Source: Thalassomonas actiniarum (lineage in GTDB: Bacteria; Pseudomonadota; Gammaproteobacteria; Enterobacterales; Alteromonadaceae). From it: a DNA stretch of 64,000 bases. Where the stretch lies: NCBI RefSeq assembly GCF_000948975.2, contig NZ_CP059735.1:434001-498000 (forward strand). The letters are read 5' to 3'. Under the pieces are notes generated by a model. That model ran no database searches. It was given only the letters and a program-made list of their open reading frames with translations, and was not told where the DNA came from. The translations under genes and the position numbers were made by a program. Positions 1-64,000 of the stretch are shown piece after piece (within the stretch, counting starts at the first letter, position 1; the number at the start of each line of letters is the position of its first letter).

Positions 1-1088
1 GCGAGAAAAGCCGCAATATTTAAAATAGCAAAGGTGGCCGGCACATTGAAGATACCGGCATTTTTCCCCTGAACCAGTTTTTTATAACCATAATAGGCAC
101 AAGCATAAAAGCCCAGCTGCAGCGCCAATAAAAAATTAAAAATCATGTCTTGTAAGACGATACAAGCGGCAAAGAGCAGGATCAAGGCAAAAGGCACCAG
201 CAAGCGGCAGACCTTATGGGAAAACCACTGCCAGAAAATAGGGTTTTTAAACGGGTTATTGAGCCAGGGCAGGATTTTCATCAGCTGGTAGTTGCCCGCC
301 AGGGTGCGGACCTTGCGGCCAAACTCTTCTTTGACACTATGGCTGGAGCTGTCAAAGGCCAGGGCCTTGTTGGCCATGACCACACGTTTGCCGGCTTTGA
401 CAATGCACATGGGCGTATAGACATCGTCTAAAATGGTGTGTTGTTGCAGCGGCGTAAACAATTGACTGCGGATCATGTAAATGGCACCGGTGACACCGAC
501 CACAGAGTTGATCTGGCCTTCGGCGTGGCGGATGGCTTTTTCATATTTCCAGTAGAGGCCGGGATCTTTGGAAGCACCGTCATCCTGGTTTTGCTCTATC
601 ATCAAATTGCCGGTGACCGCCCCTACCGCTTCATCGCTGAAATGCTGACACATTTGCTCGAGGGCGTCCGGGGCAAAATCCTGGCGTAAATCGGCAAAGG
701 CCACTAACGGGGTTGTGACCTGGGCCATTGCCAGGTTGATTGCCGCGGCTTTACCCCGGTTCTGCTCCTGCTCAATAACGCTCAGGCGCTCAAAATCATA
801 GGCCTTGGCGACTGCCACGGTATTGTCGGTGGAGCCGTCGGAAACCATAATAATATGCAGTTTCTCCAGCGGGTAGCGGGTGGCCAGCAGGTTATCCAGA
901 CGGGCGGTGATCCTGTGTTCGCCATTATAGGCGGCTAACACCACAGTGACCTCGGGGAAATCCTCCGGGGTCATTTCTCTTGATTCCTCGCTGTCATCGA
1001 GCTTGCGGCTGAGCAACATCAGCAGCAGCGGATAGCCTATATAGGCATAAAAAATGACGGCGGCACTGATGAAAAAAATGACTTCCAT
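1..1088 (-). CDS. Glycosyltransferase family 2, membrane-anchored (C-terminus cut by window edge)
   Basis: Reading the minus strand from an ATG at 1088 gives an open frame that runs off the left edge. The N-terminus has one hydrophobic helix (about residues 4-25). It is followed by a GT-A nucleotide-binding start (VTVVLAAYNGE), then VSDGSTDNT and an ADLRQDF segment in the position of the acceptor-side metal motif. Further hydrophobic stretches near the window edge fit C-terminal membrane helices, as in processive or membrane-bound GT2 enzymes. It likely adds sugars at the cytoplasmic face for the exosortase-associated exopolysaccharide. It starts 3 bp after the stop of the upstream deacetylase gene, so the two are probably co-transcribed. 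Family assignment is firm; donor and acceptor are unknown. Confidence 0.88.
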   Translation of the reverse strand, partial: MEVIFFISAAVIFYAYIGYPLLLMLLSRKLDDSEESREMTPEDFPEVTVVLAAYNGEHRITARLDNLLATRYPLEKLHIIMVSDGSTDNTVAVAKAYDFERLSVIEQEQNRGKAAAINLAMAQVTTPLVAFADLRQDFAPDALEQMCQHFSDEAVGAVTGNLMIEQNQDDGASKDPGLYWKYEKAIRHAEGQINSVVGVTGAIYMIRSQLFTPLQQHTILDDVYTPMCIVKAGKRVVMANKALAFDSSSHSVKEEFGRKVRTLAGNYQLMKILPWLNNPFKNPIFWQWFSHKVCRLLVPFALILLFAACIVLQDMIFNFLLALQLGFYACAYYGYKKLVQGKNAGIFNVPATFAILNIAAFL

Positions 1089-1091
1089 AGT

Positions 1092-1856
1092 TTAAACTCT
1101 TATCAACTTACTGCGGATTTTTTCATAATTTTTATTGCCCAACAGACGCTTGGCCAGGGTGAGTACCTGCTGGACGATAATAGCCTTCCAATACAACATG
1201 CCGGTGCCCGAGAGCATATTGGCCAATACCTTGATACTGGTGTTGCTGGTCATGGTGATACGGTTTATCGGCTGTTTTTGCTTGTTATGGCCCAATACCG
1301 AAGTGGCGATATAGGAATAACCTAATTTCTGGTACAGGGGTAATACCTGCTTTAAACCTCTGCCGCCGGGCAGGGCAACGGTATGTACCGGGTGCTGGGT
1401 GGCTGCTTCCACCTTTTGTTTGCTGATCTTCAGCTCCTGCTCCAGTGCTTCTGGCTCCAGGTCCGACATATAGGCATGGGTTTGGCCATGGGCCTGTATG
1501 CTCATGCCTGCCTGGTGCATTTCCAGCAGCTGCTGACCGGACATATAACCCGGGGTGTCTATCCAGTCGCTGGTGATATAAAACTCCGCCAGCATATTGC
1601 GCTTTTTCAGTTCGGGAAAGGCGAAGCTGTAGTTGGAGACATCACCGTCATCGAAGGTGATCACCACGGGCTTTTGATATTCGCCGCTCAGCGCCTGCTC
1701 CAGGGTCACGGCCTGGTACTGGTTGGCCAGCAGGTAATCAAGTTGTGCAACAAATGACTCTCGGGTCACGCTGTAGACGGCATCGAAGCAGCCGTCGCAT
1801 TCCGGGGTGGAATGTATGCCGTGATACATCAGGGAAGTAAAAGAAATCTTGCTCAT
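1092..1856 (-). CDS. Polysaccharide deacetylase (NodB-type, XrtA locus)
   Basis: A 254-residue NodB-homology protein, predicted to remove N- or O-acetyl groups from the exopolysaccharide made by this locus. The N-terminal LMYHGIH signature, the TFDDGD metal/catalytic motif (about residue 68) and an AHGQTHAYM segment carrying the HxxxH zinc ligands are all visible. No signal peptide is evident, so the site of action is uncertain. The gene overlaps the upstream exosortase gene by 4 bp (ATGA junction) and lies 3 bp before the GT2 gene, which indicates translational coupling. It is one of two NodB-type deacetylases in the cluster, the other being at 9378-10382. Substrate and site of modification are not predictable. 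Confidence 0.87.
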   Translation of the reverse strand: MSKISFTSLMYHGIHSTPECDGCFDAVYSVTRESFVAQLDYLLANQYQAVTLEQALSGEYQKPVVITFDDGDVSNYSFAFPELKKRNMLAEFYITSDWIDTPGYMSGQQLLEMHQAGMSIQAHGQTHAYMSDLEPEALEQELKISKQKVEAATQHPVHTVALPGGRGLKQVLPLYQKLGYSYIATSVLGHNKQKQPINRITMTSNTSIKVLANMLSGTGMLYWKAIIVQQVLTLAKRLLGNKNYEKIRSKLIRV

Positions 1857-3355
1857 TGTTTTTCTGTCATAAGTTGTTTGATAAAGTCCCGGTGGGCCGC
1901 CAGGTTGCTGCAGCTAATGTCGCATTCGGTGGCGACAAAATAGGCGTGGTTAATAAACTCCCCTTTAAGCAGGCTGGTAACCGAGGCCAGTTTGACTTTG
2001 GTTAAGCTTGTAGTCAGGAGATCGCCGCTTTGATACCAAAAGCTGTAATAATATTGCCTGGCATTATCGGTGATAATAAAGGTTTTCAGCGCATGATCGG
2101 CGACCTTGTCGGTGATCTCTGCTTTAATGCGATATTTTTTACTCACCGGGCGGTTTTCCGTATTGGTGATGTCCGCGTTTTGATCCCGCATATCATATTC
2201 AAGCAGCATCAGGGTGTGACGGCTACCTTGAACCAGTTCCTGACGGTATTGCTCCCGGCTTGGCGGGGTAAAGTTGTGCATAACCCCCGGCTGATTGCCG
2301 GCCTGATTTCCAAGCTGATTATTTTTTTGGCTGACCAGGCTTGCTGGTGCCTGCTGGTAAAAGTAAGCGGGTATCGCCGCTGCCATGGCTAAAACCGCCA
2401 CAGTGGCCAGTGCCAGCCATTTCTGTCTTGGCTGCAGCGGTTGCGGCGTGATCGCCTGCTCCTTTTGTTCCTGGGTGGTGATATAGGGCAGCAGCAGGAA
2501 ATAAAACAGCATAAAGATACCAAACACTATCCAGCCCAGGCTGTTATGATCGGCGATGATCGGATGTGACATACCATACTGGTGGGCATATAACACGATG
2601 ACTTCTATCCGCACCCAGTTGGCGACAATTGCCAGTACAAAGGCCAGGGTCAGGGAGATCACCTGGGAGCGGGTTTTAAACCGGGATAACTCGCTGTTGA
2701 TCAGGGCGATGGATAAGGCCACCAGAATATAGCGGACACCGCTGCAGCCTTCCGCTACCAAAAAGGTGCCGTTGGGAATGGCGACAGAATTGCCTTCAAT
2801 ATAGGTGGGAATGCCTATCAGCATGCTGATGGTGGCGACGGCATTGGCGGCAATGGCCTGAAAAATGGGAGAGACAATCGACCATGACGGCACGGTAAAA
2901 AACAGCAGCAACAGGGGGATCAGAAACTTTTTCAGGTTGCGATAGCCAAAAACCGCCCCGGTGGCAGCAATCATAAAGCAGGGCATTAAAAAACGTAATA
3001 CCACTTCTATTTTTGCCAGCGAAGCCAGGGCATAAACCAGGGTGAGTCCTGCCAGCAGCAGCAGGAAGCCGATATTGCCTTTGGAGCCCTCGACGGCATA
3101 AGGTTTAGAGCCTATCAGAAAAAGGCTGACCAGTAGCAGTAATGAGCCGTGGGAATAACTGTGGCTGTTGATCCAGGCATCCCAGTATTCGTGGATCTGC
3201 AGTGGATAAAAAACGCTGAATATGGCGATTAATGCCATAAACCATATCAGTATGCTTAAATTTTTAGGTGCTAGATTCAAACCAGGGTTAACCTTATTTA
3301 TTATCAATTGCCGGGAATTCGGGTGAAGGGATAAAAACAAACGGCAAAAAGCCAA
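1853..3355 (-). CDS. xrtA: Exosortase A fused to EpsI domain (XrtA)
   Basis: Polytopic membrane transpeptidase-like enzyme that recognises PEP-CTERM tails, cleaves them and hands the protein on for surface attachment. About eight hydrophobic helices are followed by a soluble C-terminal EpsI-type domain (about residues 320-500). The exosortase catalytic set is visible: Cys204 in AEGCSGVRY, Arg249 in NWVRIE, and His270 in ADHNSLGW. Exosortase A proteins fused to EpsI are known. The open frame begins with a TTG at 3355. A better-supported start may be the TTG at 3280, which has AAGG about 11 bases upstream and lies just before the first helix; no ATG occurs before residue 40. Its substrates are presumably the PEP-CTERM proteins at 18278 and 19553. 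Confidence 0.93.
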   Translation of the reverse strand: MAFCRLFLSLHPNSRQLIINKVNPGLNLAPKNLSILIWFMALIAIFSVFYPLQIHEYWDAWINSHSYSHGSLLLLVSLFLIGSKPYAVEGSKGNIGFLLLLAGLTLVYALASLAKIEVVLRFLMPCFMIAATGAVFGYRNLKKFLIPLLLLFFTVPSWSIVSPIFQAIAANAVATISMLIGIPTYIEGNSVAIPNGTFLVAEGCSGVRYILVALSIALINSELSRFKTRSQVISLTLAFVLAIVANWVRIEVIVLYAHQYGMSHPIIADHNSLGWIVFGIFMLFYFLLLPYITTQEQKEQAITPQPLQPRQKWLALATVAVLAMAAAIPAYFYQQAPASLVSQKNNQLGNQAGNQPGVMHNFTPPSREQYRQELVQGSRHTLMLLEYDMRDQNADITNTENRPVSKKYRIKAEITDKVADHALKTFIITDNARQYYYSFWYQSGDLLTTSLTKVKLASVTSLLKGEFINHAYFVATECDISCSNLAAHRDFIKQLMTEKQ

Positions 3356-3688
3356 ACAGGGCCTTTGCTGATACAGCAGACGTTTTTGCTACCGGGTTTA
3401 TTATTCATCTTGTTGGTATCGTCCTGCCAGCCAAATCATCATAACCTCAGGAGAATTGTCCTTTATTTCGGGTTATGGTGCCAATTCCTTCATTTATTGC
3501 TCTTGGTTATTCTTTTGCCAGTTTTCTGGCTAACAGTCTTGTTAACTGTTTTATCTGCTGCTTTGTTAACAGCAAGAGCAAGTTAGTAACCACAATCCGG
3601 TCTAGTATAAAATGTTTTAATATCCAGAGCCAGAGATAGATGATTTTGGCAGATATTTTCATTTTCTATATCAAGCTGCTGATAAATA
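3356..3688. other. Intergenic gap inside the exopolysaccharide cluster
   Basis: A 333-bp stretch separates the exosortase gene from the upstream fusion-protein gene and is the largest break in an otherwise tightly packed minus-strand cluster. I see no convincing gene. A short TTG-started plus-strand frame (3365-3586) is highly hydrophobic, has no recognisable domain and no good ribosome site. The region is AT-rich with repeated GTTAAC words near 3538-3570. It may hold a secondary promoter for xrtA, but no clear -35/-10 or -24/-12 element was found. Confidence 0.5.
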
Positions 3689-5383
3689 TTATTTTTTTCC
3701 TAGCTTAAACTTATTCGCCAGCACGTCTATGATTTGCAGCTCACCGGTTTTATTAAAGGTATGGGTTGCCAGCAGGTTCTTGTGCCAGTTGGGTTTCACC
3801 TGGGAAACCGTGACTTCGCTATATTGTTCGGGGGTCAGGCAGGTAATATGATTTAAGTTAAAGCCGTAACCGTATCTGTGGGCACAATTTTGCGATGGCC
3901 GGTACAAGTTGCCGTTCATTTCAAAAATAGCGCCGGCGGGACGGGCTTTCCTGACATCGGAAATGACCGGGTTTTGTCGGTGGGCCTGCCAGTTGGTGGT
4001 GCGAAAATCATCACTGTAAAAGATAAACAGCTCATCCATGGAAGAGGCGCCTCTGGTTTCCACCATGTTGGCAAATAACCACCATTTGCCCTGGTGACAA
4101 TATAAGGTGGTATCGACGGCATAAACGTTTTCCATCAGGTTCATCTGCCATTGCCATTTAAAGGGGAACTCGCTGCTTTTATACAGCTCTATGGTGCGGT
4201 TGGAGGCGGTTTCCGGGATCATATAGTAATCCCCGTCAACCATAAAAACATAGGGGTAGGACAGGTGGTGATCTTTTTCCAGTACCTTGACCGGGAATTG
4301 ATAATTGCCCTGGCGATCCATTTCAATGACGGAAATATGGCCTTTTTTGCTGGCCTGCATAAATTCTTCAATGAAAATATAATATTTGTCATTGGCAAAA
4401 ATTATATGGGGGTCTGCCCAAAACCTGTCTCTGGGGGGCATGATTTTTTTATAGCGCCTGAAGCTTGTCGACAGGGCGGGCTTAAGATCATAAAGCAAAA
4501 ACCACTGCTGGTAATATAAGCTTTTATTGAAGAAAATATTGAGCTTATCCAGCAGTTTTTTGCCGGTTAGTTTGAATTTTTCTTTTGCCGTCGGGGTATT
4601 GAAAGCGCGGTTGGTATTAAATTCAGGGTGCAGGTTATCGGCGTTTATTCTTTGATAAAAGGCCTGTTCTCCCCGGTGATAGAGCTCATTTAGTACCCTG
4701 GGTACAAAGGTTGACGCTTTCCAGTATTCGGCGTTTTTGTTATGGGTAAAGGCCATATGATCTGTTGCCGAATGGGAGCGGTATAATATCAGATCATTTT
4801 CGTTCTCCGGGGTGAGTTTGAGCAGCATAACCCCGGTGCTTTCCGACCAGTCACCCAAGCTCTGCCAGTAACTCGGGGCACCGGCCCGGCTGATTTGGTT
4901 GTCGGTATGATGAAGTGACCAGATGCCGTGCCTGGCGGCGGTTAATACCCCGTCGGTCAAACCTTTGGCATGGTCGCAGATGATCACATCGAGCGAGGCC
5001 TGACCGATGGTTTTAAGATCGTGTTCACTAAGCTCATGGTTTGCTGCCGGCCATGAGGGGGTAATGCCCGTGATCCGGGCCAGCACCGGGCGCAAATCTA
5101 CCCTGGCTCTGGCATCGGCAACTTGCGGGTGTTTTTCCATCAGGGCGCGATAAGTGATATCGGCCACTTTATTGGTCAAGGCCAGACAAAGTTTTTTACT
5201 TTTCTCAACCAGCTCGGTTTTAAGTTGCACCTGATTGTTTATTCCCGGATTTTCAGGCTTGAGAATAACCAGCTCGACCTGGGCATAATCACTTTCAAGC
5301 AGCCGCTGCACGGTTTTGGCAAACCAGGCATCGACCTGGTAGCTTTTGATTAATAATCCGATTTTTAATCTATTTTCTTTCAT
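3689..5383 (-). CDS. Formyltransferase-like / GINT1-type beta-propeller fusion protein
   Basis: A 564-residue protein with two parts. Residues about 1-230 resemble a formyltransferase-like Rossmann fold (ICDHAKGLTDGVL, then GIWSLHHTDN and GAPSYWQ, comparable to the region of methionyl-tRNA formyltransferases that follows the catalytic loop). Residues about 310-560 resemble the five-bladed propeller domain named after plant glucosamine inositolphosphorylceramide transferase N-termini (FWADPHIIF, YYIFIEEF, SYPYVFMVDGDYYMIPE). The HxSLLP triad of true formyltransferases appears altered to WSLHHTD. In this locus it probably modifies a sugar or is glycosyltransferase-like; the actual reaction is unknown. 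It overlaps the ligase gene upstream by 4 bp, so it is co-translated with it. Confidence 0.72.
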   Translation of the reverse strand: MKENRLKIGLLIKSYQVDAWFAKTVQRLLESDYAQVELVILKPENPGINNQVQLKTELVEKSKKLCLALTNKVADITYRALMEKHPQVADARARVDLRPVLARITGITPSWPAANHELSEHDLKTIGQASLDVIICDHAKGLTDGVLTAARHGIWSLHHTDNQISRAGAPSYWQSLGDWSESTGVMLLKLTPENENDLILYRSHSATDHMAFTHNKNAEYWKASTFVPRVLNELYHRGEQAFYQRINADNLHPEFNTNRAFNTPTAKEKFKLTGKKLLDKLNIFFNKSLYYQQWFLLYDLKPALSTSFRRYKKIMPPRDRFWADPHIIFANDKYYIFIEEFMQASKKGHISVIEMDRQGNYQFPVKVLEKDHHLSYPYVFMVDGDYYMIPETASNRTIELYKSSEFPFKWQWQMNLMENVYAVDTTLYCHQGKWWLFANMVETRGASSMDELFIFYSDDFRTTNWQAHRQNPVISDVRKARPAGAIFEMNGNLYRPSQNCAHRYGYGFNLNHITCLTPEQYSEVTVSQVKPNWHKNLLATHTFNKTGELQIIDVLANKFKLGKK

Positions 5384-6669
5384 CGCAATCTTTTATTGTT
5401 ACGTTTTTTAGGGCCGACAGGCGGCGGCCCCTTCGAGAGTTGCTGCAGTTTGATCAGCATGCCTACCAGGGTCCAGTAGATAAACACGACCGAATAATGC
5501 GAAAAACGATCGCCAAACATATTGCCCACCATCATGCCCAGGGTCGCCAACAGCACCGCCAGGGCGATGGCTTTATGGGCAGGGTCGGTGGCATTCTTAT
5601 AGGCGTACCTGGCGAGTTTATAATTGGCATAAACCAGGGTGAGCAGGAGAAACATGCCGATTGCCCCGCCTTCGACTATGGTTTTGACAAAATAGTTATG
5701 GGTATCCATACCGGTTTTATTGATTTCCGGACTGCGCCAGCTGCGGTAGCCATAACCCCAAATCGGCGATTCCTGGGCTTTTTCAAAGGCGGCTTCCCAG
5801 AAAACAAAACGTGAAGCCGCGCTGGCATCCCGATCGCTTTCATCGGAACTGATACTCGAGAAACGCTCTACTACGGAAACCGGCATAATTACCGGCAGGC
5901 TAAGGGTGAACAACACCAGTACCAGGGTCAGTTTGCCCTTTTTCTCCTTGATCAGATAAAAATACAGTCCCGCCAGAATCATCGCCAGATATGCTCCCCG
6001 GGAATAGGTCAGGGTGAGTGAGATACCCGAGCACGCCAGGGCCAGGTAGGTAAAGTATCGCACCCACTTTTTCCTGGATTTATAGAAGGTTACCAGCGCC
6101 AGCAACAACAAGGTGGTGGTGACCAGATAAGCCCCGAGTTCATTGGAGCCTAATCCTTCCATCGGACCGTTTACCCTTAAATCATCGGAGTAATGCCAGC
6201 GGGCCACCGACTTGTATTGGGAATAAACCAGGCGGAACACATAAGGCATAGGCAGGATAAGGGCGATAATAATCTTTTCAACGTCTTCAACCCGGGTGAT
6301 GCTTCTTTGCACTATATAGGTCAGGCACAGGATAAAAACAAAATCTTTTAAGGCGTTAGCCGAGCCCTCTATCGGATTGCTGAGGTTGGCCATCATCAAC
6401 AGCAAAGAGCAAAACAAATAAAGGATGAAATAGAGTAATTTCTTATTGGGGACATAACTCCAGTCAATTTTTTCTTTACTCTTTAAGCAAAAGATAAATG
6501 CCAGGACAAAGAAAACATTAACAAAGTTTATGCCGCCGGGTAACGGCGGGAAAAATTTGGTGACCACGTTACGCAGTGGCAGGAAAAACAAGAAAATAAG
6601 CAAAGGCCAGTTGGTAAATCCCTGGTCGGCGGCTTGTTGTCGTTTATTTACAGGTCTCATAGCTTCCAA
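5380..6669 (-). CDS. O-antigen ligase/polymerase-like membrane protein (Wzy/WaaL family)
   Basis: A 429-residue polytopic protein with roughly eleven or twelve hydrophobic segments and the Wzy_C-type periplasmic region. The characteristic LTYSRGAYLAM segment sits at the start of that region, and a large loop contains YGYRSWRSPEINKTGMDTHNYFV, where the His-Asn-Tyr cluster corresponds to the conserved H of WaaL-like ligases. In exosortase A loci a protein of this class is annotated as a putative O-glycosylation ligase; by family it would polymerise repeat units or transfer glycan to an acceptor on the periplasmic face. It overlaps the downstream fusion gene by 4 bp and is one base from the flippase gene stop, so it sits in the same transcription unit. 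Confidence 0.88.
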   Translation of the reverse strand: MEAMRPVNKRQQAADQGFTNWPLLIFLFFLPLRNVVTKFFPPLPGGINFVNVFFVLAFIFCLKSKEKIDWSYVPNKKLLYFILYLFCSLLLMMANLSNPIEGSANALKDFVFILCLTYIVQRSITRVEDVEKIIIALILPMPYVFRLVYSQYKSVARWHYSDDLRVNGPMEGLGSNELGAYLVTTTLLLLALVTFYKSRKKWVRYFTYLALACSGISLTLTYSRGAYLAMILAGLYFYLIKEKKGKLTLVLVLFTLSLPVIMPVSVVERFSSISSDESDRDASAASRFVFWEAAFEKAQESPIWGYGYRSWRSPEINKTGMDTHNYFVKTIVEGGAIGMFLLLTLVYANYKLARYAYKNATDPAHKAIALAVLLATLGMMVGNMFGDRFSHYSVVFIYWTLVGMLIKLQQLSKGPPPVGPKKRNNKRLR

Positions 6670-6670
6670 T

Positions 6671-8152
6671 TTATAACGGCTTAACCGCTTGTTTGGCGCC
6701 GGGATTGCGCTTTAACAAGGAGTTAAATAAAAAGAGGGTTAAGGGTTTTTCAAATAAGACAAATACCAGGCAAAAATAAACCACCCCGGCGCCGACCTTA
6801 AGGCCTAGCTGGATAACATTGATGTCATGCTGGATATAAGGCGACAGCAGCAGGAAAACTCCGGCATATAAACAGCTGCGCAGAAAAATATAAAAATTGA
6901 CTCTTATCGTAAGGGTGCTTGAGCCGAAATAGGCAAAGCTGGCGGCAATGCAGGCATAACTGATGGTGGTGGTGATGGCTGCTGCCGTTAACCCGTAGAG
7001 GGGGATAAAAACAAGGTTGAGGATCAGGTTTAATACCGCACTGAAAATAACCGAGTAAAACATGGTCATCGAGGCTTTTTTAATTTTTAACCCGGCGGAA
7101 AATAACGGCATCGCGGACTGCACCAGCACTCCCATGGCAATCAGGGGCAGGAGGTAGGCATAAGCGATATATTCGTCGGTGGTGAGCAAGGCAAACAATT
7201 CTTTTGATACCACCCAGAGGCTGATAATGATAATGGGGTAGATCAGCAGCAAGCCGTTAAAAATCCGGTTTAATAAGGCTTCGGTTGCTTCCCGGCCGTG
7301 TTCATTCCAGGTTTTAAGATAAGCGGGCACTATTGCCGTGGTCAGCCCGCCGATGATCAAGGCCGCCAGCATAGTTGCCATATTGTAATAGGCGGAATAA
7401 TAGCCGAGATATCTGGCTTCCATAAAGTATTTGATCAGGTAGCGATCGATAAAGGCGTGCAGCATACTGACCATTTCCAGCCCCAGCAGCGGAATGCTGA
7501 ACAGCAATAGGGGTTTATAGATCTTGGATGAGACCTTGGACAAGCTGATGCCGGTAAACAGTTTGTGCTTTTGGGCAATAATCAGGGTCAGGGAAAGCAC
7601 GATAATTTCGGCTACCAGGAAACCATAGATAAAGCCTTTGGCGGAAGCCAAAATGACGACTACCGTGGATAAGGTAAAGGTCATAGTGATCACTTTGCTG
7701 ATGATCCTGATTTTAGCCACCAGCGGGCTTTCCTGTTCGCTGATAAAGTAATTGACGATAAAGTTCCTGATTTGTTCGCCAAAGGCCAGGAAAATCACGA
7801 TAAGTACGGTATCTATATGGTTTGACGGAATATAATCCAGTTGATACAGGAGCAGGGAAAGCGCCATAAACGTCAGGCATAATGCCAGCGGACCGAGTAG
7901 GGCTAAATAAGTGATGTTGCTGATAAAGGTGGTTTTTTCATAGTCTTCGCGATAGCGGATAATACCGTGCTGTATGCCTAATTTGCCGAAGGAAGCGAGC
8001 ATGCTTAGACTCACCGTGATCAGCCCTAAGGTGCCGTATTCTTCCGTGGATAAGGATTTGGTTAAAACAGGAAAGGAAATTAAACCAGCAAAAATCATAA
8101 ATAGCTGAAATAATGAATAAATCATGCTGTGTTTAATGAGCTGATTGGACAA
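6671..8152 (-). CDS. Polysaccharide flippase (Wzx/MATE-like), TTG start
   Basis: Lipid-linked oligosaccharide exporter with about 12-14 hydrophobic helices (first at about MIYSLFQLFMIFAG), typical of the polysaccharide_synt/Wzx family. The open frame extends upstream to 8425, but that would overlap the ATP-grasp gene by 250 bp and give a basic, unconserved N-terminus. I choose the TTG at 8152 because AAAAGGAAA lies about 9 bases upstream and it starts just after the ATP-grasp stop; ATG 8125 is an alternative. The resulting 493 residues match the family size. It would flip repeat units to the periplasm for the adjacent Wzy/WaaL-like enzyme. Confidence 0.87.
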   Translation of the reverse strand: MSNQLIKHSMIYSLFQLFMIFAGLISFPVLTKSLSTEEYGTLGLITVSLSMLASFGKLGIQHGIIRYREDYEKTTFISNITYLALLGPLALCLTFMALSLLLYQLDYIPSNHIDTVLIVIFLAFGEQIRNFIVNYFISEQESPLVAKIRIISKVITMTFTLSTVVVILASAKGFIYGFLVAEIIVLSLTLIIAQKHKLFTGISLSKVSSKIYKPLLLFSIPLLGLEMVSMLHAFIDRYLIKYFMEARYLGYYSAYYNMATMLAALIIGGLTTAIVPAYLKTWNEHGREATEALLNRIFNGLLLIYPIIIISLWVVSKELFALLTTDEYIAYAYLLPLIAMGVLVQSAMPLFSAGLKIKKASMTMFYSVIFSAVLNLILNLVFIPLYGLTAAAITTTISYACIAASFAYFGSSTLTIRVNFYIFLRSCLYAGVFLLLSPYIQHDINVIQLGLKVGAGVVYFCLVFVLFEKPLTLFLFNSLLKRNPGAKQAVKPL

Positions 8153-8175
8153 CGGAAAGTTTCCTTTTTTAAATA

Positions 8176-9357
8176 TTATTTTTTTGGCTGAAATAAACCG
8201 GATAAGGAAATCATGATAAACTTTCTCACCGATGCGATAAAGGGTTTTAGATCGCCAGGGTCGAAATAGGCGAAAGAGCGGGCTTTGCTTATATCTTTGA
8301 GCCAGGGCAAGAGGCTGAGTTTGCCGCTTTTTCGTTTGCGGATAAAGGAGCCGAAATCCCGGGTAAAATCGAGCCAGTACACCCCGTCTTTTTGTTCGCT
8401 GAGGCAGGGGGGCAGTGTTGCGCACTCCGTGGTGAGCTGATAGGCAAGATAATTGATGTCTAAGCCGGCATCTTTAAATAGCTGGTTGTGATAAAAGGTG
8501 CGGATATTGAGCTCGATAAAAATAAAACTCTCTGTTGCACTGTCATAAGCAAATTCCAGCGTGGCAAAACCGCGATACCCTATGGCTTCAAGAAAATCAC
8601 TGACGGTTTGCTTTAATTTTTCCTGATGTTCGCTGACCCCGAAACAGGTCACGCCATAGTCGGGTAAATACTGGCGGATTTTTTTGCCGGAATAAATGAC
8701 CCTGACTTTGCCGCTTTGATCGGAGAAGCTGGTCACCACATAAATATTGCCGTCACCGCTGGGCACGATACTCTGTGCCACTACCCGGGTTTCCAGCTCG
8801 GGATAGCGGGCGATAAAGTCTTTTAGCTCCCGATGGCTGTTGACGACGACATTCTTGCCGGGAAAGGCCTTATCAAAGGTGAGGTCGGGTTTGATGATCA
8901 CCGGATAGTTTAAGCTTTTCGTCAGGGCAGCCAGTTCTCCCGCCGTTTTACTGTAACGGGTGTCGGGGATGGAAAAGTTGTGCTCATTGCAGATATCTGC
9001 GGTGGCCTGTTTGGCGAGGAAACGCCAGTAAAGCTCCTTGCTTGGCGTGGTCAGTAAAAAATAGGGAGCAAACAGCTCGCTGTGTCCGGCCAGGATTTCG
9101 GCAAATTGATCTGTGGTACAAATGAGCACGGGTTTATGGCCGGCTTTGTCCCGTGCAGTACTCAGCGCCCGGCAGGCGGTAAAGACTTGTTGGGCGTCAA
9201 AGCTGTCGGGAAGTTTTTCTACGGCGCTCAGATACCTGGAATATCTGCCCAGATCATCGCTGTCATGGTAAATGCCGGCAACCTTTAAATCCCTGCAGCC
9301 GAGAGAGCGGGTAACCGCCAGGCCGTTGACCCCCAGGCCTAAGACTATTGCATCCAT
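8176..9357 (-). CDS. ATP-grasp family carboxylate-amine ligase-like protein
   Basis: A 393-residue protein with an N-terminal Rossmann-like segment (IVLGLGVNGLAVTRSLG) followed by an ATP-grasp core: YPVIIKPDL (ATP-binding Lys), GFATLEFAYD, and FIELNIRTFYHNQL, where the Glu and Asn fit the metal ligands. ATP-grasp proteins of this shape join a carboxylate to an amine. In an exopolysaccharide cluster a plausible job is adding an amino acid or similar group to a uronic acid or amino sugar, but that is inference from context. Stop and start spacing to the neighbours is 20-25 bp on either side, in line with operon membership. Confidence 0.78.
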   Translation of the reverse strand: MDAIVLGLGVNGLAVTRSLGCRDLKVAGIYHDSDDLGRYSRYLSAVEKLPDSFDAQQVFTACRALSTARDKAGHKPVLICTTDQFAEILAGHSELFAPYFLLTTPSKELYWRFLAKQATADICNEHNFSIPDTRYSKTAGELAALTKSLNYPVIIKPDLTFDKAFPGKNVVVNSHRELKDFIARYPELETRVVAQSIVPSGDGNIYVVTSFSDQSGKVRVIYSGKKIRQYLPDYGVTCFGVSEHQEKLKQTVSDFLEAIGYRGFATLEFAYDSATESFIFIELNIRTFYHNQLFKDAGLDINYLAYQLTTECATLPPCLSEQKDGVYWLDFTRDFGSFIRKRKSGKLSLLPWLKDISKARSFAYFDPGDLKPFIASVRKFIMISLSGLFQPKK

Positions 9358-9377
9358 ACTTAAATTCTATCCATAGC

Positions 9378-10382
9378 TTATCTGTGCCCGTGTACTTGCA
9401 GTTTAAAAACCTCAATGCCGGTATCGGTATTGATAAACAAGCGCTTAAAGGCGAGTAATTCTTTTTGGGGAGCCGTCAGGCCATTAATGGTGGTGGCGGA
9501 AAAGCGTATGCCGTTGTCGCTGAGCATCTGCTGATGGCTTTCGTTAAAGTCTTCGGCCCGGCCGTTGGGATAGGCAAAGCTGTAGCAGGGCTTGCCGGTG
9601 AGTTTTTCGGTTTCAAGGATAGAGGTCTGAATTTCCTCCCTGGCATGCTCCAAAGTGGTTTTTGATAAGATGACATGGTTATGGGTATGGGCGCCGAAGG
9701 TGATTAACCCGGAATCGGACATCTCTTTAATGGCTGGTGCCGTTAACATATAAAAAGGCGAGTCTGCCTGGTAGCGGTAATTTAAATCACAATCGAGTGC
9801 TTTGGCCAAAGCCTGCAACTCGGCCCTGGCCTCATCCGTTTTCCTGGTTTTCAACTGTGCCTGCAACAGCCGGGATACCGCCTGTTTTTGCTCGTTGTTT
9901 TTGAGGGGGTAGCGTTTTCCCTGCCAAAGCAAGCTATTCTTCGGGGTTTGGCTGAGCATACGCAGCAGATCGCAAAACCAGATGGTATGGTGGCTGTTGA
10001 TATAGTTGGTCGCCAGAAAAACCGTTGCCGGCAGTTGCAGCGCTTTGAGCACGGGGAAGGCCAGCGAGTAGTTGTTATAAAAGCCGTCATCGAAAGTGAT
10101 TGCCGCCAGGGGCTTTTCCCCGTCGTAATCGGCTATCTGCAAGGCCTGCTCTAAAGGCAATACATTAAAATGCTGATGCAGGTAATGCATCTGCTCTTTA
10201 AAGCGGTCAAGATGCATAAAACAGTGATCTTCCAGCGGCAGTTCATCGCTATGTATGCCGTGATAGGAGACTATGGTGATCTTGTGGTAGCCGCGTACCC
10301 GGTGCAATTTTGCCGACAAGCCGGACATGCCGATCAGGGCCTGTTTTACCCGGGCAATAACTTTAGCTGGCGAGATCTTCAT
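9378..10382 (-). CDS. Polysaccharide deacetylase (NodB-type), second copy
   Basis: A 334-residue NodB-homology enzyme. Visible motifs are IVSYHGIHSD, ITFDDGFYNNY (catalytic Asp plus metal Asp) and FGAHTHNHVILS (HxxxH zinc ligands). A late SFAYPNGR segment matches the fourth conserved NodB motif. An inserted helical region (about residues 150-200) separates motifs 1 and 2 and makes it longer than the deacetylase at 1092-1856. No signal peptide is seen. It overlaps the acetyltransferase gene upstream by about 20 bp, so acetylation and deacetylation genes are directly coupled here. The pairing suggests tuned acetylation of the polymer. Confidence 0.88.
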   Translation of the reverse strand: MKISPAKVIARVKQALIGMSGLSAKLHRVRGYHKITIVSYHGIHSDELPLEDHCFMHLDRFKEQMHYLHQHFNVLPLEQALQIADYDGEKPLAAITFDDGFYNNYSLAFPVLKALQLPATVFLATNYINSHHTIWFCDLLRMLSQTPKNSLLWQGKRYPLKNNEQKQAVSRLLQAQLKTRKTDEARAELQALAKALDCDLNYRYQADSPFYMLTAPAIKEMSDSGLITFGAHTHNHVILSKTTLEHAREEIQTSILETEKLTGKPCYSFAYPNGRAEDFNESHQQMLSDNGIRFSATTINGLTAPQKELLAFKRLFINTDTGIEVFKLQVHGHR

Positions 10383-10923
10383 CGACCTGGTTCGGAATTA
10401 TTTTTGCAGGAATACCGACGGCAGTGCTGTTTGCCGGTACATCTTTGTTGACCACGGCATTAGCGCCGATAATGACATTGTCTCCTATGGAGATGGCGCC
10501 GAATACTTTGGCGCCGGCGCCGATATAGACATTTTCTCCGATTGTCGGCCAGCCGTTGGACTTTCCTGCGCCCTTACGCCCTATGGTCACCCCCTGGCCG
10601 ACGGAGCAGTTACGGCCAATTTTCTCTGCGCCTATGATGATGCAGCTGAAATGGCCGATAAAAAAGCCCGGTGCGATATCGGAGTTGACATTGATTTGTA
10701 TTCCGGTCAGGACCTCGGAAATGTATTTGAGCAGGATATAGACAATTTTCAGCACATGGCTGAGCACCGGAGTTTCGATGGTGTTGACATAGCGGCCAAA
10801 GCGATACACCAGCAGGGCGATAAAGCCGTGCTGGAGCAGCGAAAAGAGAAACCGGGAAACCGGGTTGTGTCTTTCGGTCACCCTGGCGTATTTCTGATAG
10901 TCGACTTTAATATTATTAAACAT
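10363..10923 (-). CDS. Serine acetyltransferase-like hexapeptide (LbH) acetyltransferase
   Basis: A 186-residue protein with an alpha-helical N-terminus and a C-terminal left-handed beta-helix built from hexapeptide turns (VGQGVTIGRKG, IGENVYIGAGAKVFG, IGDNVIIGANAVVNKD, VGIPAKII). This is the CysE/Wzb-like acyltransferase pattern. In a polysaccharide cluster it is more likely to O-acetylate a sugar than to make O-acetylserine. The H in FIGHFSCIIIG is at the usual catalytic histidine position. The gene lies 10 bp downstream of the GT4 gene and overlaps the deacetylase gene, which supports co-expression. Confidence 0.85.
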   Translation of the reverse strand: MFNNIKVDYQKYARVTERHNPVSRFLFSLLQHGFIALLVYRFGRYVNTIETPVLSHVLKIVYILLKYISEVLTGIQINVNSDIAPGFFIGHFSCIIIGAEKIGRNCSVGQGVTIGRKGAGKSNGWPTIGENVYIGAGAKVFGAISIGDNVIIGANAVVNKDVPANSTAVGIPAKIIPNQVDEDLAS

Positions 10924-10933
10924 ATTATTAGTA

Positions 10934-12139
10934 TTAAGTGTTTGTTGTAATGATAGTATTATAACTGCTTAGCAGTTTATTGGCGATAATGTCCCAGTCA
11001 TATTTACCGGTAGCAAGATCGCGTGCCGAATGGCCGAAGCGGCTATTTTTTTCACTGTCGGTTAATAAGGCGATGATCCCCCGGGCAAAGGCGCTGGCGT
11101 CATCGGCGTAGATGATATTTTCATCGGCGCTCAGGTTCACCCCTTCGGCGCCGACCGAGGTTGAAACTATGGCCTTGCCCATAGCCATGGCTTCGAGCAG
11201 CTTTAGCCGGGTGCCTGAGCCGACACGGATCGGCAGGATATACACGGCGGCACTGGCAACAATCGGCCTGAAATCGTCAACAAAGCCGGTCACGGTAATA
11301 TTGTCCTTAACATCTGGTGGAATTTGCACCCCGGTGGATTTACCCACCAGGGTCAGTTTCGCGTCGGGAACTTTTGCCAGGATTTTCGGCATCACCTCGT
11401 CCATAAAGAAAATCATGCCGTCTTTATTGGGAAACCAGCCCATACCGCCGACAAAAACCAGGCTGTTTTCTACCTGCTCCTGTTTTCCCGGAGAGAAGAA
11501 CTGGGTATCAACGCCGTTTTCCACAACACTGATCTTTGCCGCCGGGCTCAGCGCTTGCAGGATATCGGCATCGATTTGCGAGCAGACAAAGGTTTCCTTG
11601 GCCCGGGCACAGACATCGGCTTCAAACTGGTGCAGGCTCTTGCCCTGGTTGCCAAAAAAGACCTTTTCAGGCAAGGAGTCGGCATTTTCGGCGCGGCGTT
11701 TTAACAGCAGGGATTCAACATTGTGGTTATTTAGCACATAGGGGACATTGCCGAGTAAATTGGCGTATTGCGCCAGCGGCAGCATATCAAAATGCACCAG
11801 GTCGAACTGTTCCGAGGTCAGCTTTTCTTCAATGGCCCGTGCCAGCTCCTGTGAAAAATATTTGCGCACCACAAAAGGGGTTTTGGTAAAAAACCCCTGC
11901 AATAAATCTTTGGCAAAGCGAATTTTTGAATGCTCGTTGGGGATAGGAAAAACCTGGACCGATTGGCACATACTCTCAAGGTGTTGTACTGCCGAAGGAT
12001 CGTCGTCATTACGCTGCAAGGATAAATAATGAACCTGATGTGAAGGGCATATTCTTTTGAGCAGGTTGTAGGTTCTGATCTGGTGCCCTTCATTTGTCGG
12101 GTAAGGCAAACGAGTGGTGATAAAAAGAATTTTTGCCAT
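10934..12139 (-). CDS. Glycosyltransferase GT4, PEP-CTERM/XrtA-associated type
   Basis: A 401-residue GT-B fold enzyme. The N-terminal FITTRLPYPTNEGHQIRTYNLL pattern (split here as FITTRLPYPTNEGHQ then IRTYNLL) resembles the sugar transferases associated with PEP-CTERM/EpsH systems (TIGR03087-like). The donor-binding half shows FVGGMGWFPNKDG and the GT4 acidic region PIRVGSGTRLKLLEAMAMGKAIVS with E-x7-E spacing. A Shine-Dalgarno AAGGAATC lies just before the ATG. It is separated from the next upstream GT4 gene by 75 bp. Sugar specificity is unknown. Confidence 0.87.
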   Translation of the reverse strand: MAKILFITTRLPYPTNEGHQIRTYNLLKRICPSHQVHYLSLQRNDDDPSAVQHLESMCQSVQVFPIPNEHSKIRFAKDLLQGFFTKTPFVVRKYFSQELARAIEEKLTSEQFDLVHFDMLPLAQYANLLGNVPYVLNNHNVESLLLKRRAENADSLPEKVFFGNQGKSLHQFEADVCARAKETFVCSQIDADILQALSPAAKISVVENGVDTQFFSPGKQEQVENSLVFVGGMGWFPNKDGMIFFMDEVMPKILAKVPDAKLTLVGKSTGVQIPPDVKDNITVTGFVDDFRPIVASAAVYILPIRVGSGTRLKLLEAMAMGKAIVSTSVGAEGVNLSADENIIYADDASAFARGIIALLTDSEKNSRFGHSARDLATGKYDWDIIANKLLSSYNTIITTNT

Positions 12140-12214
12140 TACTATTGATTCCTTTTTGGCCTGTTATGGTCGCAGTTTATTATGGTGTTCATGAAGTTTG
12201 AAAAATGCCGGTAG

Positions 12215-13315
12215 CTAGTTTAACAATTCGGCGTATAAATTTTCGTGCTTTTCCCTTGCCCGGGACAAGGATAAATGATCTTCGATATACTTTCTGCCCG
12301 CGGCGGTCATTGCTTCGATGCCGGCCTGATCTTGGCCTAATATCCGCTTTAATCCCTGATGCAGGCCTTGCGGGCTGCAATCATCGCATAACACGCCCCC
12401 CTTGCTTTGCTGCAACAGCTCAGGGATAGCGCCAACCGGTGTTGCTACCACGGGTAGGCGGCAAGACAAGGCTTCGAGGATCACCAAAGGCATGCCTTCG
12501 GTGAGGGAGCTGGAGATATAGAGATCGTTTTGCTGATAATAGGGCAGCATGTTTTTTTGCACGCCGTGAAAAGTCACTTGCCCTGTTAACGCCAGCCGTT
12601 TGCTGGTGGCTGTCAGTGCTGCTTTGAGTTCGCCGTCGCCGACGATATTCAGGTGCCAGTTGTTGTTGCCCTCCTGCTTTAACTGCGCCAGGGCGGTTAA
12701 CAGGTTTTCATGGCCTTTTTCCGGCGACAGGCGCCCGACGATCAGTAAGTTTACCCGGGCCTGGCTTTCCCGTTGCCGGGACGGGGCAGGGTGAAATTTT
12801 TCGGTATCTATGGCGTTTTCCAGCAGGAAAATTTTATCCCGGGGTATTTGCCCCCCCAGGTCCCGGCTGATTTCTTTACTGACGGCAATGACCCTGGCAA
12901 ACCATGGCAGGCATAATTTTTCCACCAGGTTGTTAAATTTCATATTGAGATCGTTCTTGACCCAGCCGTGCATGGTCACGATTTTTTTCGGTGAACGGCT
13001 GAGCAGGGTGGCCAGGGTCGCGTAAAAAACCGACTTGGGGTCATGGCAATGCACAATATCGATTTTTGAGGATTTCAGTATTGTCCTCAAGGCGCCTAAA
13101 GTGGCGAGATCAAACTTGCCGGAGTTGGGCAGTTTATGGCTGGTGACGCCATTTGCCTTTGCTGCCTCAAGCAGTTCGTTATTGTCGTTGAGGTAATTCT
13201 GGATCACCGCCAGTTCGTGATGGCACTTAGCCGAGCTTTGCCCGGTTAAATTTAAAATAACATGTTCGGCGCCATATAAGCCTGAGCTCGAACGTAAATG
13301 TAACACATTAATCAC
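12215..13315 (-). CDS. Glycosyltransferase GT4
   Basis: A 366-residue GT-B glycosyltransferase. The N-terminus (NVLHLRSSSGLYGAEHVIL) carries the typical acceptor-side glycine-rich loop, and the C-terminal half has LLIVGRLSPEKGHENLL and the donor-site region SSSLTEGMPLVILEALSCRLPVV with the conserved E-x7-E. It starts with GTG at 13315 and overlaps the upstream GT4 gene by 8 bp, so translation is coupled. It presumably extends the lipid-linked repeat unit on the cytoplasmic side of the membrane. Donor sugar cannot be told from the sequence. Confidence 0.9.
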   Translation of the reverse strand: MINVLHLRSSSGLYGAEHVILNLTGQSSAKCHHELAVIQNYLNDNNELLEAAKANGVTSHKLPNSGKFDLATLGALRTILKSSKIDIVHCHDPKSVFYATLATLLSRSPKKIVTMHGWVKNDLNMKFNNLVEKLCLPWFARVIAVSKEISRDLGGQIPRDKIFLLENAIDTEKFHPAPSRQRESQARVNLLIVGRLSPEKGHENLLTALAQLKQEGNNNWHLNIVGDGELKAALTATSKRLALTGQVTFHGVQKNMLPYYQQNDLYISSSLTEGMPLVILEALSCRLPVVATPVGAIPELLQQSKGGVLCDDCSPQGLHQGLKRILGQDQAGIEAMTAAGRKYIEDHLSLSRAREKHENLYAELLN

Positions 13316-14450
13316 GGTTTTTATGCCCTGTTAAACGTTCGAATAAGCCGGTATAGGTTTGCAGCATATTTCTTAGTGAAAATTGCTGTTCTACCAGGGC
13401 GCGGGAGGCCCTGGCGGCTTCGGTATAGCCGGGAGAGGAGGGCAGGTAATTCATCAGTGCCCGGGCCAGTGCCTCGGGATCTTCTGCCGGCACCAGCTCA
13501 CCGTTAACGCCGTTTTGCACCACTTCCGGGTTGCCGCCGACATCGGTTGCTATCAGGGGCAAGCCGGATGCGGCACTTTCGAGCAGGGCATTGGACAGGC
13601 CTTCGGTCACCGAAGGCAGGGCCATCAGGTCAAAAGCCGGCAGGTAATCTTTGACATTGCCGCAGTAACCTTTAAGAAAAACATCATCTTCGAGTTTTAA
13701 TGATTTTACCTGCTGCGTGAGGTCGTCAAAAGTATCGCCTTCCCCGAACAGTACTAACTGGCAATTTGCCCCGCGCTCATTCATGATGCCGACGGCATCC
13801 ACCAGGAACCTTTGTCCTTTCCAGGGATTTAAATTGCCTATGGTGACCAGCTTGACCTTGTCTTCTTTCAATCCTAACTCTGAAACCAGCCGGGCTTTCT
13901 CTTCTTTGGGCTGTTCCAGGGCCTGGGTGAAGGTTTCGCTGTCGATGCCGTTATATAACAGCAAGGTTTTTTCTTTTGGGATCCCTTCGCTTAACACTTT
14001 TTGCTGTACCGCCTTGGACGGGCACAGTACCAGCAAAAAGTTTCTGTTGATAAAACGGATCATTTTTTCCAGGGTTTGATTCCGTTTAAAGCCCATATCC
14101 CGTCTGCTGGAAAGCTTGATCACTTTGACCGGTAGCAGGGCATTGAGAATATCGGACATTTCATGGAAAGAGAGCACGATTTGTATGTCTTTTTCGCGGA
14201 TCAGTTTGCTGATGGCAAAAAGTGTTTTAAAGCCGGAAAGGCCGTAGACTTTTTTTACCGGGAAATGATGGTAACTCAGGTTGGCATCACGGGTGCCTGA
14301 CGGAAAAGGGATCTGTCCGGTATTAGACAGCTGGATAATATCTATGCTGTATTTGTCCTTGTCTAAGCCGGAAACCAGATCTTTTATGTGTTTTTCACTA
14401 CCGCCTTTTGCGCCAACAAAAGAGTCTGTCAAAATAACTATTTTAATCAC
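13308..14450 (-). CDS. Glycosyltransferase GT4 (first gene of the minus-strand exopolysaccharide cluster)
   Basis: A 380-residue GT-B enzyme: FVGAKGGSEKHIKDLVSGL near the N-terminus, then LVTIGNLNPWKGQRFLVDAV and PSVTEGLSNALLESAASGLPLIA in the donor-binding half. The start is GTG at 14450 with GGAATGATG directly upstream. As the first gene of the leftward cluster, it should lie next to the main promoter in the 420-bp divergent region shared with prsT. A weak -24/-12-like element (14516-14531, minus strand) is the only promoter hint I found for it. The enzyme likely adds an early sugar of the repeat unit, but no initiating sugar-phosphate transferase is present in the window. Confidence 0.88.
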   Translation of the reverse strand: MIKIVILTDSFVGAKGGSEKHIKDLVSGLDKDKYSIDIIQLSNTGQIPFPSGTRDANLSYHHFPVKKVYGLSGFKTLFAISKLIREKDIQIVLSFHEMSDILNALLPVKVIKLSSRRDMGFKRNQTLEKMIRFINRNFLLVLCPSKAVQQKVLSEGIPKEKTLLLYNGIDSETFTQALEQPKEEKARLVSELGLKEDKVKLVTIGNLNPWKGQRFLVDAVGIMNERGANCQLVLFGEGDTFDDLTQQVKSLKLEDDVFLKGYCGNVKDYLPAFDLMALPSVTEGLSNALLESAASGLPLIATDVGGNPEVVQNGVNGELVPAEDPEALARALMNYLPSSPGYTEAARASRALVEQQFSLRNMLQTYTGLFERLTGHKNRD

Positions 14451-14731
14451 GCATCATTCCTATATAGCAAATATCTTAGGGTCTTAATAATCAAAAAAAA
14501 TTTCGTCCGCATGATAGCATATTATTTGTCATAATTACCCGCCCGGCTTAAGTTAATTTTTCAAAAAAAACCACTAAACCAGGGATTTTTTTCGCGGCCA
14601 GTCGACGCTTTTTTTGTTTGTTTAACCCGAATTAAATTGTTTTCACCGCTCAAACAGGCGCTTGTTTTTCTATTTCATTGTTTTGATTGTGAATCCAACC
14701 CAGATGGCATAGAATTTTGTGGTATATATCT
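14451..14731. promoter_or_regulatory. Divergent promoter region, glycosyltransferase cluster / prsT
   Basis: This AT-rich non-coding DNA separates the leftward glycosyltransferase cluster from rightward prsT. On the plus strand TGGCAT-AGAAT-TTTGT (14705-14720) resembles a sigma-54 element, with a good -24 half and a poor -12 half. If used, it would start transcription at about 14731, the base of the folded leader that follows. An overlapping TATATAT (about 14723-14729) could instead serve as a sigma-70 -10 box. No TGTCAA-N5-TTTACA dyad is present, unlike the PEP-CTERM promoters downstream. Confidence 0.4.
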
Positions 14732-14803
14732 GAGGTTTTCTGTAGTTCTTTTCTAACCGGCAAGAACTGCTGCAATAGGGGAGATTGCAGGCAAGAAAAC
14801 CTC
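14732..14803 (+). ncRNA. Predicted structured leader (three-way junction) of prsT
   Basis: Three nested perfect helices can form. The outer stem P1 pairs 14732-14741 (GAGGTTTTCT) with 14794-14803. Hairpin P2 pairs 14744-14750 (AGTTCTT) with 14762-14768, and hairpin P3 pairs 14770-14776 (CTGCAAT) with 14784-14790 around a purine-rich AGGGGAG loop. That gives 24 Watson-Crick pairs in 72 bases, with junction linkers of only 1-3 bases. It lies 67 bp before the prsT ATG and is followed by CTTCTTTAATT rather than a long T-tract, so it is not an ordinary terminator. It does not match the c-di-GMP riboswitch consensus that I know. Function as RNA is inference; it could also be a DNA operator or small repeat. 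Confidence 0.5.
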
Positions 14804-14870
14804 TTCTTTAATTGGCCAGGCATTTTGCTATATTGGCTGTATATCTTTGCTTATAGATGGACTTGTTTAC

Positions 14871-17630
14871 ATGAAAAATGCTAATAAATTATTGTTTGCC
14901 ACTAGTTTGATGCTAGCGGCATCTGCATGTACCCCACAAAAAACCGCCGAGGAACAAATAACAGAAGCAAAAGCCCATATCGCGCAACAGCAACTGTCCA
15001 CTGCGAGTATCACCTTAAAAAATGTTCTTAAGTCAACGCCTCAGTCTGCCGAAGGGCGCTTCCTCCTGTCGCAGGTTTATCTGAAAGTAGGTGAGCTTGA
15101 CAATGCCGAAAAAGAAATCAAAAAAGCCATTGAATACGGCTATGAAGCCGAAGCGGCTAATTTATTCCTGGCGGAGATACTGTTAGAAAAAAATGATAAC
15201 CAGGCAGTGATTGATCTGCTGGAAAAACAGCAGTTTTCTACAGAGTCTGCGCAAATTTTGAGCTTTATCTTTAAAGGTAAGGCGCATATCAATTTAAATC
15301 AGGTTGAGCTGGCCAAAGATGCCTTTGACACCGCCAATGACATTAATGTTGAGTCTTCCTATAGCCTTTACGGCTCTGCGATAGTGGCTTCCATGGATGA
15401 CAATTATCAGCTGGCGGCAGAATTACTGGATAAGGCGCTGGCGCAACAGGATGATTTGGCAGAAGGCTGGATACTAAAAGCCCGGGTGGCAGAGCAAAAT
15501 AAAGATTTTGCTACCGCTGTGAGTGCTTATGAAAAGTTCTTAGAGCTTAGGCCAAGGGCGCATAGCATCAAATTATTGATGGCGAATGATTATCTTCAGC
15601 TGGAAAATGATGAAGCCGCAGAAAAGCTGGTGGATGACTTACTGAAATTAAATGAGGCCCATCCGACGGCAAACTTGTTAAAGGCAAAAATTGCCAACAG
15701 CAGAAAAGATTATGAGCTGGTGAAGAAACATGCCGAAACCACTTTAAACAGTACCCCGGAAGATCCCCTGGCACTGTATTTATCCGGGATCAGCAATTAC
15801 TTTTTGAATAATTTCGAGCAGGCCTATACCGCGCTTTCTAAAATTGTCGATCGCCTGCCGAAAACCCATGAAGCCCATAAGCTCTACATGTTGTCTATGC
15901 TGAAGCTCGGTTATGTTGACCAGTTAAATGAGCATGTCGGAGAATATGAAGGTTTTGACGATAAAGATAGTAATCTGCTTTCGGTGATCGGCTCTAGCCT
16001 GGCGGTCAGCGGTCAAACCCAGGATGCGGAAACGATTTTTGAAAGGGCGCTTGAGGTAAAACCCGATGACGTCAATGCCAAGAAAAAGCTGGCGTTTGCC
16101 CGCCTGATGAACCGTGATCTGCAGGGGATCAGCGACCTGGAAGAAGTTAATGCCGTCAGTTCAGACGACAAAATGGTAAATCTGGTGCTGGCGTCTGCCT
16201 ACCTCTACCAAAATAAAATTGAAGAAGCGAATAATATCGTTGAAAAATGGCTGGCAAAAGAGCCTAAGGACATCGAAGCACTGTTATTAAAAGCACGGGT
16301 GTTAAGTGTTTCCGGCGAGCAGGATGCCAGCTTAACTGTGCTCAAACAGGCACAAGGTTATCAGCCTGACTCTACCAAGGTGTTATTAAAACTGGCAGAG
16401 CACCATTTAAGGGCTCAAGACTATCAAACGGCAGAAAGTTTGCTGAAGCAGATATTAGCCGCCGCTCCGGATACCAAGCCAGCTTTGATCATGCTGAATC
16501 TGGCCAGTCAAAAACAGGAAAAACAACAGCAATTCTTTGATTACCTGACGGATATTAATAGCAAGCATAAAGAGGTGATCTGGCCTAAGCTGATGCTGGC
16601 GCAAAAATTCATCAACGACAGGGAGGCGGAGCAGGCATTAAAATATCTGGCGCCGCTTGCCCAGGCGAAAGAATTGCCTAATGCCTATTATTCCATTGTG
16701 ATGAACGGCTACTATCTGTTAGCGGATAAAAGCAAACTGAATGATATTGCCAGTACCTGGCAAGCGGCCAAGCCTCAGGCGGTGGTTGCCTACCTTAAGC
16801 ATATTGAATTTCTGGAAAAGCTCGGCGATATTCAGTCGGCTTTGCTTCAGGCGCGAAAAGCCCAGAAAAAAATTACCAAAGAGAGTGATAATTTACGTTT
16901 AATGGTATTGGAAACGCATTACCTGCTGCGTTTAGGGCGAAACAATAAGGTTGCTCCTTTACTGACCAAGCTACAGGATAAATTGCCGGACAATGCTCTG
17001 GTGACTCAATTGGCGGGTCACCTGGCATTTAATAAACAGCAATACGACGAAGCCATCAAGCATCTTGAGCAGTCTTTTGCTAAAGATAGTAACGTCAGAA
17101 CAGCCCTGCTGCTGGCAAGTGCCTACCGCAGGACTGACAATGAGGCCAAAGCCGTTGCCTTACTGGAGCAGGCACCTGAAAAAGTAAATCAAAATGCTGC
17201 CGTACAAAGTTTATTATCTGAAATGTATACCAGAACAGATACTGCCAAAGCGATAGATTCTTATTTAAAGCAGATCAAAGCCTCACCTAAAAATGTTGTC
17301 GCCTTGAATAACCTGGCCTGGCTGTTAACTGAGCAGAAAAAATATGAGCAAGCCATTAGTTATGCCAGAAAAGCGCATGAGTTGATGCCAGATAACCCGC
17401 AAATCCTGGACACCTTAGGAGTTGCTTTACTGAAGAACATTAAGCAGGGTGAGGCACTGGAAATATTGAAGAAAGCTTATTCGCTTTCTAAAGAAGCCAG
17501 TATCAAAGTGCATTACGCCCAGGCACTTGCCGCTAATGGCCAGAAAAGCGAAGCGAAACAAGTGGTCGATGGACTGACAGAGCAGGAAAAATCAGAGCTG
17601 AAAGATGAGCTAGAGCAGCTGATTTTGTAA
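14871..17630 (+). CDS. prsT: PEP-CTERM system TPR-repeat lipoprotein PrsT
   Basis: A 919-residue TPR protein. I choose the ATG at 14871 because it starts a lipoprotein signal (basic MKNANK, hydrophobic core, then ASAC before TPQK); an upstream TTG at 14847 would only add eight residues. The rest is tandem helix pairs with TPR consensus (for example AEGRFLLSQVYLKVGELDNA and VALNNLAWLLTEQKKYEQA), which matches the PrsT family found in exosortase A loci. Its expected place is the outer membrane periplasmic face, as a scaffold for polymer export or assembly. It is transcribed alone, away from the glycosyltransferase cluster, has a structured leader, and ends at a strong terminator. Confidence 0.92.
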   Translation: MKNANKLLFATSLMLAASACTPQKTAEEQITEAKAHIAQQQLSTASITLKNVLKSTPQSAEGRFLLSQVYLKVGELDNAEKEIKKAIEYGYEAEAANLFLAEILLEKNDNQAVIDLLEKQQFSTESAQILSFIFKGKAHINLNQVELAKDAFDTANDINVESSYSLYGSAIVASMDDNYQLAAELLDKALAQQDDLAEGWILKARVAEQNKDFATAVSAYEKFLELRPRAHSIKLLMANDYLQLENDEAAEKLVDDLLKLNEAHPTANLLKAKIANSRKDYELVKKHAETTLNSTPEDPLALYLSGISNYFLNNFEQAYTALSKIVDRLPKTHEAHKLYMLSMLKLGYVDQLNEHVGEYEGFDDKDSNLLSVIGSSLAVSGQTQDAETIFERALEVKPDDVNAKKKLAFARLMNRDLQGISDLEEVNAVSSDDKMVNLVLASAYLYQNKIEEANNIVEKWLAKEPKDIEALLLKARVLSVSGEQDASLTVLKQAQGYQPDSTKVLLKLAEHHLRAQDYQTAESLLKQILAAAPDTKPALIMLNLASQKQEKQQQFFDYLTDINSKHKEVIWPKLMLAQKFINDREAEQALKYLAPLAQAKELPNAYYSIVMNGYYLLADKSKLNDIASTWQAAKPQAVVAYLKHIEFLEKLGDIQSALLQARKAQKKITKESDNLRLMVLETHYLLRLGRNNKVAPLLTKLQDKLPDNALVTQLAGHLAFNKQQYDEAIKHLEQSFAKDSNVRTALLLASAYRRTDNEAKAVALLEQAPEKVNQNAAVQSLLSEMYTRTDTAKAIDSYLKQIKASPKNVVALNNLAWLLTEQKKYEQAISYARKAHELMPDNPQILDTLGVALLKNIKQGEALEILKKAYSLSKEASIKVHYAQALAANGQKSEAKQVVDGLTEQEKSELKDELEQLIL

Positions 17631-17671
17631 TTCGTTTTTTCTCATCTGGAAAGCGTTTTAGTTTTCTCATG

Positions 17672-17699
17672 AAACCAGCAAATTTTTGCTGGTTTTTTT
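17672..17699 (+). terminator. Rho-independent terminator of prsT
   Basis: ACCAGCAAA and TTTGCTGGT form a stem around a short T-rich loop, followed by a run of seven Ts. It lies about 40 bp after the prsT stop codon and faces the prsT direction. Confidence 0.88.
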
Positions 17700-17997
17700 A
17701 TGTTTGCCGGAGCAGGCAATAGCCCTGTGGCGAACAAACCTTATTTGGTGATACTGCAGGGAAAGCTGTCCGTAGGTTGGTGCTTTTATTACTAGCGCTT
17801 GTGTCGGGCATTTTCATCATTCGGCTAAGCATTTTAACAGTTCTCGTTTGCTAGAGTGTCTATGACGAGTTTAAGTGAATTTTTGCTATTCCTGATTGTT
17901 TGTGTTGCCTGCAATCAGGTGTTTGTAACGGTGAATATCCTTTATGCACAAGGTGATGATATTGACGGATGAGAATTGCGGAACGAAAACGACTGGT
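17700..17997. other. Intergenic DNA with no recognised gene
   Basis: About 300 bp between the prsT terminator and a MITE-like repeat. No open frame of useful length, no clear promoter and no RNA gene was recognised. A short inverted pair (CCTGATTG at about 17893 and CAATCAGG at about 17911) is the only visible structure. It may be decayed sequence. Confidence 0.5.
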
Positions 17998-18209
17998 TAT
18001 ACCAATTGCATTAAGTAGATGAGCAAAATTCGGTGAGGATAAATTTTCAAGAAACCCCTTTATCGTTCCAGACTAAAGCTAAGCACCTGCATCCATGCAG
18101 GCGAGGCGTTTGATTGAGCAATAGCAAGCTATTGTGATTGAAAACAACGCAGGACTTGGAGATTTAGACCATCCGAGGATGGTTAGATATTTAATAAAAT
18201 TGGTATTAA
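17998..18209. mobile_element. MITE-like repeat with TACCAATT terminal inverted repeats
   Basis: The left end reads TATACCAATTGCATTAAGTA. The right end, read on the other strand, is TAATACCAATTTTATTAAATA, so the ends are inverted copies sharing TACCAATT-N2-ATTAA. The roughly 210-bp interior has no open frame and contains secondary hairpins (AATAGCAAGCTATT; CCATCCGAGGATGG). This matches my recollection of short non-autonomous repeats scattered through Colwelliaceae and related genomes. A target-site duplication is not clear. It sits between prsT and the first PEP-CTERM gene terminator. Confidence 0.72.
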
Positions 18210-18226
18210 TTGAAAGACTAAAAACA

Positions 18227-18256
18227 AAAAAACCTCTGCCGGGAGCAGAGGTTTTT
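18227..18256 (-). terminator. Rho-independent terminator of PEP-CTERM gene 1
   Basis: On the minus strand AACCTCTGC pairs with GCAGAGGTT across a short TCCCG loop and is followed by TTTTTTTGTTTTT. It lies about 20 bp beyond the stop of the 18278-19132 gene. The stem is flanked by A-runs on the other side, so it could also act in the plus direction. Confidence 0.88.
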
Positions 18257-18277
18257 TATTGCGAACAGTATCCGGGA

Positions 18278-19132
18278 TTACTTCTTGGCTTTTCTCTTAG
18301 AAAAACCTAATCCTAATAAGCCAAGGCCAAATAAGGCAATCATTGAAGGCTCAGGAACTTCTGTTAAACGGGCAAAAGTATAAACCGTGGTAGAGGTTTC
18401 TTCTTCAGTCCAAACGCGATCCTGGTTGATAAGCGTGCTACCGTCGGCATCAAAAGAAGTGAAGATAGTTAATGCGTAGTGCTTGCCGTCGATGTAAAAA
18501 GGTACGGCAAATGGCATAACGTCCGGTAATGGATCCGGGTTATTGATTGAATAGTCAAAGTAGTCATCACAACCTGTGACAAATTCGTGGCTCTCGCCGC
18601 CGTCGATGCCGTCTTGATCTACCGGAGAACACTCAGTCGGGTCAGTCTTGTTATAAGTTTCGGTGAATTCGATATCAAAATCACTGGTTGCGGTTGAGGT
18701 GAAGTTATCAATAACGAAAGAGTTACCGAAGTCTGCAGCGATACCGCCTGAGTGATCACTTGAAAAATCAATAGAGCCGGCAATATCAGCTTGCTTTAAC
18801 CAGTTAAAACTAGCGCTGATGCGGAAGTTGTTGTGGGTCAAGGCAGAAATCATATAGTTGGTATCAAGGGCATCAATATCTACAGAGAAGCCTTCCAGAA
18901 TTAAAGAGCTGTATGCATCGTTACCGCCCCAGCGAACACCGTCATGGATCACAGTACCGTCGTTAGTCTGGTCGGCATGTGCACTACCGTCAAGGTTGGT
19001 GAACTCACCGGCATCTTTATAGACAAAGCCACCGGTAGAAGTTGCTGTCATAAAAGTTGCGTTAGCGCTGAAAGAAAATGCACTAGCAATCGCTAACGCG
19101 GTTAAATTTTTAACCCATCCAGTATTTTTCAT
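18278..19132 (-). CDS. THxN-type PEP-CTERM sorting-domain protein (paralogue 1)
   Basis: A 284-residue secreted protein. It has an N-terminal signal peptide (NLTALAIASAFSFSANA) and a C-terminal exosortase tail made of EVPEPS, a hydrophobic helix (MIALFGLGLLGLGF) and a basic end (SKRKAKK). The central ALTHNNFRIS carries the THxN motif of a named PEP-CTERM family, and two Cys residues (in TECSP and TGCDDYF) are shared with the paralogue. It should be exported by Sec, then cut and attached or released by XrtA at 1853-3355. AGGG precedes the ATG. The promoter is sigma-54-like (19213-19228) with three phased dyads upstream. The biochemical role of the mature protein is unknown; in other bacteria PEP-CTERM proteins promote flocculation or matrix formation. 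Confidence 0.93.
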   Translation of the reverse strand: MKNTGWVKNLTALAIASAFSFSANATFMTATSTGGFVYKDAGEFTNLDGSAHADQTNDGTVIHDGVRWGGNDAYSSLILEGFSVDIDALDTNYMISALTHNNFRISASFNWLKQADIAGSIDFSSDHSGGIAADFGNSFVIDNFTSTATSDFDIEFTETYNKTDPTECSPVDQDGIDGGESHEFVTGCDDYFDYSINNPDPLPDVMPFAVPFYIDGKHYALTIFTSFDADGSTLINQDRVWTEEETSTTVYTFARLTEVPEPSMIALFGLGLLGLGFSKRKAKK

Positions 19133-19212
19133 TGTTTACCCTGTAAGTGTTTGATTCTATATGATTATTTTAAAAAAATGTGCAGCATTAATGCGCCAGA
19201 TACTTTTAATGA

Positions 19213-19228
19213 AGCACTTGTCGTGCCA
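19213..19228 (-). promoter_or_regulatory. Sigma-54 (-24/-12) promoter of PEP-CTERM gene 1
   Basis: The minus strand reads TGGCAC-GACAA-GTGCT, against a consensus of TGGCAC-N5-TTGCW. The invariant GG and GC are exactly 10 bases apart and the -24 half is perfect. Predicted transcription start is about 19202, giving a leader of about 70 nt. RpoN dependence of PEP-CTERM genes is established in Zoogloea; here it is inferred. Confidence 0.82.
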
Positions 19229-19302
19229 GGTTTTTTAATTCTTTTATAAACAAATACTTGTGTGTTGTTTTGTCCCGTAAATCTCGTGTGGCTGAAATTT
19301 GA

Positions 19303-19365
19303 TGTAAAGAAATTTGACATGGATGTGTAAACCAATTTGACGTATATGTGTAAAGAAAATTGACA
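19303..19365 (-). promoter_or_regulatory. Three phased TGTCAA-N5-TTTACA dyads (activator-site array)
   Basis: On the plus strand the copies start at 19303, 19326 and 19349: TGTAAA-GAAAT-TTGACA, TGTAAA-CCAAT-TTGACG and TGTAAA-GAAAA-TTGACA. Each is 17 bp and an imperfect palindrome (TGTMAA-N5-TTKACA), and starts are spaced exactly 23 bp, close to two helical turns, so they would lie on one face of the DNA. They are 75 bp upstream of the -24 element, a typical distance for an enhancer-binding activator. The likely activator is a PrsR-type regulator encoded elsewhere (inference). Confidence 0.78.
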
Positions 19366-19493
19366 TGATTTTAAGCTGTTGAGGTTAGCCTGAAAGGGAC
19401 GAGTAATATCATGCTTTTTGTTGAGTTGATGTGCTGTTATGAATTTTATTTTAGGGGAGAATTTAGCTGAGGAGGTTTTGGCTGTTGTAAAAT

Positions 19494-19523
19494 GTAGAAC
19501 CTCTGTAATAACAGAGGTTCTAC
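19494..19523 (-). terminator. Hairpin terminator of PEP-CTERM gene 2
   Basis: GTAGAACCTCTG and CAGAGGTTCTAC form a perfect 12-bp stem around TAATAA, about 30 bp after the stop of the 19553-20407 gene. The minus strand then reads ATTTTAC, a short T-rich tail, so termination is likely though not textbook. Confidence 0.8.
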
Positions 19524-19552
19524 GTGACGTAAACTAGCTTATGTGAATAGCC

Positions 19553-20407
19553 TTACTGCTCCGACTTGCGTTTAGTGAGACTAAAACCTAATAAACCTAA
19601 AGCGAGTATCGCCAGGGTGGATGGTTCCGGAATTTCACTTAAGCGGGCAAAGGTATAAAGGGTGGTTGACTTCTCTTCTTCTGTCCAGATCCGTCCGGGA
19701 GGTAATACCGTACTGCCATCCACATCAAAAGAACTGAATATGGTTAAAGCATAATGGCTGCCGTCAATATAAAAGGGAATAGCGAACGGCAGGGTATCAG
19801 GGAGCGGGGCCGGGTTGTCGATTGAAAAGTCGAAGTAGTCATCACAGTTTGTGACAAAAGTGTGAGTGGCGCCACCGGCAACACCGTCTTCATCTACCGG
19901 TTCGCAACCTGCGACAGTTGAGGTGTTAAAGGTTTCGGTGAAGCCGATATCAAAGTCACTCATGGCATTGGCAGTGAAGGCATCGGCTACCGTTGAGTTA
20001 CCAAAGCCTGCTGCAATACCGCCGGTATTAGTGCTGGTGAAAGCGATCATACCCAAAATATCGGCATTGGTGAGCCAGGGAAAGGCGGCACTGATGCGGA
20101 AGTTATTATGGGTTAACGCTGAAAGCATATAATTAGTATCAAGGGCATCAATATCCGGAGCAAAGTCTTCCAGCACCAGTGAACTGTATGCACCGTCACC
20201 GCCCCAGCGAACCCCAGCATGTTTTACCGTTCCATCATTGGTTTGATCCGCATGGAGGGTACCGTCAAGGTTAATAAATTCGCCGGCATCCTTCATAACA
20301 AAGCCGCCGTTGGATGTTGCCGTCATGAAAGTTGCGTTAGCGCCAAAAGAAAGTGCACTCGTAAGTGCTATCGCAGTCATGTTTTTCATCAATCCGATAT
20401 TTTTCAT
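19553..20407 (-). CDS. THxN-type PEP-CTERM sorting-domain protein (paralogue 2)
   Basis: A 284-residue paralogue of the 18278-19132 product, same length and clearly alignable throughout (shared FMTATS, DAGEF, DQTNDGTV, GVRWGG, LDTNYM, ALTHNNFRIS, CDDYFD, FYIDG, ALTIF). It has a signal peptide (AIALTSALSFGANA) and the sorting tail EIPEPS, a hydrophobic helix (TLAILALGLLGFSL) and the basic TKRKSEQ. The two genes are tandem, each with its own promoter and terminator, so they arose by duplication but are separately expressed. AAGGAAAGG precedes the ATG. This copy has only one upstream dyad, against three for paralogue 1, suggesting different expression strength. Most differences lie in the middle of the mature domain. 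Confidence 0.93.
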   Translation of the reverse strand: MKNIGLMKNMTAIALTSALSFGANATFMTATSNGGFVMKDAGEFINLDGTLHADQTNDGTVKHAGVRWGGDGAYSSLVLEDFAPDIDALDTNYMLSALTHNNFRISAAFPWLTNADILGMIAFTSTNTGGIAAGFGNSTVADAFTANAMSDFDIGFTETFNTSTVAGCEPVDEDGVAGGATHTFVTNCDDYFDFSIDNPAPLPDTLPFAIPFYIDGSHYALTIFSSFDVDGSTVLPPGRIWTEEEKSTTLYTFARLSEIPEPSTLAILALGLLGFSLTKRKSEQ

Positions 20408-20476
20408 TGCCTTTCCTTTATTTGTTGAATTTTACCAAACCAGAAATTGATTTAGCCCACGTGTGGTTAAAAAATG

Positions 20477-20492
20477 AGCATAAGACATGCCA
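20477..20492 (-). promoter_or_regulatory. Sigma-54 (-24/-12) promoter of PEP-CTERM gene 2
   Basis: The minus strand reads TGGCAT-GTCTT-ATGCT, with GG and GC exactly 10 bases apart; only the sixth -24 base and the first -12 base depart from TGGCAC-N5-TTGCT. Predicted start is about 20466, giving a leader of about 59 nt to the ATG at 20407. Confidence 0.8.
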
Positions 20493-20556
20493 TCAAATTA
20501 AAGTCAATAGAAAACAAAGGATTGGCGAAAAGTGTAATCTTTTGGCTGAAAGCTTA

Positions 20557-20573
20557 TGTAAAATATGTTGACA
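20557..20573 (-). promoter_or_regulatory. Single TGTCAA-N5-TTTACA dyad upstream of PEP-CTERM gene 2
   Basis: The plus strand reads TGTAAA-ATATG-TTGACA, identical in both conserved halves to copies 1 and 3 of the array before paralogue 1. It lies 65 bp upstream of the -24 element and directly abuts the stop codon of the thiF-like gene, so a bound activator would sit at the 3' edge of that gene. A decayed TGTAAT-like half-site occurs about 24 bp away at 20533. Confidence 0.72.
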
Positions 20574-21431
20574 TCAGGCGTCCACGACACGTTTGGCGAT
20601 ATGAAACATGATGCGTGGTATCAGCCCGGAGTTGCCAAAAGGACGCCAGGTTTTTACCAGTTTATTACGGTAGGCATCAAAATGTAGCCCATGGGGGGCG
20701 GCTAATATTTCTCCCCGGTTAAGCAGTATTTTCAAAGCATAAGTTTCGGCTATTCCTGCACATAGGTTTACCGCCATCGGGGTTGAGGGGCCGCGTTTTT
20801 CTTTGAAATTAACCCGGCTGTCATCTACCAGGTATTGGCGTTGCAGCATGGCGGGTGAAAGACCTATCAGGAACTGAATAAGCTGGTCGTGCTCTGATTT
20901 TCCCTCAAATTTGAAATATTGCTCATAAGTCATTTGTCCCGGCATAAAGCAGAGTAAGGCACAACCCATGCCTAAGGGTGCTGCCGTGATCACCGGGATC
21001 TGCTTCTCATAGCATTTTTGAAAAACGGTTTTACGGGCTTCGAGGGCAAAAAAGTCCAAAGCATCTACATATAAATCAACACCTTCGAGAAACTCATCAA
21101 CATTATGTGCGAAAATTCCCTCAGGAAAAGATTTTATGTTTGCTTCCGGGTTGATGTCTTTTGCCAACTCTTCCATCACATCGACTTTTTGTCTGCCGAG
21201 TGTCGACATAAAGGCCCCGGATTGGCGATTGAAATTGTGTACTTCAAAGTCGTCAAAATCTGAGATGTTAAAATTTTCGACACCCAGCCTTGCCAGGGTG
21301 AGTAAGTGGATACCACCAACGCCGCCGGCACCAGCTATGGCCACTCGCCGGGTTCTCAATGTTTCCTGTTCGGCTTCGGTAACCCAGCCTATGTTTCTTG
21401 AAAAAGCTTTTTTGTAATCAAACATGCTCAA
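20574..21431 (-). CDS. Stand-alone ThiF/E1-like adenylyltransferase
   Basis: A 285-residue member of the ThiF/MoeB/E1 superfamily. Visible are the ATP-binding GAGGVGGIHLL (about residues 35-45), the metal-site acid in ISDFDDFEVHNFNRQ with the NxNRQ arginine finger, and the DALDFFALEARK segment. Such enzymes adenylate the C-terminal carboxylate of a sulfur carrier, ubiquitin-like protein or peptide. No CxxC zinc pair and no ThiS/MoaD-like partner is visible here. It is transcribed alone between the PEP-CTERM genes and the UDP-sugar genes, so a role tied to the exosortase system is possible but unproven. Substrate unknown. Confidence 0.86.
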   Translation of the reverse strand: MSMFDYKKAFSRNIGWVTEAEQETLRTRRVAIAGAGGVGGIHLLTLARLGVENFNISDFDDFEVHNFNRQSGAFMSTLGRQKVDVMEELAKDINPEANIKSFPEGIFAHNVDEFLEGVDLYVDALDFFALEARKTVFQKCYEKQIPVITAAPLGMGCALLCFMPGQMTYEQYFKFEGKSEHDQLIQFLIGLSPAMLQRQYLVDDSRVNFKEKRGPSTPMAVNLCAGIAETYALKILLNRGEILAAPHGLHFDAYRNKLVKTWRPFGNSGLIPRIMFHIAKRVVDA

Positions 21432-21670
21432 CCTTGATGTTGTAAGTTCAGGAATATAAATTCAAAAGTGATCGTTTTTATTTTGAGTTTATCCATTATA
21501 TTCGTCATTTCAATCTAACTGTCCTTATCACCTTAGTTCATATGTCAATATTTTTAGCATTATTCGCATAATTCGCAGTAAAATTCAGGTTAGCAAATGC
21601 GCAGTGATGAAATAAGAGAAGAGTTTAAGCTGGCGGGGACAATAACTGAGCCAGAAATGGCCGGGTTACT

Positions 21671-21709
21671 TGTTATCACCGGCTAAACGCCTTGCTGCCG
21701 GTGATAACA
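21671..21709. terminator. Perfect 13-bp inverted repeat after the epimerase gene
   Basis: TGTTATCACCGGC (21671-21683) pairs with 21697-21709 around a 13-base loop, 11 bp after the stop of the minus-strand epimerase gene. There is no T-tract on either side, so it may stabilise the mRNA 3' end or act as a weak terminator rather than a classic one. Confidence 0.55.
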
Positions 21710-21720
21710 TAACGGGAAGT

Positions 21721-22779
21721 TTATACCTTATGGTAATCCCGGTACCAGTTGACGAAATTGCTGATACCTGTTTGAATCGTGGTTTGCGGACGATAGTTGA
21801 CATCCTGCACCAGTTGTTCGACATCGGCATAGGTATCCGGCACATCACCCGGTTGCAGTGGCAGCAGGTTCTTTTCTGCTTTTTTCCCTAAAGCGTTTTC
21901 CAGGGTTTCAATATAATCCAGTAATTCAACCGGTGACTGGTTGCCGATATTATAAACCCGCCAAGGCGCCTTACTGGTGCCCGGATCCGGGGTTTTGCCC
22001 GACCAGTCCGGGTTGCCGGTCGCGGTATTGTCTAAAGTGCGGACAATGCCGTTGACGATGTCATCAATATAGGTGAAGTCACGTTTGTGTTTGCCGTAGT
22101 TAAAGACATCAATAGGTTTGCCTTCGAGAATGGCTTTAGTGAACATAAACAAAGCCATGTCCGGACGTCCCCAGGGACCGTATACGGTAAAGAAGCGCAA
22201 ACCGGTTGTCGGTAAGTCGTACAGGTGGCTGTAGGTATGCGCCATCAGTTCATTGGCTTTTTTACTGGCGGCATACAAAGACAGCGGATGGTCGACATTG
22301 TCATGCACCGAAAACGGCATGCTTTCATTGGCGCCGTAAACGGAACTGGATGAAGCATAAGTCAGGTGTTTTACTTTGTGATGGCGGCATCCTTCCAGGA
22401 TATTGGTAAAGCCGACAATATTGCTGTCGATATAAGCGTGGGGGTTTTCTATCGAGTAACGTACGCCAGCCTGGGCCGCGAGGTGAACGACTTTATCAAA
22501 CTTTTGCTCGGCAAAAAGTTGCTCCATGCCTTCACGATCGGCCACATCCATTTCCACAAAGCTAAAGCTGCCCTTTTTGCCTGACTCGGGATAGGGAAAG
22601 CTTTCTTTTAAAGTGCCGTCTAGATAAGCGTCAATCCTTTTCAGGCGGCTGTGTTTCAAATTGACATCGTAATAATCATTAAGGTTATCTAAACCGACAA
22701 CTTCGTCTCCCCGCGCCAACAGGAAAAGTGAGACATGAGAGCCGATAAAACCGGCGGCACCGGTGACTAAAATTTTCAT
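21721..22779 (-). CDS. NAD-dependent UDP-sugar epimerase (UDP-glucuronate 4-epimerase-like)
   Basis: A 352-residue extended short-chain dehydrogenase. It has the NAD-binding GAAGFIG, the [16 protein letters not shown] signature common to CapI/LpsL-type UDP-glucuronate 4-epimerases, the substrate loop YASSSSVYG and the catalytic YAASK. It is predicted to convert UDP-glucuronate to UDP-galacturonate, or a related uronic acid, for the exopolysaccharide. It lies 28 bp downstream of the UDP-sugar dehydrogenase gene, a functional pair that makes and epimerises nucleotide uronic acids. Exact substrate (glucuronate versus N-acetylhexosaminuronate) is not certain, since the partner dehydrogenase is of the TviB/WbpO type. 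Confidence 0.88.
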
Positions 22780-22807
22780 AACAGTTTCTCAAACAGGATA
22801 ATTAACA

Positions 22808-24082
22808 TTAAAGTCTTAAATCAGACTCTTGAGCATCAAACAGGTATTTTAAGTCAAATACCAGGGCACCGGGTTTGCCTAATTTTCTGATTTCGGGCAT
22901 AGACATGGTTTTGAACTCTTGGTGACCGACGGCGATGATGATGGCGTCATACTGGCCGGCTTGTGGTTGTGCCATCTCGATACCGTATTCATGTTTGACA
23001 ATGTCGGCATCGGCCCAGGGATCGTGAATGTCCACCCGGGCGCTGTAATCTTTCAGTTCATCCACTATGTCGATCACCCGGGTATTGCGTACATCCGGAC
23101 AGTTTTCTTTGAAGGTAAAACCGAGGATCAATACCTTGGCATCAACAATATGGATGCGTTTTTCTATCATGGCTTTGACCAGGCGTTTCACAACAAAGCG
23201 TCCCATATCATCATTTATCCTGCGCCCGGATAAAATTACTTGAGGATGATAATTGAGCTGCTGGGCCTTGTGGGTCAAATAATAGGGATCTACACCGATA
23301 CAGTGACCGCCCACCAGGCCAGGCCTGAACGGCAGGAAATTCCACTTGGTGCCGGCAGCCTTTAAGACCTCTTCGGTATTGATGCCTATTTTGCTAAAGA
23401 TCACCGCCAGTTCATTGATCAGGGCAATATTGACATCCCTTTGGGTATTTTCAATGACTTTTGCCGCTTCGGCGACTTTAATTGAAGAGGCCTTATGGGT
23501 GCCCGCGGTGATTATGCTGGCATAGACCTGATCGACAAAATCGGCAATTTCGGGCGTAGAGCCTGCGGTGACTTTTAAAATGGTTTCCAGTCGGTGTTCC
23601 TTATCGCCGGGATTGATCCTTTCGGGGCTGTATCCGGCGTAAAAGTCCCGGTTAAAGGTCATACCGGTATTTTTTTCGATCACGGGAATACAGACTTCTT
23701 CTGTAGCGCCCGGATAAACGGTAGATTCATAAACCACTATATCCCCCGCCTGGATCACCTTGGCGATGGTTTCACTGGCCTTGATTAACGGCGTCAGATC
23801 CGGCTGTTTGTATTCATCTATCGGGGTCGGAACGGTGACGATATAAAAATTGCACTGGCTCAGCGATTCAATATCATGACTAAAGGTTAACTGGTTTGCT
23901 TGTGCCAGCTCATCTTGCTCGACTTCAAGGGTGTTATCAACGCCCTGGTTGAGCTCGCTAATGCGCTGCTGGTTAATATCAAAACCCAGGGTCGGGTACT
24001 TTTTACCAAAAGATACGGCAAGCGGAAGACCGACATAACCCAGTCCAATGATACCAATTTTCAATGACGCTATGTTTTTCAT
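22808..24082 (-). CDS. UDP-sugar 6-dehydrogenase, TviB/WbpO type
   Basis: A 424-residue nucleotide-sugar dehydrogenase. The N-terminal NAD site is [11 protein letters not shown]. The catalytic cysteine is in [13 protein letters not shown] (about residue 270), preceded by the conserved Lys region [20 protein letters not shown]. The C-terminal NAD-like domain includes [18 protein letters not shown]. This pattern fits UDP-N-acetyl-glucosamine/galactosamine 6-dehydrogenases (TviB, WbpO, Cap5L relatives) better than UDP-glucose dehydrogenase. It would give an N-acetylhexosaminuronic acid and hence an acidic polymer. It is first in a two-gene unit with the epimerase. Confidence 0.9.
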
Positions 24083-24176
24083 TCCGTGATTTCTCTAGTT
24101 TAAGCAAAAATAAGCTTATTATGACAATGATCACCTTAACCTGGCAATACTGCTTACCGATACTAATGAAAATAAA

Positions 24177-24218
24177 GCTGTTTTAGGGGCTTTGCCGCAG
24201 GGGCCAGCCCCAAACAGC
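24177..24218 (-). terminator. Terminator of the acyltransferase gene
   Basis: GCTGTTT plus AGGGGCT on one arm and AGCCCC plus AAACAGC on the other form a long stem with one bulge. On the minus strand it is followed by TTTATTTTC. It lies about 50 bp after the stop of the 24271-25095 gene and before the dehydrogenase gene. Confidence 0.7.
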
Positions 24219-24270
24219 ACTTGGGCAGGAGGAGATGTTTTCGCTGGCGGCGTCTTATCTACCGCTAAAG

Positions 24271-25095
24271 CTAAATTAACTTCAGTTCGCTTAGCTGTTC
24301 GCAAATATCATTTTCGATAGCCTTGAACAGGCTTTTAAATCCAGGGGTTAAATTATCCATAAAGATTTTTGGATTAATATAATAGGGTGCCCTGAGGCCG
24401 TGGTAATCAATGGCGTCCCCGAGCTGGTGAAAGTTAATGCCGACAAACTTCATACTGCGGGCAAGCCTGGGTTCCATCATCACATAAACATGTTTGATGC
24501 CGGTATCTATGGCTAAGGTGGCGGCGGCCATATACAAGCCGATGGCAATAAAGGGGAAGCAGCGCAATTCTGTTTCCGAATAGGTGCTTTCGCTGATCAC
24601 CCCGATGGCGGAGCCTTTAAACTGGTCCGATTTACGGCGGCGGAAATCGGCTTTAACCGCTAACCTGGAAATTTCACAGATTTCAGTCCTTTTGAAGTTG
24701 CTTGGGTGCAGGCTTTCATTTTGGATGGAGTCGAGGCAATATTTTTCAATCGGCAGCAATTCGGCTTCACTGCTGGATCTTACCACACGGACACAACTGG
24801 TGTAGGTGCTCGAAGGTTTATGTTTGATCATAGAGAAAATGGAATGATCATCAAACTCATCCTTTTCCTGTCCTTCCGCTTTCACCTCTTCGAAAGCGAG
24901 CTCTTCGCAATAGACATTATGTCTGATCTTGAAGACCTCAGCGCGCAATTCATCGGTTGTGGCCAGCTCAGGTTTAAGAAATTGGGTAAAATGCTCCGCA
25001 ATATTCTTGGCATCATTGCTGACTTTCATCGATGCTATTTTTTTGGTGATGTCGCCAATAATGGGGGTATTGAGCAACCTCTTATTCCAACTCAT
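24271..25095 (-). CDS. PEP-CTERM/exosortase system-associated acyltransferase
   Basis: A 274-residue GNAT-like protein related to autoinducer synthases, matching the exosortase-associated acyltransferase family (TIGR03694-like). Visible are VFKIRHNVYCEELAFE, TYTSCVRVVRSSS, EISRLAVKADFRRRK and GIKHVYVMMEPRLARSMKFVGINF. These align to the LuxI-fold core: an N-terminal R-x-x-V-Y-C-E segment and the S-R-x-x-V strand. The ATG at 25095 is chosen because AAAGAGA sits just upstream; the frame extends to a TTG at 25122. The acyl donor and acceptor are unknown. The patatin-like gene 125 bp upstream, transcribed the same way, could supply or remove fatty acyl groups. Confidence 0.88.
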   Translation of the reverse strand: MSWNKRLLNTPIIGDITKKIASMKVSNDAKNIAEHFTQFLKPELATTDELRAEVFKIRHNVYCEELAFEEVKAEGQEKDEFDDHSIFSMIKHKPSSTYTSCVRVVRSSSEAELLPIEKYCLDSIQNESLHPSNFKRTEICEISRLAVKADFRRRKSDQFKGSAIGVISESTYSETELRCFPFIAIGLYMAAATLAIDTGIKHVYVMMEPRLARSMKFVGINFHQLGDAIDYHGLRAPYYINPKIFMDNLTPGFKSLFKAIENDICEQLSELKLI

Positions 25096-25220
25096 TTGTT
25101 GTCTCTTTAGTGTTTGCCGCAAAAAAAGCCTTTTGCCCTTAGCAATATTATGACTTGTTTATTTGGATGTATGCAATTTGTTATTGATAAATTTACCGCA
25201 TTAATTCTAGATGCTCTCGG

Positions 25221-26084
25221 TCAATTTGAGTTTGATTTTGGGGAAAACATGGCTGGTGCCAGGCTTGCCGTATTCGTTTTTATTGGAATAATTTTCATGG
25301 CGGTGTCATATCCTGTTTTAAACAAATGGTATTTTTGATCGTTGCTCATTTTAAAGTCTACTGCAGAGCTCTCGCCGGTATTGATAATGATGGTATTGTG
25401 CCAAAAGGCATCATTGATGTATTCCCGGGAAATGGTGGTCATAAAAGTGCGGATCAATAAGGTGACATAATTGAATATCGGAAATAAGCCCTGGGTATTG
25501 AGTTCGTCATATTCATGCTCTCCCCGCAGGCGAAAACATAATACCGGGGTGCCGCGCTGATCCCAGTCTCTGTGCAGGGCATCTTCCGATAAGATGCTGC
25601 CGTCCACCATTAAATGTTTACCAAAAGTCTTAAAACTGAACACTAAAGGGATCGACATGGAAAAGCGTACCGCTAATGAGACTTTCATTTTCGGGGTATG
25701 CTCGGCATCGAAAATGACGGGTTTGCCGCGTTTAACATCCGTGGCAACGATGTGCAGGTTTCGATCCAGTTGCTCAAAGGTTTTTCCCTGTAGATGTTCA
25801 TCGACCCAGTATTCAAAAGCGTCGCCGGAACTCAGACCACCGTTACGGATCAGCTTAAGCAGGGAGAAGCCCCTGAACTGGCTGTAATCGGTTTTCAGGG
25901 CAATTTCTTTTATCTGTTCTATGCTGAGCCCGGCAGCATATAAGCTGGCGATAATGCTGCCGCCGGAAACCCCCACGAGGTGATTAAACTCTATACTTAA
26001 ATCTTCCAGTGCTTTAATGATCCCTATATGTGCCGGTAAGCGGGTTCCTCCTCCCGCCAGAATAGGTATAATTCTGTTTGCCAT
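25221..26084 (-). CDS. Patatin-like phospholipase
   Basis: A 287-residue patatin-fold lipid acyl hydrolase. It shows the oxyanion-hole segment AGGGTRLPAHIG, the nucleophile elbow GVSGGS with Ser40, and the catalytic Asp161 in MVDGSIL. GGGTRL departs from the usual GGGxRG by losing the last glycine. No signal peptide is seen, so it acts in the cytoplasm or at the inner membrane. It lies upstream of, and in the same direction as, the exosortase-associated acyltransferase, so lipid or acyl remodelling around the sorting system is an appealing but unproven idea. The divergent protease gene starts 130 bp away. Confidence 0.88.
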   Translation of the reverse strand: MANRIIPILAGGGTRLPAHIGIIKALEDLSIEFNHLVGVSGGSIIASLYAAGLSIEQIKEIALKTDYSQFRGFSLLKLIRNGGLSSGDAFEYWVDEHLQGKTFEQLDRNLHIVATDVKRGKPVIFDAEHTPKMKVSLAVRFSMSIPLVFSFKTFGKHLMVDGSILSEDALHRDWDQRGTPVLCFRLRGEHEYDELNTQGLFPIFNYVTLLIRTFMTTISREYINDAFWHNTIIINTGESSAVDFKMSNDQKYHLFKTGYDTAMKIIPIKTNTASLAPAMFSPKSNSN

Positions 26085-26214
26085 AAAGCGCCCTCAAAAT
26101 GCTATCAGTAATTATGGTCATTATTAGTAAAATAGCTATTTAGTCTCCCGGATGTGATCGGGTACACTGATAACCATAGCTCATGGGAAGCATTAAGTAG
26201 GGAAGAAGTTATTT

Positions 26215-26979
26215 ATGTTGAAACATTTTTTTGGTCTGTTGCTGACCCTTATGCTGATTTCGCCGTCCGCGCAGGCAAACTTGTCTCAAACTTTGAAAAA
26301 AATCAAACCTTCCGTGGTGGGCATAGGAGTACATACCCCCACCGGCCGGCCGAAAAACGAGTTGCGCGGCACCGGGTTTGTGGTCGGCAACGGCCAGTAT
26401 GTGGTCACCAATGCCCATGTGCTGCCTGGTGAGCTGGATAAATCCCTGAAACAAAGCATGGTGGTCTTTAGCGGCTCAGGTAAAAAACCGAATACCTTAA
26501 AGGCGAGAGTCATTGCCCGCTCCGAATATTATGACCTGGCAGTATTAAAATTTGATGCCCCCGCCTTACCCGCCATGAAGCTTGCCGGCGGTGAGTACCA
26601 GAGTGAGGGCAGTTATGTTGCCTTTACCGGTTTTCCCATAGGTGCTGTGCTGGGCCTATATCCGGTCACCCACAGGGGCATTATCGCCAGCATCACCCCG
26701 AGTGTGGTGCCTGTGGCCGATGCCGGTCAGCTGAGCATTAAGATGCTAAAACGCATGCGTGACCCTTATCTGGTGTACCAGCTTGACGCTACCGCGTATC
26801 CCGGCAACAGCGGCAGCGCCCTTTATGATATCGGCAGCGGTGAGGTGATAGGCATTATCAATAAGGTGTTTGTGCAGCAGACCAAAGAAGCAGTGATCAG
26901 CAATCCCAGCGGGATTACCTATGCCATCCCGGTTAAACATTTAAGAGATTTACTAACCGAACATAAGGTTGCCTATTAA
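26215..26979 (+). CDS. Trypsin-like serine protease (HtrA/S1C type), exported
   Basis: A 254-residue protease with a signal peptide (MLKHFFGLLLTLMLISPSAQA). The catalytic triad is visible: His68 in VVTNAHVLPG, Asp107 in YYDLAVLKF and Ser199 in YPGNSGSALYD. It lacks a PDZ domain, so it is shorter than DegP/DegS and comparable to minimal trypsin-like periplasmic proteases. It is divergent from the patatin gene and convergent with yibQ. Substrate unknown. It could process secreted or envelope proteins, but nothing links it specifically to the PEP-CTERM proteins. Confidence 0.9.
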   Translation: MLKHFFGLLLTLMLISPSAQANLSQTLKKIKPSVVGIGVHTPTGRPKNELRGTGFVVGNGQYVVTNAHVLPGELDKSLKQSMVVFSGSGKKPNTLKARVIARSEYYDLAVLKFDAPALPAMKLAGGEYQSEGSYVAFTGFPIGAVLGLYPVTHRGIIASITPSVVPVADAGQLSIKMLKRMRDPYLVYQLDATAYPGNSGSALYDIGSGEVIGIINKVFVQQTKEAVISNPSGITYAIPVKHLRDLLTEHKVAY

Positions 26980-27025
26980 CTTCAAGTTATTCGCCCGAGC
27001 TTTTTGCCTTAACCGGTTTTGGGAC

Positions 27026-27796
27026 TTAGTCGGCTTTATTTGCTTTGGCTGTTTTGGTTTTAACTTTTGCGCTATATTGATCTGCCGCCAAGGCCGATAG
27101 CGGCACCAGGCTGATATTATGCTCGGCCAGTGTCGGCAGCAAGGCGGTCAAGGCGTCTATGGTTTCCGGGTGGGGATGGGCGATCGCAACCGCACTCTGA
27201 TAGGTCTTGGCCAGCAGGATCAATTCGTTAAATTGCCCGCTGATATATTCATCGGATAGCTGGTTGTCGAGAAAGACATGGCGGTTGAGGCTAGGCACGC
27301 CATAATCCCGGGCGATTTCCCGTCCCCGGCTGTATTCTGTGGTCAGGCTGTCGAGAAACAGCAGATCCCGCTCTTTCAGGAACTCCATGACCCAGGACAT
27401 GGGACGATACAGTTGCGTTAATAAGCTGCCCATATGGTTATTGATGCCGATGGCAAAAGGGATCTCTTCAAAAGAGCGTTTCAGGCTGGCGCGGATTTTT
27501 TCTTCGCTCATTTTATGGGTCAGGGCCCCGGGTCCCAGGCGTTTGCCGTTTTCCGACTCCATCGGGATGTGCAGCAGGATATCCTTATTTTGCTGGTAGG
27601 CCTGCAGGGCCAGGGTTTGCCCGTACGGGGTCTGGGGCAAGATGGAAAAGGTAATATCCCCGGGTAACTCCAGGGCCCGGCTATCGGTTTGCCGGTAGCC
27701 GATATCGTCGATCACTATGGCAATGCGATTTTCTGCTGCCGTAACAGCGGCAAAAAAGCACAGGGATAAAAAACAAAAGCGCAAACGTGAAATCAT
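27026..27796 (-). CDS. yibQ: Divergent polysaccharide deacetylase family protein YibQ
   Basis: A 256-residue periplasmic protein with a signal peptide (FCFLSLCFFAAVTAA). It begins the mature part with NRIAIVIDDIGYRQTD and continues with ILLHIPMES, IGINNHMGSLL and VAIAHPHPET, the hallmarks of the YibQ/DUF610 branch of the NodB superfamily. The aspartates and histidines that would bind metal are retained. Its function in cells is not well known. It follows envC (62 bp) and gpmI, the same order as in Escherichia coli (gpmM-envC-yibQ), which supports the assignment and suggests cell-wall-related work. Confidence 0.9.
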   Translation of the reverse strand: MISRLRFCFLSLCFFAAVTAAENRIAIVIDDIGYRQTDSRALELPGDITFSILPQTPYGQTLALQAYQQNKDILLHIPMESENGKRLGPGALTHKMSEEKIRASLKRSFEEIPFAIGINNHMGSLLTQLYRPMSWVMEFLKERDLLFLDSLTTEYSRGREIARDYGVPSLNRHVFLDNQLSDEYISGQFNELILLAKTYQSAVAIAHPHPETIDALTALLPTLAEHNISLVPLSALAADQYSAKVKTKTAKANKAD

Positions 27797-27857
27797 AAAT
27801 ATTATTATTGGTTATGTTAATTAACGTTAGCCGTTGAGTCTCTGCGGCTGATTTAAG

Positions 27858-28994
27858 TTACTGGCACCAGAGTTTGGGGTTTTTTGCCTGCCCCCGGTGG
27901 CGTACTTCAAAATATAAGCCGGAGCGGTTTTGGCCGCCACTTTGCCCGACCAGGGCAATGACTTCACCGGTTTCCACCCGGTCACCGACATTTTTTAACA
28001 GCGTCTGGTTATGCCCGTATAAACTCATATAACCGTTGCCGTGATCGATCACGGTAACCAGGCCATAACCCTTGAGCCAGTCGGAAAACAATACGGTGCC
28101 ATTATGTATGGTTTGTACCTGGCGGCCAATAGGCGCAGACAACAAAACCCCTTTCCACTTCAGGTAACCCTGCTTTTTACTGCCAAAGGTATGCAATATT
28201 TTGCCTTTTACCGGCCAGGATAATTTATGTTTTAACTGCCCCAGGCCGTTTAAGTTGGTTTCTGCCTTGACCAGTTTCTCCAGCTCTTTCAGTGCCTGTA
28301 CCAGGTTGGCTTCTTCGGCTTCGAGTTTCGCCAGTTGCTGTTTATTATTGAGCAATTGTGCTTTAAGGGCGCTTAAGGTTTGCTTGCGTTTTTGTTTGTT
28401 TTCCTGCAGCGCAACCTGTTGCTGTTTCTGTGTGTTTTGCAGGGCAAGCAACTTGTTGCTGTGCTCCTGGTGCTCTGTAGTGACCTGCAGCAGGCTGCTT
28501 AAGGTTGTCTGGAAGCGTTCAATTTCCTGGACCCTGGCATCGTTAATGTATTGGTAATAACTCAGGGTTCTTTGAATCTTGGTGGTTTGTTCCTGGTTTA
28601 ACAACAGTTTCAGGTAATCGTGATGGCCGGTGGAATAGACGGTTCTCAGCTGGTGGGCCAGCAATTGCTCCTGGCGGGATTTTTGCTGCTGGAGTTGTTG
28701 TTTTTCTTTGGCCAGCTGAGTGAGTTTTTGTTGTGTTTGCTGATAGTCGCCGGCGGTATCATTGATGGCCCGGGCAATTTTGGCTACCGCCAAATCGTCT
28801 TTTTTCAGCTGCTTTTCCAGTTGGGCGCGTTTTTTGTCTTTTTCGGCGATGGCCGATTTCTGCTCGGCGATGGCTTTTTGTATTTGCGACAACTGCCGGT
28901 TGGGGTCCTGATCCCGGTTATCCTCCGCCGCCAGTGCCGTACAAGCTAAGTTGTACAGCAGCAGGGCGAGTAGTAACTGCAAAGTCAAGGACAT
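27858..28994 (-). CDS. envC: Murein hydrolase activator EnvC
   Basis: A 378-residue periplasmic protein. It has a signal peptide (LLALLLYNLACTALA), a long coiled coil (about residues 30-250, rich in Gln, Lys and Glu), and a C-terminal LytM/M23 domain (about 260-378: GKILHTFGSKKQGYLKWKG, then VIDHGNGYMSLYGHN). The metal-binding HxxxD of active M23 peptidases is absent (FGSKKQGYLKW), as expected for EnvC, which activates AmiA/AmiB-class amidases at the division site rather than cutting peptidoglycan itself. A likely partner amidase is encoded at 56383-57702. It lies 14 bp downstream of gpmI. Confidence 0.93.
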   Translation of the reverse strand: MSLTLQLLLALLLYNLACTALAAEDNRDQDPNRQLSQIQKAIAEQKSAIAEKDKKRAQLEKQLKKDDLAVAKIARAINDTAGDYQQTQQKLTQLAKEKQQLQQQKSRQEQLLAHQLRTVYSTGHHDYLKLLLNQEQTTKIQRTLSYYQYINDARVQEIERFQTTLSSLLQVTTEHQEHSNKLLALQNTQKQQQVALQENKQKRKQTLSALKAQLLNNKQQLAKLEAEEANLVQALKELEKLVKAETNLNGLGQLKHKLSWPVKGKILHTFGSKKQGYLKWKGVLLSAPIGRQVQTIHNGTVLFSDWLKGYGLVTVIDHGNGYMSLYGHNQTLLKNVGDRVETGEVIALVGQSGGQNRSGLYFEVRHRGQAKNPKLWCQ

Positions 28995-29008
28995 GCCGGC
29001 AGTGCTCG

Positions 29009-30553
29009 TTAGTTATCCAGCGTCATCAATACCGAGCCTGTCATTTCTTTTGGCTGCTCCAGCCCCATCAGGTGCAGTAAGGTCGGGGAGATGTCACTTA
29101 AGGTGCCGTTTTGTGCCGGTGTTGCCTGACGGCCGACATAAATTAAAGGCACAGGTTCGCAGGTATGGGCGGTATGGGCCTGGCCGGTCTCGCTGTTGGT
29201 CATTTGTTCGGCATTGCCGTGATCTGCGGTGATCAAACACTCGCCGCCGGTTTTTTGCAGGGCATCAACGACACGTCCTATCGAACGGTCAACGGCTTCA
29301 CAGGCCTGGACCGCGGCATCGAATTTTCCGGTGTGGCCTACCATATCGCCGTTGGGATAGTTACAGACGATAAAATCGAACTCGCCGCTTTCGATGGCGG
29401 ACACCAGTTTGTCGGTTAATAATGCTGAGTTCATTTCCGGTTGCATATCATAGGTAGCGACCTGGGGAGAGGGCACCAAAATACGCTGCTCGCCCTCGAA
29501 AACCGCTTCTTTACCGCCACTGAAGAAAAACGACACATGGGCGTATTTTTCGGTTTCGGAAATGCGCAGCTGGGTTTTGTTGTGTTTAGCCAGCCATTCC
29601 CCGAGTACGTTTTCCAGCTCAACCGCCGGAAAAGCGCAGCTGGTGTCTATATCGGCGGCATATTCGGTTAACATCACAAAATCGGCAATCGCCGGCACTT
29701 TTTTGCGCGCAAAACCGTTGAAATCGGCATCGGTAAAGCTGCGGGTGAACTGACGTGCACGGTCTGCGCGAAAGTTCATAAAGATCAGCGCATCGCCGTC
29801 GTTTACTGTTATCGCCTTACCTTCAGGGCCTAGAATAACGCTGGGGGAGACAAATTCATCGTTTTCATCCCGGGCGTAGGCCTCGCTCAGTGCCGAGACC
29901 GCATCCGGGTATTGGTATTTGGCTTCACCGCATACCATCAGGTTATAGGCGGCTTCCACGCGCTCCCAGCGCTGATCCCTGTCCATGGCGTAATAGCGGC
30001 CGCTGATTGACGCTATCTGGCCGCAGCCGGACTCGCTGAGCTTGTCCTGCACCTTGATTAGCGAGCTTTGTGCGCTGCGCGGCGGGGTATCCCGGCCGTC
30101 GAGAAAGGCGTGCAGGTAAATTTTGCCGGCGCCGCGGCTGCGGGCGAGTTCGATCATGGCAATAATATGATCTTCATGGCTATGGACGCCGCCGGGGGAA
30201 AGCAAGCCAAAGATATGGACCGCCTTGCCCTGTTCGGTAGCAAGGTCAACCGCCCGGCACAGCGCCGGATTTTGCTGAAATTCTTTATCGTCTATGGCTT
30301 TGGTGATGCGGGTGAAGTCCTGGTAAACGGTACGTCCGGCGCCCAGGTTGACATGACCGACTTCGGAATTGCCCATTTGCCCTTCGGGCAGGCCGACCGC
30401 CATGCCTGAGGTATCGATCAGCATATTGGGGTAGTTGGCTTTCAGCTCGTCGAGTACCGGGGTGCTGGCATGATAAATGGCATTAGCGCTGGCATCTTCA
30501 CGATAACCCCAACCGTCTAAAATAATAAGTACCGTGGTTTTTTTGTTAGCCAT
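29009..30553 (-). CDS. gpmI: 2,3-bisphosphoglycerate-independent phosphoglycerate mutase
   Basis: A 514-residue cytoplasmic glycolytic enzyme that interconverts 3- and 2-phosphoglycerate using manganese. It has the N-terminal [13 protein letters not shown] metal site and the nucleophilic Ser in [20 protein letters not shown]. It also has [15 protein letters not shown] and the C-terminal [12 protein letters not shown] choose the ATG at 30553, which has GAGGAA eight bases upstream; the open frame continues to 30646 but the extra residues are not family-like. It is first in a gpmI-envC-yibQ unit and divergent from yibN, the gene order of enterobacteria. Confidence 0.96.
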
Positions 30554-30785
30554 GACAATTCCTCTATGATAACTGAAAGCAAATTTAGCTGGCGGACATT
30601 GTACACGGATAGCGAGATATCGCCAGTTGGCGTCGCTTTTTTTCACCGTTTTTCAGGGGGATTTTTGTAACAACTTACCCTGACCGGCTTTTCTTGCCAC
30701 GATCGACGCCGGGATACTTTTCTTTGCCGCATTAGCCTGTATACTGTGGCAGTTTTACAATGTATCTACAATAGCGGTCTAATTT

Positions 30786-31217
30786 ATGGAACAACTTATT
30801 GCCTTTGCCGGTAACCATCCCATGTTAAGCATGATATGGCTGATACTGGTGATTTTGCTGATCGGCACCAGTATCAAAATGAAATTGTCGCCGATTAAAG
30901 CGATTACCCCACAAGAGCTGACTTTCCTGGTGAATCGGGAAGACGGGGTCGTGGTGGATATCCGCACAGAAAAAGAGTTTAAAACCAGTCATATCCTGGA
31001 CTCGATCAATCTTTCCAATGAAAAAATTAGCAATAATGACTTTGTCAGCCTTGAAAAGCATAAAGATAAACCCATTATTGTGGTATGTGCCGCTGGTATG
31101 ACCGCGGGTAAAGTGGCTAATCAGCTGTTAAAAGCCGGCTTCTCTAAAGTGAGTCTACTTAAGGGGGGCATGGGGGCATGGTCGGGGGCCGGATTGCCGG
31201 TCGCCAAAGGTAAGTAG
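30786..31217 (+). CDS. yibN: Membrane-anchored rhodanese-like protein YibN
   Basis: A 143-residue protein with one N-terminal membrane helix (about residues 14-30, MIWLILVILLIGTSI) and a rhodanese domain. The active loop is VVCAAGMTAGK, with a catalytic Cys. Such proteins are thought to move sulfane sulfur or sense redox state; YibN has been linked to membrane protein biogenesis in E. coli. It starts a yibN-grxC-secB-gpsA unit with short gaps (8 bp to grxC), the standard order in gammaproteobacteria, which makes the assignment firm. Confidence 0.92.
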   Translation: MEQLIAFAGNHPMLSMIWLILVILLIGTSIKMKLSPIKAITPQELTFLVNREDGVVVDIRTEKEFKTSHILDSINLSNEKISNNDFVSLEKHKDKPIIVVCAAGMTAGKVANQLLKAGFSKVSLLKGGMGAWSGAGLPVAKGK

Positions 31218-31225
31218 AGGTAATT

Positions 31226-31483
31226 GTGGTAGCGGTAGATATTTATACTAAAGAGTATTGTCCTTATTGCGTCAGGGCCAAGGCCTTGCTGACGCAAAAA
31301 CAAGTCAGTTTCAGAGAAATAAAAATCGACGAAAATCCGGGATTAAGACCCGAGATGATTGAGCGCAGCAAGGGCGGTACTACGGTACCACAGATCTTTA
31401 TTAACGATGCCCATGTCGGCGGTTGTGACGATTTAATGGCATTAGAAGCCAGTAATAACTTAGACAGCCTGCTAAAGGCATAA
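31226..31483 (+). CDS. grxC: Glutaredoxin 3
   Basis: An 85-residue cytoplasmic glutaredoxin with the CPYC active site (residues 12-15), the TVPQIF cis-proline segment and the GGCDDL glutathione site. The start codon is GTG at 31226, with AGAGG seven bases upstream. It reduces disulfides and mixed glutathione disulfides using glutathione. It sits between yibN and secB as in E. coli. A second Cys in GGCDDL is typical of Grx3. Confidence 0.95.
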   Translation: MVAVDIYTKEYCPYCVRAKALLTQKQVSFREIKIDENPGLRPEMIERSKGGTTVPQIFINDAHVGGCDDLMALEASNNLDSLLKA

Positions 31484-31579
31484 TCGAACTTAAGCCGGGT
31501 ATTAACGCCGGGGTTAAATAAATAATAATATTCAGGCGTCAGATTTATGATGGCGCCCCATTAAAACAGGATGATTAAC

Positions 31580-32086
31580 ATGGCTGACGAAATTCAAAAC
31601 GGCTCAGAAACCGGCGCAGAACAAGCGGCGCCACAATTTGCGATTCAACGCGTATATACCAAAGATATTTCTTTTGAAACGCCAAATTCTCCGGCGATTT
31701 TTCAAAAAGAATGGAAGCCGGAAATTAAGCTGGACTTAGACACACGTTCAGCCAAGTTGGCGGATGATACCTATGAAGTTGTTTTGGCCCTGACGGTTAC
31801 CGCGACAGTTGAAGGGCAAACCGCCTTTTTAGCCGAAGTACAGCAAGCGGGTATCTTTACTATCGGTAACTTACCGGAAGCACAATTAGCCCACACCATT
31901 GGCGCCTTCTGTCCGACTACCTTGTTCCCGTATGCCCGTGAAGCGGTATCCAGCCTGGTTAACCGCGGTTCTTTCCCGCAGTTGAACCTGGCGCCGGTTA
32001 ACTTTGACGCCTTATTTGCTTCTTACGTGCAAAAACGCGCCGCAGATGCTGAAGCAGGCGCAGCAACAAGCACAGAAACCCATTAA
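31580..32086 (+). CDS. secB: Protein-export chaperone SecB
   Basis: Homotetrameric cytosolic chaperone that keeps precursors unfolded and passes them to SecA. The protein (168 residues from the ATG at 31580; an in-frame ATG is also at 31571) contains [19 protein letters not shown] and [21 protein letters not shown] as well as [17 protein letters not shown], all diagnostic of SecB. I prefer 31580 because AGGA lies at a normal distance. It is followed 6 bp later by gpsA, as in enterobacteria. The Sec route it serves would also export the PEP-CTERM precursors. Confidence 0.96.
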
Positions 32087-32092
32087 TTCTTA

Positions 32093-33100
32093 ATGAGCTC
32101 AGAACAAGCAAAAATTGTTGTGCTCGGCGCCGGATCTTATGGTACGGCGCTGGCGATTTGTCTGGCGCGCAATGGTCATAAAACCTTGCTTTGGGGCCGG
32201 GATCAGGCGCATGTGGCACAAATGGCGGCCAGCCGGGATAATCAGCGTTATCTGCCGGATGTTGCTTTTCCGGAGGCTTTACAGCTGGAAAGTGATTTGG
32301 CCACTGCGGTCAAGGCCAGTGACAATATTTTAGTGGTCGTGCCCAGCCATGCCTTTGGTGATATGCTTAAGCAGATCAAACCTTATTTGTCTGCCCGCAG
32401 CAAGGTTGCCTGGGCCACTAAAGGTCTGGAGCCGGAAACCGGCCGTTTGTTGCAGGATGTCGCGCGAGAGGCGTTGGGGCAGGATGTTTCCCTGGCGGTG
32501 TTGTCCGGTCCTACCTTTGCCAGAGAAATGGCAGCGGGTTTGCCGACGGCCATCTCGATGTCATCGACAGATGCAAGCTTTGTGACTGAGCTTTCGGACC
32601 TGCTGCATTGCCAGAAGCATTTTCGGGTTTATCTCAATAATGATTTTATCGGGGTGCAGCTTGGCGGCGCCGTCAAGAATGTGATTGCCATCGGCGCCGG
32701 TATGGCCGACGGCATAGGTTTCGGGGCGAATGCCCGTACTGCCTTGATCACCCGCGGCCTGGCGGAAATGACCCGCTTGGGGGAAGCCCTGGGGGCGGAC
32801 GCCAATACCTTTATGGGCATGGCGGGCCTGGGAGATCTGGTGCTGACCTGTACCGATAACCAGTCGCGTAACCGGCGTTTTGGCCTGGCGTTAGGCCAGG
32901 GGAAAGAAGTCGAACAGGCGATGACGGACATTGGTCAGGTGGTGGAAGGTTACCGCAATACCAAAGAAGTTTACCTGCTCGCCCGGCGCATGAAAGTGGA
33001 AATGCCGATCGTCGAACAGGTTTATCAGGTCTTGTATCAGGGCAAAGATGCCAAACTGGCTGCTTCTGATCTGCTGTCGCGCCAGCCTAAGGTTGAATAA
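32093..33100 (+). CDS. gpsA: Glycerol-3-phosphate dehydrogenase (NAD(P)+)
   Basis: A 335-residue cytoplasmic enzyme that makes sn-glycerol-3-phosphate from dihydroxyacetone phosphate for phospholipid synthesis. The N-terminal NAD(P) site is [12 protein letters not shown], the catalytic Lys is in [12 protein letters not shown], and [10 protein letters not shown] and [10 protein letters not shown] are family signatures. It follows secB by 6 bp and ends at a hairpin terminator shared with the convergent trmL gene. Length matches the family. Confidence 0.96.
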
Positions 33101-33115
33101 CCCGGTCTGTTTTTT

Positions 33116-33137
33116 ACCGCCTGCAACGCCAGGCGGT
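33116..33137. terminator. Hairpin terminator between gpsA and trmL
   Basis: ACCGCCTG (33116-33123) pairs with CAGGCGGT (33130-33137), followed by ATTGTCTTTTC on the plus strand and preceded by a T-run (AAAAAA on the minus strand). It probably ends transcription from both convergent genes. Confidence 0.75.
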
Positions 33138-33178
33138 ATTGTCTTTTCTGACTGAGCTACAGTCAATAAAATCAGTTT

Positions 33179-33643
33179 TTATACCGCATCGGTGAATCCC
33201 AGCTGACGCCAGGCTTCATAGACAATCACTGCGGCGGCATTGGATAAATTCATGCTGCGGCTGTCCTGTAACATAGGAATGCGGATCTTGTCCTGATCCG
33301 GGATCTGTACCCTGACCTCTTCCGGCAACCCCGATGTTTCCGAGCCGAATAATAAATAATCCCCCTCGGTGAAGTTGACTTCATGATGGTACTTGGTCGC
33401 CTTGGTGGTGATGGCCAAAATACGCTTGGGTTGCTGGTTTTCGACAAAGTCGTTAAAACTTGCGTGTTTCTTGATGGCGGCAAACTCATGGTAATCCAGT
33501 CCGGCGCGGCGCAGGCGTTTATCGTCTACAGAAAAGCCAAGGGGCTCAATCAGATGCAGGCGAAAACCTGAGTTAGCGCAAAGGCGGATGATATTCCCGG
33601 TATTTGGCGGGATCTGAGGTTGAAAAAGAACAACGTCTAACAT
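33179..33643 (-). CDS. trmL: tRNA (cytidine/uridine-2'-O-)-methyltransferase TrmL
   Basis: A 154-residue SPOUT-class methyltransferase that 2'-O-methylates the wobble base (position 34) of leucine tRNAs using S-adenosylmethionine. It shows the family start [19 protein letters not shown], the [11 protein letters not shown] knot segment and the C-terminal [18 protein letters not shown]. It consists only of the SPOUT domain, as is usual for TrmL (YibK). It is encoded convergently to gpsA. Confidence 0.94.
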
Positions 33644-33747
33644 AAAGTCTGCTCAATAAGGATAAATCCCGCTGATTATACCCTGCTTATCCGGAAAGTC
33701 TTCACCGATGTGGAGAATTTTATCGCCAGGGGAGAGGATGATGCTAG

Positions 33748-34674
33748 ATGAACAGAGTTGCTGAAACCGCCGATAACTATGCTTTCTGGGTGCGCCTGGC
33801 CGCCATTGCCTCCTCAGGGACGGCAGTATTACTGGTGGTGATCAAGCTTTATGCCTGGTTCGCCACCGATGCCAGTGCCATGTTGGCATCGGCAACGGAC
33901 TCTATGTTGGATCTCTTTGCCTCGGTAATGAATATCATTATTCTCAGGTTTGCCCTGGCCCCCGCCGATAAAGAGCATAAGTTCGGTCACGGCAAGGCGG
34001 AAAGCCTGGCGGGCTTAGTACAGGCAGCCTTTGTCCTGGGGTCGGCATTATTGTTGTTATTTAACGGTGTCGGCCGTCTGCTCAATCCCCAGCCTGTTGT
34101 GAATGCCGATATTGGTATCTGGGTCACTGTGATCACTATTGTCCTGACCTTGCTGTTGGTGGCTTTTCAGCAATATGTGATCCGTTTAACCCGCTCTGTG
34201 GTGATCAGCGCCGATGCCCTGCATTATAAATCGGATTTATTGCTTAATGTTGGCGTGCTGGTGGCCCTCTTTTTAAGCCAGGGGATCTGGCTGATGGCAG
34301 ATGGCCTTTTTACCATAGGGGTCGGCTGTTACCTGATGTGGGGAGCGGGGCAAATCATCTGGGTCAGCATACACCACTTGATGGATCATGAACTCGAAGA
34401 TGAAGATCTCGCTCAGATCAAAGCCATAGTGCTCAACCATGATGGTGCCCTGGGCATGCATGAACTGCGCACCCGCCAGTCGGGTAATACACGTTTTATC
34501 CAGTTTCACCTGGAGCTGGACGATAACCTTTCTTTGTTAGAAGCCCATGGCATAGGAGAAGAAATCGAGCTCAAGATCAATAAAGCCTTAGCGCCGTGCG
34601 AGGTCTTTATTCACCATGACCCCACCTCTGTGGTACAGAAGGAGCTGGCCCGGGATGAAGCCAGGGTAGATTAA
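33748..34674 (+). CDS. fieF: Cation diffusion facilitator (FieF/YiiP-like)
   Basis: A 308-residue divalent-metal/proton antiporter with six hydrophobic helices and a C-terminal cytoplasmic domain. The transport-site Asp residues are in SATDSMLDLFASV (helix 2) and SADALHYKSDLLLNV (helix 5), and KFGHGKAESLAGL is the helix 2-3 loop signature. The C-terminal part (VIHHDPTS-like FIHHDPTS) carries metal-binding His residues. It likely exports Fe2+ or Zn2+. It starts at ATG 33748; the region upstream has no obvious metal-regulator site. It is convergent with the lipase gene, with only 5 bp between stops. Confidence 0.92.
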   Translation: MNRVAETADNYAFWVRLAAIASSGTAVLLVVIKLYAWFATDASAMLASATDSMLDLFASVMNIIILRFALAPADKEHKFGHGKAESLAGLVQAAFVLGSALLLLFNGVGRLLNPQPVVNADIGIWVTVITIVLTLLLVAFQQYVIRLTRSVVISADALHYKSDLLLNVGVLVALFLSQGIWLMADGLFTIGVGCYLMWGAGQIIWVSIHHLMDHELEDEDLAQIKAIVLNHDGALGMHELRTRQSGNTRFIQFHLELDDNLSLLEAHGIGEEIELKINKALAPCEVFIHHDPTSVVQKELARDEARVD

Positions 34675-34679
34675 GCTCT

Positions 34680-35708
34680 TTAATATGCCTCAAACCATTG
34701 TATTGCCCGGGTAAGCGCCTGCTGTCGATATTCATCTTTTTCAAACAAGAGTTCGTGGCGGGCCCTGTCTACGGTGATCGCTTTACCGCCGGGGCAGGAA
34801 GCAGGGAAGATTTGATTTAACCGGTAGCAAAACTCATCCTGGGCCCGGTTATCGACTATGATCTCTGCCCCCGCCTGCAACACATTTATCGGCGTTTTCA
34901 GCCGGTTTAAGTCCCTGAAAATGGCCTTGTGGGTGTTAATGGCTTCGTTTAACCAATGGAAGGTGACCCCCCCCAGTTGCAACTCTGTGGTGGTTTGATA
35001 TAACTCGGTAAATTTTTGGTAGCGTACCTGTGAGTGCATCAGGGGATTGTTGTTAAAGTCTTTTTGTGCAAATCCTCCCTGGCCGATAAAGTACCAGGGG
35101 GTCTTGCTTAGCCATTGGTTAAGGCGGTTGCCGGTTTTTATCAGACACGCGGCAAACCAGTCGGGTATGCCGCCACTGTTAATGGCGATCATAGGCGAAG
35201 CAAAAACCGCTGCGCTGATGTTGTTTTCGTATTGCTGTAAATACCGGGTGGCGATCGCCGCCCCCATGGAGTGGGCCAGAATATAGTTTTTTGAGCGGCT
35301 GTCGGCCCTGACAATAGTGTCGATAAACTGGTGCAGATCCCGGCTATAATCATCGAAAGACTTCACATAACCTTTATGGGGGTTATTTAACAGCCGCTGT
35401 GAAATGCCCTGGCCGCGGTGATCGATAATATAGACGCTGTAACCGGCATGAAACAGATCATAACAAAGCTCCTGGTATTTTAAATAACCCTCCGAACGTC
35501 CCGGCACCAGGATCAGTTTGTTGTTGCTGGTTTGTCCGTTTTGTTGCTCGAAAGCGGCAAAATTGATGCGGGCATTATCAACCCCGCTAAAGTCGCTAAA
35601 AAGACCTTGTTGCCAAAAGGGTTGGATCTTATCCCGGTAAACCCGGTTCAGTTCCGCTTCTTTGGTCAGTTTAATACTCGCAGCCATACTTTTTATCCCT
35701 GTGTTCAT
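34680..35708 (-). CDS. Alpha/beta hydrolase, lysophospholipase L2-like
   Basis: A 342-residue serine hydrolase. Visible are IDHRGQGISQR (oxyanion-side DHRGxG), the nucleophile elbow LAHSMGAAIA and a late acid/His pair (ARHELLFEKD). The layout is that of PldB-type lysophospholipases and monoacylglycerol lipases. No signal peptide is apparent. It lies 23 bp downstream of the cpxA-like gene, so it may be co-transcribed with the envelope-stress system and take part in membrane lipid turnover. Exact substrate is not certain. Confidence 0.86.
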   Translation of the reverse strand: MNTGIKSMAASIKLTKEAELNRVYRDKIQPFWQQGLFSDFSGVDNARINFAAFEQQNGQTSNNKLILVPGRSEGYLKYQELCYDLFHAGYSVYIIDHRGQGISQRLLNNPHKGYVKSFDDYSRDLHQFIDTIVRADSRSKNYILAHSMGAAIATRYLQQYENNISAAVFASPMIAINSGGIPDWFAACLIKTGNRLNQWLSKTPWYFIGQGGFAQKDFNNNPLMHSQVRYQKFTELYQTTTELQLGGVTFHWLNEAINTHKAIFRDLNRLKTPINVLQAGAEIIVDNRAQDEFCYRLNQIFPASCPGGKAITVDRARHELLFEKDEYRQQALTRAIQWFEAY

Positions 35709-35731
35709 CTACCAACACAAGTGAAGACCGG

Positions 35732-37177
35732 CTAACCGGCATCCGTTTGTTCTGGTTGAATATTATCAAGAGGTAATTGTATGGTAACCGTCAGTCCGCC
35801 GCTATCATTATTCTTTGCCGTGATTGTACCCCGGTGCGCCAATACTGCCTGCTTGGCAATGGCCAGGCCCAGACCTGTGCCGCCGGTTTTCCTGTCCCTG
35901 GCTTCGGCGACCCGGTAGAAAGGATCGAATAATTGCGCCAGGGCATGCTCAGGTACGCCTGGGCCGGCATCGGCAATGGCGAGTACGGCGTTATTGCCTT
36001 GATGCCTGAGTGTTACATCAATATTGCTGCCTTGCGGGCTGTATTTCACCGCATTGCCCAGCACATTGCTGATGGCACTGGCAATCAGCTGGCTGTCGGC
36101 CTTAAGCTGGCTGTTTTTTACCGCCTCAAGCTGCAGTTTTATTGATTTTTCATCGGCGGTAAACTGGGCGTCCTGGAGCAAAATATCCAACAGCCCCGTC
36201 AGATCAAGTTTGGCAAAGTTCAGCTGGTGCAGCGCATTCTCGAGCCGGGATAAGGCCAGTACGTCGGCGATCATTTGATCCAGGCGGTGCACTTCAATTT
36301 CACATCTTTGCAGGTGTTTGCTTAAATTTTCCTGATCGCCGGAGGATTTTTGCGCCAGGCCCAGGGCCATTTGCAGCCGGGTCATGGGGGAGCGCAGTTC
36401 ATGGGAGACATCCCCCAACAGGCGTTTTTGCGCCAGCAGGGAGATTTCCAGTTTTTCTGCCATCTGATTAATGCTTCTTGCCAGCGAGCCAAGTTCATCG
36501 CTGCGTCCGGCGCCGTCATTTACCCGCACCGATAAATCGCCGTCTCCGAGCCGGTTGGCGACGCTGCGCATGCTTAATAACGGCTTGCTGAGGTTACGGG
36601 CCAGTAACCAGCAAAAAATAAAGCTGATCACCAGGGGCAGGGCGATACGGGCCCAGGGAGGCAATTGGGAAAAGAACAGCATGGTAAAATGTTTCCGGCT
36701 TTCTTTTACCGCAACAAAAAACTGGTAGTCCTTATTGTTTATAGTGACTTGCTGCGGCCCGGTCAGACGCAACTCGGGAAACTGGTAGGTTTTAAGTTCG
36801 GTAAAGTCATTGCCGCTCAGGTAGTTTTTAAGGGCTGGCAAGTCATTGCCGGAGCTGGTCATGAGCTTGCCGCCGGTCACTTCTTTTATCCACAGCTCCG
36901 GCGGATTACCAAAGGCCCTTTTTATCTTAAAGCGCCCCCTGCGCTGAAAATTCTCGAGAAAATCCAGTACGTCCGCCGGTTGTGCCCGGGTGATCCTGCG
37001 GCTGATATTGTGCAGGTGTCCCCTGTCCCCTTCGTGGGGGGCTAGGATCAGGATATCATCGCTTAGCTGGGTGATAATAAAACGTGTGGTTAATATCGAT
37101 AAGATGGTGATTAACCAGAACCAGCAGAAAAGTTTGACCTTGATCGATGACAGCACCGCCTTGGTTTGCTTGATCAT
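35732..37177 (-). CDS. cpxA: CpxA-like sensor histidine kinase
   Basis: A 481-residue inner-membrane kinase with two membrane helices (about 17-38 and 178-195) bounding a periplasmic sensor, then HAMP, HisKA with His259 in GDVSHELRSPMTRL, and a full HATPase (VLGNAVKYS N-box, DAGPGVP G1, GGTGLGLAI G2). Sequence and the adjacent cpxR- and cpxP-like genes support a Cpx-type envelope-stress role: sensing misfolded periplasmic or membrane proteins and phosphorylating the regulator. It overlaps the regulator gene by 4 bp. The periplasmic domain is divergent, so CpxA is the closest name rather than a proven orthologue. Confidence 0.88.
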   Translation of the reverse strand: MIKQTKAVLSSIKVKLFCWFWLITILSILTTRFIITQLSDDILILAPHEGDRGHLHNISRRITRAQPADVLDFLENFQRRGRFKIKRAFGNPPELWIKEVTGGKLMTSSGNDLPALKNYLSGNDFTELKTYQFPELRLTGPQQVTINNKDYQFFVAVKESRKHFTMLFFSQLPPWARIALPLVISFIFCWLLARNLSKPLLSMRSVANRLGDGDLSVRVNDGAGRSDELGSLARSINQMAEKLEISLLAQKRLLGDVSHELRSPMTRLQMALGLAQKSSGDQENLSKHLQRCEIEVHRLDQMIADVLALSRLENALHQLNFAKLDLTGLLDILLQDAQFTADEKSIKLQLEAVKNSQLKADSQLIASAISNVLGNAVKYSPQGSNIDVTLRHQGNNAVLAIADAGPGVPEHALAQLFDPFYRVAEARDRKTGGTGLGLAIAKQAVLAHRGTITAKNNDSGGLTVTIQLPLDNIQPEQTDAG

Positions 37178-37878
37178 GCCAGGGATTCACCGGATAAAAA
37201 GATGTAACCGGCGCCGCGGATGGTTTTGATTTTATCCTGCTCGCTGGCGGGCAGGAGTTTGCGCCTGATATTGCTGACATGCATGTCGATGCTGCGGTCA
37301 AACGGGCTGAGCTTGCGTCCCAGCACTAACTCAGACAAGGTTTCCTTGCTGACTATGGTGCCGTGATGTTCCATCAGGTAGGTCAGGATCTGGTATTCGG
37401 TGCCGGTGAGTTCCAGTATTTGTCCGTGGCAGCATACCTGGCGGGTGGCATGGTTAAGTTCGACCTCGTTGACTTTTACTAAAGCCACGGGTTCGTGATT
37501 GTCCCTGATAATATCTATGCGCCGTAAAATCGCCTTGATCCGTGCCAGTAACTCCCGGTGATGAAAAGGTTTGGCCAGGTAATCGTCGGCGCCGAGTTCC
37601 AGCCCGAGTACGCGATCGGTATCATCCCCCTTGGCGGTAAGCATTAACACCGGGGTCTGATGACTGCCGCCCAATGCTTTTAATACCTCAAAACCGTTGA
37701 GCTCGGGCATCATCACATCGAGTAAAATCAGATCTATGCCCTTGTCATAGGCCCGGGTTAAGCCGGATACGCCGTCATGGCAGCATTCGACCTCAAAACC
37801 TTCACCGCCCAGATATTCAGTTAATAACTCTGTCAGTTCCCTGTCATCATCGATAATCAATAAACGTTTATTATTCAC
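37174..37878 (-). CDS. cpxR: CpxR-like OmpR-family response regulator
   Basis: A 234-residue regulator with a receiver domain (acidic DDD at 10-12, phospho-acceptor Asp54 in LILLDVMMP, Thr and Lys in MLTAKGDD and YLAKPF) and a winged-helix DNA-binding domain (about 130-234, with SPFDRSIDMHVSNIRRKL). It is encoded just before its kinase gene with a 4-bp overlap, and divergent from the cpxP-like gene with a CpxR box between them. Autoregulation and cpxP control are therefore likely. Confidence 0.92.
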   Translation of the reverse strand: MNNKRLLIIDDDRELTELLTEYLGGEGFEVECCHDGVSGLTRAYDKGIDLILLDVMMPELNGFEVLKALGGSHQTPVLMLTAKGDDTDRVLGLELGADDYLAKPFHHRELLARIKAILRRIDIIRDNHEPVALVKVNEVELNHATRQVCCHGQILELTGTEYQILTYLMEHHGTIVSKETLSELVLGRKLSPFDRSIDMHVSNIRRKLLPASEQDKIKTIRGAGYIFLSGESLA

Positions 37879-37979
37879 AGTACTATCCCCGGTAACGGCA
37901 TTAAATCAAGGTGGAAAATCAGCCCATAGCTATCTAGGCAAAATTATAATACCCCAGAGATGAAAAAACAGCGCAGCCT

Positions 37980-37995
37980 TTTACATAACCTTTAC
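37980..37995 (-). promoter_or_regulatory. CpxR-box-like tandem repeat
   Basis: The minus strand reads GTAAA-GGTTAT-GTAAA, fitting the GTAAA-N4-8-GTAAA site known for CpxR in E. coli. It lies between the divergent cpxR-like and cpxP-like genes, about 100 bp from cpxR and 150 bp from cpxP, so it could control both. Confidence 0.68.
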
Positions 37996-38143
37996 ACTGG
38001 CTTTGCGTTTCTTTGCGCTGTGCTGGTTATACTTTTTTCAAGCTTGTTTAAGCGCCTTCACCTGCCAAAGGAGCTGAAGGCAAAGGGGCGTTGAGCCCGG
38101 ATGAGCGTTAGATCAACGTTAGATGAAAGTCGAGGAGACAATG

Positions 38144-38608
38144 ATGAAAAAATCTTTATTAAAACCGTGGAAGTCAACCCTGGCATTAGCCGCACTTTGC
38201 GGTGTTTTAGCCCTGCCTAATACCGCTTCAGCCTGCCCCGATGACGGCTTTAGCGCGCAAGACACAGAGCAGATGAGGCATCATGGCGGCAAAGGCAAGA
38301 TGCGTCGCATGGCCCGCCACCTGGAGCTGGATGAAGTGCAAATCAGTGAGATCAGGGCAATACACCTGGCCGCCCGGGATGAAAATACCGAGCTGCGTGA
38401 TACCATGAAAACCTTTAGGGAAGAAATGAAAACCTTACTGGCGGCGGAAACCTTTGATGAAGAAGCCTTTGCCGCGCTGCAGGAAAAATACCAGGAAAGC
38501 TTTCAGCAGAAGGGCTTGCTTAAGGCAAAAACCAAACATGCGGTGATCCAGGTTTTTACCGATGAGCAGAAAGAAAAATGGCTGGCGGGCAGGCAGGATA
38601 AGTCTTAA
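38144..38608 (+). CDS. cpxP: CpxP/Spy-like periplasmic stress protein
   Basis: A 154-residue exported helical protein. It has a signal peptide (MKKSLLKPWKSTLALAALCGVLALPNTASA, cut after ASA) and a mature Met/Lys/Arg-rich helical body with MARHLELDEVQISEIRAI and FREEMKTLL, then VIQVFTDEQKEKWL. These are the LTxxQ-like motifs of CpxP and Spy, partly degenerate. Such proteins inhibit CpxA and act as ATP-independent chaperones. I choose the ATG at 38144, six bases after GAGGAG; two other in-frame ATGs lie upstream. Position opposite cpxRA with a CpxR box between them supports the name. Confidence 0.85.
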   Translation: MKKSLLKPWKSTLALAALCGVLALPNTASACPDDGFSAQDTEQMRHHGGKGKMRRMARHLELDEVQISEIRAIHLAARDENTELRDTMKTFREEMKTLLAAETFDEEAFAALQEKYQESFQQKGLLKAKTKHAVIQVFTDEQKEKWLAGRQDKS

Positions 38609-38658
38609 TTTTTGCCGGTTTATCTTGCAGCTATTATTGAGCAGGACAGGCAGAGAAA

Positions 38659-38689
38659 CTTATGGAGAATTTAAGCCATTCTCCATAAG
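38659..38689. terminator. Perfect 12-bp hairpin between cpxP-like and M56-TonB genes
   Basis: CTTATGGAGAAT and ATTCTCCATAAG pair around TTAAGCC, between two convergent genes. No strong T-tract follows on either strand, so it is a probable bidirectional mRNA end. Confidence 0.6.
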
Positions 38690-38692
38690 CGG

Positions 38693-40597
38693 CTATTTGA
38701 GGTTAAAAGAAAAAATCTTGCTCATCTGGCTTGGTACCGCTTTTCCATCCTGCTGTGCCGGGGTAAAGCGCCATTTTGCCATGGCATTGCGAATGTTGCG
38801 TTTGAAATAATTGGCCTTGCCGTTTTGTGCAAACACCAGATCTCTCACCTTACCGTCAACATCTATGGTAAAGCGTACTTTCACTTCTAGCTCCAGGCCT
38901 TTACGTTTGGCCGTGGTCGGGTATTTGGGCTCAACCGAGTTGATTAAACGGGCGTTGACTTTATCCGTCGCGAAGCTGTTTTTTACCTTGTTTGCCCGGG
39001 GCTTTTCTGCGGCAGGTTTTTCCCGGGAAAGCTCCCGCGCCAGTGCCGCTACCTGGTTGGCATAAGGGTTATTGACCGGAGAAAACTTATTGCTGGAATC
39101 GGTTCTGATAAAAGCGCGCTCTGAATTGCTGCTGCTTTTTACGGTATCCTTATTGAAGGCAGCAGGCTGGGTTTGCTGGCGGGCAAATTCCTGTTTTTCA
39201 TCCAGGTGCAGTTGGGCCAGAGCGGGCTCCCGTGCTTTTGACAAGCTTGTTTTCGCCGTTGCAGGCTCGGTTTGCATTGGGGTTTGCTGCACGGCTTCCC
39301 GGTTTAAATTTTGTTGGGCTGCAACCGGCGCCGGGGGGGTCTGCGTTGCAACATTTACTGTTGCCGGCTGAGGACTTGTCTGCTCGCTAGGCAGGGCATT
39401 AGTTTGTTCTTTTTCCTGCGCCGTTATGCCGGGTAAGGGCGTCTGAATAGCCAGTAATTCCCGGGCAATAGAGGTATTCTCGTGCTCAGGAAGGTAATCG
39501 CTTGATTTGGCATCAAAAAAGCTATTACTTTGGCTTTGGGAAAAAGGCAGTTTCCCCTGGGCCAGCTGTTGCAACGGTCCGGGCAGGGTCAGCACAGAAG
39601 TCAGTAAAAAAATGGCCAGCAGCACGGTAAAAGGGGCAAGCCATTTAGCATGGTCGTTATCGTTAGCGGCACAATGATGGTTGACCAGGCGAACGACCCG
39701 TTGCTTTAAGTCACCGCCGGAAGCGGCCATCGCCATCACAGGAATGGTGCTGTGTCTGTGTTTGGCACATATTTCTGCGGTATCGGCCAGGGTATGGGCA
39801 TAGGCGATATGATCCCCGCACAGGGCGACGGCAATATCATCGCTGCAATATTCCCGCTCGATGCGCATCTTTTTGGCAATCCACAGCACGCAAGGGTGGA
39901 AGAAAAGTAAGATCTCCACCAGGGTCTGTAGAAAATTGACCAAATAATCATGGCGGCGAATATGGGCCAGTTCATGCAAAATCAGCATATCCAGCTGGGC
40001 GCTGCTCAGGCCGGTGATCATACTGGCAGGCAGTAATACCACGGGTTTGAGCCAGCCTATGGCCATAGGAACTTCGGCTTTTAAGGAGATCAACAAACGG
40101 GGCAGGCGTTTTAGCCGGACCCGCTCGGCCAGTAAGGCAAATCTTGCCGCCAGTTCGGCATCCGGCTGCCGGCTGGCCAGCTTAGGCAAGTGGTTAACGC
40201 TATAGACCTGCATCAGTAATTTCACCGCCAGGAAAATCACTATACTTAACCAGGCAAAGGAAACGTAAGGCAGGTTTTCCACCAGATCGTTTGACCACCA
40301 ATAACCTGTGATTTGCTGCTGGGCGTTAAGGGGTTTTTCCTCCGCCAATAACTGGCCAAAGTGAGCCAGTGGGATGTTATCCGGCTGGTAGATCAGGCAA
40401 AAGGTGATCACCGGCAACAGCAGGCATAACAGCATGGCAAAAGCGCTAAAAGCGTAACGCAGCTGGGGATTTTTATCGGGAATAATAAATAGCGCAGATT
40501 TTAACAGCAATGCAACCAACAGCCCTTGCCATAAGAAATGGATAAGGCTAAGTCCCAGGCTATAAAAAAATGGACTGCTTAATAACTGCTCCGTCAT
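38693..40597 (-). CDS. BlaR1/MecR1-type M56 metalloprotease with C-terminal TonB domain
   Basis: A 634-residue membrane protein. The N-terminal half has several hydrophobic helices around the cytosolic zinc protease site ILHELAHIRRHD (HExxH, about residue 205) and a downstream ReYCsDD glutamate (EREYCSDDIAVALC). A helix follows (about residues 316-335), then a low-complexity Gln/Pro/Thr/Ala linker. The C-terminus (about 540-634: INSVEPKYPTTAKRKGLELE, KWRFTPAQQDGKAV) is a TonB energy-transducer domain instead of the penicillin-binding sensor of BlaR1. It is 33 bp downstream of a BlaI-type repressor gene. The likely role is signal transduction by proteolysis; the signal is unknown and need not be beta-lactam. 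Confidence 0.87.
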   Translation of the reverse strand: MTEQLLSSPFFYSLGLSLIHFLWQGLLVALLLKSALFIIPDKNPQLRYAFSAFAMLLCLLLPVITFCLIYQPDNIPLAHFGQLLAEEKPLNAQQQITGYWWSNDLVENLPYVSFAWLSIVIFLAVKLLMQVYSVNHLPKLASRQPDAELAARFALLAERVRLKRLPRLLISLKAEVPMAIGWLKPVVLLPASMITGLSSAQLDMLILHELAHIRRHDYLVNFLQTLVEILLFFHPCVLWIAKKMRIEREYCSDDIAVALCGDHIAYAHTLADTAEICAKHRHSTIPVMAMAASGGDLKQRVVRLVNHHCAANDNDHAKWLAPFTVLLAIFLLTSVLTLPGPLQQLAQGKLPFSQSQSNSFFDAKSSDYLPEHENTSIARELLAIQTPLPGITAQEKEQTNALPSEQTSPQPATVNVATQTPPAPVAAQQNLNREAVQQTPMQTEPATAKTSLSKAREPALAQLHLDEKQEFARQQTQPAAFNKDTVKSSSNSERAFIRTDSSNKFSPVNNPYANQVAALARELSREKPAAEKPRANKVKNSFATDKVNARLINSVEPKYPTTAKRKGLELEVKVRFTIDVDGKVRDLVFAQNGKANYFKRNIRNAMAKWRFTPAQQDGKAVPSQMSKIFSFNLK

Positions 40598-40630
40598 TAT
40601 ATTTCCCAATTTTCTCCCGTGTTGGTGTCT

Positions 40631-41011
40631 TTATTTTTCTAATTCGCTTAACAGCTGGCGTATATCTTCGATTTCTTCATTGCTGGTGGAGTCGTCTATG
40701 GCGCGCATTACCAGTTTAGAGGTCGAACCGCCAAAGGCTTTCATGATCAAATCTTTCAATAACGAAGACTGGGTATGGGTTTCGCTGTTAGCGGCCGCAT
40801 ACACATGTGCCCGGTTGCTTTCGTCACGGATCACCAGGGATTTCTCATGCATAATTTGCAATATCTTTAAAACCGTAGTGTACCCTGTTTTTTGGGTTTC
40901 GCTAAGCGCTTCGTGTATTTGTCTTACCGTCGCCGGGCCTGTTTGCCAGAGAATATTGAGTAAGTTCAACTCAGCCTCGGTTGGCTTAAATGTCGACTTG
41001 TCCCGAGCCAT
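40631..41011 (-). CDS. BlaI/MecI/CopY-type transcriptional repressor
   Basis: A 126-residue winged-helix repressor (PTEAELNLLNILWQTGPATVRQIHEAL, GYTTVLKILQIMHEKSLVIRDE; written here in parts, with GYTTVLKIL the recognition helix). A C-terminal dimerisation helix follows. I choose the ATG at 41011 with AAGGAAAT upstream; the frame continues to 41098 but without family similarity. It is the partner of the M56 protease gene downstream, which would cleave it on signal. The 159 bp upstream lacks a clear TACA/TGTA operator. Confidence 0.88.
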   Translation of the reverse strand: MARDKSTFKPTEAELNLLNILWQTGPATVRQIHEALSETQKTGYTTVLKILQIMHEKSLVIRDESNRAHVYAAANSETHTQSSLLKDLIMKAFGGSTSKLVMRAIDDSTSNEEIEDIRQLLSELEK

Positions 41012-41170
41012 TGCAATTTCCTTAATGTAATTAATTGGGGTATTTTCTACCGTAATACGAACCCAATCGTATCTTCTGCAGAATAAATGAGCAACCATAA
41101 ATCACACTTTAATTGCATTTTTTTATCTTTTTATTTGGAAAGTTCCGTTTGAATATTTACAGTCTTATAA

Positions 41171-41908
41171 TTAAATATTTGAACTTTCGATTGTTTTTAA
41201 ATAATCCCTACTTTTATCAGGGGCATTGCTAAAAATGACATCCACCCCTAAGGCATAACAGCGGCGAATATCTTGCTGCCGGTCTACGGTATATACTCCC
41301 ACAGTCAGCCCCCGGTCATGGGCATCATTTACCAGGGCCGCGTTTAAACAGTCGATAGAGACATTGAGCTGGCAGACATCAAGTGCCCGGGTAAATTCGC
41401 TATAGGTTAACGGGCAGCTGGCGATTAAAGCCGCGGTTTTTATTTTTGGGTATTTCTGCTTAACGGCCGCCAGCAAATGATGGTTAAAGGAAGAAATAAT
41501 AAAGTGTGACCAGGTATAGTTTTCTTTGACTATAGCCTGCTCAAGCTGTTGTTTGAGTAAGCCGGTAATGGCAGCCAGTCGCCCGGGGGCGACCCCGGCA
41601 TCTTTGAGTTCGATATTGACAGCACAGCGGCCATTTATCTGCGCTAAAGCCTGTGCCAGGGTGGGGATTTTTTGCTGATTGCCTGCGTCGAGTCGGGCTA
41701 ATTCGGTCAGCCCCAGCTCATCATAAGCCCCCTGGCCATTGGTGGTAATGTCCAGGTGGCTATCGTGCAGGACAATCAATTCGCCGTCAGGGTGATATTG
41801 CACATCCAGCTCTATGCCGTCTGCCCCTTGCACAATTGCCTGTTCAAAGGCAAGCAGGGTATTTTCCGGGAAAGCGGCGCTGGCGCCGCGATGTGCAAAG
41901 ATTTCCAT
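41171..41908 (-). CDS. Glycerophosphodiester phosphodiesterase
   Basis: A 245-residue GDPD-family enzyme that hydrolyses glycerophosphodiesters to glycerol-3-phosphate and an alcohol. It begins with IFAHRGASAAFPENTLLAF (catalytic His, Arg and Glu-Asn) and GIELDVQYHPDGELIVLHD (metal acids and second catalytic His), with a VNIELK strand later. There is no signal peptide, so it resembles cytoplasmic UgpQ more than periplasmic GlpQ. It is 47 bp downstream of psd and same strand, linking it to phospholipid turnover. Confidence 0.92.
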   Translation of the reverse strand: MEIFAHRGASAAFPENTLLAFEQAIVQGADGIELDVQYHPDGELIVLHDSHLDITTNGQGAYDELGLTELARLDAGNQQKIPTLAQALAQINGRCAVNIELKDAGVAPGRLAAITGLLKQQLEQAIVKENYTWSHFIISSFNHHLLAAVKQKYPKIKTAALIASCPLTYSEFTRALDVCQLNVSIDCLNAALVNDAHDRGLTVGVYTVDRQQDIRRCYALGVDVIFSNAPDKSRDYLKTIESSNI

Positions 41909-41955
41909 ATGCTACCTCTTGATTGTCCGTTTATTGCCTGGCTATCGCCGGGCTG

Positions 41956-42825
41956 TTACTTGGCGTTGTTGAGATCTGCGCAATGTTCCCCTAGCCGGGT
42001 GACCGTACCCGGACCGGCGCTTTCATTAAAAGTCACCATCTCGGGGGCGAAGGTGCTGATCACGGTTGAGCCAAGTTTAAAGCGGCCCATTTCATCGCCT
42101 TTCTCAAAGTGGATGGCATCAACGCCGGTTGCCGGGTAGTGCCAGCGGAAAATGTCTTTGCCTGCCGGCGGGGTGACGGTACCGGCCCAGACGGTTTCTA
42201 TACTGGCCACTATGGTTGCACCGACCAGCACCATGGCCATAGGGCCTTGCTCGGTATCGAAAATGGTCACCACCCGCTCATTTCTGGAGAACAGGTTGGG
42301 GACATTATTTGCCGTTAATGGATTGACGGAAAATAATTCACCGGGGATATAAATCATTTCCCGCAAGGTGGCGGCCATCGGCATATGAATGCGGTGGTAA
42401 TCTTTCGGGGCCAGGTAGATACAGGAAAAGGTGCCGCCCTGGAAAGGGGCCGCAGTGTTTTCGTCGCCGCCGAGCAAACCGGTTAAGCTGTAGTTAAAAC
42501 CTTTTGCCTGAATAAGCTGGCCGTCGGTGATATCCCCTTGCTGGCTGATGGCGCCGTCTACCGGATAACATAAGGTAGTGGCATCGGTATCCATGGTGCG
42601 GGCGCCCGGTTCGAGCTCGCGGGTGAAAAAATCATTGAAGGTTTTAAAATCGCCGGCATTTTTCAGCTTGGCCTCCCCCATGTTGATGCCATAGGCTTTA
42701 ATAAACATCGAAATCGCGCGGGTAGTGAACCAGCCGGCTTCGGCAGCGGCAAACTTACCCACCAGGCGGGATAGGGCATGCTTGGGCATGATATATTGCA
42801 AAGTAATTTTTAACTTATCTAACAA
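41956..42825 (-). CDS. psd: Phosphatidylserine decarboxylase
   Basis: A 289-residue proenzyme that self-cleaves to give a pyruvoyl cofactor and makes phosphatidylethanolamine at the inner membrane. The cleavage motif is LGST in [15 protein letters not shown] (about residue 250). [11 protein letters not shown] and [14 protein letters not shown] (catalytic histidines) are family signatures. It follows rsgA by 30 bp, the order seen in many gammaproteobacteria. Confidence 0.95.
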
Positions 42826-42855
42826 AACAAAATATTCCTTAAAGTAACAAAACGG

Positions 42856-43893
42856 TTAGTCATTAAAGCGCGAAGTGAGTTTGTTCTCACTGATACTCGC
42901 TAAAATGCGCTGAAAACTGGTGAAGCGATCCGGATGGATTTTTTTTTGCTCTGCCGCCGCTATCAGGGCGCAGCCGGGATCTTTAATGTGTTTGCAATCC
43001 CTGAATTTGCAGCCGCCGAGAAATTCGCTAAATTCGATAAAGCCGTGGCAGACCTCTTGTGGGGTTAAATGCCATAAACCAAATTCCCGGATCCCCGGGG
43101 AGTCGATCAGATCGCCGCCATGATCAAAGTGAAATAAACGGGCAACGGTGGTGGTGTGTTGTCCCAAACCTGAGTTTTCCGAGACTTCCCGGGTGATCAA
43201 TTCCAGTCCCGGCATCAGGCTGTTGGTCAGGGTGGACTTACCGACCCCCGACTGGCCGACAAAAATACTGGTGTGATTTTTAAGCTGCTCTTTTAGTTCG
43301 CCGATGCCCTGTTCGGTTTTATTGCTGGCATACATCACCTGATAGCCGATATCCCGGTATATTTGCAGTTGGGCTTCGATGGCTGCCTGGTTGCTGTCAT
43401 CGAGTAAGTCGACTTTATTGAGTACTATCACCGGGGTGATGCCGGTTTGCTCTGCCGCTACCAGGTAGCGGTCGATAATATCGCCGTTAAAGGCGGGTAA
43501 TACCGAAGAAACGATTAATATCTGGCTGATATTGGCAGCTATCGGTTTGACGCCGTCATACACATCGGGGCGGGATAACACCGAGCTTCTGTCATGTACG
43601 GCTTCGATCACGCCGGCAATGCTGTGCTCGGTTTCTTTGCCCTGGCGCCATAAAACTTTATCGCCGCACACCAGGGATTTTATTGAGCGGCGTAAATTAC
43701 AGCGGTAACTGAGGCCGTCTTCCCCTTCGACATCGGCATGCTGACCAAAGCGGCTGATAACAACGCCATGCTGTGCTTCGCCTAATTCATCGTCCTGCCA
43801 TTGGTGTTTATCGGCTTTGTTGCGTATTTTTTTTTCTTGGTTCGCCTTGATGCGCCGTGCCTGACCTTTGGTCAGTTTTGCTCTCTTAGCCAC
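42856..43893 (-). CDS. rsgA: Ribosome small-subunit biogenesis GTPase RsgA
   Basis: A 345-residue circularly permuted GTPase that checks late 30S assembly. It has an N-terminal basic tail (KRAKLTKGQARRIKANQEKK), an OB fold, then the permuted GTPase motifs NKVDLL (G4), VGQSGVGKSTLTNSL (G1), TTTVARLF (G2) and DSPGIREFGL (G3). The C-terminal zinc site is GCKFRDCKHIKDPGC. It is divergent from orn, as in E. coli. Confidence 0.95.
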   Translation of the reverse strand: MAKRAKLTKGQARRIKANQEKKIRNKADKHQWQDDELGEAQHGVVISRFGQHADVEGEDGLSYRCNLRRSIKSLVCGDKVLWRQGKETEHSIAGVIEAVHDRSSVLSRPDVYDGVKPIAANISQILIVSSVLPAFNGDIIDRYLVAAEQTGITPVIVLNKVDLLDDSNQAAIEAQLQIYRDIGYQVMYASNKTEQGIGELKEQLKNHTSIFVGQSGVGKSTLTNSLMPGLELITREVSENSGLGQHTTTVARLFHFDHGGDLIDSPGIREFGLWHLTPQEVCHGFIEFSEFLGGCKFRDCKHIKDPGCALIAAAEQKKIHPDRFTSFQRILASISENKLTSRFND

Positions 43894-44194
43894 GAAATTT
43901 TGTCATCTTTATCTGATTTACCTAGCGTTTTATTCCCGCCTTACCTTGTATGGCCGCGGAAAAAATATCTTAAATCCGGTTGTTTGTTAGCTATTATACC
44001 CAAATAACACCAAGATGCAGTTATCTGCGGCAATTTAAAATGCTTTGGGCAAGGTATTGATTCGGTATATACTTAATTATTGATATTTTTTCTAATACCA
44101 ATCACGTTTACTGCTTAGGATCGTATTTTTATTTAAGTGCCTGCTAAAGTGGTGTTGTGTTGTTAGGCATTAATCGGTTTTTTAAGGGAAATTT
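43894..44194. promoter_or_regulatory. Divergent rsgA/orn intergenic region with repeat-like words
   Basis: About 300 bp of AT-rich DNA that must hold promoters for both genes. Two words resemble ends of dispersed gammaproteobacterial repeats: TATACCCAAATAACACC at 43995-44011 and TAATACCAATCACGTT at 44093-44108. TATACC at 43995 is mirrored by GGTATA at 44064-44069. They do not make a convincing complete element. TTAAGGGAA precedes the orn ATG as a ribosome site. Confidence 0.45.
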
Positions 44195-44740
44195 ATGGCG
44201 TTGTGTGATACCAATTTAATCTGGCTGGATCTGGAAATGACGGGTCTGGAACCGGAAACGGATGTTATTCTGGAAATGGCGACAATAGTCACCGACAGTC
44301 AGTTAAATATTTTGGCGGAAGGACCCGTTTTTGCCATTGCGCAGCCGCAAGATGTCCTGGATAACATGAGCCCCTGGTGTGTCGAGCATCATGGTCGTTC
44401 CGGTTTAACTCAAAGATGCCTGGAAAGCGAGACTAGTTTGCAGCAGGCGATGGCGGCAAGTTTGGCGTTTATCGAAAAATATGTGCCGAAAGGGGTTTCC
44501 CCGATGTGCGGTAACAGCATAGGCCAGGATCGACGTTTTCTTAATAAATATATGCCTGAATTTGAAGATTATTTTCATTACCGTAATCTTGATGTCAGTA
44601 CCGTCAAAGAGCTGGCGCGCCGCTGGAATCCGGATGTGCTGGCCAAGGTTAACAAACAAGGTACGCATCTGGCCCTGGATGATATCCGCGAATCTATTGC
44701 CGAATTAAAGGTTTACCGGCAGCACTTTTTCAAACTGTAA
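44195..44740 (+). CDS. orn: Oligoribonuclease
   Basis: A 181-residue 3'-to-5' exoribonuclease that finishes RNA decay by degrading di- and short oligonucleotides, including pGpG from cyclic-di-GMP turnover. The DEDDh residues are visible in [23 protein letters not shown] and [11 protein letters not shown]. The length matches the family. It is followed by a GC-rich hairpin at 44755-44774. Cyclic-di-GMP links to exopolysaccharide control are general knowledge and not shown by this locus. Confidence 0.95.
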
Positions 44741-44754
44741 TTGCCTGTTTCTTT

Positions 44755-44774
44755 GCTGGCCTGCTCAGGCCAGC
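44755..44774. terminator. Hairpin after orn
   Basis: GCTGGCCT and AGGCCAGC form a perfect 8-bp GC-rich stem around GCTC, 15 bp after the orn stop. There is no strong T-tract (TTATCC follows). It overlaps the end of the LysR fragment described next, so its right arm derives from coding sequence. Confidence 0.5.
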
Positions 44775-44930
44775 TTATCCGCAAGGAAATCCAGCAGCAG
44801 TCGGGTATCTTCACAGGAGATAGCGGGATAAATGCCGGTTACCCGGATATACGCCCCAGATAATTTCTTGCTGTTGTCGAAACTGGTCCAATATCCTCAC
44901 CAGCCGGTCTGTTGCCTGGTGCTGCCGGTG
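44765..44930 (-). pseudogene. Decayed duplicate of a LysR-regulator 3' end
   Basis: This stretch repeats, in the same orientation, the C-terminal coding end of the intact LysR gene that starts right after it at 44938. The match includes an identical run from GGCCAGCTTATCC onwards (44768 and 44940) and the shared ATAAATGCCGGTTACCCGGATA. Read on the minus strand it encodes QQQEIIWGVYPGNRHL and, in another frame, RLLLDFLADKLA followed by TGA. The junction between them carries an insertion of about 10 bases that shifts the frame, and no start or N-terminal part exists. It is a relic of a tandem duplication or of a lost second LysR gene. Confidence 0.8.
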
Positions 44931-44937
44931 ATAAGGT

Positions 44938-45807
44938 TTAGGCCAGCTTATCCGCAAGGAAATCCAGCAGCAATCTGATTTTCGGAGATAAATGCCGGTT
45001 ACCCGGATACACGCCCCAGATAATCTCTTCCTGTTGCTGAAATTTATCCAATACCGTGACCAGCTGCCCTGTTTCCAGATACTGCATAAGGTAATAGTGG
45101 GGCAGTTTTACCAGGCCTATGCCCTTTAAGGCGGCATCTACCAGGGCGGTGCCGCTGTTATAGCGGATATTGCCTTTCACCCGGATATTTTTCTCCGCCC
45201 CGTTATGGCAAAAACACCAGTGATCTAACGTGCCCAACAAACAATTATGGCCGCCGAGATCGGTCAGCGAGTCGGGAATACCGTGTTGCTTAAGGTAGGC
45301 GGGGGAGGCGCAGACATAATTGTTGCGCCGGGTTAATTTTTTCGCCATCAGGCTGGAGTTTTCCAACTTCCCTATCCTGATGGCGAGATCATAACCCTGT
45401 TCAACCAAATCCAGGTTCTGGTTGGTGAGAAAGGCGCTGACGCTGATATCCGGGTAGTCCTGAATAAAATCATTGATCAGGGGTAATACCTGCTGTTCGC
45501 CATAGGTGACCGGCGCGGTTAATTTAATATTGCCGCGGGGGGTTTGTTGCAGGTTGGTGATGCCGCGTTCGGCGGCTTCGAGATCATCGAGTACCGCGCG
45601 GCATTGCCGGTAAAAAACTTCACCCTCCTGGGTCAGGGAAACTTTACGCGTGGTGCGGTAAAAGAGTTTAATGCTGAGCCTGGCCTCTAAGGCGCTGATT
45701 TGCCGGCTGACCTGGGCGGTGGAAAGGGTTAGCCGTTTTGCGGCCCCGGTGAAGCTTTCACTTTCCGCCACCGCGACAAATTCACTGATCCCCTGCCATT
45801 GCACCAT
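44938..45807 (-). CDS. LysR-family transcriptional regulator
   Basis: A 289-residue LysR regulator. The N-terminal winged helix is SFTGAAKRLTLSTAQVSRQISALEARL (about residues 18-44, shown as the helix-turn-helix AAKRLTLSTAQVSRQISALE), and a substrate-binding domain follows (TPRGNIKLTAPVTYGEQQVL). It resembles the GcvA/DsdC-like subgroup that regulates nearby metabolic genes. It is divergent from the formaldehyde-detoxification genes with about 200 bp between, so frmA-fghA are plausible targets. The effector is unknown. Confidence 0.9.
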   Translation of the reverse strand: MVQWQGISEFVAVAESESFTGAAKRLTLSTAQVSRQISALEARLSIKLFYRTTRKVSLTQEGEVFYRQCRAVLDDLEAAERGITNLQQTPRGNIKLTAPVTYGEQQVLPLINDFIQDYPDISVSAFLTNQNLDLVEQGYDLAIRIGKLENSSLMAKKLTRRNNYVCASPAYLKQHGIPDSLTDLGGHNCLLGTLDHWCFCHNGAEKNIRVKGNIRYNSGTALVDAALKGIGLVKLPHYYLMQYLETGQLVTVLDKFQQQEEIIWGVYPGNRHLSPKIRLLLDFLADKLA

Positions 45808-45969
45808 TATTACTGTCTTGTAAAAGTGTATTGTTAATTAACTATATTATCATTTATTTAGAAATAATTATAATAGGCTAATATCAAGCTACGATAGATA
45901 ATCGTTTTTGGCAGACAGCAGCTTTGTCTGCACCATTAACGTGATCTTTTATTTCCGTGAAACAGCTAA

Positions 45970-47130
<1,161 letters not shown>

Positions 47131-47157
47131 ACAGCCATTTCAGGTAGCAAATACTCA

Positions 47158-47183
47158 GGCACCCGAAACCTGTTTCGGGTGCC
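47158..47183 (+). terminator. Stem-loop between frmA and fghA
   Basis: GGCACCCGAAA and TTTCGGGTGCC form a perfect 11-bp stem with a CCTG loop. No T-tract follows (GTTAACC), so it may attenuate or protect the frmA message and set a lower level of fghA, rather than fully stop transcription. Confidence 0.6.
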
Positions 47184-47210
47184 GTTAACCATATAGACTG
47201 AATATTACCT

Positions 47211-48065
47211 ATGACAATCACCCAAGTTTCAGAAAACAAAGTATTTGGCGGCAGACATGTCCAATACCGGCATCAGGCAAACAGCCTGGCTTGCGATATG
47301 CGTTTTGCTATTTTTTTACCTCCCCAGGCGAGTGAAAATCATAAAGTCCCGGTACTTTATTGGTTATCCGGGCTGACCTGCACCGATGAAAATTTTATGC
47401 AAAAAGCAGGAGCCTTGCGCATCGCCGCCGAGTTGGGCATGGCGATAGTGGCACCGGATACCAGCCCCAGGGGGGAAGCTGTACCCGACGATGCCGATAA
47501 CAGTTATGACTTCGGACACGGCGCCGGTTTTTATGTCGATGCGACCGAGGAACCCTGGTCAGCTCATTATCAGATGTATACTTATATCCGCGATGAACTG
47601 CCAACGCTTATCGAGCAGCATTTTCCGGTGACTGGGGAGAAAGTGATCAGCGGTCACTCCATGGGCGGTCATGGCGCCCTGGTGCTGGCATTGCGTAACC
47701 CCGGCCTTTACCGCTCGGTTACCGCTTTTAGTCCGATATGCAACCCGAGTACTTGCCCCTGGGGGGAAAAAGCCCTGAGTAATTATCTGGGCGAGGATAA
47801 AACCGCCTGGCAGCAATATGATGCCAGCATCCTGATGGTCAAGCTTGAACAAGACCAGCACATACCGGCTTTAGTGACGCAGGGGGGAGACGATGAATTT
47901 CTTGAGCAGCAGCTCAAACCCGATACCTTAGTGGCGGCGGCTAAGGGGAATGATTATCCGCTGAGTTATGAACTGCAGCCAGGATACGATCACAGTTATT
48001 ATTTTATCAGTAGCTTTATCGAACAACATCTGAGATTCCATGCCCGGCATCTTGGGCTGGCATAA
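47211..48065 (+). CDS. fghA: S-formylglutathione hydrolase
   Basis: A 284-residue esterase that hydrolyses S-formylglutathione to formate and glutathione, completing the frmA pathway. It has the nucleophile elbow SGHSMGGHGAL (Ser about residue 148), the YWLSGLTCTDENF oxyanion loop, and the acid/His pair (QGGDDEF and GYDHSYYF). The length matches the FrmB/YeiG family. Position after frmA confirms the role. Confidence 0.95.
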   Translation: MTITQVSENKVFGGRHVQYRHQANSLACDMRFAIFLPPQASENHKVPVLYWLSGLTCTDENFMQKAGALRIAAELGMAIVAPDTSPRGEAVPDDADNSYDFGHGAGFYVDATEEPWSAHYQMYTYIRDELPTLIEQHFPVTGEKVISGHSMGGHGALVLALRNPGLYRSVTAFSPICNPSTCPWGEKALSNYLGEDKTAWQQYDASILMVKLEQDQHIPALVTQGGDDEFLEQQLKPDTLVAAAKGNDYPLSYELQPGYDHSYYFISSFIEQHLRFHARHLGLA

Positions 48066-48190
48066 CCTTCAGGCGTAAATATCAGAGAAAATGGCGGCGA
48101 TATTATCTTCATAACGGAGATTTTTCTTGCAGGTCAGACCAGTTTTGGTTAACAATGAATTTTTGTTTATCGACTAATTGGGAAATTAAC

Positions 48191-48700
48191 ATGGCCAATC
48201 GTTTCAGCCGGTATGTCGCTGCCATTAACAAGACACCTGCTTTTATGCGCTCTGCGCTGTTGACGAAATTATTTTGCTCTCAGGTAAAATACGCGAAAAC
48301 CTCAGGGGTGAAGTTACTGAAGATCAGTCATCATCAGACGGAGCTGCTGCTGGAAAACAAGAAAAAGGTGCAAAATCATATCGGCGGTATTCACGCCGTT
48401 GCCGCTGCGGTGCTTGCGGAATCTGCTACCGGCATAGTATTTGGCATGAATGTTCCGGACAGCCGGTTGCCGTTATTAAAGTCGATGAATATTCGTTATC
48501 AGCGGCGTATGCAGGGTAACCTGGTGGCAAAAGCCCGGTTAACGGATGACCAGATTGCCGATATCCAGCAGACGGAAAAAGGCGATATTATCGTGCCTGT
48601 GACGATCACCGACGAGTCGGGACAGCCGCCGATAGAATGTGAAATGCAATGGGCCTGGGTCAATAAAAAGCCTAAGACAGAGGCTGTTGGCAAAAACTGA
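48191..48700 (+). CDS. DUF4442 hotdog-fold protein (thioesterase-like)
   Basis: A 169-residue protein from the ATG at 48191 (the open frame extends to 48155). It has the DUF4442 pattern: KLFCSQVKYAKTSGVKLL, then NHIGGIHAVAAAVLAESATG, the hotdog helix, then strands with NIRYQRRMQGNLVAKARL and VPVTITDE. The family is related to PaaI-type acyl-CoA thioesterases, but no activity is proven. It is 125 bp after fghA in the same direction and may be independently expressed. Confidence 0.82.
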   Translation: MANRFSRYVAAINKTPAFMRSALLTKLFCSQVKYAKTSGVKLLKISHHQTELLLENKKKVQNHIGGIHAVAAAVLAESATGIVFGMNVPDSRLPLLKSMNIRYQRRMQGNLVAKARLTDDQIADIQQTEKGDIIVPVTITDESGQPPIECEMQWAWVNKKPKTEAVGKN

Positions 48701-48883
48701 TGCCAAAAAGATGAAATAATCTCCACATGCGCTGTCTATTCATGCCCGGGCAGCGATAAGCATTGCTTCTTATGGCCAATTCCCTACACTAGAGAGTAGA
48801 AGTTTGTGAACCCGCTCTTGTTGTAACCATAGGGAATAACCCGGTTGAACCCGCGCTTTAGCGCCGGTGGCCGTTAACCATTT

Positions 48884-51800
48884 ATGAATAAAGCCGCAGC
48901 TAAACCCCTTTATCGCCAGTTTACCCCTATGCTGGCCGCTATTTTTATTTTAGCGAGCCTTATCCTGCCACTGGCGATAACCTTAATGTACCTGAGCGAG
49001 CAGCAACAGGGATCGGCACAGCAAGAGCAGCTGGCTAAGTTGCAGCGACAAAATCAATATCTGCAATACCGGCAAAAAAATCAGATACTTTTCAGGCAAT
49101 TGTTATCGGAAACCGATGCCGGGCAATTCTCCCGCCTGTATCAGCGTTTGCTGGACAACTGGCAAATCCTGGCGGAGCAAATTCCGGACAGCGGGGCAAG
49201 TGATAATAGCCTATCCGGCGACAGTACTTTATCCGAAGGGGTGAAACGCCTGGCAGCGGGCAGCAAACGTAATATTCAGCTAAAACAGCAAAGCATTATT
49301 CAATTACAGCTGGTGGCGGATGCCCTGGACAGCATTATTTTCAACAAACAAGGGCAGCTGGAGCAACTTTATCAGCAACTGCAGGCGGATAACATCAGCG
49401 ATGCGGTGACCGTTAGCCGGGCCCGGGCGCAAGGCAAGATATATACCGAACTGGCCCGCTACAACCAACTGGAAAGTTTACTGGCTCAGCTGCTGGTTTT
49501 ATTTGCCGATCTGGATCTGCAATTCCCCTTAACCGAGTTTGAACAGCTCAGAAACCGTGCCGAAGAGCTGTTAACCCTGACCGGTGAATTGACGGCTGAG
49601 CAAGGGCCGGATGTCCAGCTGATGGCGTTGAGTGATGAAATGAATAAATTGTCGGCATTATTGCTGACTCAACAGCGTACCCTGGCAAAATGGCAGGGGC
49701 ATTTGCGTCTGGCACATGAGTTTCGCCGGGTTTTAGCTGTTCACCGGGATAAGGCCAAGCAGTTGTTGACCGATAAACCGGTAGCCGAGCCGGAAGGAAA
49801 GCCCTCAAAACAGCTTGCAGGAATACAAGGCTGGCTGCTTAGCCATACCCGGGGACAGCCGCTGTTTTTTGCCGTCAGTCTATTCGCAGGGCTGGCGATA
49901 GCCGTTTTCTTGCTTCTGGTGCGTCTGCACCTGCGCCTGAAGGCATATACCAGGCAAAGCCTTGTCCTGTGTGAACAGTTAGCCAGCGGGGAACAGGTGA
50001 ATGAAAGTTTAATCAGCTCTTTTGAAAACAGTCGCTTTACCCGAATATTCAGCCAAATGAAAAAGCCGGAGGTCACTGCCGAGGAGGTGAAACGCCATAG
50101 CCAGGGTTACCGGATGCAACTGAAAACCTTAGCGCAGGAAAATCATGTGCTTTACTGGCAGCAGGATGGAGAATTTACCCTAGCCCGGCAGTTGAACCGG
50201 GGAAGTAAATATCTGTTACATCAGGCGATAACCGTCAGCAGCTGGCGTCATGCTTTTCCCGCGGAAGAAGTGAAAAAGTTAACGGCAGCTGCCCGGGAGG
50301 TGAAAAAGAGCACCGAAACACAAAATATCCGGGTCTTCACTCACTCGGGAGAATTGCTGGCCATTTCGCTTATTTACCGGGATCATAATTTTTGCGGCAC
50401 CATAGTCAATGCCGATGTTATTGCCGGTTATGAACAGCAGCTGGTGTTATTAAACCAGGAGCTTCAGGAACAGCAACAGGCCCGGCAGCTGTTTATGCAA
50501 CAAGAGCATCAGCAATTGCATCATTTACTGACGGTGGCGGGTTTGCAGATACAAAGTCTGTCGTACGGCGCCGATATTTCTCCGCGGCAACTGTCCCGGC
50601 AATTGACCCGGGCAGCCGACGGCTTGGATCAGTACGCCCTGTTGGCCGCTTTGAAGGATAAGCAGTTGGTGATGGCATTGCAGGATGTGGATTTGCTTAA
50701 TGAGATCCATGCGGCCATGTATAATTTGATGGCACAAGGCAGACGACAACAAAATACCCTGGTGCTTGATTGTGATCCCGGCCTGAGCCGCCAGGTAAAA
50801 CTGGATGTCCGCCTGTTCCATGAATTACTTAATGCCGTTTACCGTCTTGTGCTTGCCGGTATTTTTAAAGGGCAATTAACCTTGACAGTGAAGCTCAGGG
50901 ACAGGCATCCGGGACAACAAGTGGTGCAAGTGAGCGTTGAAGTCTGCAGCGGCCAGGCATTTAGCCGTTTGCCTGCTTTGCTGGAGTTGCTTAATAAGGA
51001 TGAGCAAATCCCGCAAGATCTGGGAGGCAAAGCGCTTGTTGAATATTTTCAGTTGCTATTGGCACGTCATCACGGCACTAATCTCTTGGCCGAGCTGAGT
51101 GAGCAGGGTTACCGCCTGGCCTTTGATTTACCTTTGGCATTGGCAAAAGCCGACGAAGATGAAGCGGATATAGAGGAGCCGGCACCGTTAACTTTGGTAT
51201 GCCTGTCTGATAACCGCGAACAGCTGCAACAAGTCAGCCAGTTGCTTAAACCGCTGAAGCTTGATGCTTACTCGGCTGCCGATGAATTGATAACTCAGCT
51301 GACACCGGGGCAACTCAAGAGTCGTCCGGTGGATGTGGTGATGGTCGGTGAAGCGCTGTTTGCCAGGGAAAAAGATCAGCTGCTTACCCATATAAATGCC
51401 TTACCTGAAGCGCTGCAGCCTAAACTCTTGGTATTGCAATCGGAGCTGGCCCAGGTTAGAGAGCTAGTTAAAGAGCAGGGTTTTTATTCTCCGGCAGCGG
51501 CTTTATTGTCACGGCAAAACCTGCTTTGTGAAATCCGCGCCCTGATGCAGCAAGAGGCAAAAACCAATCTCCTGTTTAACCCACAAATATGCCGGCAATA
51601 TGCTTTTATCAGCACCGAAGTTGAAGTCTTGCTCGGGGTGAAAGAACCCGGTAAACACCAGGCATTGATTTCAGTGTTGAACTGGCTCGGATTGCAGGTG
51701 CGCCTGGCGGCGAATAACAAGCGTACACAAGAGCTGTGGTATGGCGGACGTTTCCTGTTGTTAATCACGGAATTTGAACAGCCGGCTTTTGTAGACCTGG

Positions 51801-52471
51801 ATAAGGGCAAAGCATTTGAGCGTGGCCTGTTTAGTTTGCCCGGGGGAGCATCCTTTGACGGCAAGGAAAGCGCTAAAGGCTGGCGTTTAGCGCAGCTGCC
51901 TGCACTATCGGATTTACCAGCCCTGGTAGCCATATTAAGGCCCTGGTTGAAAGTGCAGGAACAGAGCCGGATTCAAGCAGAACCTGCCCGGGAAGAAAGT
52001 CCGCAACCACAGGCAAGGATTCAGGAAAATAAACCAAGTAAGCCTGAGCTTTCGCCTTCTGGTATTGCCGGTTATTCCCCTGAATTGCAAGAGTATGCGC
52101 TGCAGCAGCAATTATTCCATGTGCAGGATAATGAAAGTGAGGTGTTGGCGGCATTTGATTTACCGCGCTACACCCGGCATCAACATTCGGCAGAGCTGGC
52201 GGCGTATATGCTGGATGAATACCTGGCGGATAACCGCGATTACCTGGCGCAGTTAACCGCGGCTTTCCAGTCGCGGCATTTTCAGCAGGCAGGTAAGGTG
52301 CTGACCTTATTGGAAAAAAATGCCGGTATTCTCGCGGCAGATAACTTATTTTCCCTTTGCCGGCAAATGCAGGCATTAGCTGAACAAAAACATCTGAAAC
52401 AGGCGGATGCCTTGCTTGAGCAAACCCGGCAGGAGCTTGATGCCATAGAAAATTATGCCGAAAGCATTTAA
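48884..52471 (+). CDS. Large membrane protein with degenerate hybrid-histidine-kinase layout
   Basis: A 1195-residue protein. A first membrane helix (about 14-37) and a second (about 325-347) bound a long helical periplasmic region. Then come a HisKA-like coiled helix (QEHQQLHHLLTVAG), an ATPase-like domain (FHELLNAVYRLVLAG, then ALLELLNKDEQIPQDLGGKAL), a receiver-like domain (about 768-885) and a second receiver-like domain (about 905-1020), with a four-helix Hpt-like end (about 1105-1195). Key residues look lost: PVDVVMVGEALF has Gly where the phospho-Asp should be, the N-box has Arg at the metal Asn, no DxGxG follows, and the Hpt end lacks its His. It is probably a pseudokinase regulator or sensor scaffold; partners unknown. 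Confidence 0.7.
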   Translation: MNKAAAKPLYRQFTPMLAAIFILASLILPLAITLMYLSEQQQGSAQQEQLAKLQRQNQYLQYRQKNQILFRQLLSETDAGQFSRLYQRLLDNWQILAEQIPDSGASDNSLSGDSTLSEGVKRLAAGSKRNIQLKQQSIIQLQLVADALDSIIFNKQGQLEQLYQQLQADNISDAVTVSRARAQGKIYTELARYNQLESLLAQLLVLFADLDLQFPLTEFEQLRNRAEELLTLTGELTAEQGPDVQLMALSDEMNKLSALLLTQQRTLAKWQGHLRLAHEFRRVLAVHRDKAKQLLTDKPVAEPEGKPSKQLAGIQGWLLSHTRGQPLFFAVSLFAGLAIAVFLLLVRLHLRLKAYTRQSLVLCEQLASGEQVNESLISSFENSRFTRIFSQMKKPEVTAEEVKRHSQGYRMQLKTLAQENHVLYWQQDGEFTLARQLNRGSKYLLHQAITVSSWRHAFPAEEVKKLTAAAREVKKSTETQNIRVFTHSGELLAISLIYRDHNFCGTIVNADVIAGYEQQLVLLNQELQEQQQARQLFMQQEHQQLHHLLTVAGLQIQSLSYGADISPRQLSRQLTRAADGLDQYALLAALKDKQLVMALQDVDLLNEIHAAMYNLMAQGRRQQNTLVLDCDPGLSRQVKLDVRLFHELLNAVYRLVLAGIFKGQLTLTVKLRDRHPGQQVVQVSVEVCSGQAFSRLPALLELLNKDEQIPQDLGGKALVEYFQLLLARHHGTNLLAELSEQGYRLAFDLPLALAKADEDEADIEEPAPLTLVCLSDNREQLQQVSQLLKPLKLDAYSAADELITQLTPGQLKSRPVDVVMVGEALFAREKDQLLTHINALPEALQPKLLVLQSELAQVRELVKEQGFYSPAAALLSRQNLLCEIRALMQQEAKTNLLFNPQICRQYAFISTEVEVLLGVKEPGKHQALISVLNWLGLQVRLAANNKRTQELWYGGRFLLLITEFEQPAFVDLDKGKAFERGLFSLPGGASFDGKESAKGWRLAQLPALSDLPALVAILRPWLKVQEQSRIQAEPAREESPQPQARIQENKPSKPELSPSGIAGYSPELQEYALQQQLFHVQDNESEVLAAFDLPRYTRHQHSAELAAYMLDEYLADNRDYLAQLTAAFQSRHFQQAGKVLTLLEKNAGILAADNLFSLCRQMQALAEQKHLKQADALLEQTRQELDAIENYAESI

Positions 52472-52483
52472 GGGCAGAAACTC

Positions 52484-52774
52484 ATGAAAATCACTAAGGT
52501 TCAAGAGCCTTTAGCGAGTAAAAAGTCCTTAGCAGATGAAGAGCCCTCAGCTGATAAGGAGCCTTCAGCAGATGAAGAGCCCTCAGCTGATAAAGCCCCT
52601 TCAGCGGAGGTAAGCAGCCCTTGTGTACGCAACTGCTGCCTGGATCATCAGGACTATTGCCTGGGATGTTTCCGCCATCTGGATGAAATCACCGGTTGGT
52701 CCGGATTTAGCAATGAGCAAAAACGTCAGGTATTGCTGCAATGCCGGTTAAGAAGAAAAAATCGCCAGCCATAA
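52484..52774 (+). CDS. DUF1289 small cysteine-rich protein with repeat linker
   Basis: A 96-residue protein. The C-terminal half is a DUF1289 domain: SSPCVRNCCLDHQDYCLGC with the expected Cys set, then FRHLDEITGWSGFSNEQKR. The N-terminal half is an acidic low-complexity tract of six-residue units (ADEEPS, ADKEPS, ADEEPS, ADKAPS) that most DUF1289 proteins lack. It starts 12 bp after the large kinase-like gene and is probably co-transcribed. DUF1289 proteins often sit beside other genes with no defined role; a metal-binding function is plausible. Confidence 0.85.
   Translation: MKITKVQEPLASKKSLADEEPSADKEPSADEEPSADKAPSAEVSSPCVRNCCLDHQDYCLGCFRHLDEITGWSGFSNEQKRQVLLQCRLRRKNRQP
52532..52603 (+). 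repeat. 36-bp tandem repeat inside the DUF1289 gene
   Basis: The word GCAGATGAAGAGCCCTCAG starts at 52532 and again at 52568, followed in both by CTGATAA, giving two 36-bp units with few differences (GGAGCC versus AGCCCC near the ends). Each unit encodes 12 residues made of two six-residue repeats. The repeat keeps the frame, so its copy number could vary between strains without breaking the gene. Confidence 0.85.
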
Positions 52775-52812
52775 GTCTGTACTGGCCTGAAGTGAGGGCT
52801 CTCAAACCAGAG

Positions 52813-53973
52813 TCAGGCATCGCGGGGCAGGCCCTTTTCGATGGAGCGGATCAGTCGCCCGGTCAAACGCTGGTTGACTTCGATAACTTTAATCTCATGT
52901 TTCGCTTGCTCGGCTTTGAGCTGCTGCTGCGTGAGCGCCCATTGGATATGCTCGGCTACCATAGCATCTGCGTCCGGTAACTTTGCCGTTAAGGCGCTGA
53001 CTATCTCCTGTGAAAAACCGGCATTGCCCAGTGCCACGGCAATATTACGTTGCCAGCAGGCATAACCTATGCGCCGTATCGGCGAGCCCTGGGTTTTATC
53101 CAGAAACTCTGTCTCACTCCAGGCAAACAGGGTTAATAAACTGATATCGTCGAAATTATTGCGCGGCTGAAAATCATCCTCTTGCCCGAGTTTGGCAAAT
53201 TTGTTCCAGGGACAGATCAGCTGGCAGTCATCACAGCCATAAATACGGTTGCCGATCAGCGGGCGAAACTCCTCCGGGATGGCATCGCGTAATTCTATGG
53301 TTAAATAGGAAATGCAGCGTCTGGCATCTACGGTATAAGGGGCAACAATCGCCTGGGTAGGACAGATCTTCAGGCAGGCTACACAATGGCCGCAGTCGTT
53401 TTTAGGTGCCGAATCGCTGGGTAACGGAATATCGACTAACAGCTCTCCGAGAAAAAACCAGGAGCCCGCCTGTTTGTTGATTAATAAGCTGTGTTTGCCG
53501 ACCCAGCCCAGGCCTGCTTTTTCCGCCAGCGGCCGCTCCAGTACCGGTGCGGAATCGACAAAAGGACGAAAATTGAACTGCTGGCAATGCTCTTTAATTT
53601 TTTTGCCCAGCTGCTGCAGGCGTTTGCGCATTAATTTATGGTAATCGCGTCCCAGGGCATAGCGGCTGATATAGGCATGGTCTTTCTTTTTCAGCAGTTT
53701 GGCAAATTTGGCATCGGTGGGCAGGTAATCCAGGCGTACGCTGATCACCGAGACGGTGCCGGGTTCAAGTTCATCGGGGCGTGCCCGCATCATGCCGTGG
53801 CGCGCCATATAATCCATATTGCCGTGATAACCCTGCTCCAGCCAATGTTTTAGTGCCGCTTCATGTTCGGACAGGTCGATATCTGAGATCCCTACCTGGG
53901 AAAATCCCAGTTCACGGCCCCAAAACTTGATTTTTTCGGCTAATTCCTGATAGTTGATGGTAGAGGATGACAT
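52813..53973 (-). CDS. queG: Epoxyqueuosine reductase QueG
   Basis: A 386-residue cytoplasmic iron-sulfur/cobalamin enzyme for the last step of queuosine synthesis in tRNA. The N-terminal part has MARHGMMRARPDELEPG, and two 4Fe-4S clusters are visible: CGHCVACLKICPTQAI and CDDCQLICPWNKFA with the C-terminal Cys pair. It is divergent from nnr, an arrangement seen in many proteobacteria. Length is close to the family norm; the extra C-terminal tail is basic and probably not catalytic. Confidence 0.94.
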   Translation of the reverse strand: MSSSTINYQELAEKIKFWGRELGFSQVGISDIDLSEHEAALKHWLEQGYHGNMDYMARHGMMRARPDELEPGTVSVISVRLDYLPTDAKFAKLLKKKDHAYISRYALGRDYHKLMRKRLQQLGKKIKEHCQQFNFRPFVDSAPVLERPLAEKAGLGWVGKHSLLINKQAGSWFFLGELLVDIPLPSDSAPKNDCGHCVACLKICPTQAIVAPYTVDARRCISYLTIELRDAIPEEFRPLIGNRIYGCDDCQLICPWNKFAKLGQEDDFQPRNNFDDISLLTLFAWSETEFLDKTQGSPIRRIGYACWQRNIAVALGNAGFSQEIVSALTAKLPDADAMVAEHIQWALTQQQLKAEQAKHEIKVIEVNQRLTGRLIRSIEKGLPRDA

Positions 53974-54207
53974 GGATGAGATGGTAATGCCTTCAAGTAA
54001 ACTGCTTAATAAATTCAGGGATCAGTTTACCACAGCCAGGGTCAGGCGCTAAACAAGTTAATAAAAATGCACCCGGGTTTGCGGTAAATCAAGAAATGGA
54101 GCCCTGTCCTTAGCAAGCCGTTTGCCTTTACGTTTTAATGGCGGAGCCGCTGACGCTAAAGTGGAAAAGTACAGAAAACGGGAAACCGGGAAAGGACGTA
54201 AAAAATT

Positions 54208-55794
54208 ATGCCCCCAGCAAGATCAAAAGCGAAGTTACCGATAAAATTGGCCGATTGTCTGCCCCAGCCGGCCTATAGGGCCGGGCAAGTCAAAGACAAT
54301 GAAGCTGAAGTTGCCGCTTCACAGGGCATTGAAATGTATGCCCTGATGGAAAGTGCCGGCGGCGCTGTGTTTTCCCTGATGCAATCTTTATGGCCAAAAG
54401 CGACCAAAGTGCTGGTGCTTTGCGGTAAAGGCAATAATGGCGGAGACGGTTTTATTTGTGCCCGTTTGCTGCGTTGCTCGGGTATCGATGTGCAGGTGCT
54501 GAGCACAGTAGCAAAAAATGCCCTTAAAGGAGATGCCCTCACGGCATATTTGCAACTGGAAAAAAGCGGTGCTGAAGTGTTACAGGCGGGGGAGTTGGCC
54601 CTGGCAAACTACATAAAGCAGGACAGCGGCGGGCAGATCATTGTCGATAGCCTGTTCGGCATAGGTTTTCATGGTCAGCTCAGTCAAGACAGTGAAGCCC
54701 TGGTGCGCGCCGTCAACAGCCATGGGGCAAAGGTGATCAGCGTCGACCTGCCATCGGGCTTAAACGCAGATAGCGGCACGGTTAATCCCGAGGCGGTAAA
54801 AGCGGATGTGACCCTGACCTTTATCGCCGTCAAACAGGGGCTGTTAACCGGGCAGGCGGCAGGTTATGTCGGCTGTCTGTATCTGGCCGACTTGGGGCTG
54901 GGACAGGCTTTTCGGGAACAGATTGGCTCAGATCATTTTATCCAGGGCAGGCAGCAGTTGCCAGTACTGGAGCCGGTATCGGCCATCCGCCATAAAAGCT
55001 CCCCGGGACTGGTGCTGGCCATAGGCGGCAATCAAATGATGCCGGGCGCCATCCGTTTGGCGGGAGAGGCAGCATTAAGGTGCGGCGCTTCTATGCTGGC
55101 GGTGGCTTGCCACCAGGAAAATCGAAACCGGGTTTTTAACGGTCTTCCGGAAATGATGCTGGCGCCGGACCGGGCGGGTGAGCTGGCCTGCTCTGCTGTG
55201 TTTAATAAGGCAAAAGTGATGATCCTGGGGCCGGGGTTAGGCCGGGATCACTGGGCCAAACATTTATTTGATTTTGCCATAACACAGCAGCTGGCCTGTG
55301 TGATCGATGCCGACGGCTTGTATCTGTTACGACAGGCCTGGCAACAGGGGGGGTTACCCGATGCCGGGGCAACCCGGGTATTGACCCCCCATAGCGCAGA
55401 AGCGGCCTGTTTACTTGGCTGTAAGATCAGCGAAATTAACCGGGATCGCTTTGCCGCGGTCAAAGCCATAGCCCGACAATATCAGGGAGTTTGCCTGCTT
55501 AAGGGACCGGGCACCCTGATTTCTGACGGTAAAACCGTATGGATCAACACTTGTGGCAACCCGGGTATGGCAACGGGTGGCATGGGTGATGTATTATCAG
55601 GCATAATAGCGGCCATGTTATTACAGCTGAGCGAGCCTTTAGCTGCCGTAAGGCTGGCGGCCTACCTTCACGGGCAGGCCGGAGATAATATTGTCGCAAA
55701 GCAGGGGCAGCGGGGTTTGCTGGCCAGTGATTTATTTCCCGAACTTCTGTACCTGGTCAACCACTATCAGGTTGACGGCGGGGCAGAGCGTTAA
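54208..55794 (+). CDS. nnr: Bifunctional NAD(P)H-hydrate epimerase/dehydratase
   Basis: A 528-residue repair enzyme. The N-terminal YjeF_N epimerase domain (about 20-230) has VLVLCGKGNNGGDGFI and ISVDLPSGLNADSG; the C-terminal ADP-dependent dehydratase domain (about 245-525) has GGNQMMPGAIRLAGEA, LTPHSAEAA and NPGMATGGMGDVLSGIIAA. Together they restore NADH/NADPH damaged by hydration. It begins an nnr-tsaE-amiC-mutL-miaA-hfq run of genes on the plus strand; its end is 22 bp before tsaE. Confidence 0.94.
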   Translation: MPPARSKAKLPIKLADCLPQPAYRAGQVKDNEAEVAASQGIEMYALMESAGGAVFSLMQSLWPKATKVLVLCGKGNNGGDGFICARLLRCSGIDVQVLSTVAKNALKGDALTAYLQLEKSGAEVLQAGELALANYIKQDSGGQIIVDSLFGIGFHGQLSQDSEALVRAVNSHGAKVISVDLPSGLNADSGTVNPEAVKADVTLTFIAVKQGLLTGQAAGYVGCLYLADLGLGQAFREQIGSDHFIQGRQQLPVLEPVSAIRHKSSPGLVLAIGGNQMMPGAIRLAGEAALRCGASMLAVACHQENRNRVFNGLPEMMLAPDRAGELACSAVFNKAKVMILGPGLGRDHWAKHLFDFAITQQLACVIDADGLYLLRQAWQQGGLPDAGATRVLTPHSAEAACLLGCKISEINRDRFAAVKAIARQYQGVCLLKGPGTLISDGKTVWINTCGNPGMATGGMGDVLSGIIAAMLLQLSEPLAAVRLAAYLHGQAGDNIVAKQGQRGLLASDLFPELLYLVNHYQVDGGAER

Positions 55795-55816
55795 AAATGA
55801 GTTTGATAAAGAGTTA

Positions 55817-56296
55817 ATGAAGACACTAGATTATGATTTAGCCGATGAGCAGGCGACGGTTGCTTTAGGTACGGCTTTAGCCGGGGCGATCCGGCAATTG
55901 CAGGGACAAGGTTTTGTTGCCTATCTTAACGGCGATCTCGGCGCGGGCAAAACCACATTGACCCGGGGAGTTGTCCGCGGCATGGGGCACAAGGGCAATG
56001 TTAAAAGTCCGACCTACACCTTAGTAGAGCCGTATGAGCTCGACAACTGGCAGGTTTATCATTTTGATCTCTACCGGCTGGCGGATCCGGAAGAGCTTGA
56101 ATATATGGGGATCCGGGATTATTTTGCCGCCCATTGCTGCAGTTTTATCGAGTGGCCGGAAAAAGGCCACGGCTTGTTGCCGCAAGCGGATGTTACGATA
56201 GACTTGGCCTATCACGGCGAACAACGTAAAATCACCTTGGCAGCCCACAGCAGTACAGGCAAGCAGGTATTGGCCGAGCTGGAAAAAACTGTTTAG
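55817..56296 (+). CDS. tsaE: tRNA threonylcarbamoyladenosine biosynthesis ATPase TsaE
   Basis: A 159-residue P-loop ATPase with LNGDLGAGKTTLTRG (Walker A), SPTYTLVEPY and FDLYRLADPEELEYMGI, needed with TsaB and TsaD to make t6A in tRNA. The ATG at 55817 is chosen for its GATAAAGAG ribosome site and family-like start; the open frame continues upstream inside nnr to 55691. It lies between nnr and amiC, as in E. coli (yjeF-yjeE-amiB). Confidence 0.95.
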   Translation: MKTLDYDLADEQATVALGTALAGAIRQLQGQGFVAYLNGDLGAGKTTLTRGVVRGMGHKGNVKSPTYTLVEPYELDNWQVYHFDLYRLADPEELEYMGIRDYFAAHCCSFIEWPEKGHGLLPQADVTIDLAYHGEQRKITLAAHSSTGKQVLAELEKTV

Positions 56297-56382
56297 GTTT
56301 GCTGAAGTCGTAAAGTTTTTTTAAGGAGTTTAAGTAAGCTTTTTAAACTGACTTTTGTTAAAGGAAACAAGGTAATAAATTA

Positions 56383-57702
56383 ATGTTGGCTGGATTGAAA
56401 ATACGATATCTGATCTCGGTAGTCTTGCTCTGGATGAGCTTGTGTTCGGTGAGTTATGCCGTCAATAAAATTGAGGGTATCCGGGTATGGCCTGCCCCGG
56501 AAAATACCCGGATTGTTTTTGATCTCAAGCAAAAGCCCGATTACAGCTATTTCAGTTTATCCGGTCCGCAGCGTTTAGTGATCGATTTTAAAAACAGCCA
56601 AAATACCGTGTTGCTCAATACCCTGGCGGCGAAAGATAAACGGATCAAACGTTTTCGCACCAGCGAGTCAAAGAAAAAAGGCGCAACCCGCCTGGTGCTG
56701 GAGCTGGCGAAGTCCTACCAGCTAACGGTTTTCCCGCTGGCGCCGGCGGGGCAATATGGCCACCGCCTGGTGGTGGACCTGCATGATAAAGAAAGTAAAA
56801 AGCGCGTCGTTAAAGCTATCGGCGATAAAAAACGAGATATTATTATCGGTATCGATGCCGGTCACGGCGGTGAAGATCCCGGCTCTATCGGCGGTTACGG
56901 CACTCATGAAAAAAAGGTCACTTTAGCCATTGCCAAACGCCTGCAGAATTTGATCAACAAGCAAAAAGGCTTTAAAGCCGTGATGACCCGCACCGGGGAC
57001 TATTATGTGCATTTAAACCGCCGCACCCAGATAGCCAGGCAAAGCCAGGTAGACTTTTTAATATCCATCCATGCGGATGCGTTTCGTACGCCGCAGCCAA
57101 ACGGTGCGTCTGTCTGGGTTGCGCTGCATTCCCGGGTGGAGTCGGAACTCTCCCGCTGGCTGGTGAACAGGGAGAAAAATTCAGAATTGCTCGGCGGCGG
57201 CGGCGGGGTGATCAAGAATACCGCCGATGATAACCTGGCGATCACTTTAGCAGACATGAATAAAGAGCATTCACTGGAAATGAGCTTAGGCTTGGCCAGC
57301 GATGTTATCAGCAAGTTGAAAAAAGTCACTAAGATGCATAAGAAAACACCCCAGCACGCCAGTCTGGCGGTGTTAAAGGCATCGGATATCCCGTCAATCC
57401 TGGTGGAAACCGGTTTTATCTCCAACCATAAGGAAGAGAAAAACCTGAAAACCGCCGCTTTCCAGCAGAAACTGGCCCAGGCGATATCCAACGGCGTACG
57501 CCAGTATTTCCTGCAAAACCCGCCGAAAGACTCCTATCTGGCCTCCGTTGGCTTTACCCGGCATAAGGTTTCCAGCGGAGAATCATTGTCGCTGTTGGCG
57601 CAAAGATACCGGGTTTCCGTCGGCCAGCTGAAATCGGCCAACAACCTGACCAGCAATGTCGTCAGGATAGGACAAACCTTGAAAATTCCCCGGGCGGATT
57701 AA
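56383..57702 (+). CDS. N-acetylmuramoyl-L-alanine amidase (AmiB/AmiC type)
   Basis: A 439-residue periplasmic peptidoglycan amidase for daughter-cell separation. It has a signal peptide, an AMIN localisation domain (about 28-130: VWPAPENTRIVFDLK), an Amidase_3 catalytic domain (about 145-375: IDAGHGGEDPGSIG, ISIHADAFR, LVETGFISN zinc and catalytic residues) and a C-terminal LysM domain (HKVSSGESLSLLAQRYRV). The order nnr-tsaE-amidase-mutL matches the E. coli amiB locus, so AmiB is the nearest name. Its activator is likely EnvC (27858-28994). Confidence 0.93.
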   Translation: MLAGLKIRYLISVVLLWMSLCSVSYAVNKIEGIRVWPAPENTRIVFDLKQKPDYSYFSLSGPQRLVIDFKNSQNTVLLNTLAAKDKRIKRFRTSESKKKGATRLVLELAKSYQLTVFPLAPAGQYGHRLVVDLHDKESKKRVVKAIGDKKRDIIIGIDAGHGGEDPGSIGGYGTHEKKVTLAIAKRLQNLINKQKGFKAVMTRTGDYYVHLNRRTQIARQSQVDFLISIHADAFRTPQPNGASVWVALHSRVESELSRWLVNREKNSELLGGGGGVIKNTADDNLAITLADMNKEHSLEMSLGLASDVISKLKKVTKMHKKTPQHASLAVLKASDIPSILVETGFISNHKEEKNLKTAAFQQKLAQAISNGVRQYFLQNPPKDSYLASVGFTRHKVSSGESLSLLAQRYRVSVGQLKSANNLTSNVVRIGQTLKIPRAD

Positions 57703-57708
57703 ACAAAG

Positions 57709-59679
57709 ATGAGCAATATTGAAATTTTACCGGCGCGCCTGGCGAACCAGATTGCGGCGGGAGAAGTGGTGGAACGTCCGGCGTCGGTGATCAAGGAATT
57801 GATCGAAAACAGCCTGGATGCCGGCGCTACCAAAATCACAATCGAGGTGGAAAAGGGCGGTATTAAAAAGCTGCGTATCAGTGATAACGGCAAGGGGATA
57901 GTAAAAGATGAGCTGACCCTGGCCCTGAGCCGTCATGCCACCAGTAAAATCAAAGATTTAAAGGATCTCGAAGGCATCGCCAGCCTGGGCTTTCGCGGCG
58001 AGGCCCTGGCCAGTATCAGCTCGGTTTCCCGTCTGACTTTGACCTCTAAGCCGAAAGAGCAGGATACCGCCTGGCAGGCCAGCGCCGAAGGGCGGGACAT
58101 GAAGGTATCGGTGCAACCGGCAGCCCATCCCGACGGCACCACCATAGAGGTGAACGATCTGTTTTTTAATACCCCGGCCAGGCGAAAATTTTTGCGCACG
58201 GAAAAAACAGAATTTAATCATATTGATGAAATTATCCGCCGCATTGCCCTGGCACGGTTTGATGTCGCTTTCACCCTGAGCCACAACGGCAAAATGGTGC
58301 GTCAGTACCGGATTGCCCGGGACAAGACTTATTATGACAAACGGGTGGGGCTGGTGTGCGGTCAGCGCTTTCTCGAACACGCAATAAAGGTCGATTGCCA
58401 GCACGGTGATCTGCATTTGTGGGGCTGGTTAGGGAAACCCAGCTTTGTTCGTAATCAAAATGATCTTTGCTATAGCTATGTTAACGGCCGCATGATGCGG
58501 GATAAGTTGATCAACCATGCCATCCGCCAGGCTTATGCGGATCTATTGCCCCTTGAAGGTTATCCGGCTTTTGTCTTGTTTTTAACCCTGGATCACCGCG
58601 AGGTGGATGTGAATGTACATCCCGCCAAGCATGAGGTGAGGTTTCATCAGGGGCGTTATGTCCATGACTTTATTTATTCCGTGTGCCAGCGGGCATTGCA
58701 GGAACAAACAGAATTGCTTGTGCCTGAAACCGGGGAAATTATTAGCGGGGCTACCAGTGCCGGGGTGACTGAGAGCGGAAATGGTGGTGCTATCGATAAC
58801 AGAGAAACCGGTATTTATGGCGCGGCTTTGCCTGTTCATTCAGGTGCTGAGTCGGCGGTTTCTTCTGATATCTCTTTTGGGGAGCAGCAGGTAAACTCAG
58901 TGCCGGGCCAATATAGCCCCTCACAGAATTATGGTGGTGAACGTGCCTATGTTAAGCCTTTAACGTCGCTGGGCAGCCACCAGGGGGCTTACGCGGGGGC
59001 TTCGTCAGGACAAGCAGCATCGTCGTCCAGAGTAACGCCGTCCGCCGGGGCTGTGAAAAATTACCAGCAATTAATGACCCCTTATGACGGCGCTGAAACA
59101 AGGGCAACTGCCGCACAAGCACAGGAATCGCCAGCCCGGCCGGTGTTTTTTAAAGAGCCTGAATATGCGGTTATTACCCTGAAGCAGGATTTACGCCTGT
59201 TGTCATTAACGGCTCTGGCACAAGCGGTAAACCTGGTGTCGGTGCAGCAGCGCTGGCAACAGGGCTTGATCCGCCAGCCGCTGTTATTGCCGGTTCAGCT
59301 GAGTTTGCCGGCGCAGCAGTTTGCTTTTGCCGGACGATATCAGCAGGCGTTAGCCCAGGCTGGAATAATTATTACCTTCGGTGATAATAGCAGGGTACAA
59401 ATCCGGGAGTTTCCGGCTATGCTCAGAGAAAAAGATGTCAGCGCAAGTTTATTATCCCTGTTGTCTTATCTGGAGGCACTGCCACAAGCGGATGAATTAA
59501 CGCCAGAGCACTGGCAGCAGGGGATAGCCAAGGTTATGCAGCCTGAGAATTTCACCGAAAACAGTGCCCGGGAATTGTTGTTTCAGGCACAATCTGTGCT
59601 CTTGGGAAAATTTGAGGCACAGTTGCTCTTGAATTCCGTGGAGCTAGACCTTACATCAGCCATAAGTCAGTTAGGTTAA
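57709..59679 (+). CDS. mutL: DNA mismatch repair protein MutL
   Basis: A 656-residue GHKL ATPase that links MutS mismatch recognition to downstream repair. N-terminal motifs are visible: [33 protein letters not shown] and [14 protein letters not shown] low-complexity linker (about 340-480, rich in Ser, Gly and Gln) separates it from the C-terminal dimerisation domain. No DQHAxExE endonuclease motif is seen, which fits MutL of bacteria that use MutH. It begins 6 bp after amiC and ends 7 bp before miaA. Confidence 0.95.
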
Positions 59680-59686
59680 GTGTTTT

Positions 59687-60640
59687 ATGTCATCGAGTTC
59701 TAAACAGCCCCCCGTTATTTGTTTAATGGGGCCGACCGCGTCCGGTAAAACGGCACTTGCCATGGCGCTCCATGATGCTTTGCCCTGTGATATTATCAGT
59801 GTCGATTCGGCCCTGATATACCGGGATATGGACATAGGCACGGCGAAACCTACCGCGGATGAATTAACCGCTTACCCCCATAAGCTGGTTAACATCCGAG
59901 ATGCCGCCGAAGTTTACTCGGCTGCGGATTTTTGCAAAGACGCTTTGGCTGAAATTGAAAAAAGCCGGGCCAATAATCGTATTCCGCTGTTAGTTGGCGG
60001 CACTATGATGTATTTTAAAAGTTTGGTGCAGGGAATTTCTCCGCTGCCCCAGGCCGATGCGGATGTACGCCGGGATATTGAAGCCCAGGCGAAGCAGTTT
60101 GGCTGGGAGCATATGCATCAGCAATTAATGCAAATTGATCCGGTAGCGGCAGCGCGGATTCATCCCAATGACCCGCAGCGACTGACGCGGGCGTTGGAAG
60201 TGCACCGCCTGACAGGAAACACTTTGACACAATTAATTGAAATAAAAGGTGCTACCCTGCAAGGGGATGTTTTACAATTTGCCATTGCACCGGCTGAACG
60301 TAAAACCTTACACGATCGTATAGCATTACGATATCAACAAATGATCACAGAAGGATTTGAGCAAGAAGTTATTAAGTTAAAACAACGAAGTGATTTACAT
60401 GAAAATCTACCTTCCATTCGTTGTGTAGGTTATCGTCAAATGTGGCAATATCTTAATGGCGAGTTTGATCATGAAGAAATGGTTTTTCGTGGTATCTGCG
60501 CCACCCGGCAGCTGGCAAAGCGTCAGTTGACCTGGTTAAGAAGCTGGCCGGATCTAACCTGGTTAGAGATGGAAGATGAAACAAATTTACAACAAGTTTT
60601 ATCAGCAGTGAGCAATCTAGACACATTGATGTATAATTAG
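59687..60640 (+). CDS. miaA: tRNA dimethylallyltransferase
   Basis: A 317-residue enzyme that adds a dimethylallyl group to A37 of tRNAs reading U-starting codons. It has the P-loop [41 protein letters not shown] and [14 protein letters not shown]. The length matches the family. It is followed by hfq 66 bp downstream; the conserved mutL-miaA-hfq-hflX order is that of gammaproteobacteria. Confidence 0.95.
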
Positions 60641-60706
60641 GCTAGTTAATCGGTAACCGGTTAATAAAAAACAATTTTTATCGACAATAACAAAAGGGGC
60701 CAGAGA

Positions 60707-60964
60707 ATGGCAAAAGGGCAATCGTTACAAGACCCATTTTTGAATGCTTTACGTCGTGACCGCATTCCAGTAGCAATCTATTTAGTTAACGGCATTAAGC
60801 TTCAGGGACAAGTTGAATCATTTGATCAGTTTGTTATTTTACTGAAAAATACCGTCAGCCAAATGGTTTATAAGCATGCTATCTCTACGGTAGTACCTTC
60901 TCGTGCGGTAACGACTATGCCGGCACAAGGTCAGGCTGAATTTAATCAATCATCGGACGCTTAA
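60707..60964 (+). CDS. hfq: RNA chaperone Hfq
   Basis: An 85-residue Sm-like hexameric protein that pairs small RNAs with mRNAs. The sequence shows [29 protein letters not shown] (Sm1, listed here as [15 protein letters not shown] and [17 protein letters not shown]) and [13 protein letters not shown] (Sm2). The C-terminal tail is short. It is preceded by AAAAGGGGCC as ribosome site. The 66 bp before it may carry a promoter separate from miaA. Confidence 0.96.
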
Positions 60965-60997
60965 TGGTGATATTTAGTCTTTTCAGGCGCTGCTCAT

Positions 60998-62284
60998 TTG
61001 TTTGATCGTTATCAGGCGGGTGAGCAGGCGATACTTGTCCATGTAGATTTTCCGGACGACAGCTCGCGCGAGGACCTGCAGGAATTTAAAATGCTGGTGT
61101 CTTCTGCCGGGGTCAGTGAACTGACCGTGGTCAGCGGCAAGCGTAATACTCCGCACCCCAAATATTTTGTCGGCAGTGGTAAAGCGCAGGAAATCGCGGA
61201 TGCGGTGGCGCTTTACGATGCCAACGTGATTTTATTTAACCACAGTTTATCGCCCTCCCAGGAAAAACATATCGAAGCTTTGTGTCAGTGCCGGGTTGTA
61301 GACCGTACAACCCTGATCCTGGATATTTTTGCCCAGCGGGCCAGAACCCACGAAGGTAAGTTACAGGTCGAGCTGGCACAGTTGCGCCATATCAGCAGTC
61401 GTTTGATCCGGGGCTGGACTCATTTAGAGCGGCAAAAAGGCGGTATAGGTTTACGCGGGCCGGGTGAAACCCAGCTGGAAACCGATCGCCGCTTGTTGCG
61501 CGAGCGCATGAATAATATCCTTAAGCGCCTTGATAAAGTGGAAAAACAGCGGCAGCAGGGACGGCGTTCCCGTACCCGGGCGGAAATTCCGACCATCTCC
61601 CTGGTAGGTTATACCAATGCCGGTAAGTCGACCTTGTTTAACCGTTTAACGGATTCCGATGTATATGCGGCGGATCAGCTTTTTGCCACCCTGGATCCCA
61701 CCTTGCGGAAAATTGAAGTGGAAGATGTCGGCCGGGTGATCCTGGCGGATACCGTAGGTTTTATCCGTCATTTACCCCATGATCTGGTGGCGGCATTTAA
61801 GGCGACGTTGACGGAAACCCGGGAAGCAGAACTCTTGCTGCACGTGGTGGATATTTCCGATGAGCGGCGCAGTGAAAATATCGATCAGGTGACGGATGTG
61901 CTGACGGAAATTGAGGCACATGAAGTTCCCCAGCTGATGATCTGTAATAAAATTGATAATTTGCATGATGTTGAGCCGAGGATCGACCGGGATGAAACCG
62001 GTATGCCGATCCGGGTATGGTTGTCGGCCCAGGCCAATATCGGCATAGATTTATTTTTTCAGGCGCTGGCGGAGCGCTTAGGGCGCCAGATAGTGCGCCA
62101 TAGCTTGAAAATCCCCCCTGCGGCAGGAAAACTGCGGGGCATGCTGTATCAGCTTAACTGTATTGCTGATGAGCATTTTGACGAACAGGGGAATTGCCTG
62201 GTGGATGTAAAACTGCCGGCCCGGGAATGGAATCGATTAATAAAACAGGATAAAGCGGGCTTAGAACGCTTTATTGAAAACTAA
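60998..62284 (+). CDS. hflX: Ribosome-associated GTPase HflX
   Basis: A 428-residue GTPase that splits stalled ribosomes. It has the N-terminal HflX domain (PKYFVGSGKAQEIADAV, LDIFAQRARTHEGKLQVELA in parts) and G-motifs LVGYTNAGKSTLFNRL (G1), DTVGFIRHLPH (G3) and NKID (G4). The start is a TTG at 60998 giving MFDRYQAGEQ, with AGG about 12 bases upstream; the MFDRY start is conserved in E. coli, so this rare start is likely correct. It follows hfq by 33 bp. Confidence 0.94.
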   Translation: MFDRYQAGEQAILVHVDFPDDSSREDLQEFKMLVSSAGVSELTVVSGKRNTPHPKYFVGSGKAQEIADAVALYDANVILFNHSLSPSQEKHIEALCQCRVVDRTTLILDIFAQRARTHEGKLQVELAQLRHISSRLIRGWTHLERQKGGIGLRGPGETQLETDRRLLRERMNNILKRLDKVEKQRQQGRRSRTRAEIPTISLVGYTNAGKSTLFNRLTDSDVYAADQLFATLDPTLRKIEVEDVGRVILADTVGFIRHLPHDLVAAFKATLTETREAELLLHVVDISDERRSENIDQVTDVLTEIEAHEVPQLMICNKIDNLHDVEPRIDRDETGMPIRVWLSAQANIGIDLFFQALAERLGRQIVRHSLKIPPAAGKLRGMLYQLNCIADEHFDEQGNCLVDVKLPAREWNRLIKQDKAGLERFIEN

Positions 62285-62328
62285 CTGACTGATATATTAG
62301 CAGCAATTGCAATTTAGCGGAGACCATC

Positions 62329-63474
62329 ATGGCTTGGAATGAACCGGGGAATAACGATAAAGATCCCTGGAAAAATAAGGGTGGCAATAACCAGGGGCCA
62401 CCAGACTTGGACGACTTACTCAAAGACCTGGGTCAGAAAGTAAGCGGTGTCTTTGGCGGGAAATCATCAGGCGGCGGCTCGGGAAAAAGTTTTTCCAGTG
62501 TCGGTATTGGCCTGGCCCTGATTATTTCGGTATTGGTATATGCCTTTAGCGGTTTTTATACCATCAAAGAAGCCGAGCAGGGCATAGTGTTACGTTTCGG
62601 CCAGTATGCCGGGACGGTTGATCCCGGTCTGCGTTGGAAGTGGACGTTTGTTGAGCGCATTATTCCCGTGGATATGCAAACCACACGGGATTTGCCTGCG
62701 GCCGGTTTTATGCTGACCCAGGATGAAAACGTGGTGCGGGTGGAAATGCAGGTACAGTACCGGGTGGTTGATGCCCGTAACTATGTCTTTAGCGTGACCG
62801 ATGCCGACGACAGCTTAAGTCAGTCGCTGGACAGCGCCCTGCGTTATGTTGTTGGCCATGCGGCGATGGATGATATCCTCACCAGCGGCCGTGAAACCGT
62901 GCGTCAGTCGGTGTGGCAGGAGCTTGAAAAAATCATCGAGCCTTATCACTTAGGTTTGATCATTGTTGATGTTAACTTTAAAGACGCCCGTCCGCCGGAA
63001 GAAGTCAAAGACGCCTTTGATGATGCCATTTCGGCACAGGAAGATGAAGTGCGTTTTTTACGTGAAGCAGAAGCTTACGCCCGTGGTATCGAGCCTCGTG
63101 CCCGTGGCCGTGTAAAACGTATGGAACAGGAAGCCCTGGCCTACAAACAGCAAACCATTCTTGATGCTGAAGGTGCGGTAGCCCGTTTTGAAAAAATCTT
63201 ACCTGAATATCAGGCGGCGCCTGAAGTTACTCGTCAGCGCATGTATTTGACGGCGATGGAAAAGGTTTATAGCAATACCAGTAAGGTGATGGTGGATGTT
63301 GAAGGAGGCAATAACATGATGTATCTGCCTTTGGATAAGATCCTTCAGCAGCAAAACAGCGGACAGCGTATCGTTCCTCAGGCAACAACCAGTTTAAGCC
63401 AGCAGCCGGTATCGTCAAATACTAAACCATCCAGTTCCGGTCGCAGTGATCGCTTCAGCAGCGGGAGAAACTAA
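62329..63474 (+). CDS. hflK: FtsH protease regulator HflK
   Basis: A 381-residue SPFH/Band-7 membrane protein that with HflC surrounds FtsH and modulates its proteolysis. A Gly/Asn-rich N-terminus (MAWNEPGNNDKDPWKNKGG) is followed by one membrane helix (about 63-82) and the SPFH domain (AEQGIVLRFGQY, VEMQVQYRVVDARNYVF, VDVNFKDARPPEEVKDAFDD). A long helix and Ser/Gln-rich tail end the protein. It is 3 bp before hflC. Confidence 0.95.
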   Translation: MAWNEPGNNDKDPWKNKGGNNQGPPDLDDLLKDLGQKVSGVFGGKSSGGGSGKSFSSVGIGLALIISVLVYAFSGFYTIKEAEQGIVLRFGQYAGTVDPGLRWKWTFVERIIPVDMQTTRDLPAAGFMLTQDENVVRVEMQVQYRVVDARNYVFSVTDADDSLSQSLDSALRYVVGHAAMDDILTSGRETVRQSVWQELEKIIEPYHLGLIIVDVNFKDARPPEEVKDAFDDAISAQEDEVRFLREAEAYARGIEPRARGRVKRMEQEALAYKQQTILDAEGAVARFEKILPEYQAAPEVTRQRMYLTAMEKVYSNTSKVMVDVEGGNNMMYLPLDKILQQQNSGQRIVPQATTSLSQQPVSSNTKPSSSGRSDRFSSGRN

Positions 63475-63477
63475 GCA

Positions 63478-64000
63478 ATGAAGAATTTTTCCATAGTAAT
63501 TCTCGCCCTGTTGGCGGTATTAGTGGTCTCTTCGGTGTTTGTTATTTCCGAAGGTGAGCGCGGTATAGTGTTCCAGTTTAAGAAGATCAAGCGTGACAGT
63601 AGCAGCGGTGAAATGCTGGTCTATGATCCGGGCCTGCACTTTAAGATCCCTTTACTGGAATCGGTACGTAAATTCGATGCCCGTATCCAGACCCTGGATG
63701 AAGCGGCGGATCGTTTTGTGACCGCAGAGAAAAAAGATTTGATGGTCGACTCTTTTGTTAAATGGCGTATTGTTGATTTTTCAACATACTACCTGCGTAC
63801 CTCCGGCTCTATCGAGAATGCCCGGGCGCTGTTAAAACAAAAAGTGAATAACGGCTTGCGTAGCGAATTTGGTACCCGCACCATCAAGGAAATTGTTTCC
63901 GGTGATCGCGATGCCATTATGAGCAAGGCGCAGGAAAGTGCAGCCAGCAGCCAGGATGATCTCGGTATTGAAGTTATCGATGTGCGTATCAAGGCGATTA
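63478..64000 (+). CDS. hflC: FtsH protease regulator HflC (C-terminus cut by window edge)
   Basis: An ATG at 63478 opens a frame that runs to the end of the window. The product begins with one membrane helix (VILALLAVLVVSSVFVI) and an SPFH start (SEGERGIVFQFKKIK, DPGLHFKIPLLESVRKFDARIQ), with MVDSFVKWRIVDFSTYY further on, matching HflC. About 174 of the expected 290 or so residues are present. It forms the HflKC cage with the gene 3 bp upstream. Confidence 0.94.
   Translation, partial: MKNFSIVILALLAVLVVSSVFVISEGERGIVFQFKKIKRDSSSGEMLVYDPGLHFKIPLLESVRKFDARIQTLDEAADRFVTAEKKDLMVDSFVKWRIVDFSTYYLRTSGSIENARALLKQKVNNGLRSEFGTRTIKEIVSGDRDAIMSKAQESAASSQDDLGIEVIDVRIKAI

Follow-up and report, generated by a model that had tools for sequence, protein, structure and literature searches.

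PEP-CTERM boxes with whole-turn spacers and a fixed IHF-like site at two paralogous PEP-CTERM genes of Thalassomonas actiniarum

The DNA analysed here (the window, 64,000 nucleotides of the Thalassomonas actiniarum genome) contains two genes for PEP-CTERM proteins, gene A and gene B, each preceded by a sigma-54 promoter (motif 2) and an upstream 17-bp activator site (motif 1). This pair of elements recurs in the host genome and in those of other bacteria, the distance between them takes discrete values about one helical turn apart, an IHF-like site stands at a fixed point before the promoter, the elements of gene A are conserved within the genus, and the presence of the pair largely coincides with that of the response regulator gene prsR. 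From these observations we consider it probable that PEP-CTERM boxes drive genes A and B, with PrsR on phased sites activating the sigma-54 polymerase over a bend made by IHF. The features of the window that bear on this proposal are as follows.

18278..19132, minus strand: gene A, THxN-family PEP-CTERM protein, 284 aa (NF038125, 100.1 bits, cut-off 85; TIGR02595, 26.0, cut-off 16; PF07589)
19213..19228, minus strand: sigma-54 -24/-12 promoter of gene A (motif 2), TGGCACGACAAGTGCT, GG-N10-GC
19248..19260, minus strand: IHF-like site of gene A, YAANNNNTTGATW, 8/9, ending 19 nt before TGG
19303..19319, minus strand: motif 1 of gene A, copy 1 (proximal), TGTCAAATTTCTTTACA, 74-nt spacer
19326..19342, minus strand: motif 1 of gene A, copy 2, CGTCAAATTGGTTTACA, 23 bp above copy 1, kept in four species
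19349..19365, minus strand: motif 1 of gene A, copy 3, TGTCAATTTTCTTTACA, 23 bp above copy 2, kept in four species
19553..20407, minus strand: gene B, THxN-family PEP-CTERM protein, paralogue of gene A, 284 aa (NF038125, 85.5 bits, cut-off 85)
20477..20492, minus strand: sigma-54 promoter of gene B (motif 2), TGGCATGTCTTATGCT, GG-N10-GC
20512..20524, minus strand: IHF-like site of gene B, 8/9, ending 19 nt before TGG
20557..20573, minus strand: motif 1 of gene B, TGTCAACATATTTTACA, 64-nt spacer (63-64 in four species)
14847..17630, plus strand: prsT, XrtA/PEP-CTERM system TPR protein (TIGR02917, 523.9 bits, cut-off 312.2); context, outside the promoters

For both paralogues, a sequence-only reading of the window had described a sigma-54 promoter with GG-N10-GC spacing and, 65-75 bp further up, a 17-bp TGTCAA-N5-TTTACA site taken to be of the PrsR type. 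The coordinates were confirmed: both promoters match the sigma-54 consensus at 10 of 11 positions (TGGCAY / TTGCW context), and the two-element pattern was found twice in the window and not once in 100 dinucleotide shuffles. The same reading described the site as a dyad and held that the elements recur in the same order and spacing at two separate genes. The order stands, but equal spacing had to be dropped, as the spacers measure 74 and 64 nt and so differ by 10 nt, or about one helical turn. The 17-bp site is likewise real, but its symmetry is imperfect, with TGTC distal and TTTACA proximal, and a directional site replaced the fully symmetric dyad. Both genes do have both elements, but they are not two independent cases: the paralogous proteins share 196 of 284 residues (69%), and the promoters may retain, at most, faint homology outside the motifs (score of the alignment 8.5; 200 shuffles gave a mean of 3.4 and a maximum of 9.0). 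Recurrence at genes A and B was consequently given up as independent evidence. Motif 1 of gene B abuts the 3' end, at 20574, of a same-strand ThiF/E1-like gene (20574-21431).

The box in the host genome and the spacing of its elements

The host genome (two contigs, 7,494,638 bases) contains 68 PEP-CTERM domains over cut-off. The pattern TGTMAA-N5-TTKACA of the earlier reading has 9 genome places, compared with 3 for the reversed pattern. Six of the 9 are found ahead of PEP-CTERM genes, or 3 of 6 when the three in the window are set aside. With a less strict pattern, TTTACA followed at 40-70 nt by TGGCAY-N6-TGCW, there are 5 places against 1 for the control, and 3 of the 5 precede PEP-CTERM genes. 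For TGTC-N7-TTTACA, 42 places stand against 19 for the reversed control, 22 of them before PEP-CTERM genes. Of these 42 places, 38 were examined, and at 16 of them a sigma-54 site (at least 8 of 11 positions) follows at a distance of 28-95 nt. Fourteen of the 16 stand before PEP-CTERM genes and two (L246 and L256) do not, while the remaining four of the 42 are already among the host's 30 complete promoters. These pattern counts are free of position weight matrix training, although the design of the patterns drew on the sites in the window and on others from the composite scan. With the matrix, motif 1 exceeds 12 bits in 33 of the 68 PEP-CTERM upstream regions in the forward direction and in none when reversed, and exceeds 9 bits at 48 forward sites in 35 regions versus 5 reversed sites, counts that are partly circular as the matrix was trained on the same regions it scanned. 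The resulting consensus has TGTC(A/G)R at its distal end, a T-rich middle, and TTTACA at its proximal end. A composite score of at least 19 was reached in 25 of the 68 upstream regions (29.2 kb), in 2 of 68 on the opposite strand, and 4 times in 800 strand-kb of background.

By the criteria used, 30 promoters are complete and 38 of the 68 PEP-CTERM genes lack a complete box; these are perhaps served by another activator. Fifteen of the 38 have a sigma-54-like site (at least 9) without a paired motif 1. A gene for a subtilisin-like (S8-type by eye) secreted protease lies downstream of a motif 1 in the host (L255, C1:5056948), and in relatives two S8-type (by eye) protease genes (L334 and L338) lie behind a full box with a 62-nt spacer.

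The spacer between motif 1 and motif 2 is quantised near 51, 62, 73, and 84 nt. In the host's 30 complete promoters it measures 40-42 nt (2 promoters), 50-52 (3), 61-64 (19), 73-74 (5), or 81 (1). A scan of GTDB covered at least 120 stretches, of which the first 80 loci gave 81 matches and the other 40, which were held out, gave 41. In the first sample, searched over spacers of 44-74 nt, the 81 matches among those listed fall at 49-53 (18), 61-66 (46), and 73-74 nt (15), with single exceptions at 56 and 68 nt that have no PEP-CTERM tail by a simple rule; 2 of the 81 listed matches are thus in the troughs, where a smooth spread would put 56%, the trough limits having been set after the first peaks appeared. 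The 41 held-out matches among those listed are distributed over 50-52 (6), 56 (1), 60 (1), 61-65 (25), and 73-74 nt (8), again with 2 in the troughs, and the match with the 60-nt spacer has no PEP-CTERM tail. By the same simple rule, under which several failures are contigs ending shortly past the box, a tail was found within 1.8 kb downstream at 50 of the 81 listed matches of the first sample (upstream 4, other strand 4) and at 21 of the 41 listed held-out ones. One held-out promoter among the matches listed (L203), with a 56-nt spacer between the peaks, a PEP-CTERM-type tail, and an IHF-like site of 8/9 in both orientations, is a true exception to the phasing.

The same peaks were found within the family. 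The 150 matches among those listed from a search over 38-68 nt, which come from five genera and include orthologues, have spacers of 49-53 (46), 60-65 (102), 42 (1), and 45 nt (1), and 1 of the 150 listed is in the troughs versus 58 if uniform; 60 nt counts here as part of a peak and in both GTDB samples as part of a trough. A search over 66-96 nt gave 62 matches, spread over 49 genomes out of 147 and 27 genera out of 52, with spacers of 72-74 (35) and 82-86 nt (16) and the other 11 at 68, 70, 71, 75, 78, 80, 81, 87, and 96 nt, and with 2 of the 62 in the troughs versus 32 expected. Among the family matches listed, the peak means are 51.0, 62.1, 72.9, and 83.7 nt, a step near 10.9 bp, and the best single period of the 212 pooled spacers is 11.1.

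In the study of Haft et al. 2006 (PMC1569441) the box was confined to Proteobacteria. Among the GTDB matches listed, the module is found in records named as Alpha-, Beta-, Gamma-, and delta-type proteobacteria. A metagenome-assembled record titled Nitrospira sp. (L145) has the box with a 61-nt spacer before a PEP-CTERM-type gene, possibly through assignment to a wrong bin.

The IHF-like site

Between activator site and promoter, both window genes match the consensus of an IHF site at 8 of 9 positions, the A of TTGAT being missing in both. Gene A has a second match in the forward orientation (8/9, 7 nt before TGG), which is found in this genome only. The rule applied to other promoters, suggested by the letters of the spacers themselves, asks for at least 7 of 9 positions of YAANNNNTTGATW ending 18-20 nt before TGG (reverse orientation) or of WATCAANNNNTTR ending 5-7 nt before it (forward orientation). 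By this rule the site is present in 24 of the host's 30 promoters (shuffled spacers: mean 2.1, maximum 7), in 53 of the 81 matches listed for the first GTDB sample (mean 4.7, maximum 13), and in 63 of 80 promoters of relatives (mean 8.3, maximum 15), the 80 being 40 with short and 40 with long spacers picked among the 150 matches listed. It is also present in 27 of the 41 held-out GTDB matches listed, which were unseen when the rule was set (mean 2.8, maximum 8). At the level of 7/9 it is absent from 28 of the 81 and 14 of the 41 listed GTDB promoters.

The control sites give lower counts. Among PEP-CTERM sigma-54 sites that lack a paired motif 1, the element accompanies 1 of 15; among background sigma-54-like sites it accompanies 13 of 150, and among those matched for AT content 6 of 33. 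When the windows of the rule were shifted by 4-11 nt, matches were found in 0-7 of the 81 listed GTDB promoters and in 0-4 of the host's 30; there are lesser bumps at single offsets, most prominently for forward matches that end 22 nt ahead of TGG (9 of the 81 GTDB matches listed). A conservation set of 17 related promoters from four species of the genus has the reverse site at an offset of 19 in 16 cases and of 18 in one. The four gene A orthologues keep it at 7-8/9 and the same offset, with the forward match reaching only 6 in the other three, and the four gene B orthologues also have 7-8/9 at the same offset.

The 13-bp IHF consensus is asymmetric, and it occurs in either orientation while its W base stays on a single pivot. 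The centre of the bend made by IHF lies near the W base, and an IHF site has an A-tract side. Since the W base occupies the same point in both orientations, one bend position would serve both. An A/T tract is present on the expected side of the IHF-like site, which is a weak sign because the promoter side is AT-rich anyway. The host genome has ihfA, over cut-off.

On the strength of this match we take the element to be a probable IHF binding site. It could instead be an AT-rich contact for the alpha subunits of the polymerase, or a site for HU or of intrinsic bending, as the promoters as a set are AT-rich in this region and about one third of the listed GTDB promoters fall below the consensus. 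We regard this alternative as unlikely, however, because neither spacer shuffles nor AT-matched sigma-54 sites reproduce the 13-bp consensus with its shared W pivot, and because the gene A orthologues keep AA-N5-TG-N-TT while neighbouring bases vary.

The orientation of the IHF-like site was also compared with the spacing. Among the matches listed for relatives, forward and reverse sites stand at 24:3 with short and 10:19 with long spacers (look-alikes removed, p 3e-5). A tie between orientation and spacing was not kept as a finding, as p is 0.21 outside the relatives (7:7, 15:30, and 2:11 in the first GTDB matches listed plus the host); the small held-out sample has, among its matches listed, 4:2 short, 4:9 middle, and 3:2 long. 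In one genus, a complete box with a 52-53 nt spacer and a forward IHF-like site (L268, L275, and L281; by their tails also L266, L270, L277, and L279) precedes genes whose products lack a PEP-CTERM tail and are twin-arginine-like at the N-terminus (three sequences); one product was scanned and had no Pfam match at E 0.1.

PrsR and the conservation of the two promoters

The host genome has PrsK, PrsR, and PrsT, and the box stands before its PEP-CTERM genes. A single gene exceeds the family cut-off for prsR; it lies beside prsK at C1:411046-412371, about 22 kb before the start of the window. Of 295 genomes of the family, 201 have the box together with prsR and 76 have neither, with the box alone in 8 and prsR alone in 10. 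They thus agree in 277 genomes, the 18 disagreements being judged by the prsR cut-off. On these comparisons PrsR is the best candidate for the protein that binds motif 1.

Motif 1 could also be bound by another sigma-54 activator, with prsR merely travelling along, both being parts of the exopolysaccharide/PEP-CTERM system. More than 20 further host proteins match the PrsR model in its sigma-54 activator part, no report of PrsR binding to motif 1 was found in the accessible PEP-CTERM box literature, and in Aquincola, according to the part of the report available, plasmid-borne prsK-prsR did not restore a mutant (PMC9850573). Nevertheless, the position of prsR as the sole gene over the family cut-off and its agreement with the box make another activator improbable. 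PrsR therefore remains our preferred activator.

Within the genus, gene A has three copies of motif 1 in all four species, at 74, 97, and 120 nt (74, 95, and 118 in one), that is, 21-23 bp apart; the spacer of gene B is 63-64 nt, and that of the other related promoters 62-63 nt. TGGCAC and TGCTT of the gene A promoter are invariant in the four species. At gene B, invariant columns number 35 of 46 in the elements and 104 of 135 outside, an overall conservation too high to discriminate, whereas at gene A they number 53 of 80 in the elements versus 62 of 163 outside. The idea that the elements shared by genes A and B are the mere residue of a recent tandem duplication draws on the identity of the two proteins and the possible faint homology of their promoters, but it is hardly credible given this contrast at gene A, the presence of the module across proteobacterial records among the GTDB matches listed, and its place before unlike PEP-CTERM proteins in the host genome, a genome-wide recurrence that refutes duplication as a full account.

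Tandem copies of motif 1 were not kept as a general feature. An extra forward copy (above 9 bits, within 150 nt) was found in 12 of the 81 promoters listed for the first GTDB sample, two of them at 21-22 nt, against a background of 6 reverse-strand sites. Five of the 81 listed (L128, L144, L164, L170, and L187) form a tight cluster among the 12, with the second forward motif 1 at 110-112 nt above the first.

Proposed mechanism and relation to known systems

In the mechanism that we propose, PrsK would control the response regulator PrsR, which would bind the directional 17-bp sites. IHF would bind at a constant position some 19-20 nt upstream of the -24 element and bend the DNA there, and the bend would hold PrsR against the sigma-54 polymerase, which PrsR would then activate, giving the predicted output. 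A short and rigid loop of this kind would accept whole turns only, with PrsR sites at about 51, 62, 73, or 84 nt; we propose that the sites are nearly always at whole-turn distances because the loop is too short to accommodate the wrong face of the helix. The three tandem sites of gene A would raise PrsR occupancy, and the two genes would differ by about one helical turn in the distance of the PrsR site.

The sequence-only reading had offered the combination of a sigma-54 promoter with a PrsR-type site as a new regulon definition for this lineage. The pairing is well supported, and PrsR is the best candidate, but neither the pairing nor the predicted role of PrsR is new, since both were already published as the PEP-CTERM box by Haft et al. 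2006 (PMC1569441), with Colwellia psychrerythraea among the genomes included. The reading's statement that PrsK/PrsR dependence is established in Zoogloea found no confirmation in the sources consulted. The available text of that study describes a 17-nt motif 1 ending in TTTACA and sometimes repeated, a sigma-54 motif 2, and a spacer with a mean of 62.8 nt (SD 10.6, range 32-92); the box precedes 99 of 167 proteobacterial PEP-CTERM genes, and PrsR is the predicted binder of motif 1 and activator. The promoters described here agree with it in their 17-nt motif 1 ending in TTTACA, in spacers of 74 and 64 nt that fall within 32-92, in the -24/-12 motif 2, and in their place before PEP-CTERM genes of a genome with PrsK, PrsR, and PrsT. 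Repetition of motif 1 is likewise known from that text, and the conserved triple copy at gene A is a new instance of it. In contrast to the published description, which summarises the spacer by its mean, SD, and range, the present one adds a fixed IHF-like site, whole-turn spacing, and the direction of motif 1; a word search of the text of PMC1569441 for IHF, phasing, inverted, and palindrom gave no hit.

Two other promoters are close to those of genes A and B. As described in the accessible part of the report, pepA of Aquincola tertiaricarbonis (PMC9850573) is RpoN1-dependent, with tested expression and a mapped start; among the sources consulted, loss of transcription without RpoN is shown for this gene only. 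It resembles the present promoters as a PEP-CTERM gene with TGGCAC/CTGCTT elements and a predicted upstream enhancer; unlike pepA, genes A and B are known from sequence alone, with the analysis of IHF-like site and spacing added. In Vibrio fluvialis hcp/tssD2 (PMC5963220), TAACTTATTGATT and the sigma-54 site are separated by 16 bp in all alleles but one. For Vibrio hcp promoters the same source, in the part available, reports IHF binding and mutation of the site, with VasH as the activator. The sigma-54 promoter, the type of IHF sequence, and its written orientation are the same here, whereas the candidate activator is PrsR and the IHF-like site goes together with motif 1 and whole-turn spacing. 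In the open PMC literature, no link of IHF or helical spacing to PEP-CTERM promoters was found, the mentions being reference entries, a reference title in PMC1569441, and one epsH remark; nor did that literature yield a description of the fixed IHF-like site or of the whole-turn spacing.

A wider reading, on which we are evenly divided, is that the PEP-CTERM box of Proteobacteria may be a rigid module of PrsR, IHF, and sigma-54 polymerase. IHF would be its fixed pivot, the activator site would evolve by whole turns, and gene families would shift among discrete states of 51, 62, 73, and 84 nt, as genes A and B may have done after their duplication, with the orientation of the IHF site partly setting the state. 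Predicted in 2006, the PEP-CTERM box has kept that standing since, and the IHF-like site and whole-turn spacing make it sharply testable. They also give a stricter pattern for regulon searches and a natural set of promoters for the study of short-range enhancer looping.
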